Shown: in pieces, positions 1-48,349 of the stretch
How positions within the stretch are numbered: the stretch's first letter is position 1
How the letters are laid out: each line of letters opens with the position of its first letter
Origin: Lachnospiraceae bacterium
GTDB lineage: Bacteria; Bacillota; Clostridia; Lachnospirales; Lachnospiraceae
Direction of reading: 5' to 3'
Assembly: GCA_014799405.1 (NCBI GenBank)
Contig: JAAVIA010000038.1
Span: 54,733-103,081, forward strand
DNA: 48,349 nt
Position numbers and translations under genes: made by a program
The notes under the pieces: model-generated
What the model saw: the letters and a program-made list of their open reading frames with translations, nothing else
What the model was told of the DNA's origin: nothing
Databases searched by the model: none

Positions 1-287
1 GCAACAAGGGTCATTGCCTCCTCAATCTGTTTTTTAAGCTCATCGGTAAGCTTGCCCTGCTCCTCTATGGTTGCCATTACCTGTGTTTTCTTTTCATCAA
101 GATTTCTAAGATATGTAAGTCTCTCGTCAAGGCTTCTTAGCTGCTCGTCATTTAACGAGCCTGTGGCCTCCTTCCTGTATCTTGATATAAATGGTATGGT
201 GTTTCCCTCGTCAATAAGGGCGATTGTTTTTTCCACCTGCCATTCCTTTACGTTTAGTTCCTCTGCGATTATCTTAACTATGTTCAT
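1..287 (-). CDS. tex: Tex-family RNA-binding transcription accessory protein, N-terminal part (cut by window edge)
   Basis: Only the first 95 codons are inside the window. They begin MNIVKIIAEELNVKEWQVEK and include the conserved Tex N-terminal stretch around GNTIPFISRYRKEATGSL, followed by a helical region rich in Asp, Glu and Lys. Full-length Tex is usually just over 700 residues with a helix-turn-helix-like N-terminus, a YqgF/RuvX-like fold and a C-terminal S1 domain; those parts lie beyond position 1. The start ATG at 287 is preceded by AAGGAGAGAGAA, a good ribosome binding site. The gene is last in the run rsmE, cysteine desulfurase, thiI, unknown gene, tex. Tex binds nucleic acid and influences transcription and translation; no specific target can be inferred here. 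Confidence 0.85.
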   Translation of the reverse strand, partial: MNIVKIIAEELNVKEWQVEKTIALIDEGNTIPFISRYRKEATGSLNDEQLRSLDERLTYLRNLDEKKTQVMATIEEQGKLTDELKKQIEEAMTLV

Positions 288-301
288 TTCTCTCTCCTTA
301 A

Positions 302-685
302 CTACAGTATATCCATACCCGTATCTTCCTCTTTATCAAAGTTTGATGCATAATTTGGATCCTGCCTCATCATAACGAGTTTTTTAAAAGCATGAAGCAC
401 AAGCCTGTCTTTGTTACACTCCCCTGAATTTTTCCCTAAATCATTATATAGGTTATATTTACACATTTGGTTAAAATATATGTCCAGCAACGTATACTCA
501 CCACACCTTGCCTCGCCCTTTATGCTGTGATTTGCAACAAAGAAATTAAACTCATCTATAAGCTGGTCATCAAAAACCATGTATTTCCACAAATCCTCTG
601 CAAATTCCTCCGTCTCACCAACCATAAGGGCAAGAGCCTTGAGATTTTCGTAGGTCTTTATCTTCCCTGCACTATAAATAATCAT
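302..685 (-). CDS. Conserved-looking hypothetical protein, 127 aa
   Basis: I do not recognise a family. The protein is soluble, mixed acidic/basic, without signal peptide or membrane segment. It starts MIIYSAGKIKTYENLKALAL and contains two Cys (in EARCGEY and in NQMCKYN) plus one in GECNKD. The start at 685 has a GGAG sequence about ten bases upstream. It is tightly packed, with 20 bases to thiI upstream and 14 bases to tex downstream, so it is almost certainly co-transcribed with the RNA-modification genes. Codon use and spacing support a real gene; function is unknown. Confidence 0.6.
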   Translation of the reverse strand: MIIYSAGKIKTYENLKALALMVGETEEFAEDLWKYMVFDDQLIDEFNFFVANHSIKGEARCGEYTLLDIYFNQMCKYNLYNDLGKNSGECNKDRLVLHAFKKLVMMRQDPNYASNFDKEEDTGMDIL

Positions 686-705
686 TCCATATCACGCTCC
701 AAACA

Positions 706-1887
706 TTATCTGCAAAATACAATCTGCACCTCATCCACAGCCTTCTTATATAATTCCTCTATCTTACCCTCAAGCTTTTTCTCAGACTCCATAATCTGCT
801 CCTCCTTAGGTTTTGTGACGGGATGCTTTGCAACAAAGGTCGTACAGCAATCCTCATATGGCAGTATCGAAGTCTCATATGTTCCTATCTTCTCTGATAT
901 ATCAATAATTTCCTGCTTGTCAAGTCCGATACATGGTCTGAAAACCGGGAGTATGTCAGCAGCTTGATTTATGACGTATAGGCTCTGTGTTGTCTGGCTT
1001 GAAACCTGACCGATGCTCTCTCCGGTTATAATACACTGACATTCCTCCTTCAGTGCAATTTCCTGTGCCATTTTGTACATGATTCTTTTCATTATGATTG
1101 TAAGCTCATCATGGGGACAGTTGTCATATATACAAAGCTGCACATCCGTAAAATTCACTATATGAAGCTTTATTGGGCCTGCATACCGTGACACAAGTTT
1201 TCCCAAATCAACAACCTTCTGCTTTGCCCTCTCGCTTGTATATGGAGGTGCGTGGAAATATACAGCCTCAAGCTCAACTCCACGCTTTGCTATCATGTAT
1301 GCCGCAACAGGACTGTCAATTCCTCCCGATAAAAGAACCATTCCCTTTCCGTTTGTTCCCACGGGAAGTCCCCCCGGTCCCTGAATAATCCTTGAATATA
1401 TATATGCAACATTTCTAACTTCAATGTTAAGCATAATGTCAGGGTTATGCACATCTACCCTCATATCAGGAAATGCGTCGAGTATTGTAGCGCCTATGTC
1501 ACAGTTTATTTCCATTGAGGATTTTGGATAAGTCTTGTCATTTCTTCTTGCATTAACCTTAAAGGTCTTACAGCTTTGTCCATATTCCTCCTGCATATAG
1601 GCAACCGCCTCTTTTGCAAGATTATCAAAATCCGTGTTTTCCACAACCCTTACGGGACATATGCCTACAATTCCAAACACGCAGCCAAGTGCCTCCATAA
1701 CGTCATCATAGTCGTAATCAGAAAACGCCTCCACGTATATTCGCCCATATTCACGCCTTACCTCAAATTTTCCATGGGGCTTAAGGAGCGCTCTCATACG
1801 CCTGCACATGATATCCTCAAAAACATATCTGTTTTTTCCTTTTGTTCCAATCTCCGCATATTTTATAAGAAACATTTTATAATTCAT
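706..1887 (-). CDS. thiI: tRNA 4-thiouridine synthase ThiI
   Basis: ThiI adenylates U8 of tRNA and transfers sulfur to make 4-thiouridine; in many bacteria it also feeds sulfur to thiazole synthesis. The 393-residue protein has an N-terminal ferredoxin-like/THUMP region (about 1-165) and a PP-loop ATPase with SGGIDS at residues 187-192. Adjacent Cys347 and Cys348 (in PYEDCC) lie where the catalytic-disulfide Cys of the family sits. It lacks the C-terminal rhodanese domain of the enterobacterial enzyme, so persulfide must come from another protein, and a cysteine desulfurase gene ends 35 bases upstream. The start ATG at 1887 follows GAGGAAGTAAT. Confidence 0.95.
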   Translation of the reverse strand: MNYKMFLIKYAEIGTKGKNRYVFEDIMCRRMRALLKPHGKFEVRREYGRIYVEAFSDYDYDDVMEALGCVFGIVGICPVRVVENTDFDNLAKEAVAYMQEEYGQSCKTFKVNARRNDKTYPKSSMEINCDIGATILDAFPDMRVDVHNPDIMLNIEVRNVAYIYSRIIQGPGGLPVGTNGKGMVLLSGGIDSPVAAYMIAKRGVELEAVYFHAPPYTSERAKQKVVDLGKLVSRYAGPIKLHIVNFTDVQLCIYDNCPHDELTIIMKRIMYKMAQEIALKEECQCIITGESIGQVSSQTTQSLYVINQAADILPVFRPCIGLDKQEIIDISEKIGTYETSILPYEDCCTTFVAKHPVTKPKEEQIMESEKKLEGKIEELYKKAVDEVQIVFCR

Positions 1888-1922
1888 ATTACTTCCTCAC
1901 ATATTTTGTATCCTACACTTTT

Positions 1923-3065
1923 TTATTTCCTTACATATCTTCTCAGTGTTCCAAGCAATTCTTCAAATATTTTAACCGTATAGTCAACCTCCTCCATGGT
2001 GTTAAACTCAGAAAAACTGAACCTAAGCGTGGATTCAAGGTATTCCTTTGGAAGCTCCATGGCAGAAAGCACATTGCTTACATGGGGCTTATTGGATGAG
2101 CATGCCGAGCCTGCGGACACATATATCCCCTTTTCCTCAAGCGCATGGAGAAAAACCTCCGCCCTTATGCCTACAATGCTTATGCTTGCAATATGAGGTG
2201 CCTCTCCGCTGTTTGAAAAAACATTTTCCAGCTTTGTAACCTTATCTATAAAGCTCTCCTTCAGCTCTCTCACATGCCTTATCTTTTCGTCAAAAGATTG
2301 ATATACCAGCCTTGCCGCAAGACCAAGTCCTGCAATGGCAGGAACATTTTCCGTTCCCGAACGCATGCCCTTTTGCTGTCCTCCGCCGTATATAATCGGT
2401 CTTATAAGTACCCCGTCCCTTATATATAACATGCCTGACCCTTTGGGACCGTGAATTTTATGCCCGCTTATTGAAAATAAATCCACACCAAGCTGCTTAG
2501 GTGAAATTTTATATTTGCCGAAAGCCTGCACTCCGTCCACATGAAAAAGTATATCCTTATTGTATTCCTTTATAAGCTTCGAAATCTCATCAATATGCTG
2601 GACAGCACCGGTTTCATTATTTACATACATAACCGACACAAGGATTGTGTCCTCCCTGAGCAAGGCTTTAAGCTCCTCCCGGTCAACTTTCCCCGACTTA
2701 TCAACTCCCACATAGCTTATGTCAAAGCCCTCTTTTCCGAGAAATTCCACAGTTGAAAGAACTGACGCATGCTCAACCTTAGTTGTAATTATATGTTTCC
2801 CTGCACGTCTTTTCGCCATTGCTGCCCCTATGAGAGCCATGTTGTTGCTTTCCGTTCCCCCTGATGTGAAAACAATTTCCTTTTCCTGACATTTAAGTAA
2901 TTTTGCAAGCTCTGCCCTTGCCTCTTTTATGTAATTTTCCGCCGCAATACCCTTCATGTGAAGTGAGGAGGGATTGCCGTATTCCTCCTCCATAAGCTTA
3001 ACCATAAGCTCCTTAACCTCGCCATAAACGGATGTTGTCGCCGCATTGTCAAAATATATTTCCAT
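1923..3065 (-). CDS. Cysteine desulfurase (NifS/IscS class V aminotransferase), probable sulfur donor for ThiI
   Basis: This PLP enzyme converts cysteine to alanine and an enzyme-bound persulfide. The 380-residue protein has the class V aminotransferase layout: YFDNAATT at the N-terminus, His99 in VEHAS, the PLP lysine K203 in ISGHKIHGPKG, and active-site Cys322 in SAGSACSSNK. It lies directly upstream of thiI (35 bases) and 24 bases downstream of rsmE. As with the NifZ-ThiI pair of Bacillus, the context suggests a desulfurase dedicated to tRNA thiolation rather than to general Fe-S assembly; no IscU or SufU scaffold gene is seen nearby. The start ATG at 3065 follows AAGGAGTACAAAA. Confidence 0.92.
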   Translation of the reverse strand: MEIYFDNAATTSVYGEVKELMVKLMEEEYGNPSSLHMKGIAAENYIKEARAELAKLLKCQEKEIVFTSGGTESNNMALIGAAMAKRRAGKHIITTKVEHASVLSTVEFLGKEGFDISYVGVDKSGKVDREELKALLREDTILVSVMYVNNETGAVQHIDEISKLIKEYNKDILFHVDGVQAFGKYKISPKQLGVDLFSISGHKIHGPKGSGMLYIRDGVLIRPIIYGGGQQKGMRSGTENVPAIAGLGLAARLVYQSFDEKIRHVRELKESFIDKVTKLENVFSNSGEAPHIASISIVGIRAEVFLHALEEKGIYVSAGSACSSNKPHVSNVLSAMELPKEYLESTLRFSFSEFNTMEEVDYTVKIFEELLGTLRRYVRK

Positions 3066-3089
3066 TTTTGTACTCCTTGGAATAATCTT

Positions 3090-3827
3090 CTAACTATCTA
3101 TCTCAAACATAATGATGGAAAGTGCCGCAAGTCCTGCCGTTTCGGTCCGAAGTATCCTTCCGCCAAGGGAGATGCATTTTGCTCCCACTTTAACAGCAGC
3201 ATCTACCTCCTCCTGGGCAAAGCCCCCTTCCGGTCCTATAAATATGCCAAGTGTTTTCTTACCCTTTATGTCCTTAATAACGCTCCTTGAATATTCCATG
3301 CCCTCTGCATTTTCATAAGGTATGATGCTCATATCAAGACTCTTTGCATACGAAAGTGCCTCCTTAAAGGACATAAACGGCATAACCTTTGGAATTACAC
3401 CTCTCCCGGACTGCTTTGCCGCTGAAGCCGCAATTGCATTATATCGTTCAAGCTTTTTTTCCTCTTTGTTTTTTTCAATTTTAACAACCGTACGCTTTGT
3501 AATTACAGGTACAATTTCATATACGCCAAGTTCCACCGTCTTTTGTATTATAAGCTCAAGCTTATCTGATTTGGGCATTCCCTGAAATAAAATAATTTTT
3601 GTTTCAAGCTCTGCGGCATTTCTTGTGATATCGCATATAACCGCAGTTACCCTGTCTTTTTCCATACTTTCTATACTGCATGTATAGTCATTTCCCAAGC
3701 CGTCGCCTACAATTATCTCATCACCGGTCTTAAGCCGTAAAACATTTTTTATATGATTTACATCACTGCCTGTTATATCAATCGTATTTCCGATTCCATT
3801 AAAATTTTCCACATAAAACCTGTGCAT
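3090..3827 (-). CDS. rsmE: 16S rRNA (uracil1498-N3)-methyltransferase RsmE
   Basis: RsmE methylates U1498 of 16S rRNA with S-adenosylmethionine. The 245-residue protein has a small N-terminal PUA-like domain (about 1-70) and a C-terminal SPOUT trefoil-knot domain. The knot motifs are GPEGGF and LGGRILRTETA, the SAM-binding signature of this family. Length is normal. The start ATG at 3827 follows GGGAGATACATA. It appears to head the operon running through the cysteine desulfurase and thiI to tex; in many Firmicutes prmA lies upstream, but here the neighbour is a marR gene. Confidence 0.95.
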   Translation of the reverse strand: MHRFYVENFNGIGNTIDITGSDVNHIKNVLRLKTGDEIIVGDGLGNDYTCSIESMEKDRVTAVICDITRNAAELETKIILFQGMPKSDKLELIIQKTVELGVYEIVPVITKRTVVKIEKNKEEKKLERYNAIAASAAKQSGRGVIPKVMPFMSFKEALSYAKSLDMSIIPYENAEGMEYSRSVIKDIKGKKTLGIFIGPEGGFAQEEVDAAVKVGAKCISLGGRILRTETAGLAALSIIMFEIDS

Positions 3828-3874
3828 TATGTATCTCCCAAAACAAAATTTTACGCATTATCTCACATTAGAAA

Positions 3875-4318
3875 TCAGCCTACAATACCATTTATGTTGC
3901 CGCATATTTTTCTAAATACTTCCTTCATTGTCTCTAATTCTTGCTCCGTGACACCGTCAAATACACTTTTTTCAAGTGCCTCCTTAATTGCAGATACCTC
4001 ATTAATTATTGCTTTTGTACTTTCCGAAACCTCAAGAATCTGCATTCTCATATCATTTTCATCCTGAGAAACAGTAATGTACCCTCTCTCCCTAAGCCTT
4101 TTTATGGATTGTGATATATGTCCCTTTGTAAACACTTCCATGGAGGCTATATCCTTTGCCGTCCTCATATCCTTATATGTAGCAAGACATATTATAATAT
4201 CCATGTCTATTTTTCTTAAATCATACTTTTTCATCACATTTTCAAGCTTGCGCTCATTCAGCTTTCTGAACTTATTTAAATTAATCATCATAAGTGATTC
4301 TATTTCCTGCATATTCAT
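3875..4318 (-). CDS. MarR-family transcriptional regulator
   Basis: A 147-residue winged-helix protein. The core segment with TAKDIASMEVFTKGHISQSI gives the helix-turn-helix and RGYITVSQDENDMRMQILE the wing, as in MarR repressors; flanking helices would form the dimer interface. It has its own promoter with a perfect 14-bp palindrome just downstream of the -10 element, so autorepression is likely. Two possible starts, ATG at 4318 and ATG at 4312, are both near a GGGCGGG-rich ribosome binding site; the first is kept. Ligand and further targets are unknown. It is followed by rsmE after 47 bases. Confidence 0.88.
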   Translation of the reverse strand: MNMQEIESLMMINLNKFRKLNERKLENVMKKYDLRKIDMDIIICLATYKDMRTAKDIASMEVFTKGHISQSIKRLRERGYITVSQDENDMRMQILEVSESTKAIINEVSAIKEALEKSVFDGVTEQELETMKEVFRKICGNINGIVG

Positions 4319-4334
4319 CCCGCCCTTTAAAATT

Positions 4335-4384
4335 GTTTAAATTTAAACCGTGAATATTCTATACTTAAAAAAATGAGAAGTCAA
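4335..4384 (-). promoter_or_regulatory. marR promoter with palindromic operator
   Basis: On the minus strand, TTGACT (4379-4384) and TAGAAT (4356-4361) are separated by exactly 17 bp. Just downstream lies the perfect palindrome GTTTAAATTTAAAC (4335-4348), covering the expected transcription start region. Position and symmetry fit a MarR dimer operator; the operator role is inferred. Confidence 0.75.
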
Positions 4385-4395
4385 GCACTTCCGCA

Positions 4396-5622
4396 TTACT
4401 TAATTAAGCCCAATGAATATTTCCATTTTAATATTCTTTTTACAGACTGGTCAATACGTTCCTCCGTTATCTCGCCGTTTTTTACGGCAGAAAGCACTGC
4501 ATTATACTGAAGCTGATAATGTGTTGAAAGCAGCATATCGTTACCTGCAAGAATGGCCACAATTGCAGATTCTTCCTCGCCGACAAAATTCGAAACGCCG
4601 CCCATCATAAGGTCATCCGTTATAATAACACCGTCAAACGCAAATTCATTTCTGAGCAATTCATGTATATACGGAGATATGGAAGCAGGATTTTCTGCAT
4701 CCATGCATTCAATAATATTGTGGCTCACCAAAATACATTCCGCACCGGAATCAATACCGGAAATAAACGGAAGAAAATCCTCATCTACAAAGGTTTCATA
4801 AGCTCTCGTGTCGTGTACAACGCTTTTGTGCGTATCAGCATTATTCCCATATCCCGGAAAATGCTTTAAAACACTTCCCATTCCACAGGAATTCATAACC
4901 TCAACTACTATGCTTACATACTTTGCAGTTTCCTCAGGAGAAACACCAAAGCTTCGGAGGTACATAAATTCACCCCTGTTTAAAGAAATATCACAGACAG
5001 GTGCAAAATTAACATTTACTCCGTAGGATAAAAGCAGTTCCGACTTTTCTCTTGTATCCTCACGTATGGCATCATAGCCACCTGAATTATATAAGTCCCT
5101 CGGTGACAAAAAAGCATGGTCGGAAAGTGCCGAATACTTACTGAGACGTATTACGGAGCCCCCCTCCTCATCAACGCCTATCAAGAGTGGTATCTTTGAT
5201 TTTTCCTGAAAGGCGGCAAGCTCCTGTGTCAGGCTGTCAGGGCTTTCACCATTAAAATCACTGGCAAATAAAATAATTCCGCCCACAGGATAATCCTCAA
5301 GAATGCTCTCATTAAATCTGTTATCATTTTTTATAAAGAAAAGCTGCCCTACCTTTTCCTCTATTGTCATGGCCTGCATCATTTCATCAATTTTTTTATC
5401 GTATACTCCGGTAATAAATGCATCTGTACCTATAAAGGGTACCTTAATGTCGTACTCCTTTACACTATCTGTTGCCGTAGCAGCTCCTATGACAGGTTCT
5501 GCAATGTCATTTGCAGGCGGCTCTTTTTCCTCAAGCTCTATAATTGATTCAAAAAAACCTGCTATGACGCCGACAACAAGCATAATTACGCATATTATGA
5601 TTTTTTTGCCTTTATCTATCAT
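4396..5622 (-). CDS. Glycoside hydrolase family 3 protein, beta-N-acetylhexosaminidase (NagZ-like), membrane-anchored or secreted
   Basis: The 408-residue protein has a short N-terminal hydrophobic segment (residues 8-24), so it is exported or membrane-tethered, followed by a linker and a GH3 TIM barrel from about residue 75. The NagZ-type signature is present: KHFPGYG (253-259) with D263 and H265 of the Asp-His catalytic pair, and the likely nucleophile D336 in VIITDDLMMGG. The family releases N-acetylglucosamine from peptidoglycan fragments, so a cell-wall recycling or turnover role outside the membrane is likely. The start at 5622 has CAGGAGGCCTGCT. It lies 30 bases after purL but is not functionally related to it. 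Confidence 0.88.
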   Translation of the reverse strand: MIDKGKKIIICVIMLVVGVIAGFFESIIELEEKEPPANDIAEPVIGAATATDSVKEYDIKVPFIGTDAFITGVYDKKIDEMMQAMTIEEKVGQLFFIKNDNRFNESILEDYPVGGIILFASDFNGESPDSLTQELAAFQEKSKIPLLIGVDEEGGSVIRLSKYSALSDHAFLSPRDLYNSGGYDAIREDTREKSELLLSYGVNVNFAPVCDISLNRGEFMYLRSFGVSPEETAKYVSIVVEVMNSCGMGSVLKHFPGYGNNADTHKSVVHDTRAYETFVDEDFLPFISGIDSGAECILVSHNIIECMDAENPASISPYIHELLRNEFAFDGVIITDDLMMGGVSNFVGEEESAIVAILAGNDMLLSTHYQLQYNAVLSAVKNGEITEERIDQSVKRILKWKYSLGLIK

Positions 5623-5652
5623 AGCAGGCCTCCTGAAAACATGTTTTAATTG

Positions 5653-8600
5653 TTATGAATAGTAAGAAACTCCTGATTCAAATATCTGCTGATCCTTCTC
5701 ACCAAATATATTGATTGATACGGCTTCACCCTTTCTTTCAGAGTGTGCCATTTTACCATATACCCTTCCATCAGGACTTGTTATTCCCTCTATAGCATAG
5801 TATGAGCCATTTATGTTATAATACTCATCCATTGTAGGATTTCCGTCGGCGTCTACATATTGTGTGGCAACCTGTCCATTCTCAAACAGCTTCTTTATCC
5901 ACTCATCGTCCGCAACAAAACGTCCCTCACCATGGGATATAGGTACGGAGTAAACACCTCCAAGCTTTGCCTTTGAAAGCCACGGGCTTTTATTTGATAC
6001 AACTTTTGTGTAAACCATTTTGGACTGATGGCGACCTATGCTGTTCATGGCAAGCGTAGGGGAATTTTCAGCCTGTGGCATTATTTTACCATAAGGGACA
6101 AGTCCAAGCTTAATAAGCGCCTGAAAACCGTTACATATTCCAAGTGCAAGTCCATCTCTTTCATTTAAAAGCTTCATAACCTCATCTGAAATTTTTGCAT
6201 TCCTAAATGCTGCCGCAATAAATTTAGCCGAGCCCTCCGGCTCATCACCTGCGGAAAAGCCTCCCGGGAACATAATTATCTGACTGTCTGCAATGGCTTT
6301 TGTAAAGGCGTCTACCGAATCCCTAATATCCTGTGCATTCTGGTTTTTAAATACAATAGTCTGAACCTCCGCCCCTGCATTTTCAAATGCCTTTTGGGAA
6401 TCATACTCACAGTTTGTGCCAGGGAATACAGGTATAAATACCCTTGGCTTTGCAACCTTATTTTTAGCAACAAGAATGCTTCCCGCATCAAAAACACCTG
6501 TTTTAACAATTCCGTTTTCTATTTTAAGGCTTTCGTCAATTGCATCATTTTGACAAACGCCGGATTCAGTAGGGAATACCTTTTCCAATGTGCGTGTCCA
6601 TGCGGCTAAAGCCTCATCACCCGATATGGCAACAGCTCCGTAAACAAATTTATCATCATCGGTTATCGTTCCTACTTTCTTAACATCAAGTCCAAGAGCC
6701 GCAATGTCAGAAGCTTTTACCTCAAGTATGATTGAGCCATAGGATTTTTCATAGAGCTCATCTGCCGAAACAGCCTCATCTATCCTGACTCCAAGCCTGT
6801 TTCCAAACGCCATTTTGCTTACTGCCTCTATTATTCCGCCAAAGCCTACTGCATATGCGGATTTCACAAGTCCTGATTTTACCGCATTATAAAGTCTGCC
6901 GTATTTGTCAAGTGCATCTTTATAATCAGGCATATCATATTCGTCTTTGTTAATATCAAGCTTAACGAGAACATTTCCTGCCTGTTTAAGCTCTGTTGTA
7001 ACAACATTTTTATGGCTGTCCACGTCCACCGCAAATGATACAAGCGTTGGCGGTACGTCTATGTCATTAAAGGAGCCTGACATGGAATCCTTTCCACCGA
7101 TTGAAGGAAGTCCAAGTCCAAGCTGAGCTGAATATGCCCCAAGCAACGCTGAAAGAGGCTGTCCCCACCTGTAAGGGTCCTCGCCAAGTCTCTTAAAATA
7201 TTCCTGAAACGTAAGTCTTATTTTACTAACATCACCACCTGATGCAGCTATCTTTGCAACAGAGGTAAGAACTGCATATACTGCGCCGTGATATGGACTC
7301 CATGTGGAAAGATACGGGTCAAAGCCATAGCTCATCATTGTTACTGTATCTGTTTTTCCCTTAAGCACAGGAAGCTTTGCAACCATTGTCTGTGTAGGGG
7401 AAAGCTGATATTTACCGCCATAAGGCATTGTAACCGTTCCGGCTCCTATGGAGGAATCAAACATCTCCACAAGTCCCTTTTGCGAGCACACATTTAAGTC
7501 TGCTAATGTATCAAGCCAAAGCTTCTTTATGTCGGTGGTGTCCTTCTTTTCCTCAAAATATTTATTTTTATCATCCGGAATGTGAACCTTTACGTCCGTC
7601 TCCTGATGTGCTCCGTTTGTATTAAGAAATGCCCTTGAGAGATTTACGATTTCCTTTCCTCTCCAGCAAAGCACAAGTCTCGGCTCCTCAGTTACAACCG
7701 CAACCTCAACGGCCTCAAGGTTTTCCTCGTTTGCATATTTCATCATTGCAGCAACGTCAACAGGGTCTACCACGATTGCCATACGCTCCTGTGATTCGGA
7801 TATTGCAAGCTCCGTTCCGTCAAGACCTGCGTACTTTTTAGGCACTTTATCAAGGTCAACCCGAAGTCCGTCAGCAAGCTCTCCGATTGCAACGGACACG
7901 CCGCCTGCTCCGAAATCATTACATTTCTTTATAAGAGCGGCAACCTCCTCACGTCTGAAAAGTCTTTGAATTTTACGCTCTGTAGGTGCATTTCCCTTCT
8001 GAACCTCAGCACCGCATGTGTCGATGGAGCTTTCCGTATGTGCTTTTGAGGAGCCCGTAGCGCCTCCGCATCCATCACGTCCCGTACGGCCTCCGAGAAG
8101 AATAATAATATCTCCAGGGTCAGAGTTAAGTCTCTTTACGCACCTTCTCGGCGCTGCTCCCATAACTGCTCCTATCTCCATTCTCTTTGCCACATAGTCA
8201 GGGTGATACACCTCATTTACATGCCCAGTTGCAAGACCAATCTGATTTCCATAGGAAGAATATCCCTGGGCAGCAACAGTAACTATTTTTCTTTGCGGAA
8301 GCTTGCCCTTTATTGTATCCTTAAGGGATACCGTAGGGTCTGCTGCACCGGTAACACGCATAGCTTGATAAACATACGCACGTCCTGAAAGCGGGTCCCT
8401 TATGGCACCGCCCAAGCATGTGGCAGCCCCACCAAAAGGCTCTATTTCTGTAGGGTGATTGTGTGTTTCATTTTTAAAGCTCACAAGCCATTCCTCAGTT
8501 TTACCGTCAATCTCAACAGGAACGACTATTGAGCATGCATTTATCTCATCTGATACCTCCATGTCCTCAAGCTTGCCTGCGGCGCGAAGCTCCTTCATCG

Positions 8601-9450
8601 CCATAAGCGCAATATCCATAAGACATACAAACTTATCGTCACGACCCTTGTACATTTCGGAAGACGCACTGACATACCTGTCATAGGTATTGCTTAAAAG
8701 TTCATTGTAATAGCCCTCATCAAAGCTTACATTTTTAAGCTCCGTTGAAAATGTCGTATGACGGCAATGGTCAGACCAATATGTGTCAAGTACCCTTATC
8801 TCAGTCATGGAAGGGTCCCGTTTTTCCTCATTTTTAAAATAGTTTTGTATATGGAGAAAGTCCTTAAAGGTCATAGCAAGACCAAGTGAATTATAAAGCT
8901 CCTTAAGCTTATCCTCCGCCATATCCTTAAAGCCGTCAAATATAATAACGTCCGCCGGCTCCTCAAATTCTGTAACAAGAGTATCCGGCTTATCATCACC
9001 TGTTATTCTCGAATCAACGGGATTTACAACATACTCTTTTATTGCATCAAGCTGCTCCTCTGAAATACCATTCATATCAGCTATTATAATGTATGTGGTT
9101 GCCGACCTGATAATCGGTTCTGACTCCTCATCCAAAAGCTTTATACACTGCTCGGCAGAGTCTGCTCTCTGGTCAAATTGTCCCGGAAGATATTCCTGTG
9201 AAAAAGTATAAAAACCCTGTGACACAGGAAAATGCTCCTCATATATATCATCAAGGGGCGGCTCTGAAAAAACGGTAACCTTTGCTTTTTCATATGTTTC
9301 ATCAGATACGCCTTCCATGTCGTATCTCACAAGAATTCTTACACCGTCAACCTTTATACCGAGATAATCCTTTATCTCCTGCTTAAGCTCACCTGCTTTT
9401 ACGGCATAATCCCCCTTCTTCTCAACATAAATTCTTCTAACCTTGCTCAT
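5653..9450 (-). CDS. purL: Phosphoribosylformylglycinamidine synthase, single-chain PurL
   Basis: Catalyses ATP- and glutamine-dependent conversion of FGAR to FGAM, step four of purine synthesis. At 1265 residues it is the long fused form: an N-terminal PurS-like region, the two-lobed synthetase (for example KNETHNHPTEIEPFGGAATC and the second lobe with SIGGKDSMSG), and a C-terminal class I glutamine amidotransferase. The amidotransferase motifs are PVFPGTNCEYD, MFPGGFSAGDEPEG, nucleophile Cys in LGICNGFQ and the His-containing ISHGEGRF. The start ATG at 9450 follows AAGGAGGACAGCC. No other pur gene is adjacent; guaB lies about 21 kb away. Confidence 0.97.
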   Translation of the reverse strand: MSKVRRIYVEKKGDYAVKAGELKQEIKDYLGIKVDGVRILVRYDMEGVSDETYEKAKVTVFSEPPLDDIYEEHFPVSQGFYTFSQEYLPGQFDQRADSAEQCIKLLDEESEPIIRSATTYIIIADMNGISEEQLDAIKEYVVNPVDSRITGDDKPDTLVTEFEEPADVIIFDGFKDMAEDKLKELYNSLGLAMTFKDFLHIQNYFKNEEKRDPSMTEIRVLDTYWSDHCRHTTFSTELKNVSFDEGYYNELLSNTYDRYVSASSEMYKGRDDKFVCLMDIALMAMKELRAAGKLEDMEVSDEINACSIVVPVEIDGKTEEWLVSFKNETHNHPTEIEPFGGAATCLGGAIRDPLSGRAYVYQAMRVTGAADPTVSLKDTIKGKLPQRKIVTVAAQGYSSYGNQIGLATGHVNEVYHPDYVAKRMEIGAVMGAAPRRCVKRLNSDPGDIIILLGGRTGRDGCGGATGSSKAHTESSIDTCGAEVQKGNAPTERKIQRLFRREEVAALIKKCNDFGAGGVSVAIGELADGLRVDLDKVPKKYAGLDGTELAISESQERMAIVVDPVDVAAMMKYANEENLEAVEVAVVTEEPRLVLCWRGKEIVNLSRAFLNTNGAHQETDVKVHIPDDKNKYFEEKKDTTDIKKLWLDTLADLNVCSQKGLVEMFDSSIGAGTVTMPYGGKYQLSPTQTMVAKLPVLKGKTDTVTMMSYGFDPYLSTWSPYHGAVYAVLTSVAKIAASGGDVSKIRLTFQEYFKRLGEDPYRWGQPLSALLGAYSAQLGLGLPSIGGKDSMSGSFNDIDVPPTLVSFAVDVDSHKNVVTTELKQAGNVLVKLDINKDEYDMPDYKDALDKYGRLYNAVKSGLVKSAYAVGFGGIIEAVSKMAFGNRLGVRIDEAVSADELYEKSYGSIILEVKASDIAALGLDVKKVGTITDDDKFVYGAVAISGDEALAAWTRTLEKVFPTESGVCQNDAIDESLKIENGIVKTGVFDAGSILVAKNKVAKPRVFIPVFPGTNCEYDSQKAFENAGAEVQTIVFKNQNAQDIRDSVDAFTKAIADSQIIMFPGGFSAGDEPEGSAKFIAAAFRNAKISDEVMKLLNERDGLALGICNGFQALIKLGLVPYGKIMPQAENSPTLAMNSIGRHQSKMVYTKVVSNKSPWLSKAKLGGVYSVPISHGEGRFVADDEWIKKLFENGQVATQYVDADGNPTMDEYYNINGSYYAIEGITSPDGRVYGKMAHSERKGEAVSINIFGEKDQQIFESGVSYYS

Positions 9451-9498
9451 GGCTGTCCTCCTTATTTAAACATCATCGCACAAGTATTTCACTTATGG

Positions 9499-10434
9499 CT
9501 ATTGATGCAGTCTTCTTATTATCTTATATATAACGACATTTTGAAACACCATCGGTGCATCCTGGGCAAAAAATATTATTCCGTCTGTCGGGGCTATAAT
9601 CTCAGATTTTATCGTTCCATCCATAGGATTTACAATTTCAGCAAGAATCTGTCCCCGCTTAACCTCCTGATTGATTCCTACAAGCTTTCTGAAAAAGCCC
9701 GCCTCATCAGCCTTTACCGATACAAGCTCACTTTCCTTAAGTGTTGTGGAAATAAATCCGCCGTGACAGTCATATTTTATTATTCCCATCCTTGTCAGGA
9801 ACCTTAAAACTGAGGAAACTGCCATATGCGCACTCTCATCATCTATTGTATCAGTAGTTGATGAATATACCGAAAATGCCTGCGCACCCTTCTTTTGCCA
9901 ATTATAGTTGAGGGTCACTGTATCAAATGCCCTGTTCATGCCTGTAATAACATATGGCATTCCAAACAGATTAGCAAGGCTTGTACTCTCATTGCCAGTA
10001 ACCATCATCCTTACATGGGGTATCGACCTGCCCTCAAGATAAAAGCTGGCAAACTGTATGCCATAGGAATAATTTTTAACTCTGTTTAAAAGTGCGGCCG
10101 CAATCCTGCTTGTGGCAGGTCCCTTTGGATTTCCGGGAAATGACCTGTTTATATCTGAATCATCTGATATCCATTTTGTTTTTTTTGCATTCATGGAGCC
10201 GTAATTTAATGTGGGAATAAGAAGTATCTCTTTTCCCGATGCAATGTCACCCTGTGCCTCAAGCTCACCAAGCTTTTTTGCAAGCAGAGAGCATATATAA
10301 AGCTGCTGGTACTCATTACCCCTCATTGCACCCACAATACAGGCTGCCTTTTCTCCTTTTCCATATGAATATCCATGTATAACATACTCCCCACGAAAAG
10401 CTGTGTTCATGGAGAAAATAACTTCCTTATTCAT
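9499..10434 (-). CDS. AstE/AspA-family (M14-like) protein, second of a tandem pair, with degenerate zinc site
   Basis: A 311-residue member of the succinylglutamate desuccinylase/aspartoacylase group, paralogous to the gene it overlaps by 8 bases. Landmarks are VGAMRGNEYQQLYIC, PTLNYGSMNAKK, DINRSFPG and a C-terminal barrel-sandwich-like region (about 220-305). The family normally binds zinc through His and Glu in G-x-H-G-[DN]-E plus a later His. Here the first His is R38, and alignment with the upstream paralog puts A129 where the later His is expected; E41 remains. Hydrolase activity is therefore doubtful. The start is ATG at 10434, preceded by AGGTGG; an in-frame GTG at 10446 is less likely. 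Confidence 0.75.
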   Translation of the reverse strand: MNKEVIFSMNTAFRGEYVIHGYSYGKGEKAACIVGAMRGNEYQQLYICSLLAKKLGELEAQGDIASGKEILLIPTLNYGSMNAKKTKWISDDSDINRSFPGNPKGPATSRIAAALLNRVKNYSYGIQFASFYLEGRSIPHVRMMVTGNESTSLANLFGMPYVITGMNRAFDTVTLNYNWQKKGAQAFSVYSSTTDTIDDESAHMAVSSVLRFLTRMGIIKYDCHGGFISTTLKESELVSVKADEAGFFRKLVGINQEVKRGQILAEIVNPMDGTIKSEIIAPTDGIIFFAQDAPMVFQNVVIYKIIRRLHQ

Positions 10435-11368
10435 CAGCTTCACCACCTAATATACGGGCAATCAAAGAGCCCTCCTCTATAACCGGATAATCACGCAGTG
10501 AGCATATTATTCCGTCATTGCCTGCCGTTATAATTTCCTCCACTGAGCCTGTAATTACATTTACAATTGTACCTATTGTATCACTCTTACTAACCCTGTC
10601 AAATATTGAAACCTCAGGAATGAAAATGCCACTGCTTTCCGCATTTATATAACTTACGTCCTTATCATAAACAATTCTTGAAGGATTTATCTTTGATACC
10701 TTGCCACGCCATATACCCATCTCCTTCATAACTGCAAACAATCCATCAACTATTTTATTGCAATATTTTTGGTCAATCCGATATGCAACACCCGATTCCA
10801 CAACCATAGCCTTTACACCCACGTTGTTAAGTGCATATGCCAGACTTCCGTTTAAAACGGAGGTACTCGGATGTATCCATACCATGTCAAGTCCGATTTT
10901 TTCAGCGTAATCAAGAAGCTCGTCAGCACCATTTGAATTTATTCTTACCTGTGGTATTTCATGAATGTAAAGATTACTTGAATGCACATCAACGCAAAGA
11001 TCAGCACCCTTTATATCATCAAATACACAGGATGCAGTATATTCCCCTAAGGCGCCTGACCTGGAACCGGGGAAAATCACATTCATATCCATTCCTGAGC
11101 CGGGAATTTCCCTTGTTCTGGAATCCAGTCCCATAGGGTTGAGGCTTGGATATACATCTACAATTCCATTAAGCTTATCAAAATCAGATTTTATTCTTTT
11201 TATAACCTGATAGCATATGTACTGTCCCTGCAACTCGTCACCGTACATACCTGACACTATACAGATTCTCTTTTCATCTCCGTGAAGGAAATCCGGTGCA
11301 AGGCGGTTCTTTTTTATCTTTATTTCCTCCTCCACCATAAGGTCAACGGAAACAACTGTCTCTATCAT
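10427..11368 (-). CDS. AstE/AspA-family (M14-like) protein, first of a tandem pair
   Basis: A 313-residue relative of succinylglutamate desuccinylase/aspartoacylase. It retains DVHSSN with H129 and E45 in MYGDELQGQY, but Y42 replaces the usual zinc-ligand His of GxHGDE. Other landmarks are YPSLNPMGLDSR, DMNVIFPGS and a C-terminal lipoyl-like barrel (about 225-310). Substrate is unknown; enzymes of this group cleave N-acyl amino acids or peptides. The start ATG at 11368 follows TAGGAGTTAGAT. It overlaps the next gene by 8 bases, so the two proteins are translationally coupled and may form a heteromer (inference). A hairpin lies just upstream. Confidence 0.75.
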   Translation of the reverse strand: MIETVVSVDLMVEEEIKIKKNRLAPDFLHGDEKRICIVSGMYGDELQGQYICYQVIKRIKSDFDKLNGIVDVYPSLNPMGLDSRTREIPGSGMDMNVIFPGSRSGALGEYTASCVFDDIKGADLCVDVHSSNLYIHEIPQVRINSNGADELLDYAEKIGLDMVWIHPSTSVLNGSLAYALNNVGVKAMVVESGVAYRIDQKYCNKIVDGLFAVMKEMGIWRGKVSKINPSRIVYDKDVSYINAESSGIFIPEVSIFDRVSKSDTIGTIVNVITGSVEEIITAGNDGIICSLRDYPVIEEGSLIARILGGEADE

Positions 11369-11385
11369 ATCTAACTCCTATGAAA

Positions 11386-11417
11386 GGGCTGTGGCACAAG
11401 TCCTGCTACCACAGCCC
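11386..11417 (-). terminator. Hairpin after cheY, terminator-like
   Basis: Arms GGGCTGTGG and CCACAGCCC (9 bp, perfect) enclose about 14 bases. On the minus strand the stem is followed by TTTCAT, a poor U-tract, so termination may be partial. It separates the CheX-like/cheY pair from the AstE-like pair. Confidence 0.6.
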
Positions 11418-11434
11418 CATCTAAATTTTTTTAG

Positions 11435-11797
11435 TTATACGTCTAAAATTTTAGTAATTGTACTTTTTATCTGCTCCACATCAAAAGGCTTAGGAATAAA
11501 GTCTGCCGCTCCACTCTGTACAGCCTCTATCAGATTGTGTTTTTGTCCGGCAGCAGTAACCATAATAACCTTTGCATCAGGGAATTCAGTTTTTATCTTC
11601 TTTAATGCCTGTATTCCGTCCATAACCGGCATTGTAATATCCATTGTAATTAAATCAGGCTTATACTGAACGTACATATCATAACCTTCCTGTCCGTTTG
11701 CTGCCTCGCCTACTATCTCGTAACCTTCCCCTTCAAGTACACCACGCAATATTCTTCTTGATGTTCTTGAATCATCTACAATTAATATTTTTGCCAT
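11435..11797 (-). CDS. Stand-alone CheY-like response regulator receiver
   Basis: A 120-residue single receiver domain. The acidic pocket D8-D9, phosphoacceptor D53 in TMDITMPVMDG, T81 in MVTAAG and K103 in PKPF are all present, so it should be phosphorylatable. It has no output domain and thus acts by protein contact, like CheY on the flagellar switch. It lies 22 bases downstream of a CheX-like gene, whose family dephosphorylates CheY-P, so the two probably form a signalling pair. No CheA is visible in the window. Confidence 0.9.
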   Translation of the reverse strand: MAKILIVDDSRTSRRILRGVLEGEGYEIVGEAANGQEGYDMYVQYKPDLITMDITMPVMDGIQALKKIKTEFPDAKVIMVTAAGQKHNLIEAVQSGAADFIPKPFDVEQIKSTITKILDV

Positions 11798-11819
11798 ATT
11801 TCTTCATCCTTTCACAACC

Positions 11820-12710
11820 TTAGTCTATTTTCCATTTGGCTTCCATACACATTATTATATCAGCACGCACACCATTTATAAAACATGGCATAACAAACAT
11901 CTGTCCCTCTGAGCTGATTGTCGTCACATCAGTATACATGGCAGGAGGAAGCATGTCTATTGTTGTATCCTCCTCGCTGAGCTTTGATGCATAAAGTCCG
12001 TTACATACATTTATAAATTCACATACAGCATCAAGACAATCCTCGTCAATGCTGTCAAATTTTTCCCTTGCGTATGCCTCCCCGATTGGTTTATTGCCAT
12101 CTCCACCCACTCCGATAAACAAATCATAATCTCCCTCAAAGCTCTGACTTGCTATAAATTTTGAAGTGTACGTAGTTACTTTTTCAAGCTTCTCAAATCT
12201 AATTTTATTATCTACAAATCTTACAATATTTCTTGCCATTAGCGCAATATAGTCCTTGACAACCGCCGGTGCGGAAGCTCCCTTTGTAAACAAAGGAATA
12301 ATTTTGTCAATATCCGAGCTTTTCAGCGCATCCAAATCAAGAGCCGTAAGACGTCGGGTCTTTTTATAGTTATTTTGGTGTTTTTGTATCTCCTCAAGTG
12401 TAAACAGATTGCGTTCCACAAGAGCCTGTACAAAAAGTAAATAAGAATCTCCCTGTTTTTTCAGAAGCTCCATAACCTGTTCCTCGGTAAGATAACCCTT
12501 CTCAATTGCAATGTCACCAAAACGTGCATCCTTCATGGCCTGAAGCTGGTTTACCTCATCTGCCTGTGCCTCCGACATATATCCTGCACTTACGGCAAGA
12601 AGTCCCATTTTGACCCTTGCGTGTCTGCTGGCTTCAATTATTTCACTATATTGCTCGTCGGAAAGAACTCCTATATCCTGCAAGTATTTACCAAAATATA
12701 CACCAAACAT
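11820..12710 (-). CDS. CheX-like chemotaxis/signalling protein with N-terminal MshEN-like helical region
   Basis: The 296-residue protein has two parts. Residues 1-115 contain helical repeats of the kind FGDIAIEKGYLTEEQVMELL, resembling the N-terminal domain of GspE/MshE ATPases. Residues about 160-296 resemble a CheX/CheC-type fold, with GVGGDGNKPIGEAYAREKFD and a central helix EDCLDAVCEFINVCNG. The E-x-x-N phosphatase motif of CheX appears as E-F-I-N in that helix. The start is ATG at 12710, preceded by AGGAGGATTGAC; an in-frame ATG 15 codons upstream has no such site. It is co-transcribed with the CheY-like gene. Since MshEN domains can bind c-di-GMP and a GGDEF-EAL gene is divergent next door, a c-di-GMP link is possible but inferred. 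Confidence 0.7.
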   Translation of the reverse strand: MFGVYFGKYLQDIGVLSDEQYSEIIEASRHARVKMGLLAVSAGYMSEAQADEVNQLQAMKDARFGDIAIEKGYLTEEQVMELLKKQGDSYLLFVQALVERNLFTLEEIQKHQNNYKKTRRLTALDLDALKSSDIDKIIPLFTKGASAPAVVKDYIALMARNIVRFVDNKIRFEKLEKVTTYTSKFIASQSFEGDYDLFIGVGGDGNKPIGEAYAREKFDSIDEDCLDAVCEFINVCNGLYASKLSEEDTTIDMLPPAMYTDVTTISSEGQMFVMPCFINGVRADIIMCMEAKWKID

Positions 12711-12746
12711 GTCAATCCTCCTTTTTTCTCGTAACTCATATTTTAA

Positions 12747-12775
12747 ATTATACACAAAAGCAGGCGGAAAATCAA
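12747..12775 (-). promoter_or_regulatory. Promoter of the CheX-like/cheY operon
   Basis: Minus strand TTGATT (12770-12775), 17 bp, TATAAT (12747-12752). It is followed after about 37 bases by AGGAGGATTGAC and the start ATG at 12710. Confidence 0.75.
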
Positions 12776-12810
12776 CTTGATTATTTAGTCTTTACGACTC
12801 TAAATATTTA

Positions 12811-12839
12811 TTGATAAATAATTCATTATTTTATATAAT
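12811..12839 (+). promoter_or_regulatory. Promoter of the GGDEF-EAL gene
   Basis: Plus strand TTGATA (12811-12816), 17 bp, TATAAT (12834-12839), with the start ATG 37 bases downstream. The -35 elements of this and the divergent promoter lie only about 36 bp apart, so both could share one regulator. Confidence 0.8.
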
Positions 12840-12875
12840 ATATATGATTCATTATCTCACAAACGGAGTGGTATT

Positions 12876-15299
12876 ATGTCTATTAAGAAAACATTGAAGC
12901 TGTCACTTCTTCTTTTGGCAACACTACCATTAATAGTCGTAACAGCTATTACATATTGCGTTTCATACTCTAAATACCTTGATATTGCCAAAATTTCCGC
13001 TGAGGATTTGGCAAAAAAATATGCTTCGGGCTTCAATGTACAGCTAAATATGCAGATTGCCATGATTGAGGGTCTTTCCAATTCTATAAATGTCCAGTAC
13101 CTTACTCTCCAAAATTACAATGGCATTTCCTTAGGCAAGGACTCTGACTATTATCAGAGTGTTTTGGATGAATTTAAGGCTAACACTGACTATTCATATG
13201 GAACAATCGATATATATTTATATGACATAAACGGATATTACATTGCAGGAACTGACGAGAACATGACCGGCGATTGGGAGGAATATATGGACATACCGGT
13301 CAGCAGCATTACAAAAACAAACGTAATGCAGGTTTCAAACATTAACAAAAACTCGGACAGCATAGAGATTATTACTCCTGTTATTGCGAAAAAGACAATC
13401 ATAGGTCTCTTACGTGCGAATGTTTCCGCAGATTATTTCGGTTCATTTATGCCTGAAAACGGAACCGTTTCCATTTTGACCGGAAAGGACAGTTTTCTAT
13501 TCCCTGATTACTCATTCAGTAAGGATTCCAAAATATATGATGAGGTTTTTGCCCTTTGGGATACCCATGAAAGCAGCGGCTACATTACTGACAAACGCTC
13601 AAGTATAAACCACCTTTACGGCTACTCCCTACTACCTGATTTTGATTGGATTTACATTATAAAGCTTGATAATTCTTCTTATAGCAGTGTTTTTTCAACA
13701 ATGCCGGCAATTCTTCTGCTTATGCTTTTCATATTATTTATCATAACCTTCCGAATAAGCCGTAATCTTGTTCAAAAGTATACTACTCCTATACTTGCCT
13801 TAAAGGATAATATGACCGAGGCTGCGGCAGGACATTTGGACGTAAAATGTGACATAGAATCAGAGGACGAGTTTGGTGAACTTTCCAAAAGTTTTAACAC
13901 GATGATGAACATAATATCAACCAACTACAATCAGCTCAACGAATCACACAAGCTGCTGGAAGCAAATGAGGCGCTTCTAAAAAAGAACTATACACATATA
14001 GAGCAGCTTGCTTACCATGACGGACTTACAGGGCTTTACAACAGAGTTGCCTTTATGAAATATGCCCACGAAATTTTTTCAGAAGCAAGCAAGCATTTCC
14101 ACAAAAATGCCATTTTCTTTATCGACCTTGATAATTTTAAAAATGTAAATGATACACTTGGACATGACTATGGTGACATGCTTCTTAAGCAGGTTGCCAA
14201 ACAGCTTACCTCATACATATCCAATAAGGATATTCTTGCCAGAACAGGCGGCGATGAATTTCTTATACTGAAAAGCAACTATACAACCAACGAGGAGCTT
14301 AAGGAATTTGCAAATGTTCTTATAAGCATTGTTCAGCATCCGTTTGACCTTGACGGAGAGCCTGCACATGTATCCATGAGCGTTGGTATAGCATGCTTTC
14401 CAAATGACGGACTTACCATAAGCGAGCTTATCAAAAATGCCGATATTGCAATGTACTGTGCAAAGACGGCAGGCAAAAACAGTTTCCGATTCTTCAACAG
14501 TTACATGGAGGATGCGGTAAACAGAAAGACCAATTTAGTTGAAATTCTTTCTACCGTCATTGAGAAAAATGAGATCTACTTAAACTATCAGCCTCGGGTA
14601 AATGTAATCACAAATAAAATCATCGGTTTTGAAGCTCTCATGCGTATCGAATCGGAGCTTGCAGGCTTTATTTCTCCTACGGAATTTATACCTGTTGCAG
14701 AGGATAATGGACTGATATATAAGCTGGGCGAATGGGCTCTCATCGAGGCATGCAGCTTTAACCAGTCTCTCGTTGAAAGCGGATATGAACCTCTCAGGGT
14801 ATCCGTAAACGTATCTACTGCACAGCTCAAGGATGAACGCCTTATAGATATAATAAGATCCATACCGGAAAAGACCGGCATGGACCTGAAATATTTAGAA
14901 ATTGAAATTACAGAAAGCATCCTTATGGATTCTTTTGAGCATAACCTCAACCTTATAAAGGAGATGAAAGCTCTCGGTGTTACTATTACCCTTGACGATT
15001 TTGGAACAGGCTACTCCTCCTTTAATTACCTTACAAAAATACCGATAGACATCCTTAAAATTGACAAATCATTTATTCAGGAAATATGCAGCAATGAAAA
15101 GGACCGTTTTATAGCGGATTCCATAATTTCCCTTGCGCACAAGATGAACATATCGGTTGTTGCAGAGGGTGTTGAAAATTCCGAACAGCTTGAAATTCTT
15201 CAGGGACAGTTCTGTGACACCCTTCAGGGTTTCCTTTTCTCCAAGCCTGTAACCGGAGCAGAATTTATCGAGCTCTTAAAAGAGAACGCAAAATTATAA
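12876..15299 (+). CDS. Membrane Cache-HAMP-GGDEF-EAL protein (cyclic di-GMP synthesis/degradation)
   Basis: An 807-residue signalling protein: TM1 (about 9-30), an extracellular Cache-like sensor (about 35-265), TM2 (about 276-295), HAMP (about 297-350), GGDEF (about 375-540) and EAL (about 555-800). The diguanylate cyclase motif GGDEF (458-462) is intact. The allosteric RxxD site upstream is absent (SNKD instead), so product inhibition there is unlikely. The phosphodiesterase set is also intact: E586 in EALMR, N645, E677, D707-D708 in LDDFGTGYSS, K728 and E764. Both activities are therefore possible, and the Cache domain probably senses a small external ligand. The 3' end overlaps the convergent surface-protein gene by 35 bases. 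Confidence 0.95.
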   Translation: MSIKKTLKLSLLLLATLPLIVVTAITYCVSYSKYLDIAKISAEDLAKKYASGFNVQLNMQIAMIEGLSNSINVQYLTLQNYNGISLGKDSDYYQSVLDEFKANTDYSYGTIDIYLYDINGYYIAGTDENMTGDWEEYMDIPVSSITKTNVMQVSNINKNSDSIEIITPVIAKKTIIGLLRANVSADYFGSFMPENGTVSILTGKDSFLFPDYSFSKDSKIYDEVFALWDTHESSGYITDKRSSINHLYGYSLLPDFDWIYIIKLDNSSYSSVFSTMPAILLLMLFILFIITFRISRNLVQKYTTPILALKDNMTEAAAGHLDVKCDIESEDEFGELSKSFNTMMNIISTNYNQLNESHKLLEANEALLKKNYTHIEQLAYHDGLTGLYNRVAFMKYAHEIFSEASKHFHKNAIFFIDLDNFKNVNDTLGHDYGDMLLKQVAKQLTSYISNKDILARTGGDEFLILKSNYTTNEELKEFANVLISIVQHPFDLDGEPAHVSMSVGIACFPNDGLTISELIKNADIAMYCAKTAGKNSFRFFNSYMEDAVNRKTNLVEILSTVIEKNEIYLNYQPRVNVITNKIIGFEALMRIESELAGFISPTEFIPVAEDNGLIYKLGEWALIEACSFNQSLVESGYEPLRVSVNVSTAQLKDERLIDIIRSIPEKTGMDLKYLEIEITESILMDSFEHNLNLIKEMKALGVTITLDDFGTGYSSFNYLTKIPIDILKIDKSFIQEICSNEKDRFIADSIISLAHKMNISVVAEGVENSEQLEILQGQFCDTLQGFLFSKPVTGAEFIELLKENAKL

Positions 15300-18200
15300 T
15301 TATAAGAGCGGATACACCAATCAACACCACATATATGAGCGGATTAAATCCGTCTCCTGTTTGGGGTGTTGTTTTTTCAAAGGTTCCATTTTCACCAAGC
15401 ACGATTTTCTCTCTCTCGTTATATATTGTGATTTCCTGATTGTTCTCCTCAAATATAAATTCTATTTCTTCTGCCTTTGAATATCCTTTCGGTGCTTCCT
15501 CCTCTGCAAGAATATAGGTTCTTCCAAATTCGAGCCCTTTTGTAATATGCTCCTCGCCATCAGTAACCCATTTATCAACAAGTTGTCCGTCCTCATCATA
15601 AATACAAAGGGTTGCACCTTTCATATTATTTTCCGTCTCTTTATCCTTCTTGAAAATTTTTGTTGTTGTGAGGTTGTTTTCCACCTCCACGCTTACCTCT
15701 ACATATTCCGTCTTTTCATCTGCATAAGCAATTTCTGCCTCAATCGGCTTATCCAAACATACATATCCGGAAAGCGTCTTATCCTCAACAATATAATATT
15801 TTCCTATAGGGAGATTATCTATGGTACAGTATGGCGTTTCCATATTCACCGTCATTTCATCTACCCTTTCATCCTTGGAATATAGCTTTATCCTATTGCC
15901 ATTTTCATCAACATTATAGTCGTATGTATATATATCCTCCGCCGCATATAAAGAAAATATTGTTGATGCTTCCTTCTTATCATCAGATGTAATATTTACG
16001 TCAATTGTAGTATTTCCCTCAGCTATTATATTGTCTCTATCTTTTAATTCATAAGATTTTCTTATTGTTATGCTTCCATACACGGGATAATTGGGAAATT
16101 CCACATTGATTACAAGCTCTCCCTCCTGCATCTCATACGGCATGTCAGAGGCTATTTTTATCGTTATAGGTTTCTTAGATAAGAAGTATCCCTCCTTTGG
16201 ACAACCTATTTCCTCTATCCTGTATTCCCCCGCTTTAAGGGGCTTAGGCAACATTAAATATCCCTCATCGTTTGTTTCAAACACGCTTATACGTGTCTTT
16301 TTCGGATAGTTTATCTCCTGTTCAACATAACAGTCGTTATTTACATCATACACCTTAAATTTATAGCCGGACCTAAGTATTGTTTTTCCCGTACTTCCGT
16401 CCACCTTTTTGATAACAAGCCTTGCCATAAATTCATCATCATTAAATATTCTCCAAACCTTAGGCTCCTCACTGTCTTCATCAATAGTCACAATAAAATC
16501 CTTAATGGGCTTATATCCTGACGGTATTGTTGTTTCTTTTACGATATATGTACCATAAGGAAGCCGCCCGCTGCATGCATAGCCTCTTTCATCGGTAAAT
16601 ATTTCGTAACCACCTTCAGATGAAGCAGGATAAGGCTTGGCCTGGCTAAAATCGTATTCTCCGTTTTCCTTCACCTTAAGATCAGACAAAAGCCATACTG
16701 TAAAGCCTGCATGTTCTATGAGAAGCTGTTCATCTCCCTTATCTCCTCCTACCTTTACAAGCTGAAATGCCTGACTTTTAACCCTGTCCGACACTACCTG
16801 TTCTGCCTTAATGACTTCACTTGTACCATCGCTTAAGGAGCAGTCTATGTCATATTCATTTTCATCAAGAACATATCCCAAAGGAGCGTTAATTTCCTTC
16901 ACATAATATTTTCCAAGATATAAATTATCAAGCTTTCCTTTACAGTCATCACCGATTGTTATTTTACCTACAAGCTCACCAGACCTATATTTTACCTCCG
17001 CATTTTTATCAGGATAAATGATGTCCTCCCTTGCATAAATACCATATACGGCTCCTCTTAAGGATGCATCTCCCTGAGGTACTATCCCCTGCGTATCAGT
17101 GTCCCGTTTTTCAATCTCTATTTCCGCCTTAACTCTCTTATCCTTACGCAGGATACTTGTTTTTTCTCCGTTTGATACATTTACCGTGCAAACGCTTTCA
17201 TCCGTTACATATCCGTAAGGTGCATTCATCTCTTTTATATAATATTCACCGGAAGGAATATCCTTTAAATATGCCCTTCCCTCATAATCCGTTGTGACCT
17301 CATACAGCTTATTTGTACATTCCTTATCTGCATAAATTCCATAAACGGCATTTGGGAGCACCACATTTGTCTCATCATCCGTTTTTATAAGCTCCAAATC
17401 ACCGCCCGGGTAATCATCGGATATATTTGCAGAAATTTCCTTACCATAAGAAACAATCATAAAATCCTGATAGGAGCTGTGTCCTAATACAAGCGCCTCC
17501 TCTGTTTCAGGAACGGTTGATGTGCAGATAATTCCTATTTTTTTATTATTTACATTCTGTTTTGGCACCTTCAGATGAATATATCTTTCAAAGGCGCTAA
17601 CATACCATATGTTCTCAATAAAACAGCCCGCTATATATTCCTCCCCTTCTGTAGGAGCAATACTGCTTATATAACAGTTCTTTGAGCTTGCCTTTATGTA
17701 ATAATTAAAATAACCATCACTCTGTATAGCCTCGGGCTTCTCAACAACACGAAAAGTTCCATTTTCATTTTTGACGACCCATTCTAATGTTACGGCATGC
17801 TCATTATCCGTATTTGAATATAATACATTCTGTATGGCAACAACATCATGTACGGCCTTTTTTCCATTTGCTATATCGGTTATGGTAACGTCATTTCCAG
17901 ATGCTGCATTATCATCAATTCCTCTATAGGCTATTATTCTTCTGTGGATTGCAAATGCCGTGGCAGCCCTTGCCTCCTCACCGGTACACTCATAAATTGT
18001 TTTTCCAATGATAAGACCTGTTTTGTATTCGGGATTTTTCATATCACCACCCACAATATAGGTCCCGTATTTTAACGGATAACCGTTTGACGCAATAGCC
18101 GTAACCGCCCTATGCAGATAATTTGAATTGCATATTGCCCCACTATTAGGAGTATATACATTATCAACTCCCACGGCAGGCGTTTGGTCAGATTGGGTAC

Positions 18201-18417
18201 AGTAAGCAACCTGTCCGTTTCCGTTTACATAAAATACCCTTATCCAATCAAAATATGTACCTGTTCCCGTTATATATTCTCTGAAATCTCCTCCCTCCGA
18301 ATAAATAATACAGCTTTCCGATGCTGCCGTATTTTTCATGTTACATAATCCTGCGACAACGAAAATTAAAATTCCGCATAAGAAAAATAACACTTTGCAT
18401 AATTTATTTTTATACAT
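15265..18417 (-). CDS. Large sortase-anchored surface protein with thioester-like N-terminal domain and CnaB/SpaA repeats
   Basis: The 1050-residue protein has a signal peptide (about 1-32), an N-terminal TQXA/thioester-like region (about 45-170), about six CnaB/SpaA-type modules from residue 339, and a C-terminal sorting signal TPQTG (1017-1021) followed by a hydrophobic segment and RSLLRAR. Repeats carry typical motifs such as GEYYIKEMNAPYGY and GKYYVKEINAPLGY. CnaB domains often form Lys-Asn isopeptide bonds and build stalks or pilin-like adhesins. The thioester Cys is present (C73 in AYCTQ), but the partner Gln of TQxAIW is replaced (TAFAIH, A154). The start is ATG at 18417 after GGAGGATATTT. 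No sortase gene is adjacent. A role in adhesion to host or polysaccharide is inferred. Confidence 0.85.
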   Translation of the reverse strand: MYKNKLCKVLFFLCGILIFVVAGLCNMKNTAASESCIIYSEGGDFREYITGTGTYFDWIRVFYVNGNGQVAYCTQSDQTPAVGVDNVYTPNSGAICNSNYLHRAVTAIASNGYPLKYGTYIVGGDMKNPEYKTGLIIGKTIYECTGEEARAATAFAIHRRIIAYRGIDDNAASGNDVTITDIANGKKAVHDVVAIQNVLYSNTDNEHAVTLEWVVKNENGTFRVVEKPEAIQSDGYFNYYIKASSKNCYISSIAPTEGEEYIAGCFIENIWYVSAFERYIHLKVPKQNVNNKKIGIICTSTVPETEEALVLGHSSYQDFMIVSYGKEISANISDDYPGGDLELIKTDDETNVVLPNAVYGIYADKECTNKLYEVTTDYEGRAYLKDIPSGEYYIKEMNAPYGYVTDESVCTVNVSNGEKTSILRKDKRVKAEIEIEKRDTDTQGIVPQGDASLRGAVYGIYAREDIIYPDKNAEVKYRSGELVGKITIGDDCKGKLDNLYLGKYYVKEINAPLGYVLDENEYDIDCSLSDGTSEVIKAEQVVSDRVKSQAFQLVKVGGDKGDEQLLIEHAGFTVWLLSDLKVKENGEYDFSQAKPYPASSEGGYEIFTDERGYACSGRLPYGTYIVKETTIPSGYKPIKDFIVTIDEDSEEPKVWRIFNDDEFMARLVIKKVDGSTGKTILRSGYKFKVYDVNNDCYVEQEINYPKKTRISVFETNDEGYLMLPKPLKAGEYRIEEIGCPKEGYFLSKKPITIKIASDMPYEMQEGELVINVEFPNYPVYGSITIRKSYELKDRDNIIAEGNTTIDVNITSDDKKEASTIFSLYAAEDIYTYDYNVDENGNRIKLYSKDERVDEMTVNMETPYCTIDNLPIGKYYIVEDKTLSGYVCLDKPIEAEIAYADEKTEYVEVSVEVENNLTTTKIFKKDKETENNMKGATLCIYDEDGQLVDKWVTDGEEHITKGLEFGRTYILAEEEAPKGYSKAEEIEFIFEENNQEITIYNEREKIVLGENGTFEKTTPQTGDGFNPLIYVVLIGVSALIIIILRSLLRAR

Positions 18418-18511
18418 AAATATCCTCCATAAATTTTGCAAAGGCTTATGTTTTTAGGGAAAATCCAAATAGCTGATTTTGAAATATAGAAACTTGTTTT
18501 AGAGTGGTTTT

Positions 18512-18540
18512 ATACTACATCATTTATGCGTGTGTGTCAA
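18512..18540 (-). promoter_or_regulatory. Promoter of the CnaB surface-protein gene
   Basis: Minus strand TTGACA (18535-18540), 17 bp, TAGTAT (18512-18517). This leaves an untranslated leader of roughly 90 bases. The -35 element overlaps one arm of a 10-bp inverted repeat. Confidence 0.75.
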
Positions 18541-18586
18541 TATAGAAATTGAATATTTATATATTTTTATCCTATTACACACACGC
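18528..18586. repeat. Inverted repeat GCGTGTGTGT / ACACACACGC flanking an AT-rich loop
   Basis: Perfect 10-bp arms at 18528-18537 and 18577-18586, with 39 AT-rich bases between. The left arm overlaps the -35 box of the surface-protein promoter, and the right arm ends 2 bases before the stop codon of the exchanger gene. There is no U-tract, so this is not an ordinary terminator; an operator is possible. Confidence 0.6.
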
Positions 18587-18587
18587 T

Positions 18588-19643
18588 TTAATTATAATTC
18601 ATGTAAAGTATATATGCAAAATATGCTGCATAAACAACAAGCATTAATATACCGCCCTTTTTATCCAGCTTTTTATTTTTCATAACACAGAGGAACAAAA
18701 GAACTGCCGCAATAATTGCCACAACAGCATCCTTGATAAATGCCGTTGCAAATGCAACAGGAAGACCTGCCGCAATATTTGACACGATTGTTGAAACACC
18801 TACAACAAACAATATGTTAAATATGTTACTGCCGACTATATTTCCTATGGCAATGTCCACCTTACCCTGTTTTGCCGCTGTTGCTGAGGTCACAAGCTCA
18901 GGGAGAGATGTTCCGAAAGCCACTACCGTAAGACCGATAAGTCTGTCATCCATGCCAAGTTTTCCAGCCACATATGTTGCAGCATCCACAGTTACGTTAC
19001 TTCCAATAACGATACATACACCGCCAAGCACAACAAAAAATATAAGCTTCAGCATCGTATCCTTTTCAGTAACAACTGTTGTATCATCATCCGCCTCTCC
19101 ATTCTTAGCGGATTTTATAAGATATACCATAAATATCGCCATAAGCACTATCAGTATAACACCATCAAGAAGCGAAAGCTCTCCACCTAAAATACCAAGC
19201 ACAAGCAACACAACGGTTATGAAAATAACAAATGGTATCTCTATTCTAAATGTATTTTTCTTTATGGGAAGCGCAGCTATACATGAGGCAACACCAAGTA
19301 TAAGAAGAATGTTCATTATATTGCTGCCAACAACATTTCCAACCGTAATTCCGGCATTTTTATTTACAGCCGCCTTTATGCTTATTGCAGCCTCAGGCAG
19401 TGAGGTTCCAAACGCCACAATCGTAAGTCCTATTACCATCTGAGGTATATTGAACTTTGTAGCAATTTTTGACGCTCCGTCCACAAATATATCTGCGCCC
19501 TTTATAAGAAGCACAAAGCCCGCAACAATAAGTGCAATATTAAAAACCATTTGGATTGCCGTAGTATCAGGCAGTACATTAAGATATGACAGTACCACCA
19601 ATCCGACAACCAATATTCCTATAGCTATGCTTTTTTTATTCAT
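18588..19643 (-). CDS. Sodium/calcium exchanger family (CaCA, YrbG-type) membrane protein
   Basis: The 351-residue protein is almost entirely hydrophobic, with about ten membrane segments and the two internally homologous alpha-repeats of CaCA antiporters. The first is around GTSLPEAAISIKAA with NVVGSN, the second around GTSLPELVTSATAA with NIVGSN; the acidic residues in GTSLPE bind cation. A cytoplasmic acidic loop (GEADDDTTVVTEKD) splits the halves. It probably exports Ca2+ in exchange for Na+ or H+. The start chosen is ATG at 19643 behind TTGGAGGAAAAT rather than the upstream in-frame ATGs. Confidence 0.92.
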   Translation of the reverse strand: MNKKSIAIGILVVGLVVLSYLNVLPDTTAIQMVFNIALIVAGFVLLIKGADIFVDGASKIATKFNIPQMVIGLTIVAFGTSLPEAAISIKAAVNKNAGITVGNVVGSNIMNILLILGVASCIAALPIKKNTFRIEIPFVIFITVVLLVLGILGGELSLLDGVILIVLMAIFMVYLIKSAKNGEADDDTTVVTEKDTMLKLIFFVVLGGVCIVIGSNVTVDAATYVAGKLGMDDRLIGLTVVAFGTSLPELVTSATAAKQGKVDIAIGNIVGSNIFNILFVVGVSTIVSNIAAGLPVAFATAFIKDAVVAIIAAVLLFLCVMKNKKLDKKGGILMLVVYAAYFAYILYMNYN

Positions 19644-19691
19644 ATTTTCCTCCAATAAGATACCCATTATCATTTATAGTAGTATAATATT

Positions 19692-20297
19692 TTAGCTATC
19701 ACTTATTTTTAATCCGCTCTTTGGAACCCACTTTATCGTTTCCTTAACATCAGACACAGCATTTAAATCTATGGAATGAAATACATCCAAATACTCCTGC
19801 TCTACCTGCTTCATCGTACCCCTGTAAAAATCAGGTGTTGCCGCAACATAAGGCGGTTCGTCTGCAAGCTTCACTGCTCCAAACTCAAGGAACTCATAGT
19901 AAAGCATCGCATCGTCAATGATACTTACCATCTTTTCTTCATATTCCGTAAGGGGACTTCCCAAAAATTTTTCGTATATAATATTTGAAAGTCTTTCCTC
20001 TATTTTCTGATATTCCTCAAGATACTTTTTCACAGGTCTTGTCACGTCTGATATGTAGCTTTCCACTGCATCATGCAGCAGACAGGCAAGCTTGGTTCGT
20101 GGTGTTTCACGTCTTGCGCATGCCTCCTCATAACAGTTAAGGCAGTGGGCGGCAACGGAATAAAATGTTGAATAGTGTCCGTTTGCCCGACACAAAAGAG
20201 AAAGAGAATGTGCAATATCCTCTATCTTAATGTCGTCCGCCACAGGCTCCAAGGGTCTGAAATTTATCTTACTGTAGGTTGTTATATAATCTGTCAT
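19692..20297 (-). CDS. HD-domain phosphohydrolase (YfbR/5'-deoxynucleotidase-like)
   Basis: The 201-residue protein has the HD-superfamily metal site: H51 (SVAAHCLN), H75-D76 (LLHDAVESY) and a distal Asp (D128 or D129 in SIIDDAMLYYEF). The arrangement matches the YfbR group that removes phosphate from 5'-deoxynucleoside monophosphates. It is encoded in the same direction as pyrE and a 50-residue membrane peptide, with short spacers, so co-transcription is plausible and would link it to nucleotide metabolism. The ribosome binding site (AAAGAAAGAGAT) is weak. Confidence 0.8.
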   Translation of the reverse strand: MTDYITTYSKINFRPLEPVADDIKIEDIAHSLSLLCRANGHYSTFYSVAAHCLNCYEEACARRETPRTKLACLLHDAVESYISDVTRPVKKYLEEYQKIEERLSNIIYEKFLGSPLTEYEEKMVSIIDDAMLYYEFLEFGAVKLADEPPYVAATPDFYRGTMKQVEQEYLDVFHSIDLNAVSDVKETIKWVPKSGLKISDS

Positions 20298-20332
20298 CTT
20301 TTATCTCTTTCTTTGGTTACACACCATCACTG

Positions 20333-20485
20333 TTAAAAGGTTATGTCTTTCTTAGATGCAAGAAGTCTTGCTCCATTTACAATCATAAGAACGCCCGCTC
20401 CAATTCCCACTGCTACGGTAACAATTCCCATAACAATACTGTTTATCCCAATTGAATTCATTTTTTGGTATAACTTTTCCATCAT
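20333..20485 (-). CDS. Small membrane protein, 50 aa
   Basis: A short reading frame beginning MMEKLYQKMNSIGINSIVMG, with one long hydrophobic segment (about 12-37) and a basic C-terminus ending ASKKDITF. The start ATG at 20485 follows AAGGAAGCAAATT. It fits exactly between pyrE and the HD gene (97 and 35 bases of spacing) on the same strand. The positive-inside pattern, good ribosome binding site and sensible composition support it. It is a single-pass peptide of unknown role. Confidence 0.72.
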   Translation of the reverse strand: MMEKLYQKMNSIGINSIVMGIVTVAVGIGAGVLMIVNGARLLASKKDITF

Positions 20486-20582
20486 AATTTGCTTCCTTTC
20501 TCAATATATTTAATTTATAGAAAATTCCTCTGAATTTCCTATGGACACGCTCCCAAAGAGCCTGATGAGATTATTGCCACTT

Positions 20583-21257
20583 TCATTTCACGCCATACTG
20601 CTCATAGTAATTATCGATTGCAGTCTTCAGTGTATCGTCAATGATTATCTCTCCCTTATAAGGCTTGTTGTAAAGATGCTCCACAACCTCTGCCATAGTA
20701 ACAATTGCAGTAGTTTTAAGACCATACTGCTCCTCTATCTCCATAAGTGCGCTCTTTTCTCCCTGTCCGCGTTCCATACGGTCAACGGAAACAACAAGCC
20801 CAAGCACATCTACCTCTCCCTGAGCCTTAACGATTGGAAGTGTTTCCTGAATGGATGTACCGGCTGTTGTAACGTCCTCAATAATTACAATTTTGTCACC
20901 GTCGCAAATAGGGCTTCCAAGAAGTATTCCCTTGTCTCCGTGATCCTTAATTTCCTTGCGGTTAGAGCAATATTTAATATCGGCATCATACTTATCCGCG
21001 ATAGCCATTGTTGTTGCAACAGAAAGAGGTATACCCTTGTATGCAGGTCCGAAAAGCACGTCAAAGTCAAATCCAAACTTGTCTTTTATAGCTGCCGCAT
21101 AATACTCACCCAGCCTTTTAAGCTGTTTCCCCGTTCTGTAAAATCCTGTATTCACAAAAAACGGTGTCTTTCTTCCGCTTTTTGTGGTAAAATCACCAAA
21201 TTTAAGCACCTTGCAGTCAATCATAAACTCTATAAATTCTTTCTTATACTGTTCCAT
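20583..21257 (-). CDS. pyrE: Orotate phosphoribosyltransferase
   Basis: Transfers the phosphoribosyl group from PRPP to orotate to form OMP in pyrimidine synthesis. The 224-residue protein carries the type I PRTase signature IVIIEDVTTAGTSI, the substrate loop GRKTPFFVNTG and FGPAYKGIPL. The start is ATG at 21257, about 11 bases after AAAAGGAG; a TTG nine codons upstream sits before that site and is rejected. It has its own promoter right after a terminator hairpin. No other pyr genes are in the window. Confidence 0.95.
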   Translation of the reverse strand: MEQYKKEFIEFMIDCKVLKFGDFTTKSGRKTPFFVNTGFYRTGKQLKRLGEYYAAAIKDKFGFDFDVLFGPAYKGIPLSVATTMAIADKYDADIKYCSNRKEIKDHGDKGILLGSPICDGDKIVIIEDVTTAGTSIQETLPIVKAQGEVDVLGLVVSVDRMERGQGEKSALMEIEEQYGLKTTAIVTMAEVVEHLYNKPYKGEIIIDDTLKTAIDNYYEQYGVK

Positions 21258-21316
21258 ATCTTTAAAAACTCCTTTTAAAATCAAGTCTCATAACGAACAC
21301 CAAATACATTTCCTAG

Positions 21317-21345
21317 ATTTTACCACATCAGTTGTGTTTATTCAA
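21317..21345 (-). promoter_or_regulatory. pyrE promoter
   Basis: Minus strand TTGAAT (21340-21345), 17 bp, TAAAAT (21317-21322). It lies immediately after the terminator that follows the tocopherol-cyclase-like gene. No PyrR-type leader structure is evident in the roughly 50-base leader. Confidence 0.7.
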
Positions 21346-21347
21346 AT

Positions 21348-21383
21348 AAAAAAGCAGAATCTTACCCAATAAGATTTAGCTGC
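21348..21383 (-). terminator. Intrinsic terminator of the tocopherol-cyclase-like gene
   Basis: On the minus strand GCAG-CTA-AATCTTA pairs with TAAGATT-CTGC (11 bp with a 3-base bulge), followed by TTTTTT. It lies 60 bases downstream of the stop at 21443 and just before the pyrE promoter. Confidence 0.75.
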
Positions 21384-21442
21384 TAAGTTAGGGGTAGCTA
21401 GTGTAGCTGTTTCAAAAGGGGAAATAACTTGGATGAATACTT

Positions 21443-22282
21443 TTACGATTCCCTGATTTCATATTCAAAGCTTGCATTATCACTTTCAAATTCAAGTAAA
21501 TCTCTGTTTTTATAAGAAAATTTATAATATGCCCTACAGGAAATGCTTTCGTGTATCGTCCGTATCATTTCGCCGTTTACAGGTGCATTTAAATCTTGGT
21601 GTTTTTCCTCAAGCAGTTTGGCATAAAGCCTATATTTTCCCTGTCTTATAATGACAGTATTATTTCCAATATGGGAAATTCTTGCACCCAGATAAGTTGC
21701 AATACGGTATTCCTTTCCATCAATAACAACAGCACCGATAATCCCTTTAAATGAAAATCCCATTAATGGTATATCAGCAACAGCCAGCATAAGCGAACCA
21801 TTCTTAAAATGGCACTGTGTCCAAATATACTCTCTGGGAAAAGAACGACCTCTATCCCCTTCTATATATCCCACACCATTGTTAAAATTATAATTTGTGT
21901 CATTAATCATTATCTGCCCCTTAACAAGATGTCTCATGCTTACTACACTGTGCCTGCATTGTAAAAAAGGGATGTATTTAAAGGGTCCCATAATGTCATA
22001 TCTTAATTTTTTAAGCTTTTTAAAGTATAGCTTACCATTTACTTTGCATCCATCGTAATCAACTTTCAGGAACATCCCCTTTTCAGAAAACAAATTTCTT
22101 CCCAACCTGATTATCCCTTTTTTAAATCTAATATCGGAATACGGAACAATATATACCTGTTCTTCTGTTATTATCTGCAGTGAGGCATTTCGCCTTTTAC
22201 CATCATGGTGAAGCGCAGGTATCATTGCAAAAGACTTATCATTTTCACTGCATTTAAAATAATATCCCTTAAAATACTGCAT
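21443..22282 (-). CDS. Tocopherol-cyclase-like (lipocalin-related) family protein
   Basis: The 279-residue protein is beta-rich, without signal peptide. The central motif YIEGDRGRSFPREYIWTQCH matches the tryptophan/proline signature of the bacterial tocopherol-cyclase-like family, whose members in Firmicutes have no known quinone substrate. It therefore probably binds or modifies a hydrophobic molecule; a real cyclase activity should not be assumed. The start ATG at 22282 follows GAGGAG. Start codon and first codons lie inside one arm of a very long hairpin with the Shine-Dalgarno in its loop, suggesting translational control. A terminator follows the gene. Confidence 0.7.
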   Translation of the reverse strand: MQYFKGYYFKCSENDKSFAMIPALHHDGKRRNASLQIITEEQVYIVPYSDIRFKKGIIRLGRNLFSEKGMFLKVDYDGCKVNGKLYFKKLKKLRYDIMGPFKYIPFLQCRHSVVSMRHLVKGQIMINDTNYNFNNGVGYIEGDRGRSFPREYIWTQCHFKNGSLMLAVADIPLMGFSFKGIIGAVVIDGKEYRIATYLGARISHIGNNTVIIRQGKYRLYAKLLEEKHQDLNAPVNGEMIRTIHESISCRAYYKFSYKNRDLLEFESDNASFEYEIRES

Positions 22283-22335
22283 ACAATATCAACTCCTCAT
22301 GAAATGATATTGTCCGCAATATTTTAAGGGATATT
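22261..22335 (-). promoter_or_regulatory. Long start-codon-sequestering hairpin (31-bp arms)
   Basis: Arms 22261-22291 and 22305-22335 are inverted repeats with 28 of 31 positions identical; in RNA two of the three differences become G-U pairs, leaving one mismatch. The 13-base loop holds the ribosome binding site (AGGAGT), while the start ATG (22280-22282) is in the 3' arm. Such a structure should block or tune translation initiation; the role is inferred. Confidence 0.7.
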
Positions 22336-22377
22336 CAAAACAAACCAATCTCCTTACTGTATTGTATGATGTAAATA

Positions 22378-22911
22378 CTAAAACTCATTCCTCAAGTTCT
22401 TCACCTGTTCAATCGTAAGACTAGAATATATAGAGATTTCTTCAATAGATAGTTTACCTGCTTCAAGCATTCTTAATGCGGTTTGCTCTTTTTCCTGTTC
22501 CATTCCACGTTCCAATCCTTGTTCCATTCCCTGCTCAAATGCATCTTCAGACAGCTCCCTGTAACGCATCTCTAAAGTCATATACTCTAGTCTCCACTTC
22601 TCGTTATACCTTATAGTTCTTACTTCTGTCTCAAGTTCCCTTGTAAATTCGTCTGACGCTTCCTGTCCGTCTATGTAATCTAACAGCCGTTTCATTTCCG
22701 GACTTACATCATCCATCGTTCCCTTTGTGTTTAATATGATTTTTGTTGTTTCATCACCTAATGTAATCCCATAATCCTGTAAGCACCTGTTTTCAAATGT
22801 GTATATATGTCTGCCCTTGCCAAACAGGTCAAAGGTACAGATAAAAATAATATAGCTTCGTTTCAGGTTTTTGTAATCTTCTCCCTTTTCCAAGATATTT
22901 AGGTCTATCAT
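22378..22911 (-). pseudogene. Remnant of Rpn/PD-(D/E)XK-nuclease-family putative transposase (C-terminal part)
   Basis: The 177-residue frame begins MIDLNILEKGEDYKNLKRSY and continues with FICTFDLFGKGRHIYTFENR, LNTKGTMDDVSPEMKRLLDY and the acidic, Glu/Gln-rich tail EQGMEQGLERGMEQEKEQ. This is the C-terminal two thirds of the Rpn family common in Clostridia. The N-terminal nuclease core, normally over 100 residues further upstream, is missing, and a TAG stop occurs two codons before the first Met. The 266 bases upstream contain no recognisable N-terminal coding. It is most likely a decayed copy. Confidence 0.75.
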
Positions 22912-23177
22912 TCCCTAATTCAAACAGCAACTTCGCTGCCTATTTTTTTGTGAAATAAAGCATCGAAGTAACTTGTTTACCAGACTCGAATTACAGCGCC
23001 AGATGCGCCCTTTTCTTTGAATGTCTGAAATAGGTGTTACCTATAAAGAAATACTGTAATAATGCTTCAAAAGAATAGTACCATATGCGTATTTGAAATA
23101 CAAGATTTTTTTGCTTAACCTTTTCAGAAAAATATTTAATAAAAACTTTTTTCCATTTTAAAATTTTATCCACAACA

Positions 23178-24806
23178 TCAAAAAGCCACGGTCAAAAGCT
23201 GTACCTTCTTTTTTCCTTTGTATGTAAGGAAAAGGCCATGCACCCCGTCAGGTACGTTTACGATACCACTGGAGACAGTCCACTCCTCACAATCCGAAAG
23301 CTCTATCTCTCCCACAATCGGTCCATCCTCCGTAAGCCTCACCTCAAAAAATAATTTATCTTCCAATATATTATTTTCCGTATCAGACCTTTTTTCCGTG
23401 TTTCCTGAGCCAGACCTCTCATCCACACGCACAGGGCCTTCATACAAAACCCTATTTTTGTCGCTCTCAATTCTTGCTGTAAGCTTAATGGACTTTACGC
23501 CTTCAAAAGCAAAGTACTTATATCCAATCAATGTATTGTTCTCAATCTCTGCAATAAACCTGTCATCGCCCTTATGGGTTACATTTGGAAACGCATCCTT
23601 GTAAATACTGTTGCAGCCATGAGGCATATGACCGTTTGTGACAATACATGCAATTGTTGACGGATATTCATATCCCGCCTTTGCGATTAACGGTCCGTCA
23701 TTTAATCCGCAGCTTGTAAGTTCAACCTGTCTTATACTTCCGTCGCTGAGAATACTAATCTTCTCCGCACATGCCTGCCTTGAATAATCGGACTTATGGG
23801 TAAGCCTGTGATAGAATACATACCACTGATTATTGATTTCAATAATGCTACCGTGTGTTGTTCCCGTCATATTATGCTTAATGGTTCTGCCCTCGTAGCC
23901 TATATCTCCATTTGACACAATTGTGCCTCCAAAGGTAAAATCCCTGTCAGGATAATCACTTGTTGCATAACAAAGCTCATGGTTTTGGAAGGAGGAATAC
24001 ACAAAATAATACTTAACCCCTACCTTGCGCATGGATGCAGCTTCAAAAAACGGATGTGCCTCAAAGCTCGTGTTTTTCACCCTATAAGGGATAATGTGCT
24101 TAGGAGCCTCCTTCACGGTGAGCATATCATCACAAAGCACAAGGGCAGCCGCACCCATAATGCTGTCGCTGTCTCCCTTTTTACCGTTTACGCAACTTTC
24201 TTCATCCTGTCTGTAGGCTAAAATCTCCTCCTTAGTCCTGCCAAACATTTCCATTTCCTGTAAAATATAATCAGTATTTTCTTCAAAATCCTCCCTCTCC
24301 TCAAAATCATATTGGGTTCCATAATATAATCGAATGACTCCGTTGTCATTTATAACGGCAGGGTCAAAGCATACATATTTTTTCATGGGAGTGCCGTCAG
24401 GATATTGAACAGTTCCTAAAAATTGAAACTCGCCGCAGGGACTGTCGCATACTGCCACTTTAATGGCACCTGTATAGCCGCCGAATCCGTAATCACCGGA
24501 CATACAATAATAAAGGTAGTATCTGCCATCATTTCCGCGCACAACATCAGGGGCATACATATATTTCTTAGTGGGATATTCAGGGTCATTACATGCCTTG
24601 TAAATCACACCCTCATATCTCCAGTCGGTCAAATCGCAGGCAGGAGCAGAATATGTCACATAATCCTCCATGCAAAATGTGTAGCCGCCCTCCCTGTCAT
24701 GAGAGCCGTATAGATAGACTCTTCCATCAAAAATGTGCGGTTCTCCGTCAGGAATATACTCATCAATCGGCAAAAATGGGTTGTATGCCTGTCTTTTTTC
24801 GTTCAT
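23178..24806 (-). CDS. Glycoside hydrolase family 43 (beta-xylosidase/arabinofuranosidase type)
   Basis: The 542-residue protein has a five-bladed propeller N-terminal part and a beta-rich C-terminal domain (about 340-542) typical of accessory carbohydrate-binding modules. Candidate catalytic acids are D20 (YIPDGEPH) as base, D148 (CFDPAV) as pKa modulator and E255 (HPFFEAAS) as acid. No signal peptide is visible, so it probably acts on imported oligosaccharides from plant xylan or arabinan. The start ATG at 24806 follows AAAGGAGAGCTTTT. No transporter or other CAZyme is adjacent, so substrate is not set by context. Confidence 0.88.
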   Translation of the reverse strand: MNEKRQAYNPFLPIDEYIPDGEPHIFDGRVYLYGSHDREGGYTFCMEDYVTYSAPACDLTDWRYEGVIYKACNDPEYPTKKYMYAPDVVRGNDGRYYLYYCMSGDYGFGGYTGAIKVAVCDSPCGEFQFLGTVQYPDGTPMKKYVCFDPAVINDNGVIRLYYGTQYDFEEREDFEENTDYILQEMEMFGRTKEEILAYRQDEESCVNGKKGDSDSIMGAAALVLCDDMLTVKEAPKHIIPYRVKNTSFEAHPFFEAASMRKVGVKYYFVYSSFQNHELCYATSDYPDRDFTFGGTIVSNGDIGYEGRTIKHNMTGTTHGSIIEINNQWYVFYHRLTHKSDYSRQACAEKISILSDGSIRQVELTSCGLNDGPLIAKAGYEYPSTIACIVTNGHMPHGCNSIYKDAFPNVTHKGDDRFIAEIENNTLIGYKYFAFEGVKSIKLTARIESDKNRVLYEGPVRVDERSGSGNTEKRSDTENNILEDKLFFEVRLTEDGPIVGEIELSDCEEWTVSSGIVNVPDGVHGLFLTYKGKKKVQLLTVAF

Positions 24807-24827
24807 AAAAGCTCTCCTTTCAATATT

Positions 24828-25160
24828 TTATTTTTTGTCCTTGTTTTTTAAGGAATCACTTTGAAGCTTGCGTTTACATATCATAATACAAATAGTAATA
24901 AAGAATGTAATGGAATAAATAATAGCCATACCAAAGCTGAATAAAATTTCTCCAAAATATGTAAAACCAGGCATAAAACCATATCCTGGTAAGCCTTCAT
25001 AATAATTATATAAAACTACAGAAATAACAACAGAAAAAATTTCTAATATAATAAGAGTTCCCCAAAGCTTCTTATTTTGATTCTTTATAGATTTTACTAA
25101 CAAAATTATTTCAACTACAAATATAGTTAAATAGAATAATGATAAAAATTCGCCTTCCAT
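24828..25160 (-). CDS. Small membrane protein of unknown function, 110 aa
   Basis: Three hydrophobic segments are apparent, about residues 7-23, 34-51 and 70-94, with a basic C-terminal tail rich in Lys (KRKLQSDSLKNKDKK). No family is recognised. The start ATG at 25160 follows TTTTTGGAGGTAAA. It lies between the DUF2262-like gene and GH43 on the same strand, in an accessory stretch. Confidence 0.6.
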   Translation of the reverse strand: MEGEFLSLFYLTIFVVEIILLVKSIKNQNKKLWGTLIILEIFSVVISVVLYNYYEGLPGYGFMPGFTYFGEILFSFGMAIIYSITFFITICIMICKRKLQSDSLKNKDKK

Positions 25161-25250
25161 TTTACCTCCAAAAATTAATTTTCTCCTGTTGTTTCAATAA
25201 TCTCCATCATTTCCGCAGGAGTAACAATAAAATCTCTAAATGCATACTTT

Positions 25251-25997
25251 TTATCTCATTTCTGCACAAACCATTTTACCTTTTGAATTCACATCAACAT
25301 CAATTTCATGGCCTCCAAAAACATATCCATCATCATACCCGATAGTATATGAACCATTTTGATTAACAAATATATATTTCATTCTACCACTTAATGCATT
25401 TGCAAATTCCTCCGGTGTTGAAAAGTTAATCTCACAATCATCTTCCAAACACTCTAATGCAGCATCAAATAATTCATTATCTGATGCAATATATTCTCTG
25501 GCTTCCTTATCCTTTTCTGCAATTTGCTCCACAAAATCTCTAGCCACAGACAAAGGCTTTTTCCATGTTGCCTTACTGCTCCATTCCACCTCAATATAAA
25601 TCGTAATATCGTTACCTGCAAAATTATATTTTCCTTCAAATAATCCCTCAGATTTTTCTAATACTAATTCGCCTAACACATCATCTTCTAAATTAATAGG
25701 AGCCAAATATTTTTCCTGTTTTTTATCAAGCTTTGTTCCAGATACATTTTCTTCCAAAACTTCTTTAATATACAAAAATGCCACCTCACCAAAGTAATTA
25801 TATTGTAATTTTCCTACAACCTTATAAATTGCACCATTGGTAAATGTCTTAAAATAATCGCTATTTTCTTCTTGCTCTTTATATTCATCTAAGGATATAG
25901 GCCACGTTATAACCTTTATCTTCTTTACCATACTATCTGCGTCTATATCGTATATTGATTCCTTTCTTATTATCCCAATCCAGCTACATAGACACAT
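25251..25997 (-). CDS. DUF2262-like hypothetical protein, probably frameshifted at the 3' end
   Basis: The 248-residue protein has an N-terminal domain around VKKIKVITWPISLDEYKEQE and a C-terminal DUF2262-like domain beginning about residue 105 (LGELVLEKSEGLFEGKYNF, ending near GGHEIDVDVNSKGKMVCAEM). It is cytosolic and of unknown role; such proteins often occur singly in accessory regions. After the stop, another frame continues without stop for 24 residues (DKKYAFRDFIVTPAEMMEII and onward, ending at 25175), which looks like genuine protein. A single extra A near 25253 would join them. The start is uncertain because no strong ribosome binding site precedes 25997. Confidence 0.55.
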   Translation of the reverse strand: MCLCSWIGIIRKESIYDIDADSMVKKIKVITWPISLDEYKEQEENSDYFKTFTNGAIYKVVGKLQYNYFGEVAFLYIKEVLEENVSGTKLDKKQEKYLAPINLEDDVLGELVLEKSEGLFEGKYNFAGNDITIYIEVEWSSKATWKKPLSVARDFVEQIAEKDKEAREYIASDNELFDAALECLEDDCEINFSTPEEFANALSGRMKYIFVNQNGSYTIGYDDGYVFGGHEIDVDVNSKGKMVCAEMR

Positions 25998-26045
25998 TTT
26001 TTATATCAATACGCTGTATCTGTACACTTATAACATATTATAAGG

Positions 26046-27245
26046 TTAAAATTTAAAACCGCTGTCAAAAATCTCATCAAGTAGTCTGTCGGCAGCCTGC
26101 TCCTTGCTCATCATAGGAAGCTCAAGCTTACTGTCTTTCGTTATAAGCGTAAGTACATTTGTATCGCCGGCAAAGCCTGCTCCCTCAACTTTAAGATTGT
26201 TTGCCGCTATCATATCAAGATTTTTCTTTTCAAGCTTTACCCTTGAATTTTCAATCATATTTTCCGTTTCCATTGAAAAACCACACAGGAACTGTCCTGC
26301 CTTTTTGTGTTCTCCAAGTGCCTTTAATATATCATCCGTTTTTTCAAGCTCTATACTCATAGCACTGTCATTTTTCTTTATTTTTTCGGAAGCCACATGG
26401 CATGGTCTGTAATCTGCAACAGCCGCCGCCTTAATAATAATATCCTGATCACCGCTCAAGCCTATTACCGCATCATACATATCCTTTGCAGTTTTCACAT
26501 TTACTACATTTACAAACATCGGCTTATCAATACTTGTCTCACCGGAAACAAGGGTAACGTCTGCTCCGCGAAGCATTGCCATTCTTGCAATGGCATATCC
26601 CATTTTTCCTGTTGAGTGGTTGGTTATATATCTTACAGGGTCTATAGACTCCTTTGTTGCCCCTGCCGTAACAAGCACTTTTTTTCCTGCAAAATCCTTC
26701 TTCTTTGCACATGCCCTTAAAATATATTCAACTAGTACATTTTCGGCAGGGAGCTTTCCCTTTCCCGTATCACGGCATGCGAGGAATCCCTCGTCGGCCT
26801 CAATTATCTCATATCCATATGAGGCAAGCTTCCTCATATTATCCTGAACTATTGGATTTTCGTACATATGTACATTCATGGAAGGAGCTATTAATACAGG
26901 GCATCTTGCAGGAAGCACGGTCGTTGTCAGCATATCATCTGCAATTCCGTTAGCTATCTTTCCAAGCACATCTGCACTTGCAGGCGCAATAAGAAAAGCA
27001 TCCGCTGTCGTTCCAAGAGTAACATGAGGCACATGCATCTCCATTCCTCTGTCAAATGTATCAGTGTAGCACCTGTTATTTGTAAGCACCTCAAAGGTTT
27101 CAGGTGTTATAAAATGTGTGGCATTTTCAGTCATTACAACGTGAACATCAGCGCCAAGCTTTACTAACATGCTTGCCACATTTGCCATTTTGTACGCTGC
27201 AATTCCACCGCTTATTCCAAGTACAATCCTTTTTCCCGTAAGCAT
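26046..27245 (-). CDS. coaBC: Bifunctional phosphopantothenoylcysteine decarboxylase/phosphopantothenate-cysteine ligase
   Basis: Catalyses two steps of coenzyme A synthesis: joining cysteine to 4'-phosphopantothenate and decarboxylating the product to 4'-phosphopantetheine. Of 399 residues, the N-terminal flavoprotein CoaC half shows VLGISGGIAAYK, the catalytic His region MHVPHVTLG, and the substrate clamp NVHMYENP. The C-terminal CoaB half begins near KVLVTAGATKE with the conserved RYITNHSTGKMGYAIA. The start ATG at 27245 follows GGGAGGTTTTAT. It closes the panG-panB-panC-panD-coaBC block. Confidence 0.96.
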   Translation of the reverse strand: MLTGKRIVLGISGGIAAYKMANVASMLVKLGADVHVVMTENATHFITPETFEVLTNNRCYTDTFDRGMEMHVPHVTLGTTADAFLIAPASADVLGKIANGIADDMLTTTVLPARCPVLIAPSMNVHMYENPIVQDNMRKLASYGYEIIEADEGFLACRDTGKGKLPAENVLVEYILRACAKKKDFAGKKVLVTAGATKESIDPVRYITNHSTGKMGYAIARMAMLRGADVTLVSGETSIDKPMFVNVVNVKTAKDMYDAVIGLSGDQDIIIKAAAVADYRPCHVASEKIKKNDSAMSIELEKTDDILKALGEHKKAGQFLCGFSMETENMIENSRVKLEKKNLDMIAANNLKVEGAGFAGDTNVLTLITKDSKLELPMMSKEQAADRLLDEIFDSGFKF

Positions 27246-27320
27246 ATAAAACCTCCCATATCACGTTAATAATCGCGATTACTTAGCAGTGCACCTCGCC
27301 TGACGGCTCGGTCACAGGCA

Positions 27321-27713
27321 TTATCCCATGTCCTCCAACAAGCCATGCTTTTCATATCTTGTAAGCCTGTTTATCTTATTATTATCATCTACAAATACCA
27401 CCTTAGGAGGATTATCCTTAAACTCCTCGGCAGTCATCTGCGCATAGCACATTATAATAACCTTGTCGCCTACTTCTACAAGCTTTGCGGCAGCGCCATT
27501 TAAGCAAATCATTCCACTGCCCCTCTCACCTGCTATAACATAGGTTTCAAGTCTGTTTCCATTATTTACATCCACAACCTGAACACGCTCATATTCAAGT
27601 ATTCCGGCTGCCTCCATAAGCGCCTCGTCTATGGTTATACTTCCTACATAATCTATTTCTGCCTGTACTACCGTTGCTCTGTGAATTTTCCCCTTAAGCA
27701 TATTTAAAAACAT
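27321..27713 (-). CDS. panD: Aspartate 1-decarboxylase proenzyme
   Basis: PanD decarboxylates aspartate to beta-alanine, the second half of pantothenate. The 130-residue proenzyme self-cleaves between G24 and S25 (YVGSITID), generating the pyruvoyl group; [14 protein letters not shown] and [17 protein letters not shown] are typical. The start is ATG at 27713, preceded by GAAAGGAGAATCAC. This puts the cleavage site at exactly the family position, so the 43-codon in-frame extension upstream (through repeats) is rejected. Confidence 0.96.
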
Positions 27714-27740
27714 GTGATTCTCCTTTCGCTTTTCGCATTG

Positions 27741-27902
27741 CTCTATGCAAGCATACTTGCCCTCGCATTGCTCTTGAGCATTCGATTTTTCGCAATGCAA
27801 CCTCCTCTTCGCTTCGCTTCGAGTCGGTTTCGTGCTTCGCACTATATAATCAAGAGCAATCTACTCTATGCAAGCATGCCTGCCCTCGCATTGCTCTTGA
27901 TT
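27741..27902. repeat. Direct and inverted repeats between panC and panD
   Basis: Two 37-bp direct repeats (27741-27777 and 27864-27900) match at 35 of 37 positions. A perfect 13-bp inverted repeat, AATCAAGAGCAAT (27848-27860) and its complement (27890-27902), surrounds the second copy and reaches into the panC stop codon. Several shorter CATTGCTC and GCAATG motifs lie between. The region looks like a degenerate palindromic intergenic repeat, not coding sequence. Confidence 0.7.
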
Positions 27903-28758
27903 ATGCATTGCTCAGTGATAACATAAAGTTATCAATCAATCTTGCCTCTCCACCAATATTTACGGCTATGGCACAGAGTATGTTTCCCTCTATTTTGTCT
28001 ATATTTTTCATTGTGTTTACGTCAACTATCTCCACATAATCTATATCAGCCAAAGGCATTGTATTTATCATGTCAACCATTGCCTTTTTAACCTTTGCCG
28101 CATCTCTTTCCCCATCAAGCACCATCTGCTTTGCCATAAAAATTGACTTGCTTAAAATGACTGCCTGCTTTCTTGACTCAGGAGAAAGATAAGTATTTCT
28201 TGAGCTTTTGGCAAGTCCATCAGCCTCCCTTATAATCGGACATCCGACTATTTCTATATCCATATTAAGGTCCTTTACCATTCTCTTTACAACTGCTAGC
28301 TGCTGTGCATCCTTTTCTCCAAAGTAAGCCTTGTCAGGCATTACAATGTTAAACAGCTTATTTACCACAGTGCATACACCTCTGAAATGTACCGGTCTTG
28401 AAAGTCCGCAAAGGGCATTTGTAAGACCCGTCATATCCACAAACGAGCAAAAACCTTCCTCATACATTTCCTCAGGTTCAGGATGAAATATAAGGCTTGC
28501 CCCTGCCGCCTCGCAAAGCCTGCTGTCCGCATCAATATCCCTTGGATAGCTTGCCAAATCCTCCGTTGGTCCAAACTGCATCGGGTTTACAAAAACACTT
28601 ACAACAACCCTGTCATTTTCTGCAACAGCCCTCTTTATGAGACTCTCATGTCCTTCATGGAGATAACCCATTGTTGGTACGAGTCCTACGGAAAGACCTT
28701 CCTTTCTCCACTGCTTGACATTTTCTCTTACTTCCTTAATTGTTTTTACTATGTTCAT
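27901..28758 (-). CDS. panC: Pantothenate synthetase
   Basis: ATP-dependent ligation of pantoate and beta-alanine to pantothenate. The 285-residue protein shows the HIGH-type nucleotide motif in PTMGYLHEGHESLI, VNPMQFGPTEDLASYPR, YFGEKDAQQL and the KMSKS-like segment near GLAKSSRNTYLS. The start ATG at 28758 follows GGAGGATATAAAAT. Its stop codon lies within the intergenic repeat before panD. Confidence 0.97.
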   Translation of the reverse strand: MNIVKTIKEVRENVKQWRKEGLSVGLVPTMGYLHEGHESLIKRAVAENDRVVVSVFVNPMQFGPTEDLASYPRDIDADSRLCEAAGASLIFHPEPEEMYEEGFCSFVDMTGLTNALCGLSRPVHFRGVCTVVNKLFNIVMPDKAYFGEKDAQQLAVVKRMVKDLNMDIEIVGCPIIREADGLAKSSRNTYLSPESRKQAVILSKSIFMAKQMVLDGERDAAKVKKAMVDMINTMPLADIDYVEIVDVNTMKNIDKIEGNILCAIAVNIGGEARLIDNFMLSLSNA

Positions 28759-28829
28759 ATTTTATATCCTCCGTTCTCCGAGCCTTACCAGCCCTGATTC
28801 CAAATCATCTTACTGTCCTCATACTTACT

Positions 28830-29657
28830 CTAATACAGCTTTTCAATCACATCATCATCTATCTTATAGGTGTGCTTCTCCTCAGGATAAGAACCATCCT
28901 TTACAGCTGCTATATATGCCTTAAATGCATCTGTCATAACCTGTCCCGTCTCGGCAAAACGTCTCACAAACTTCGGGGTGAAATCAGAAAACATGCCAAG
29001 CATGTCAGCATATACAAGCACCTGTCCGTCACATCCGTTTCCCGCACCTATTCCTATGGTAGGTATATCAAGCTTATTTGTTATAAGTCTGGCAAGCTTA
29101 TCGGGAACACATTCAAGTGTCAGTGCAAATGCACCTGCCTCCTGAACTGCCAAAGCGTCCTCTATAAGCTTCTTTGCAGCAGCCTCCGTTTTTCCCTGCA
29201 CCTTAAATCCGCCAAAGGCATTTATTGACTGCGGTGTTAGTCCAAGATGTGCCATAACCGGTATTCCCGCATCGGTTATTGCCTTTATCTGAGGGCAAAC
29301 CTCTTTTCCTCCCTCAAGTTTAATTGCTCCTGCCCTTCCTTCCTTCATAAGACGTCCCGCATTTACAACGGCATCATATACCGAGGTCTGATATGACATG
29401 AATGGCATATCTATAACAACAAGGGCTTCACTTGTTCCCCGGGAAACTGCCGCCCCGTGATGTATCATATCTTCAACTGTAACAGAAAGGGTATCCTCAT
29501 AGCCAAGCATCACATTTCCAAGTGAGTCTCCCACAAGTATCGCATCAATCCCTGCTCCGTCTATAAGCTTTGCAGTTGAATAGTCATACGCCGTAAGCAT
29601 AGTAAGCTTTTCTCCCTTTTCCTTGGCCTCCGCAAATGTTAAAACTGTTTTTTTCAT
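28830..29657 (-). CDS. panB: 3-methyl-2-oxobutanoate hydroxymethyltransferase
   Basis: Converts alpha-ketoisovalerate and methylene-tetrahydrofolate to ketopantoate, the first step to pantoate. The 275-residue TIM-barrel protein contains [14 protein letters not shown], the metal-binding [43 protein letters not shown] and [15 protein letters not shown]. The start ATG at 29657 follows GGAGGATAAAAAC. Order panB then panC (71-base spacer) is the usual operon arrangement. Confidence 0.97.
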
Positions 29658-29746
29658 GTTTTTATCCTCCTATCTCAATATTTGAAATTTGTCAATATAT
29701 CTCTCTGCCATATTTTAGTCTTTTCATTCATTAGGAATTATAGCCT

Positions 29747-30604
29747 TTACGGCTTTAACATATCATCAAGTTCATCATATTTATCATTCATCCCTTCGCC
29801 AGCCTTTTTCCTTGCTATATCTACAAGCTGCCTTGACAACAGCCTGTAAGCTTCAAGCGAATCACCCTCAAGCACTGACATATGCTTTGAAATTGTTTTT
29901 ATATCACATCTTTCAACAGGACCCGTAAGCGCTTCCTCACAGCCGTATTCTGCAAGCTTTTCGGCATTACCCTTAAACAAAGGCTTAAGTGCACGGTCTG
30001 CCTCCTCAGATGTAAAACCGCATTTAGAAAGTTCCTCCTGTGCCATATGATATAAGCCTATAACCAAATTACTTGCCATAACTGCGGCACCGTGATATCT
30101 TATTTTATCCTCTTTTTCAATTATTTTAACCTCATGTCCCAATGAGACAAACAAATGTACAAAAAACTCCAAATATCTTTCGTGACCTTCAATTGTAATA
30201 AAACATTTGCTGAAATTAATGTGCGACTTGGTCTTTGAGCTGACCGCACACATAGGATGTATCGAATAGCCGTAAATTGGGCTATGCATACCAGAAAAAA
30301 CCTGTGAGGAAAGTGCCCCACTCGTATGACATAAAATCTTCCCCTCCATGACAGTTCCAAGTCCATCAAGCAATTCTGCAATGACAGCTATCTGCCCGTC
30401 AGGTACCGTAATAAACAAAGCGTCACATAAATCTGCAAGTTCATTCAAATCCTTATAGTATTTGGTATCAGTAAATTTTGCGGCTTCCCTTGCACTTTCG
30501 GGATTTTGACTAAAATACCCTACAAGCAAGGCATCAGTACTTTCTTTCAGGTGTTTCCCCAAAGTAAAGCCCATCTTTCCGGCGCCAATAAATCCAATCC
30601 TCAT
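29747..30604 (-). CDS. panG: Rossmann-like/DUF2520 NAD(P)-binding protein, probable alternative ketopantoate reductase (PanG type)
   Basis: The 285-residue protein has an N-terminal NAD(P)-binding fold (FIGAGKMGFTLG, then LFITVPDGQIA), the segment SIHPMCAVSSK, and a helical C-terminal DUF2520 domain (about 140-280). It heads the pan block, 89 bases before panB. Canonical PanE is not in the window. A DUF2520-type family is, as far as I recall, the ketopantoate reductase PanG described in Francisella and in relatives such as Enterococcus and Clostridioides; synteny with panB supports this. The assignment is inference from family and context. The start at 30604 follows GAAGGAAGGTGATAGT. Confidence 0.75.
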   Translation of the reverse strand: MRIGFIGAGKMGFTLGKHLKESTDALLVGYFSQNPESAREAAKFTDTKYYKDLNELADLCDALFITVPDGQIAVIAELLDGLGTVMEGKILCHTSGALSSQVFSGMHSPIYGYSIHPMCAVSSKTKSHINFSKCFITIEGHERYLEFFVHLFVSLGHEVKIIEKEDKIRYHGAAVMASNLVIGLYHMAQEELSKCGFTSEEADRALKPLFKGNAEKLAEYGCEEALTGPVERCDIKTISKHMSVLEGDSLEAYRLLSRQLVDIARKKAGEGMNDKYDELDDMLKP

Positions 30605-30759
30605 ACTATCACCTTCCTTCTTGTTTTATAGGCAAACTACATGCTGCAATAACAAACATTTGCATCACCCTTGCTCATACTACAAAGACGGAACATAAAG
30701 CATAATCTGACACTTTTTAATTTTCCGGTATGGCTTCTTTCGAATACCATCCATGGAAA

Positions 30760-30788
30760 AATATATCATTCAACTTTTTTTTTGTAAA
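30760..30788 (-). promoter_or_regulatory. Probable promoter of the pan operon
   Basis: Minus strand TTTACA (30783-30788), 17 bp beginning with an A-tract, TATATT (30760-30765). It leaves a leader of about 150 bases before the first gene, with a small hairpin (GGTAT/ATACC). Confidence 0.6.
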
Positions 30789-30828
30789 TATTTTTCTGTC
30801 AAAAAAATGTATTTTATTTCATACAATA

Positions 30829-30872
30829 AGGGCTGTCGCACTAACAAATAATATTGTTAGCACGACAGCCCT
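30829..30872 (-). terminator. Terminator after guaB
   Basis: Stem AGGGCTGTCG-TG-CTAACA pairs with its complement around an 8-base AT loop: 10 bp plus 6 bp, separated by a 2-by-2 internal mismatch. It lies 9 bases after the guaB stop. The trailing U-tract is poor (TTATTGTATG). The GGGCTGT/ACAGCCC core resembles the hairpin at 11386-11417. Confidence 0.7.
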
Positions 30873-30881
30873 ATTAGCCTA

Positions 30882-32463
<1,582 letters not shown>

Positions 32464-32513
32464 ATTACCTTCATATAAAATTATACATACATCTCAATAA
32501 AAAGATTTAAGCT

Positions 32514-32542
32514 ATACTAGCACGGCAAGATGCACATGTCAA
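32514..32542 (-). promoter_or_regulatory. guaB promoter
   Basis: Minus strand TTGACA (32537-32542), 17 bp, TAGTAT (32514-32519). The -35 box begins only 4 bases past the cheX stop codon; the leader is about 170 bases. Confidence 0.75.
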
Positions 32543-32545
32543 TGA

Positions 32546-33025
32546 TTAATTATCCCTATATACACAAATATATAAGCCTATGTACTCTCTGCCTTCATGC
32601 AGCAAAGGAACCTTTATTCCCTCTATATCTGTTTTAAGTTTAAGGTTTTCCCCATGCAATGCAAGTGGTGGTGTAATATCTATCAATATTCCAAGAGTTG
32701 AAAAAATGGTTGCCGTATTACCCATAATCATATTACTGAGCTCATTTAACGCAGATGATGACATCTCATCCAATTCATTTACAGGCATTCCAAACATCAT
32801 CTTAGAAGCTATATCCCTTGCATTTTCGTCCTTCATTGCAAGAATAACCTGCCCCTTCATCTCGCCAACTACTCCAAGCTGTATTGCATATGTGAGTTCT
32901 TTAAAAGAAAAATCCGTTTTCTCAGGCTTCCCTACCGTAAGCTTAACACTGGTGACACTTTCCATAATGGAAATACTTGACTGAAGAAATGGATTAATAT
33001 GTTTAACATCAATTGCTGGAATCAT
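32546..33025 (-). CDS. cheX: CheX-type CheY-P phosphatase
   Basis: The 159-residue protein has the CheX fold with active-site motif E95-x-x-N98 in SSALNELSNMIMGN, and MKGQVILAMKDENARDIASK typical of the family. CheX dephosphorylates CheY-P in chemotaxis. It is monocistronic: about 118 AT-rich bases separate it from the LtaS-like gene and the guaB promoter follows directly. Together with the CheX-like/CheY pair at 11.4-12.7 kb this suggests a motile organism, though no flagellar genes are in the window. The start at 33025 follows TAAGGAGACGGAAGTACT. Confidence 0.88.
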   Translation of the reverse strand: MIPAIDVKHINPFLQSSISIMESVTSVKLTVGKPEKTDFSFKELTYAIQLGVVGEMKGQVILAMKDENARDIASKMMFGMPVNELDEMSSSALNELSNMIMGNTATIFSTLGILIDITPPLALHGENLKLKTDIEGIKVPLLHEGREYIGLYICVYRDN

Positions 33026-33143
33026 AGTACTTCCGTCTCCTTAACATAATTATCAAAAAACAACTGCAAATATTGTACAACAAAATTTGTCAGTATTCAA
33101 TCATATATTAATTTATTTTTACAAAAATTTCAATGCTTCTGTT

Positions 33144-35315
33144 TTAATAAATATAACTTTGGGAACTGCTTAGCTCATGATGCGATTTATCTATCTGTTT
33201 TACTACTGCCACATCGCCCTTTTCAAGCAATATATCCTCAACCATAAGCGTTTTTCTGTCAATATAGCGGGTCTCTAAATTATCATCATTTATGCTTACA
33301 ACTGAATACTGATTAAAATTATCACCATGAATCACTATATGGTCATCTACATTTTCCACATTAGTAATTGTAATCTCATCAACACCCATACGCATATCAG
33401 ACTCAGGTACAATCACGCTGTCAGTAAAAAGATAGTTATCTCCGTACAGCATATCATAAGCAATATTTACTAAAACCTTATCAAGCATATCTCCCTCATA
33501 AAGCTTGTGTGCCTTTTGGGCATAGCCCAAAGGCATATTGAGCGCACTAAGCAGCTTAAGTGAAATGTCACTGGCATATATATCCTCATCCGCTATATTC
33601 AGGTTAATATTATTTACAATAATATATTCCGTCTGAAATAACGTACTGTTAGGGAACTGCTCCTCTGTAAGCTCAAGTGAAGGAAGATGATCTCCGTATA
33701 ATATTAGTACATAATCCTCCCCATATTTGTCAAGCTCTTTTATTAAATTGTCAATCATAACATCCATTTCATATATTTGATTTACATAATAATGAAACGG
33801 CTTTTCCATTTTTTCATTTTCATAATGTACCTGTATATGATCCTCACAGGTATCATCATCGTCAGGATATCTTCCATGTCCCTGTACACTTATAGTATAT
33901 ACAAAATCCTGTGTATCGGTATCCTTAAGACATTTCATAATATCGTCAACAAGCGTTGCATCCTTTGCCCAACCTGTTGACGTATACTCAACATCATACA
34001 TATATTCAAGTGATATAAATGCATCGAAGCCCATCATATTATATACATTTTTTCTGTCATAAAATGAAGACTTATTATTATGAATCGCGTATGTCCCATA
34101 TCCCTGTTTCTTTAAAATAGAAGCCAATCCCTCAACCGGAACCTCATTTACTGTAGTTTTATACGGATACTCTCCTGCACCAAAATAGCTTGACTTAATT
34201 CCGGTAAGCACCTCAAATTCCGTATTTGCCGTACCAGCACCCAAGGCAGGAACCGTAAAATATCCGGAAGGAAACTGCTCCTTCAGTTTAGTAAATGTAG
34301 GAACAGGATTATCACTCATAGTAAGCCCCACAACATCATTCGGATCAAAAAATGATTCAAGCTGAATTATAATTATGTTAGGCTTCTTCGCTTGTCCACT
34401 TGTTTTTTCCTTGTCAAGCGTCTGCTTTATCTCCTGCATATACTCCTCAGAATAATCGTCAGGCTTAGAAATTCCATTATCAATTATACTGTTTGTAAAA
34501 CAATATGCAAATCCATAATCCTTATATGCCGTTCCTAAATTTGCAAAGTCATCAGAAATAATATTATGATTTACTGCATAATTGGTAAGCAGCATAACAA
34601 GAAGCCACGCAATCACACATGTAAGCATTGTTCCTTTAACCCTTCTGTCACCTTCGAACTTCGGCGTCTTCCTAAATAAAAGAACAATAACTGTAATAAC
34701 CGCTACGATACCTATAACAATAAACACCTGCTGAAGCTTAGTGAAATATACATCAATCATGCTGAAGGTATCCTTAACCATAAGAAAATCTATGGCCGCA
34801 AAAGGTGTGACCCTAAATCCCAGTACAACAAAATTAATAATACCACACACAATCCACGCTGTGCTTATAAGTATAATTCCAAACACTCTTTTCCTTAAAA
34901 AAAGAGCAAACAACAACGTAAAAAAAACAATGGATACATTATATATAAATACTATCGGTGAATTGACAAGGAAAGAAAAACCGCCGTATATGGAACGTCT
35001 GCCGAGGATTTCCAATAAAAGCTCAAGAACAAACGCAACAACAAAACATTTGAAAATCCATGTATGAATGGAAGCACCTACAAGTTTCTTAAATCTCTGC
35101 TTAAAACCAGGCTTTTCCTCCAAAGCAATCTCCTGTTCGGTTTTCTGTTCCGGTTCCGACTTGCTCTCCAAAGCAGTCTGCTGTCCTGCTTCCTGCTTAA
35201 CATCTTCTGTTACAGCTTTCTCAACTTTTTTTTCAACATTTTGTTCACCTGTATTCTTTATAACATTTTCTGCTTTTTTATTTTTTTCTTTTGTATTTTT
35301 TTTCTTATTACTCAT
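33144..35315 (-). CDS. LTA synthase-family sulfatase-fold membrane enzyme (glycerophosphate transferase)
   Basis: The 723-residue protein begins with a charged Lys/Glu-rich cytoplasmic region (1-75). About five membrane helices follow (roughly 88-105, 120-140, 145-166, 198-214, 230-246), then an extracellular alkaline phosphatase/sulfatase domain (about 310-590). Metal and catalytic residues are visible: E320 in IIIIQLESFFD and likely nucleophile T362 in GAGTANTE, with GHGRYPDDDD and LYGDHLPSL later. A further beta-rich domain of about 110 residues at the C-terminus is unusual for LtaS. It probably polymerises or transfers glycerophosphate onto lipoteichoic acid or a glycan. The start is ATG at 35315 after GCAGGAGAATGAT. 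Confidence 0.88.
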   Translation of the reverse strand: MSNKKKNTKEKNKKAENVIKNTGEQNVEKKVEKAVTEDVKQEAGQQTALESKSEPEQKTEQEIALEEKPGFKQRFKKLVGASIHTWIFKCFVVAFVLELLLEILGRRSIYGGFSFLVNSPIVFIYNVSIVFFTLLFALFLRKRVFGIILISTAWIVCGIINFVVLGFRVTPFAAIDFLMVKDTFSMIDVYFTKLQQVFIVIGIVAVITVIVLLFRKTPKFEGDRRVKGTMLTCVIAWLLVMLLTNYAVNHNIISDDFANLGTAYKDYGFAYCFTNSIIDNGISKPDDYSEEYMQEIKQTLDKEKTSGQAKKPNIIIIQLESFFDPNDVVGLTMSDNPVPTFTKLKEQFPSGYFTVPALGAGTANTEFEVLTGIKSSYFGAGEYPYKTTVNEVPVEGLASILKKQGYGTYAIHNNKSSFYDRKNVYNMMGFDAFISLEYMYDVEYTSTGWAKDATLVDDIMKCLKDTDTQDFVYTISVQGHGRYPDDDDTCEDHIQVHYENEKMEKPFHYYVNQIYEMDVMIDNLIKELDKYGEDYVLILYGDHLPSLELTEEQFPNSTLFQTEYIIVNNINLNIADEDIYASDISLKLLSALNMPLGYAQKAHKLYEGDMLDKVLVNIAYDMLYGDNYLFTDSVIVPESDMRMGVDEITITNVENVDDHIVIHGDNFNQYSVVSINDDNLETRYIDRKTLMVEDILLEKGDVAVVKQIDKSHHELSSSQSYIY

Positions 35316-35486
35316 ATCATTCTCCTGCTCCTGCAAAATAAATAATATAACTTTATATAACGGTACAACTTTATTGTTCATTATACCAAAGCAACTTTAT
35401 TTTACAATTGTTTTTTCATTGATTTTTTACTAAAATTAACAAAAAAAATTATTAATTTTTTCATTTTAATTTTTTAATGTTTTTTA

Positions 35487-35515
35487 TTGACATATATTTT
35501 TTCTTATGATAATAT
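35487..35515 (+). promoter_or_regulatory. Promoter of the tRNA-Gly gene
   Basis: TTGACA (35487-35492), 17 bp, TAATAT (35510-35515), about 40 bases before the mature tRNA 5' end. Confidence 0.75.
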
Positions 35516-35556
35516 ATCACTTGTCGTCAGAAATGCGATAGCAAATCATGATGTAT

Positions 35557-35628
35557 GCGCGAGTGGCTCAGCGGTGGAGCACTTCCTTGCCAAGGAAGGG
35601 GTCGCGGGTTCGATCCCCGTCTCGCGCT
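35557..35628 (+). tRNA. tRNA-Gly (anticodon GCC)
   Basis: A full cloverleaf can be drawn: acceptor GCGCGAG/CTCGCGC, D arm GCTC/GAGC, anticodon stem CTTCC/GGAAG with loop TTGCCAA (anticodon GCC), and T arm GCGGG-TTCGATC-CCCGT. The discriminator base is T, as usual for glycine. CCA is not encoded; a T-run follows immediately and may terminate transcription. Confidence 0.97.
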
Positions 35629-35760
35629 CTTTTTTATTTTTAGTTTTCCTGAATTTTGCTTTATCGTTTTTTCTCCACTTACATAATTTCCCCTGTAACT
35701 GTATTTCCATACAAACATATAATATAAGAAGTATCTTATTTATCCGGAGACCAAAATATT

Positions 35761-36375
35761 ATGAATAGCACAGACAATTCTGCCGACATCACCATATCCC
35801 AGTTGGCAGAAACATTTGTTGACAACAATTTTGTAATTAATGTATTTAACGCAAGTATAGATGATATATTTTCTGACCAGTGGAATCGCTTTGTTACAAT
35901 CTCCTATAATGAATGTGTAAGATGTGTGAATAATGTCAATCGTGTAACCTTAATCGTAGATAATAACACATTGATTATCGACCAATGGGGAAATACCGTA
36001 ACCGCAAACAGGCTACGCCGCGGCATGACCATAAACGCCTCATTTTCCGCTGCTATGACCAGAAGTATCCCACCACAAGCCTTGGCTTATACAATCCAAC
36101 TGCTAAACAGCACTCCTTCCTACAATACAACCGAAGGCAGAATAATAAATGTAAACCATGCAAACCGTTATATAACCGTACTCGCAAATTCCAACATGTC
36201 ACCTATAATAAGGTTCAATATCGCTCCTGATGTCATTATCATGACTCCCTTTAGCAGAACGGCAAATATTTCCTCCCTTATGCCAGGTATGCGGGTGAGA
36301 ATCACTCATGCCACATTTATGACAGCAAGCATTCCACCTCAAACTACGGCATACCGAATACAGATAATGCGATAA
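35761..36375 (+). CDS. Hypothetical protein with an internal SIPPQ-type repeat, 204 aa
   Basis: No signal peptide or membrane segment is seen. The C-terminal two thirds contain two related modules ending in nearly the same motif: RRGMTINASFSAAMTRSIPP at about 86-105 with QALAYTIQLL following, and PGMRVRITHATFMTASIPPQ at about 175-194 with TTAYRIQIM following. Each module looks like a small beta-barrel (alternating hydrophobics and a G-M turn). I cannot name a family with certainty. The start ATG at 35761 follows CCGGAGACC. It is a lone plus-strand gene between the tRNA and a strong terminator. Confidence 0.65.
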   Translation: MNSTDNSADITISQLAETFVDNNFVINVFNASIDDIFSDQWNRFVTISYNECVRCVNNVNRVTLIVDNNTLIIDQWGNTVTANRLRRGMTINASFSAAMTRSIPPQALAYTIQLLNSTPSYNTTEGRIINVNHANRYITVLANSNMSPIIRFNIAPDVIIMTPFSRTANISSLMPGMRVRITHATFMTASIPPQTTAYRIQIMR

Positions 36376-36399
36376 CACATGATTATCATAAACTCAATA

Positions 36400-36447
36400 A
36401 AAAACTCCCTATTAGAATCTTAAAATATTCTAATAGGGAGTTTTTTT
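36400..36447. terminator. Strong bidirectional intrinsic terminator
   Basis: A perfect stem, ACTCCCTATTAGAAT with its complement, encloses an 8-base AT loop, flanked by an A-run on the left and seven T on the right. It serves the plus-strand repeat protein and the convergent minus-strand gene ending at 36470. Confidence 0.92.
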
Positions 36448-36469
36448 ACTATTCTATGGCTACATAGCC

Positions 36470-37078
36470 TTAAATATCAGCCGACACATCCACAGAAGCT
36501 GCACCCTCAACAGATGCTAACGTATCCTCAACAGATACCTCTGCCGGTCCGTTTGCAAATGCCTCCGTTCCTTCAGCCTCCTCAAAAGCATCTACCTGCT
36601 CCTTCTTTTCCTCATCATCCCAAAGGGAATCATATTCCTTTCTCTTTCTAAGCTTTACCATATTACCAATGTTTTTAGCTGCCTGATAAAGCTTATCATC
36701 AAATTCCATAAGCTTTTTCTCATCCTGTGGTGGAACCTTATGTCCCTTCATGATACGGCGGGCAACCTCCATAATCTTGCCAATATTTTTACCGTATTCC
36801 TCCATTGCTTCGCCTTGCTGCTGGGCAGCAATCTTATCGATTATGGAATTTTCCTGCTCTAAAAGCTTATCCATGTACGCCTGATATTCACTCTGTTTTT
36901 CATCAAGTGCATCATACGAAAGCTGTAATATAACAGACTGCTCCTTGTACATGTCATTTTCAGGCTCCTTCTTCATCTTCTCCTGCAAATCCATTTGCTG
37001 TTGATGAATATCCCACTTTTTCATATTGTAGGATTTAAGCAACACATTGTAATTTTGTCTTGCCTCTCCAATTTTCAT
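36470..37078 (-). CDS. Hypothetical coiled-coil protein, 202 aa
   Basis: Residues 1-110 are strongly helical with heptad-like spacing and many Gln, Lys and Glu (for example HQQQMDLQEKMKKEPEND). A more basic segment around RRIMKGHKVPPQDEKKLMEF follows, then a long acidic, Ala/Val-rich tail (about 160-202). There is no signal peptide. I believe similar proteins occur across Lachnospiraceae, but I know no function. The start ATG at 37078 follows AAGGAGGTGGCGGT, and a clear promoter lies upstream; it is monocistronic. Confidence 0.7.
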   Translation of the reverse strand: MKIGEARQNYNVLLKSYNMKKWDIHQQQMDLQEKMKKEPENDMYKEQSVILQLSYDALDEKQSEYQAYMDKLLEQENSIIDKIAAQQQGEAMEEYGKNIGKIMEVARRIMKGHKVPPQDEKKLMEFDDKLYQAAKNIGNMVKLRKRKEYDSLWDDEEKKEQVDAFEEAEGTEAFANGPAEVSVEDTLASVEGAASVDVSADI

Positions 37079-37141
37079 ACCGCCACCTCCTTGTTGTTGT
37101 ATGAAAAATCAAAAATTTAATTGTAAGTATCTATAGCTTAT

Positions 37142-37170
37142 ATAATACACTATACTTATAATATCGTCAA
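37142..37170 (-). promoter_or_regulatory. Promoter of the coiled-coil protein gene
   Basis: Minus strand TTGACG (37165-37170), 17 bp, TATTAT (37142-37147), about 64 bases before the start codon. Confidence 0.7.
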
Positions 37171-37233
37171 ATATAAATAAAATAATTAAGCTTTCTTATC
37201 TCCCTATGCTCTAAACTTCACACAAATTTTGAT

Positions 37234-37770
37234 TTAATGTTTAACTTTCATCACATCAACAAAGTTTTTAATAATGTTCTTTCTGAGCATAAGTATTACA
37301 CCTAACACGATCAGCACAACAGCACCCACTATAACCAGAACAGGACTATATTTTACCGAAAAAATATCTAAAAATTTGGCACAATCATCATCGCTTGATG
37401 TATGACCCTTGAGGATAAAGATTGGAATAAACACCCACGCAAAAAGACTGAATAACGGAAGAATACCAACAAAGTAGGATAATATCCGATATAGACTGTT
37501 TGCACATTCCTTTTGATAAAAAATCATATATACATAAGAAATAATCAAGGGGAAAAGAATGCCGTTAGCATGAAACCACATTGCTTCCAAATCAGTAAAG
37601 TTTCCGCCAATATATGTCATATGTGCAGTTAAAATACTGAACTCCGTTATTTTAGCACCGCAAGCTACGGCAACAATGCAATGACCCAATTCGTGCAAAA
37701 TAATGTACAAAATCAATGTGAATATCCCCAGAAGACTTACAAGCCCAAGTAATTTAAGTTTATGTTGCAT
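37234..37770 (-). CDS. M50-like (site-2-protease-type) membrane metallopeptidase-related protein
   Basis: The 178-residue protein has about four hydrophobic segments and the zinc motif HELGH (residues 26-30) inside the first, as in M50 peptidases. A second conserved M50 motif with Asp is not obvious and the protein is short, so activity is uncertain. The start is ATG at 37770 behind TTGGAGGGTATT; a TTG ten codons upstream is rejected. It lies 51 bases after the DUF2812 gene in a PadR-controlled operon, suggesting a membrane or envelope-stress role (inference). Confidence 0.72.
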   Translation of the reverse strand: MQHKLKLLGLVSLLGIFTLILYIILHELGHCIVAVACGAKITEFSILTAHMTYIGGNFTDLEAMWFHANGILFPLIISYVYMIFYQKECANSLYRILSYFVGILPLFSLFAWVFIPIFILKGHTSSDDDCAKFLDIFSVKYSPVLVIVGAVVLIVLGVILMLRKNIIKNFVDVMKVKH

Positions 37771-37821
37771 AATACCCTCCAAATTGTAATTTGTAATCAA
37801 CTCTACACCTTATGTTTCCAA

Positions 37822-38751
37822 TCATTTCACAACGACTGATATATTTAATTGTCCGCCCTCATAGTCCGAAAAATATATACGATAATTGCCCTTATCCATG
37901 TGCAGTTTCATTTTTTTGATGCTAATAGAGGATTCTGTCACTGTATAAACAGCTTTGTTAGAATCATCGATTATTGAAAAACAAATAGGTGAATCGGCTT
38001 TAATATCAATATCCAAATAGTAGTTATCACTGTATGGAAAATCTAAGTCAACCCATTCCAACGCATAATCTAATTCCGCTGGAATTGGAGACACTCCTCC
38101 ATCCGCAAAATATGTTGCGCCAAAATTTGGACGAATAAGATCCAGATAAGTTGGGAAAACAACAAGCACCACCGCTAAAGCAAAAACAGTAGTGAAAATC
38201 ACTTTTTCCAAAGGGAGAGAACTCCTCTCTTTTTGACTTTTCATAAGGAATATGCCACGAACCAATATCAAAGCAAAAAACAAGCAGATGGCAAATCGTA
38301 TGATTGTCGGCAGTGTCGGTGTCCTTACGACATGCATACCAAAATAAAATAATAAGATTGTTTCGAGGATTGCTAAAATAGCGGTAATCTTCATCCAACG
38401 TCCAGTCATTTCCTGCAGGGACGATTTGTCGGTAAATATTTCATACTGTTCTTCCGGAAGATTTGCGTCCCACAATTTGCGGAAATAACTCCAACCGTTG
38501 GCTGTAGTATTGATATACTCCCATCCCTGTTCTCTAAATGTTTCAATATAACGACCCAAATCTTCCACCTTGCCAGAGTAGTCAAGCTGATAACGATAAC
38601 GAACCTCAGGGTTCTTGTTATACTTTTTTAATAAAACTCCGCCCTTGATAAGATGCCATCCTTGTTCTGATTTTTTGTTTAGTTCTTCAATTTCCTGCTT
38701 ATAGCAATATGCGGGATAAGCGCAAATTGATCTTTTATACTGACGTGCCAT
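37822..38751 (-). CDS. DUF2812 domain membrane protein
   Basis: The 309-residue protein starts with a DUF2812 domain (about 1-115; EQGWHLIKGGVLLKKY and EQGWEYINTTANGWSYFRK). Three hydrophobic helices follow (about 120-140, 146-166, 180-200), then a beta-rich extracytoplasmic tail (about 210-309). DUF2812 proteins are frequently encoded beside PadR regulators, as here: the start ATG at 38751 is 3 bases after the padR stop and uses GAGGAGG within the padR end. It is probably a membrane protein repressed by the adjacent PadR. Confidence 0.82.
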   Translation of the reverse strand: MARQYKRSICAYPAYCYKQEIEELNKKSEQGWHLIKGGVLLKKYNKNPEVRYRYQLDYSGKVEDLGRYIETFREQGWEYINTTANGWSYFRKLWDANLPEEQYEIFTDKSSLQEMTGRWMKITAILAILETILLFYFGMHVVRTPTLPTIIRFAICLFFALILVRGIFLMKSQKERSSLPLEKVIFTTVFALAVVLVVFPTYLDLIRPNFGATYFADGGVSPIPAELDYALEWVDLDFPYSDNYYLDIDIKADSPICFSIIDDSNKAVYTVTESSISIKKMKLHMDKGNYRIYFSDYEGGQLNISVVVK

Positions 38752-38754
38752 AGT

Positions 38755-39066
38755 TTATACCTCCTCTACATTGGCGAGCATTTTTTTCAGTCTTACAACT
38801 TCGTCATGAAATGCCTGTTGTCCTGCTTCGGTCAAGCAATACAATCTCTTACGCATCATTCCAGGTTCGCTTGACATGATTTCTTTAATCCAACCTTTTT
38901 TCATCATGTTACTTGTTGCGCCATACATTGTGCCAGATCCGATGATTACCTCTCCATCTGACATTTTTTCTGTCATTTGCATAATGCCATAGCCATGATT
39001 GGCCCCCTTGGACAGGCAGAGCAAGATATAAAAATAGCTTTCAGACATAGGTTCTGTTTTTTTCAT
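38755..39066 (-). CDS. PadR-family transcriptional regulator
   Basis: The 103-residue protein is a short PadR: ESYFYILLCLSKGANHGYGI begins the winged helix, GSGTMYGATSNMMKKGWIKE holds the recognition helix, and a short C-terminal dimerisation helix follows. It is the first gene of the PadR-DUF2812-M50 operon. A perfect palindrome over its -10 box suggests autorepression, relieved by a ligand or stress. The start ATG at 39066 follows GGGAAGGTGGACTA. Confidence 0.9.
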   Translation of the reverse strand: MKKTEPMSESYFYILLCLSKGANHGYGIMQMTEKMSDGEVIIGSGTMYGATSNMMKKGWIKEIMSSEPGMMRKRLYCLTEAGQQAFHDEVVRLKKMLANVEEV

Positions 39067-39104
39067 TAGTCCACCTTCCCTTCATTCTCTACTATGTCGT
39101 CTTG

Positions 39105-39139
39105 CGATATATCGTAACATGATATATGTCGCTTGTCAA
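39105..39139 (-). promoter_or_regulatory. padR promoter with overlapping palindrome
   Basis: Minus strand TTGACA (39134-39139), 17 bp, TACGAT (39111-39116). The palindrome CGATATATCG (39105-39114) overlaps the -10, and a related GATATAT half lies 6 bp into the spacer, forming a larger near-dyad. The operator function is inferred. Confidence 0.7.
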
Positions 39140-39181
39140 CATAGTTATCTAATTTTTTAAATGAAACCTTACTTAGGGCTG

Positions 39182-39736
39182 TTATCCTTCACGAAGTGCA
39201 TCATAAAAAGAATAATCAACCAAACCGCTCATTCTATCTAACGCTCCCTTTTCCAGTTCCTTAATCATCAGACAATCCGGATGTGGCAGCTTTATATTTG
39301 GTCCTGCTTCTATTCCAAATTTATAGCTTGATTGAAAGCCACGATTATTATAATTGCGTGGGTTGCCCTCAACAAGAATTGCTTTAAATCCCAATCTCCT
39401 GGCAGCGTCAAAGCCATATTCTAATATATCTTTTGAAATGTGCTGTCTTTGCAGTTCCGTTTTTACAGCAACAGGCGTCAGTATTAATAATTCGTTTTCA
39501 TACCTTCCCTCAATATGAAAACGAGAAAACATCGCATATCCAATAATCTCGTCTTTCTCATTTACCATAATAAATTCTAATTCAGGTATATAATATTTTT
39601 TTGCACGAATTTCTTCTACCAACTGTCGTACAACTTTTCCTTCTTCCGGACTATCATATTTTGTAAAAACACCTTCCACCAATTCAAGTGACGGAATAAG
39701 ATATTTATTTTCCATTGATTTTATAATACGTTCCAT
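39182..39736 (-). CDS. GNAT-family N-acetyltransferase
   Basis: The 184-residue protein has the GNAT core: beta strands with EFIMVNEKDEIIGYAMFSRF, the acetyl-CoA loop region LQRQHISKDILEYGFDAAR, and FKAILVEGNPRNYNNRGF, as in the YhbS-like subgroup. The usual Q/R-x-x-G-x-G/A loop appears altered (LQRQHIS), so CoA binding may differ. Substrate is unknown. It lies 137 bases downstream of the MutS2-like gene on the same strand and may be transcribed with it. Confidence 0.78.
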   Translation of the reverse strand: MERIIKSMENKYLIPSLELVEGVFTKYDSPEEGKVVRQLVEEIRAKKYYIPELEFIMVNEKDEIIGYAMFSRFHIEGRYENELLILTPVAVKTELQRQHISKDILEYGFDAARRLGFKAILVEGNPRNYNNRGFQSSYKFGIEAGPNIKLPHPDCLMIKELEKGALDRMSGLVDYSFYDALREG

Positions 39737-39873
39737 TTTTCATTTACCTCCTCTATGAACATCATCCTATTTATAATTTGCTTTCAGCATATGTTCCGAT
39801 TTACTTTGTAAATCGAGAACTCTACAGACTGATACCGTGTCTCGGCGGCTTTTCCACCATGCATACTACATGT

Positions 39874-41775
39874 CTATGATTCTGACTCTATCACAGCATC
39901 CGTATATTTTCTTTGCATGTCATGCCTCTTTTTTCGATTTTCAACTGTTTCAAATACAATTGAAAAATCATAATCCTCTGGATAAAGCTCTGCTGCCGCC
40001 ACATGAAGTTTTACCCGTTTATGATTAATCCAGATTTTTTTATTTGGCAGTTGTACCCTCAACACACCTTTTTCGTTGATTGGAACACACACGATACCTA
40101 TCTTTTTCTCAGGGTAGACCATTACACTATCACCAATTTTATACTTGGTGCTAAGCTCCACATTATTCTTTCCCTTTTTAGCCTTGGAAATCTTATTGAT
40201 ATTTTTCTTAGTGATATTACTTTCAGGCTTTTGAAACTTATAAGACTCCACTGCATCTTTTCCATATGCAGCACAAATTGCCACCCGTAACATTTCATTT
40301 GGCATTCCCAGTCTGTCTGCAATATAAAATGCACAGCTTTCGCCTGCTTCTCCAATCACCATTTGATAAGTAGGACTTAATGTTTCCTTATCAAATGCCA
40401 TTCTTGCATTGACTATATCCGTTGCTTTCGCTGCATATTCTTTTACTTCCGGATAATGTGTTGTCACTAAGAAAATGGCACCACTTTTTCTAAGTTCTTC
40501 TAATATCGCAATTGCAATCCCCATGCCTTCTGTAGGATCTGTGCCGGAGCCTAATTCATCCATAATAACAAAGCTATCCTTATCCGCTTCGCTTAAAACT
40601 TCCAGCACGTTGGTTATGTGTGCAGAAAATGTAGACAGATTTTCGGACAGATTCTGACCATCACCAATATCACATAGATAAGAACCATTCATACAAATAT
40701 CTGCCTGTTTACATGTCACATGCAACCCACATTGTGCCATAATACAATTCAGCATAACCGTTTTAATTGCTACTGTTTTTCCACCCGTGTTTGGACCTGT
40801 TATAACAATACCACGTACATTTTCATCTATATCAAACTGTAATGGTACAGCAATCGTTTTATCCATCAACGGATGCCGTGCACTCGTTAGTTTAATTCTT
40901 CGTTCTGTATTTATCATCGGTTCTATTGCATCCATGTCAATGCTTAATTTTCCTTTAGAGAAAATAAAATCTAGTTTTTCAATCATTGCCAGATTTTCAT
41001 TCAACACAGGAGCTGATTCCAATACGATTGCTGACAAAGTATATAAAATGCGATACACTTCATTTTCTTCACCTATTTTTAGCAATTCCAATTCTTCATA
41101 ATATTTTGCAACACTTGTCGGTTCAATAAAAAGAGTGCTGCCTGTAGAAGACTTGTCAATGACGCTGCCGGATATCTTAAGTTTATATTCCTTTTTGACA
41201 GGAAGGCATATTCGTCCATTTCGAAACGTACAGTAGTTATCTGCCATACAATCCTTATGAGAACGCATGATTTGTTCTGCCTTTTGTTTCATCTGTTCTT
41301 CACATTTTATGATTTGATTTCGTATCTGTCCTAATTCTTTTGATGCGTAATCATCCACAATGCCATTCCTGATTTTGCTACATATTTCTTCCCGTAATTC
41401 CGAAATGGAATCCAGATTTTCATCATAATAAGCCAAGGAATTATTAAACTGTTTCCCTCTTGCCAAATAGTCCTTCAGCCGTTTTACCGCAACCAAAACT
41501 TTTTCTACCCGCTCTAACTGATACGGTGTTAAGCAATCTCCCTTTTCTGCAATCAATAGAATATCTTTTATTTCAGAGATATTTTGCAATGGCGGTGTTC
41601 CTAATTTTTCAATCAAGCTCCTGGCATCTGTTGTATCCCTTAACTGTTTTCTCAACTCATTTTCAGAAAAGTACAAGGAAACCTCTCTGATTTTTTCTTT
41701 TGCCCAGTCAGTAATGGCTAAATCAGCCCATATCTTTTTAACCTTATCAAATTCAATTTGTCTCTCAATATTCAT
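39874..41775 (-). CDS. MutS2-like ATPase lacking the Smr nuclease domain; candidate ribosome-rescue/resistance factor
   Basis: The 633-residue protein follows the MutS2 plan: a helical core/clamp (about 1-290), an ATPase with Walker A GPNTGGKT (327-334), signature SENLSTFSAHI (377-387) and Walker B VIMDELGSGTDP (403-414), and a KOW-like domain near 565-615 (KIGDSVMVYPEKKIGIVCVP). Full MutS2 is about 780 residues and ends in an Smr domain, which is absent. In Bacillus, MutS2 is known to bind collided ribosomes and split them. The gene sits behind a 340-base leader with promoter, leader peptide and terminator, like ribosome-targeted antibiotic-resistance genes. The start ATG at 41775 follows AAAGGATTAGAAAA. 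A function in antibiotic tolerance is inference; DNA repair or recombination is the alternative. Confidence 0.8.
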   Translation of the reverse strand: MNIERQIEFDKVKKIWADLAITDWAKEKIREVSLYFSENELRKQLRDTTDARSLIEKLGTPPLQNISEIKDILLIAEKGDCLTPYQLERVEKVLVAVKRLKDYLARGKQFNNSLAYYDENLDSISELREEICSKIRNGIVDDYASKELGQIRNQIIKCEEQMKQKAEQIMRSHKDCMADNYCTFRNGRICLPVKKEYKLKISGSVIDKSSTGSTLFIEPTSVAKYYEELELLKIGEENEVYRILYTLSAIVLESAPVLNENLAMIEKLDFIFSKGKLSIDMDAIEPMINTERRIKLTSARHPLMDKTIAVPLQFDIDENVRGIVITGPNTGGKTVAIKTVMLNCIMAQCGLHVTCKQADICMNGSYLCDIGDGQNLSENLSTFSAHITNVLEVLSEADKDSFVIMDELGSGTDPTEGMGIAIAILEELRKSGAIFLVTTHYPEVKEYAAKATDIVNARMAFDKETLSPTYQMVIGEAGESCAFYIADRLGMPNEMLRVAICAAYGKDAVESYKFQKPESNITKKNINKISKAKKGKNNVELSTKYKIGDSVMVYPEKKIGIVCVPINEKGVLRVQLPNKKIWINHKRVKLHVAAAELYPEDYDFSIVFETVENRKKRHDMQRKYTDAVIESES

Positions 41776-41816
41776 TTTTCTAATCCTTTCAATTTAAACT
41801 ATTGGTTCGCCTTAAA

Positions 41817-41865
41817 CGCAAAAAGACCATAGATACCCTAAGTGCATTAAGATACTATGGTCTTT
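41817..41865 (-). terminator. Intrinsic terminator in the mutS2-like leader (attenuator)
   Basis: AAAGACCATAG and CTATGGTCTTT form an 11-bp perfect stem around 22 bases, followed by TTTTT, only about 45 bases before the start codon. It lies inside the 5' leader, so the gene can be expressed only by readthrough. Confidence 0.85.
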
Positions 41866-41906
41866 CAATCTCTATATGATTATTCTATATATTTCAAAAT
41901 TAAAAT

Positions 41907-41928
41907 AGCATGACCATACAGCCATGCT
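41907..41928 (-). promoter_or_regulatory. Alternative hairpin carrying an antiterminator sequence
   Basis: AGCATG/CATGCT form a small stem. Overlapping it, TATGGTC (41912-41918) is complementary to GACCATA in the 5' arm of the terminator (41856-41862), so its pairing would prevent the terminator from forming. This is the typical switch of a ribosome-controlled attenuator. Confidence 0.65.
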
Positions 41929-42051
41929 AATATCATTTAGAAAATATATTTACCACAATATTAAGCAATTGTAAGGCGAAAACGCTGACAACACATGTTG
42001 CCAACAAATAGGTAGACTTCTAGCGTAAACTAAAAATCAACCTTGCAATAT

Positions 42052-42090
42052 TTATTTTGCAATTTTCTCCATTACAATAACACTTAACAT
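42052..42090 (-). CDS. 12-residue leader peptide MLSVIVMEKIAK
   Basis: A very short frame with a near-ideal ribosome binding site (AGGAGGATTTTGC before ATG at 42090), about 25 bases after the predicted transcription start. It ends in TAA about 190 bases before the terminator. Such peptides stall the ribosome in the presence of a drug and so control the downstream hairpins. The hydrophobic run LSVIV followed by charged residues is a plausible stalling segment, but stalling is inferred. Confidence 0.7.
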   Translation of the reverse strand: MLSVIVMEKIAK

Positions 42091-42117
42091 GCAAAATCCT
42101 CCTAAAACTTTTTGTTA

Positions 42118-42146
42118 ATTTTACATCATATCATATTGTTGGTCAA
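42118..42146 (-). promoter_or_regulatory. Promoter of the leader peptide/mutS2-like unit
   Basis: Minus strand TTGACC (42141-42146), exactly 17 bp, TAAAAT (42118-42123). The stretch 41776-42203 (428 bases) holds no large gene; it consists of this promoter, the leader peptide, hairpins and terminator. Confidence 0.85.
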
Positions 42147-42203
42147 GTATTAATTATAGTTTCAAATATTTCAAAACTCACTTACCATATAATGGCAAAA
42201 TCA

Positions 42204-42902
42204 TCAAACAATCTCATCCAAATTATATTCAAATACGAGTGGCTGGATTGTTTTTGTATAGGCGTTTTTTCTTGGTTTCACAGTCACTTTTTTGTTGCTT
42301 ACCTGAATATTACCTAAATAATTTAAATCCGGTGTTTCGGGCAAATCGGTCTCAAAGAGTATTTTATCTTCCATGTCCAATACTCTTAAAAGCGGCAGGT
42401 ATTGACACTTGTTAAGAAATCTTAAATATATAATGACTTTACGTTTTTCTGTTACTTTTTCTTTGAATTTCATCAGCATATTTTCGCCCTGTTCCAATGC
42501 TTGGGTAAAACATAAACAAATCTGTTTTTCGTCAAAGCTACCTGTGGCGAAATTTTGAATAAGCACCTTTCTTATCAGGTTTACAACTTCGTTTCTAAGC
42601 TCAGGATTTCCAAGCTCAGAAAACATATTATCACTTATATTTACATCATAATATCTGTACCATGAATAGTACCTATCTACACTTCTTTTGGACAATGCTA
42701 TTTCACCATTAACCGTACAAGTAGTAAAATTGATATACAAATGGTCAAATTCACCTAAAGAAAAATTATTTTCTCTAAGTTTCATCACAATTCTTCTTAT
42801 TATTGCAATAAGTTCTTTGTCTTCAAAACTTATTGGCAGAGAATTGCCGTCAATATTTTCAACATCACTTTTGTATATGCGAATATCCTTAATGACTTTC
42901 AA
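42204..42902 (-). CDS. Hypothetical protein, 232 aa, TTG start
   Basis: A soluble protein of no recognised family. It begins MKVIKDIRIYKSDVENIDGN, contains IVMKLRENNFSLGEFDHLYI and YYSWYRYYDVNISDN, and has a helical middle and a beta-rich C-terminus (PLLRVLDMEDKILFETDL). The start codon is TTG at 42902, with GAGGTGATAAT in front; no ATG fits as well. It lies between a GNAT gene (28 bases upstream) and the mutS2-like leader on the same strand, so it probably shares a transcript with the GNAT gene. Confidence 0.6.
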   Translation of the reverse strand: MKVIKDIRIYKSDVENIDGNSLPISFEDKELIAIIRRIVMKLRENNFSLGEFDHLYINFTTCTVNGEIALSKRSVDRYYSWYRYYDVNISDNMFSELGNPELRNEVVNLIRKVLIQNFATGSFDEKQICLCFTQALEQGENMLMKFKEKVTEKRKVIIYLRFLNKCQYLPLLRVLDMEDKILFETDLPETPDLNYLGNIQVSNKKVTVKPRKNAYTKTIQPLVFEYNLDEIV

Positions 42903-42930
42903 ATTATCACCTCGTAGTCTCTGATAAATC

Positions 42931-43704
42931 CTAATCCTTGCTCTTTATGATAGAACATTCGGATACTTTGATAAACCCTAGTTTTTCTGCGATTTTTTCA
43001 GACGCAACATTTTTATAATGACATGCCCACACAGGAGTTTTTGCTTGCTCCATGGTATATTGTATCATCTTATTTGCAACAATCATCCCGAATCCTTTCT
43101 GTTTATATTCAGGCTTCGTTTCTATTCCGATATCTATTTCTTTCGTACTTACTGCAGCAGAAAATGCCCATGAAGCAATATCATTATTACAAGTTATACA
43201 ATACCCTTTTCCTTTTACCAAAAAATCATTGACATCCTTCCAAAAAAGAGACGGTACAATTTTTCCTGAAAGTTGCTTTAATAACCGTTTATCTATTTCT
43301 TTCAGTTCATAGCCGTCAGGTAAAGAAGATTCAATATATCCTTTAGCTCCTGAATACTGAAACAAATATCTTTTTTCTTCAACAATATCATCTTTTGATT
43401 CAAAATATTTTTGTATATACCTATCTCTTGTCATTAAAAGAAATCGTTTTGTATTCGATTTATTTCTATCCAACATTAACTCATATATGTCTTCCAGAAA
43501 ATACTCATCGATATTTCCCGAACAATAAGCAAAACCACTATGTACCCAAAATAGAACTTTCTCACAGTCCTTCACTGAATTTGTGAAAATGTCCCCTTTT
43601 TGAATACCCTCAGCAACAGAAAGCGGATATACAGAACCACAATCATGAGTATTTGCAATATCAATTAAATTTGAATACTCCAGTGAATTAAGCTTATGCA
43701 ACAT
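42931..43704 (-). CDS. GNAT acetyltransferase of the ZmaR-like (GNAT_acetyltran) type
   Basis: The 257-residue protein has an N-terminal domain (about 1-120) and a C-terminal GNAT fold. Motifs are GIETKPEYKQKGFGMIVANK (acetyl-CoA pyrophosphate loop) and PVWACHYKNVASEKIAEKLG, characteristic of the family that includes zwittermicin A resistance protein ZmaR. Its substrate is unknown, but self-protection by acetylating an antimicrobial is a reasonable guess given the neighbours. The start ATG at 43704 follows AAAGGAAGCGTATAGA. Confidence 0.78.
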   Translation of the reverse strand: MLHKLNSLEYSNLIDIANTHDCGSVYPLSVAEGIQKGDIFTNSVKDCEKVLFWVHSGFAYCSGNIDEYFLEDIYELMLDRNKSNTKRFLLMTRDRYIQKYFESKDDIVEEKRYLFQYSGAKGYIESSLPDGYELKEIDKRLLKQLSGKIVPSLFWKDVNDFLVKGKGYCITCNNDIASWAFSAAVSTKEIDIGIETKPEYKQKGFGMIVANKMIQYTMEQAKTPVWACHYKNVASEKIAEKLGFIKVSECSIIKSKD

Positions 43705-43771
43705 TCTATACGCTTCCTTTCAAATCTCTATTTTCAATTTATCATATAATACTTTTGTTTACAATCAAATT

Positions 43772-44143
43772 CTAACTGCGACTGTATTCCTGAATAAAAG
43801 ATAGAATCTCTGTTTTAGAAAATCCTAATTCTCTCACCGCTCTTATATAGTTGTGGCAAAGCAATTGCACCTCTTGAATGCGTTTCTGATTAACAAGAAC
43901 GCTATCCAATGTAACAATATATTTTTTATTCCGGTTGGCAAAAATCAAACCCTCTTGATTTATAAGGCTATATGATTTTGCAACAGTATTGACATTCAGG
44001 TGTAATATAGCCGCCATACTGTTAATGGACAGGATATTTTCTCCGGGCGTCAACCTGCCGCTTAGAATGCTGTATCGTAGTTTATGAGCTAATTGTGTGT
44101 AAATTGGAGATTTTTCATTGAAAGTCCATTCTGTATAATTCAT
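43772..44143 (-). CDS. GntR-family (YtrA-like) transcriptional regulator
   Basis: The 123-residue protein has a GntR winged helix (SPIYTQLAHKLRYSILSGRL, then SINSMAAILHLNVNTVAKSY and LINQEGLIFANRNKKYIV) and a short C-terminal helical tail instead of a ligand domain, as in the YtrA group that regulates ABC transporters. It is last in the ABC-exporter operon, 42 bases after a small membrane gene. The ATG at 44143 with AAGGA eight bases away is preferred over an in-frame GTG at 44161. Confidence 0.85.
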   Translation of the reverse strand: MNYTEWTFNEKSPIYTQLAHKLRYSILSGRLTPGENILSINSMAAILHLNVNTVAKSYSLINQEGLIFANRNKKYIVTLDSVLVNQKRIQEVQLLCHNYIRAVRELGFSKTEILSFIQEYSRS

Positions 44144-44185
44144 TTCTTGTTTCCTTAGCACTCCTTTTCTTAAAAACAGTTCACC

Positions 44186-44473
44186 TTATCCCATAAATTT
44201 CGGTATAATCATCATTCCTAATAATGCGGCTCCTGTAACGGCATAAAGACTGTTTACAATCAAACAGAATTTCATAATATTGTTTTGAGCCTTTGCCTTA
44301 ACATACGAAATAATAGTGAACACTCCGCTGAAAATCATAAACGCAGCATAGCAGGAAATCATAATTTCAGCGACAGGCGATTCTAATGCCCAATCAAACG
44401 TTCTAAGAGGAAGGATCGTCCACGGAACAAAAAGCATGATGGTGCTGACAGCGGTTAAAATTTTGTTTTTCAT
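44186..44473 (-). CDS. Small three-helix membrane protein, 95 aa
   Basis: Hydrophobic segments at about 6-22, 33-57 and 68-90, with basic residues between the second and third (KAKAQNN). It lies 5 bases after the MutG-like permease and before the GntR gene, with its own AAAGGAGATAATTATT site. Family unknown; probably an accessory subunit of the ABC exporter or a small immunity protein (inference). Confidence 0.65.
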   Translation of the reverse strand: MKNKILTAVSTIMLFVPWTILPLRTFDWALESPVAEIMISCYAAFMIFSGVFTIISYVKAKAQNNIMKFCLIVNSLYAVTGAALLGMMIIPKFMG

Positions 44474-44478
44474 AATAA

Positions 44479-45249
44479 TTATCTCCTTTCAGCCTGCCCG
44501 AAACAAAGGCAGGAAATGCCTAAAGCTATGATTGTAATAACAATGGCAACAGGTATCCACGGTATTAGTTCAACCTGTGCTGTATCAAGATTTGTTGCAA
44601 GTTTTCCATATTCCGATGTGATAACGAAAAATGGATATGACATTGGATAGGTAAACCACACCTTTGTATTAATTATCAATACTGATGGTACAATTGAAGC
44701 CAGACCGATACCGATAGAAAAAATCGGTGTCTGAATACAAACTGATAACATCCAAAAAAAAGCAATCATCGGTATTGCAGACAGAAATATTAAACCAATC
44801 TCTTTTAGCACAAACAATGTTGGCAAGATAAAGCTATAATCCTGCGTCCTCGAACTGATGACGGCACTGATGTAGTACATACCTGTCATCATTAAAATTT
44901 GTGTTGCCGCCAGCGTAAGCAATACAACAAACTTCGCCATACAGAGTTTTGCTGTGCTGATCGGCAATGCAAGCATTTTCAAAATCCCCTTATTTGCCTT
45001 TTCGGTTTGGCTTAAAAGAACCGTTCCGACCACCATACTTGCAGGGAACATAAACCATGACATTCCCAAAAAGCCTTGAATAAAGAAATTGTTTTCCGGC
45101 GAAATTCCTTCCGCCTGCATACCGAAATTCATCTTTGCATTTAAGATGGAAGGTACCCAAAGAATAACGGCAGCTACTGCTAAAATCAAAAGGATTTTAG
45201 AACGGCGGATTTTTTTAAACTCTATTCCAATAAGTGTTAAAAAGCTCAT
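44479..45249 (-). CDS. Lantibiotic-immunity ABC transporter permease, MutG-like
   Basis: The 256-residue protein has six predicted membrane helices (ABC-2-like LanG permease) with ANKGILKMLALPISTAKLCM between helices two and three. It overlaps the preceding permease by 4 bases (ATGA), so translation is coupled. With its partners it probably expels cationic peptides such as lantibiotics from the membrane. No lantibiotic precursor or LanB/LanC/LanM gene is seen in the window, which suggests resistance rather than production. Confidence 0.85.
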   Translation of the reverse strand: MSFLTLIGIEFKKIRRSKILLILAVAAVILWVPSILNAKMNFGMQAEGISPENNFFIQGFLGMSWFMFPASMVVGTVLLSQTEKANKGILKMLALPISTAKLCMAKFVVLLTLAATQILMMTGMYYISAVISSRTQDYSFILPTLFVLKEIGLIFLSAIPMIAFFWMLSVCIQTPIFSIGIGLASIVPSVLIINTKVWFTYPMSYPFFVITSEYGKLATNLDTAQVELIPWIPVAIVITIIALGISCLCFGQAERR

Positions 45250-45968
45250 TCAAATGCCCTCCTTATCTTTACAAACGATAACTGTGCTAAACAGAGAACC
45301 ACAAGCTCAGAGATTATGGCATAGATATAGTGCATTGCCTGTGTTACATCAGACCCCGCAAACACCTGAAAAGGCATTGCAAAGGGAAAGAGTGAAAGAA
45401 CAAAATCATTTGTCGGCAGCATAGTTGCAGTAAACATGCATACTACACCAATGCCAAGTGATATCCACATATTCTTACACGCCTCTGAAATAAGAAGTGA
45501 CAAAATAATGCAGGGTAACATCAACAAAAATGAATACCCAAAGTATTTGCACAGTTCACCCAAAAAACCATTTCCGATTTCAAACCAATGATAAGAGCAA
45601 AATGCGACTGCTCCCGCTTCTATTACAAGCACGAAAAGGCTCATAAAAATTGTTAAAACCGTTTTCCCCAAGAAAATAGAGCTTTCCCGAATGGGTAAAG
45701 CTTTCATTTTCTGCATAGCATTGTCTGCATATTCGGTATGATATAAAAGGCAGGTTCCGGCTACAACAAGCAGCACATTCAGCATTGCCATTATCTGCCA
45801 ATTTGCACCAAACAGAATTTGTATTGGAGTATCCGGCAGATTAAGATACTGTTCCGAACGGACAACCATATTGACAACAGGAAAAGCCGCCGCCAAAATA
45901 CCGCCACCTAAAAATGCCGGTAAAAACCCAGTCCGTTTTACCTTCTTACATTCCAAAGAAACGCTCAT
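45246..45968 (-). CDS. Lantibiotic-immunity ABC transporter permease, MutE/EpiE-like
   Basis: The 240-residue protein has six membrane segments and the LanE-type signature YHTEYADNAMQKMKALPIRE in the first cytoplasmic loop. It shares organisation with the adjacent MutG-like permease and would form a heterodimeric channel. The start overlaps the ATPase stop by 4 bases and its own stop overlaps the next start by 4 bases. Confidence 0.87.
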   Translation of the reverse strand: MSVSLECKKVKRTGFLPAFLGGGILAAAFPVVNMVVRSEQYLNLPDTPIQILFGANWQIMAMLNVLLVVAGTCLLYHTEYADNAMQKMKALPIRESSIFLGKTVLTIFMSLFVLVIEAGAVAFCSYHWFEIGNGFLGELCKYFGYSFLLMLPCIILSLLISEACKNMWISLGIGVVCMFTATMLPTNDFVLSLFPFAMPFQVFAGSDVTQAMHYIYAIISELVVLCLAQLSFVKIRRAFE

Positions 45969-46720
45969 AACACTGCACCTCCTTGTCTGTTGTCAGCGTC
46001 AATCAAGGCAAGAAATGTATCTTCCAGATTATCCGTAGGATAGCCCTGTGAAATTGCACTAGCTTTAAGCTGGTCCAGTGTTCCCTCAAACAGCAAATGA
46101 CCGTGATTCAGGATATCGATGGTATCGGCCATTAGCTCTATTTCGGACAGCAAATGCGACGATACCAAAACAGTACAATTAAACTTCTCCGGTAAAGAAC
46201 GGATCAGTGTTCTGATTTCGTGGATACCGACAGGATCAAGTCCATTTGTCGGCTCGTCTAAAATCAAGATTGGCGGCTTTCCAATTAAAGCACTTGCAAG
46301 ACCTAACCTTTGCTTCATTCCAAGAGAATATTTCTTGGCAAGCCGTTTCTTAAACTGCGTCAGCCCCACGATTTCAAGAGCTTCCGCTACGGAGGATTTA
46401 GGAAGTCCCAATATTTTACGTATAATTTCGAGATTTTCTTCTCCACTCAAATTCCCATAAAAAGCGGGTGCTTCAATAAAGGAGCCAATTTCTTTTAATA
46501 TTTGCACTCTGTTTTCGGGGTACATCTTCCCATCAATCGTAAATGAGCCGGCAGTGGGCTTGGTAAGCCCCAAAAACATTTTCATTGTAGTGGATTTCCC
46601 AGCGCCATTCGGACCAAGAAAGCCATAAACAGTTCCTTTCGGGATATGCAGATTGATATCCGAAACCGCTGTAAAATCAGCATATGATTTTGTTAAATTT
46701 TTTGTTTCAATGATATTCAT
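45965..46720 (-). CDS. Lantibiotic-protection ABC transporter ATP-binding protein (MutF/LanF-like)
   Basis: The 251-residue ATPase has Walker A GPNGAGKST (36-44), a Q-loop region near EIGSFIEAPAFYGNL, ABC signature YSLGMKQRL (131-139), Walker B ILILDEP (151-157) and the switch His in VLVSSHLLSE. The E-loop variant of the Q-loop (IEAP) is characteristic of LanF proteins and is visible here (SFIEAPAF). It is the first gene of the exporter operon, divergent from the two-component genes. The start ATG at 46720 is preceded by AGAGGGTAAAATACA. Confidence 0.92.
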   Translation of the reverse strand: MNIIETKNLTKSYADFTAVSDINLHIPKGTVYGFLGPNGAGKSTTMKMFLGLTKPTAGSFTIDGKMYPENRVQILKEIGSFIEAPAFYGNLSGEENLEIIRKILGLPKSSVAEALEIVGLTQFKKRLAKKYSLGMKQRLGLASALIGKPPILILDEPTNGLDPVGIHEIRTLIRSLPEKFNCTVLVSSHLLSEIELMADTIDILNHGHLLFEGTLDQLKASAISQGYPTDNLEDTFLALIDADNRQGGAVL

Positions 46721-46791
46721 TGTATTTTACCCTCTTTCTTATCATCGTAAGTATATTGTAACTTATCAACCTTGTGCTAACCTTCTCTCAT

Positions 46792-46851
46792 CCTTACATT
46801 TACCTTACATTTCATTGCACAACAGAAAATGACACATCTCTATGCTATAAT
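46792..46851 (+). promoter_or_regulatory. Two-component operon promoter with tandem direct repeat
   Basis: An extended -10, TGCTATAAT (46843-46851), lies 25 bases before the start codon without a good -35 element. Upstream is an 11-bp tandem repeat, CCTTACATTT-A and CCTTACATTT-C (46792-46802, 46803-46813). This is the kind of one-turn direct repeat bound by OmpR-type response regulators and sits between the divergent operons. Confidence 0.6.
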
Positions 46852-46875
46852 AGGATATATGTAGGAGGTAACTAT

Positions 46876-47580
46876 ATGAGCCTTGATTATTTAAAACAAA
46901 AACGTATTTTGCTTGTGGATGATGCCCAGGAAATTTTAGATATGGTCGTCTCTATCTTGAATGAGGATGGATTTCAAAATATAAGGACGGCAAAAACGGT
47001 GAATGAAGCGATTACTGTTTCTGAAGCCTATCAACCTGAATTCGCAATTCTTGATGTAATGCTTCCTGATGGGAATGGGTTTGATTTGATGGAACAGATA
47101 AAAAAAACAGCTGACTATCCTGTTCTGTTTTTAACTGCCCGTGGCGAGGACGATGATAAGTTCCGTGGCTTCGGTCTTGGTGCGGATGATTACATGGTAA
47201 AGCCGTTTTTGCCAAAAGAGCTTTTATTCCGTGTAAATGCCATTCTTCGAAGAAGCTATAAAACCGAAAATCCTCTCGTAAAACTACATGACAGCGAAAT
47301 TGATTTTGCCCGTGCAGAGGTCATAAAAAACGGAGAGCATATTTCACTTACAGCAAAGGAACACGATATTTTGACAATCTTATATCGGAATGCAGGACGA
47401 ATCGTTACAATTGACGCTCTATGTGAAGCCGCTTGGGGTGACAATCCTTTCGGTTATGAAAATTCGCTGATGGCACATATTCGCCGCATAAGAGAAAAGA
47501 TTGAAGCCAATCCATCACAGCCTGTTTCTTTGATAACGATTAAAGGGCTTGGATATAAGCTTATCATGGAGGACAAATGA
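46876..47580 (+). CDS. OmpR/PhoB-family response regulator
   Basis: The 234-residue protein has a receiver domain (about 8-120; acidic pocket D15-D16, phosphoacceptor D60 in AILDVMLPDG, KPF loop) and a C-terminal winged helix with LTAKEHDILTILYRNAGRIV and ENSLMAHIRRIREKIE. The start is ATG at 46876 with GGAGGTAACTAT in front; an upstream in-frame ATG at 46774 precedes the promoter and is rejected. It is adjacent to a kinase and divergent from the lantibiotic exporter it probably controls, as in CprRK- or NsrRK-type resistance systems. Confidence 0.93.
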   Translation: MSLDYLKQKRILLVDDAQEILDMVVSILNEDGFQNIRTAKTVNEAITVSEAYQPEFAILDVMLPDGNGFDLMEQIKKTADYPVLFLTARGEDDDKFRGFGLGADDYMVKPFLPKELLFRVNAILRRSYKTENPLVKLHDSEIDFARAEVIKNGEHISLTAKEHDILTILYRNAGRIVTIDALCEAAWGDNPFGYENSLMAHIRRIREKIEANPSQPVSLITIKGLGYKLIMEDK

Positions 47581-47581
47581 T

Positions 47582-48349
47582 ATGAAAAGTGTGTCTAAAC
47601 TGATATGGCATTTCGTGGGTATCATGCTACTATCTTCTGTTTTGCTTATTATTTTGAATATTATATTGTTAGCCATATATACAGAAAGTCAAGCACCTAA
47701 TGCTCAACCTTGGAAAACTGCTGAGAAAGTTGCTGCTAATTTGTTTCAAGATGAAAACGGATATTTTTTGGCCGAAGATACAGCCCTTGAACTTCAAAAA
47801 ACAAATGTGTGGGCAATCTTTATTGACAATGCAACAATGAAAGTTGTATGGCAAACGGATAATCTTCCTGACACTATACCTATGTCATATTCTGTTTCGG
47901 ATATAGCAAACCTGACCCGTGGCTATATAGATGGGTATCCGACATTTACGGGAGAAGTGGAAAACGGACTTGTTGTACTAGGTTATCCGAAAGACAGTTT
48001 TTGGAAACACATGTGGCCAAGTTGGGATTATAATTTAATCGCCAACTTGCCCAAAACGTTTCTTTCTGTTTTTGCAATCAATGTAGCCTTCATTTTTATA
48101 ATTTATGTAATTGCTAATTCCAAACTGTTAAAATCCGTAAAACCAATTGTGGGCGGAATACAGGCTTTATCTACCAACGAAGAAGTCCATATCAGAGAAA
48201 AAGGGCTTTTATCGGAGTTGGCGGTAAATATTAACAAAACCTCAGATATTTTGCAAACGCAAAGCAGGCAGCTCCGTAAAAGAGAAACCGCAAGAGCAAA
48301 TTGGATTGCGGGGGTATCCCACGACATACGAACACCACTGTCAATGGTC
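47582..48349 (+). CDS. Sensor histidine kinase, N-terminal part (cut by window end)
   Basis: The 256 codons present encode TM1 (about 9-32), an extracellular sensor of roughly 120 residues, TM2 (about 160-180), a HAMP-like linker and the start of the phosphoacceptor domain with H247 in GVSHDIRTPLSMV; the ATPase domain lies beyond the window. The large extracellular loop separates it from intramembrane-sensing BceS-type kinases. The ATG at 47582 is one base after the regulator stop, using GGAGG inside the regulator end. Confidence 0.9.
   Translation, partial: MKSVSKLIWHFVGIMLLSSVLLIILNIILLAIYTESQAPNAQPWKTAEKVAANLFQDENGYFLAEDTALELQKTNVWAIFIDNATMKVVWQTDNLPDTIPMSYSVSDIANLTRGYIDGYPTFTGEVENGLVVLGYPKDSFWKHMWPSWDYNLIANLPKTFLSVFAINVAFIFIIYVIANSKLLKSVKPIVGGIQALSTNEEVHIREKGLLSELAVNINKTSDILQTQSRQLRKRETARANWIAGVSHDIRTPLSMV

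Follow-up and report, generated by a model that had tools for sequence, protein, structure and literature searches.

A Smr-less MutS2 paralog behind a uORF-type attenuator in Lachnospiraceae: a candidate stall-inducible ribosome-rescue factor

MutS2 is reported to split ribosomes, cells that lose it become more sensitive to chloramphenicol, tetracycline and erythromycin, and deletion of the Smr domain strongly lowers ribosome binding of the B. subtilis protein (PMC10897456). The uORF of HflXr encodes 14 amino acids with an RLR motif (PMC6310831), and the vmlR leader follows a three-structure logic, in which the uORF lies within an anti-antiterminator that is followed by an antiterminator and a terminator; variants of this uORF (MIN, MDN, MDK and MRK) end in Asn or Lys (PMC9226507). 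The uORFC-6-1 motif is a predicted uORF-dependent RNA element upstream of hflX, a rescue factor; "mutS" does not occur in the main text of its source (PMC8632094). No paper on short forms of MutS2, leaders of its gene or its induction by drugs was among the matches listed in a literature search, which covered titles and the starts of abstracts and had subscription papers and preprints outside its scope. The "MutS3" class of older MutS surveys may include such short proteins.

Here, we analysed a window of 48,349 nucleotides from a Lachnospiraceae bacterium (the whole stretch of DNA under study), in which positions 39874-41775 encode a short, Smr-less MutS2 ATPase of 633 amino acids (minus strand, as for its domains and the leader features given below), assigned by profile matches and the tree. 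The protein scored 533.6 bits against the TIGR01069 model of MutS2 (cut-off 400), which places it in the family by core and ATPase, with a match confined to residues 2-499. Its MutS_V ATPase domain (residues 323-499, 40279-40809, Pfam-type profile match) carries intact GPNTGGKT and DE motifs, which we take to be Walker A and Walker B, and the nucleotide-binding residues are invariant in the alignment of the short members. No Pfam match to KOW was obtained for the protein; profile-profile alignment matched the region after the ATPase to the KOW part of full-length MutS2 (hhalign, 98.1%, E 1e-13) and the predicted structure forms a five-strand barrel at residues 550-592, within a KOW-like segment of residues about 547-592 (40000-40137), so that the KOW of canonical MutS2 was recognised by both approaches. 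By reading, the uS10-binding KOW loop Q668xxILK is partly retained (same Q, KKI for ILK), and the predicted structure fits ribosome-bound MutS2 (7qv3) with a TM of 0.71. Profile searches gave no Smr match in the protein, at variance with canonical MutS2; Smr is replaced by a family-specific C-terminal tail (LYPEDYDFSIVFETVENRKKRHDMQRK..., 39877-39999), in which Y598, P599, Y602, D603 and R614 are invariant among 42 short members. Likewise, the coiled coil between ATPase and KOW is absent, as indicated by a gap of ~87 positions in the profile alignment with full-length MutS2 and by a low-confidence linker (~511-540) in the structure model. The domain content proposed by the first-pass annotation, a MutS2-family protein with ATPase and KOW and without Smr, was thereby confirmed. 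Current annotations call such enzymes "endonuclease MutS2" or "DNA mismatch repair protein MutS".

The MutS fold would also suit a paralog that serves recombination or repair and whose leader merely couples it to the state of translation, and older literature tied MutS2 to recombination suppression (PMC3200294). We consider such a DNA-side function improbable, since the N-terminal MutS1 mismatch and connector domains are absent (the MutS model matched only at 509-777 of its 840 positions), the KOW is retained and DNA repair would hardly call for a leader that responds to stalled ribosomes.

The short form was found in 62 of 299 Lachnospiraceae genomes, in 31 of 398 genomes across the phylum Bacillota and in 5 of the 37 genomes of the host genus. 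A plasmid collection gave 70 matching records, and in seven of them a single place spans 80% or more of the query. The four records used carry short forms, and their replicons measure 0.1-2.7 Mb. The gene had been called a paralog, and the host genome indeed encodes one full-length MutS2 (790 model positions) as well, with a single Smr match in all (at C37). In the tree, short and long MutS2 were separated on one branch (SH-aLRT 100), which by computation gives the short form a single origin.

The 335 nt upstream of the gene fold much more stably than their shuffles (z -6.7). The promoter scan located a -35 box TTGACC (42141-42146) and, at a spacing of 17, a -10 box TAAAAT (42118-42123); this promoter had been described as perfect, which its score of 10/12 does not bear out. 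An AGGAGG ribosome binding site (42098-42103) precedes a uORF of 12 codons (ATG MLSVIVMEKIAK stop, 42052-42090), as the first-pass annotation had recognised. The uORF also forms the 5' strand of an anti-antiterminator helix with the anti-uORF (41952-41982, from folding and covariation), enclosing an apical hairpin (41984-42005, covarying helix 3), the ends of both being approximate; alternatively, the anti-uORF is predicted to act as antiterminator by pairing with the 5' arms of the terminators. Two intrinsic terminators consisting of hairpin and T-run follow, T1 (41906-41929, -12.4 kcal/mol) and T2 (41825-41862, -16.6 kcal/mol), the latter found by a fuller terminator scan, while a simpler scan reports T1 alone; an intrinsic terminator had been correctly predicted in the leader, its being a single one had not. 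As sequence features, promoter, translatable uORF with ribosome binding site and intrinsic terminator of the vmlR/hflXr-type attenuators are all present. In Rfam, the leader region of the window (41700-42200) gave only matches far under the gathering scores, and across eight loci with relatives of the gene a single match, to an unrelated purine riboswitch, reached the gathering score; therefore, the leader is not a listed RNA family.

A uORF followed by a terminator was found in 47 of the 93 short-mutS2 upstreams in Lachnospiraceae; none of the 40 upstreams of full-length mutS2 had this arrangement, and three shuffles gave 0-1 of 93 each. A second set gave 25 of 48 for short mutS2 versus none of 26 control upstreams, one of which (L242) belongs to a 404-aa fragment. 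The leader thus goes with short mutS2, and neither of two refuting conditions set by the first-pass annotation, homologs devoid of the leader and a gene that is the organism's sole MutS2, was borne out. Roughly half of the family escapes this strict test (46/93 and 23/48), and some short members are not headed by a leader themselves, several of these lying inside leader-headed operons. A relaxed uORF test captured 75/93 and 30/48 short mutS2, yet also 19-24 of 93 shuffled upstreams and 5/26 and 2/40 controls, and is unspecific. With a strict uORF peptide pattern, chosen post hoc, 45/93 and 14/48 short mutS2 and none of 66 controls were matched. In viral contigs, one scan limited to close relatives gave seven stretches that match a peptide pattern, and none of these encodes a relative. 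Furthermore, 75 of 109 leaders have a promoter-like site (at least 10/12) before the uORF, versus 3 of 109 shuffled ones. An RNA-only pattern search in another order matched 46 of 299 genomes, with no reversed control among the matches listed, and all 30 RNA-first loci examined lie upstream of short mutS2. Overall, the attenuator accompanies short mutS2 from Lachnospiraceae to Bacillus and Paenibacillus. A lone locus in AT-rich DNA could mislead, and a chance leader or a misread, truncated mutS2 might be suspected; the absence of strict matches in the 66 control upstreams, the 30 of 30 RNA-first loci, the single change on the tree at an SH-aLRT of 100 and the protein's own conserved tail render this explanation practically negligible.

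The helix between uORF and anti-uORF covaries, 11 of the 29 pairs in the structure being changed on both sides, with a covariation score of 0.274 versus 0.167 for shuffled alignments and none of 500 shuffles as high. Anatomy, conservation and covariation of the leader and its link with short mutS2 are thus computational observations, and for the switching we rely on folding predictions. The probability that the antiterminator holds the 5' arm was predicted to rise from 0.01 with the uORF free to 0.73 with the uORF occupied for T1, and from 0.44 to 0.72 for T2. Among 88 first terminators, occupancy of the uORF raised antiterminator pairing by at least 0.2 in 56, as compared to 47 of 176 with shuffled intervening sequence, i.e. 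some apparent switching occurs in the controls as well. A plain test of the uORF duplex was weak (p at most 5/100 in 46 of 115, median z -1.26). Anti-antiterminator and antiterminator are accordingly only predicted to be mutually exclusive and governed by uORF occupancy.

Peptide and codons of the uORF are conserved among the leaders; across 32 uORFs variability is highest at the third codon position (1.14 bits versus 0.67 and 0.79), and one-codon deletions occur in the uORFs of L045, L054 and L060. The RLR or RYR arrest motif of macrolide-type leaders is absent from MLSVIVMEKIAK, and in the sets of 32 twelve-codon and 44 seven-codon uORFs no position has Arg as its commonest residue. Since 107 of 114 uORFs contain one to three Val, a Val/Ile/Leu-rich peptide that senses shortage of branched-chain amino acids was weighed and, as for the DNA repair reading above, set low. 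Attenuation by amino acids appears very improbable, because some positions have Ser, Asn, Thr, Glu or Gly in place of Val, the uORFs MSARSSK, MSESVTN and MSAVGTK hold one Val or none, and no amino-acid-type gene was among those seen directly behind leaders.

A GNAT acetyltransferase gene (39182-39736, minus strand) lies 137 nt downstream of short mutS2, with no terminator-like site between the two. Its relatives adjoin short mutS2 in seven other loci, three of them distant, and a similar gene carries such a leader on its own in L316; both genes of the window probably share an operon. The resistance-flavoured neighbours that the first-pass annotation had invoked are real genes, namely a GNAT at 42931-43704 (PF12746 match), termed ZmaR-like in the first-pass annotation, and an exporter at 45965-46720 (galliderm_ABC, 255.5 bits, below the cut-off of 309.75). 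They lend no support, as they are not conserved next to the gene: among the neighbours (up to four genes per side) of 146 loci only one weak relative of the former and general ABC similarity to the latter were seen. Similar leaders also precede genes for a DrrA-like ABC exporter, a GNAT acetyltransferase and a methyltransferase, which further supports the regulatory reading; the four leaders that precede genes other than short mutS2 matched the model weakly (E 2.5e-5 to 0.0096) and were retained on inspection of their uORF and layout, which agree. The regulatory half of the earlier proposal is strongly supported by this comparative evidence.

These leaders also bear on a broader explanation, in which the leader would report any stall (also one due to starvation, mRNA damage or cold) and the protein, instead of conferring resistance, would be induced to assist ordinary ribosome quality control. 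The uORF contains no recognised drug-specific motif, a single uORF can respond to several classes of drug at whichever of its positions the ribosome stalls, as in toiL (PMC12121999), and B. subtilis MutS2 acts in general rescue (PMC10897456). A general translation-stress booster is nevertheless unlikely, as the patchy distribution of short MutS2 in genus and family is resistance-like rather than housekeeping, and exporter and acetyltransferase genes bear similar leaders.

We therefore favour the reading that the locus is probably a ribosome-stall-inducible MutS2 paralog whose product splits or clears stalled ribosomes. In unstressed cells, the ribosome would translate the uORF fast and depart, the uORF would pair with the anti-uORF, and the terminators would form and end transcription before short mutS2. 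A drug or other block that holds the ribosome on the uORF would free the anti-uORF to pair with the terminators' 5' arm, so that short mutS2 would be transcribed. The likeliest inducers are drugs of initiation and early elongation (lincosamides, pleuromutilins, streptogramin A), because a ribosome anywhere on such a very short uORF covers much of the pairing partner. Short MutS2 may then bind ribosomes via its KOW domain and use ATP to split or clear stalled ones; it would do so without Smr and coiled coil, which let MutS2 read collisions, and with the tail in place of Smr. Since Smr deletion weakens ribosome binding of B. subtilis MutS2, the Smr-less form might fail on collided ribosomes. By analogy with MutS2 and HflXr, drug-induced splitting or protection of ribosomes is conceivable; we infer that the uORF is translated in cells, that drugs induce the gene, that the protein binds and splits ribosomes, and that it confers resistance. 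The attenuated short MutS2, which occurs in many Gram-positive bacteria, points to an inducible defence, as yet undescribed, against antibiotics that target the ribosome. A misannotated enzyme would then be an unrecognised drug-inducible rescue or resistance factor in Lachnospiraceae, Bacilli and other Bacillota, the role of a MutS2 without the collision-reading Smr domain would come into question, and the leader could be used for finding further genes of the same regulon.

Compared with MutS2 (B. subtilis MutS2/MutSB, TIGR01069), short MutS2 shares core/clamp, ATPase, KOW and fold, whereas it lacks Smr and coiled coil, has its own tail and an attenuator leader, and coexists with full-length MutS2 on a separate side of the tree. 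As in uORFC-6-1, a predicted uORF-dependent RNA element stands before a gene that, for short MutS2, encodes a candidate rescue factor; uORFC-6-1 differs in its gene and its RLR peptide. The three-structure logic of the VmlR leader matches that predicted here, and short-mutS2 uORFs, like the vmlR variants, frequently end in Asn or Lys before the stop, a count inflated by our choice among competing uORFs, which favoured such endings; the vmlR uORF has three codons and its gene encodes an ABCF, so that the likeness drawn here concerns layout. Like short MutS2, HflXr (Listeria lmo0762) is related to a ribosome-splitting factor and stands behind a uORF transcription attenuator, whereas the uORF of short mutS2 in the window has no RLR and drug induction of short MutS2 is putative. 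HflXr is a GTPase of another family and coexists with housekeeping HflX. It is an evenly balanced proposition that short MutS2 represents a third kind of inducible ribosome-defending ATPase/GTPase besides ABC-F and HflXr, clearing drug-stalled ribosomes without collisions, and that its portable leader marks out a small regulon, made up of short MutS2, GNAT acetyltransferase, DrrA-like exporter and methyltransferase, directed against a natural ribosome inhibitor in gut and soil. If true, the principle of HflXr, a ribosome splitter's relative under drug control, would reach a second family.

The window gene at 39874–41775 (minus strand, 633 codons) encodes a MutS2-family protein without Smr, as the first-pass annotation had claimed: the product matched the MutS2 model TIGR01069 with 533.6 bits over residues 2–499, and Pfam/NCBIfam-type profile searches including TIGR01069 gave no match to the Smr part. 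The retention of KOW, claimed likewise, was confirmed by profiles of the part after the ATPase from 44 short and 24 long (full-length) proteins, in which the short form aligns with the MutS2 KOW (98.1%, E 1e-13) and the alignment jumps ~87 coiled-coil positions of full-length MutS2. The predicted structure (mean pLDDT 86.3) comprises core, ATPase, a loose linker, a five-strand barrel and a short helical tail, and its best 13 PDB matches were MutS2 chains, among them 7qv3, B. subtilis MutS2 on collided ribosomes (TM 0.71). Among 42 short sequences the nucleotide-binding core is invariant and the tail carries fixed Y598, P599, Y602, D603 and R614. A tree of chosen proteins, built by a quick method from their first 560 residues (core and ATPase), split 57 short from 25 long proteins by a single change (SH-aLRT 100).

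The short gene is not the only MutS2 of its organism, a possibility raised in the first-pass annotation. The own genome (2.8 Mb, 61 contigs) contains four MutS-type ATPase genes, one of them for a full-length MutS2 (model positions 1–790) with the only Smr domain found there. Another MutS-ATPase protein of this genome (L004, G000:C41:22703-23218, ~605 aa) has weak matches in similar-length frames of many genus genomes. The short form occurs in 5 of 37 genomes of the genus (65–100% identity), each also with a regular MutS2 match, and in 62 of 299 genomes of the family, taken to be Lachnospiraceae on the evidence of named relatives (match table read by eye). The latter matches score 615–1105 bits, nearly all spanning the whole profile, a few fragments excepted; regular MutS2 among the matches listed reaches at most 592 bits and mostly ends near position 551. 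A further match at the same threshold was present in 60 of the 62, recognisable as full-length for part of them among the matches listed, and the two genomes without one are both incomplete (85% and 69%). Phylum-wide, 33 of 398 genomes, among them the own genome, passed; 31 look short and 2 full-length. Among the named carriers are Lachnospiraceae, Lacrimispora, Neglectibacter, Fusibacter, Natronincola, Bacillus marasmi, Rossellomorea, Fictibacillus, Mesobacillus, Halobacillus, Peribacillus, Psychrobacillus and Paenibacillus. In one genome, G073, short mutS2 is present twice (L090, L097), both copies preceded by a uORF leader, and in G039 (L049) and G290 (L054) the gene has one in-frame stop (TGA and TAA, respectively), yet a uORF leader is there.

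The window leader, on the minus strand, has a promoter (TTGACC-17-TAAAAT) carrying 10 of 12 consensus bases and thus falling short of the "perfect" site first described. AGGAGG and a 12-codon uORF, MLSVIVMEKIAK (42090–42052, last sense codon 42055–42057), follow; this part of the proposed layout stood, and the single terminator became two, T1 (41929–41906) and T2 (41862–41825), each a hairpin with a T-run. The 335 nt 5' of the gene fold with a z of -6.7 versus shuffles. Directly upstream of the leader, 42204–42902 encodes a 232-aa protein without Pfam/NCBIfam match at E 0.001.

Homologs without the leader had been envisaged as evidence against the first reading. A leader rule (6–15-codon uORF, its SD word 5 or longer, then a terminator hairpin at most 450 nt from the gene) was passed by 47 of 93 short-form upstreams versus 0 of 40 upstreams of regular mutS2 genes, likewise from Lachnospiraceae (shuffled short-form upstreams: 0–1 of 93 in three sets), counts which are descriptive only because rows are related by kinship, the rule was written after the first leaders had been inspected and the controls may be inside operons. 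Under the same reservation, terminators alone were found in 68/93 versus 6/40 (shuffles 8–12/93), uORFs alone in 64/93 versus 4/40 (shuffles 27–31/93), and the full rule in a second set of named contigs in 25/48 versus 0/26. Of 109 leaders, 75 have a promoter-like site (at least 10/12) ahead of the uORF, versus 3 of 109 shuffled. In L031 (G035) a small palindromic insert, AGGAAATTCCTCTGAATTTCCT, lies between two terminators upstream of the gene; a similar palindrome stands upstream of the mutS2-linked GNAT (acetyltransferase) of L172.

Outside Lachnospiraceae the uORF mostly has seven codons (MLGVVLN, MSVSVLN, MKVVVLN, MLSVVLN), and the complement of its end, GTTCTTAACTA, often recurs downstream. 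When 299 genomes of the order that includes G598 (presumably Bacillales) were searched with this RNA-only pattern, 46 had a match; read backwards in the same 299 genomes, it gave none among the matches listed. In all 30 pattern loci examined the next gene was short MutS2, as expected for a pattern derived from short-mutS2 leaders; the strong part of this search is that no other gene type appeared behind it.

The uORF is likely translated, judging from its codons. Among 32 uORFs of twelve codons, variability is highest at the third codon position (1.14 bits versus 0.67 and 0.79), these bases being also constrained by RNA pairing, and L045, L054 and L060 show one-codon deletions. Of 114 uORFs, 93 have Asn or Lys as their last sense codon, versus 8% of 180 shuffle uORFs, a somewhat high count since uORFs with such ends were preferred where several competed. 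These ends may hint at stalling at termination.

RNAalifold of 16 leaders pairs the uORF with a segment ~90 nt downstream. In this helix 91.4% of 455 cells pair versus 37–56% with the partner slid by 1–3 columns, a comparison favouring the structure, which was derived from the same alignment. Changes on both sides were found in 11 of 29 pairs, and the covariation score was 0.274 versus 0.167 shuffled (0 of 500 shuffles as high). More distant leaders offer further examples, GTTCTGAACTA with TAGTTCAGAAC in L113 and GGTTCTTTAA opposite TAAAGAACC in L127. A plain duplex test on 115 leaders was weaker (median z -1.26, p at most 5/100 in 46). Furthermore, the transcript was folded as it stands once synthesis has reached the terminator loop, with the uORF free or occupied: upon occupation the mean predicted probability that the intervening segment holds the terminator 5' arm rose from 0.30 to 0.57 (119 terminators; 73 up by at least 0.2, 4 down). 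Among first terminators alone, 56 of 88 gained at least 0.2, versus 47 of 176 with shuffled middle. In the window the predicted values change from 0.01 to 0.73 for T1 and from 0.44 to 0.72 for T2.

R1, a covariance model of the leader, matched in 34 of 299 Lachnospiraceae genomes, 13 of which had supplied sequences to the model. Twenty-six matches precede short mutS2 with no recognised gene between (coordinates read by eye), one lies at a contig break (G217), and three start operons ending in short mutS2, with an ABC exporter (G215), a methyltransferase (G329) or a GNAT (G100). Four weaker matches (E 2.5e-5 to 0.0096), accepted because uORF and layout agree, precede ABC exporters (G172, where the contig stops behind the permease, and G199) and GNATs (G167, G202); their uORFs are MLIVSVMTMNN, MLIVSVMTKDN, MLSIVRMENTTN and MLTVIVIEQSAIA. 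G199 has no short mutS2 in the Lachnospiraceae match table. The own genome gave one real match and one at chance level. Further leader-headed operons contain an ABC exporter (L062, L067, L170), a methyltransferase (L174, L175, L182, L187) or a GNAT (L172). For the exporter ATPase the closest match is DrrA (194.8 bits, under the family cut-off of 312.45). By eye, the G167 GNAT closely resembles the window GNAT (39182–39736) downstream of short mutS2; seven further loci have relatives of the window GNAT next to short mutS2 (97%–26% identity). In L313, L314, L315 and L316 similar leaders stand before ABC exporter operons and GNAT genes, with no mutS2 on the stretches read; L313 stops at a contig end.

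Computation thus establishes the gene family, its leader, the covarying helix and the leader-gene link. The uORF would sense stalled ribosomes, and the short MutS2 would then act on them. According to PMC10897456, KOW and Smr of B. subtilis MutS2 bind collided ribosomes, which the ATPase splits. Loss of MutS2 confers sensitivity to chloramphenicol, tetracycline and erythromycin; erythromycin sensitivity is as high in a Walker B mutant as in the deletion, and modest in Smr and KOW mutants. With motor and KOW kept, Smr gone and production predicted only under stalling, the likeliest role of the short form is that of an emergency rescue or resistance factor. The shortness of the uORFs and their lack of RLR suggest drugs of initiation or early elongation as inducers.

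Judged by titles and abstract beginnings, no short MutS2 paralog with an attenuator was found in the literature; as far as these searches reach, the combination is new, its parts being known in kind. The vmlR leader follows the switch logic predicted here and its reported uORF variants MIN, MDN, MDK and MRK likewise end in Asn or Lys (PMC9226507), and short MutS2 would stand to MutS2 as HflXr (PMC6310831) does to HflX.
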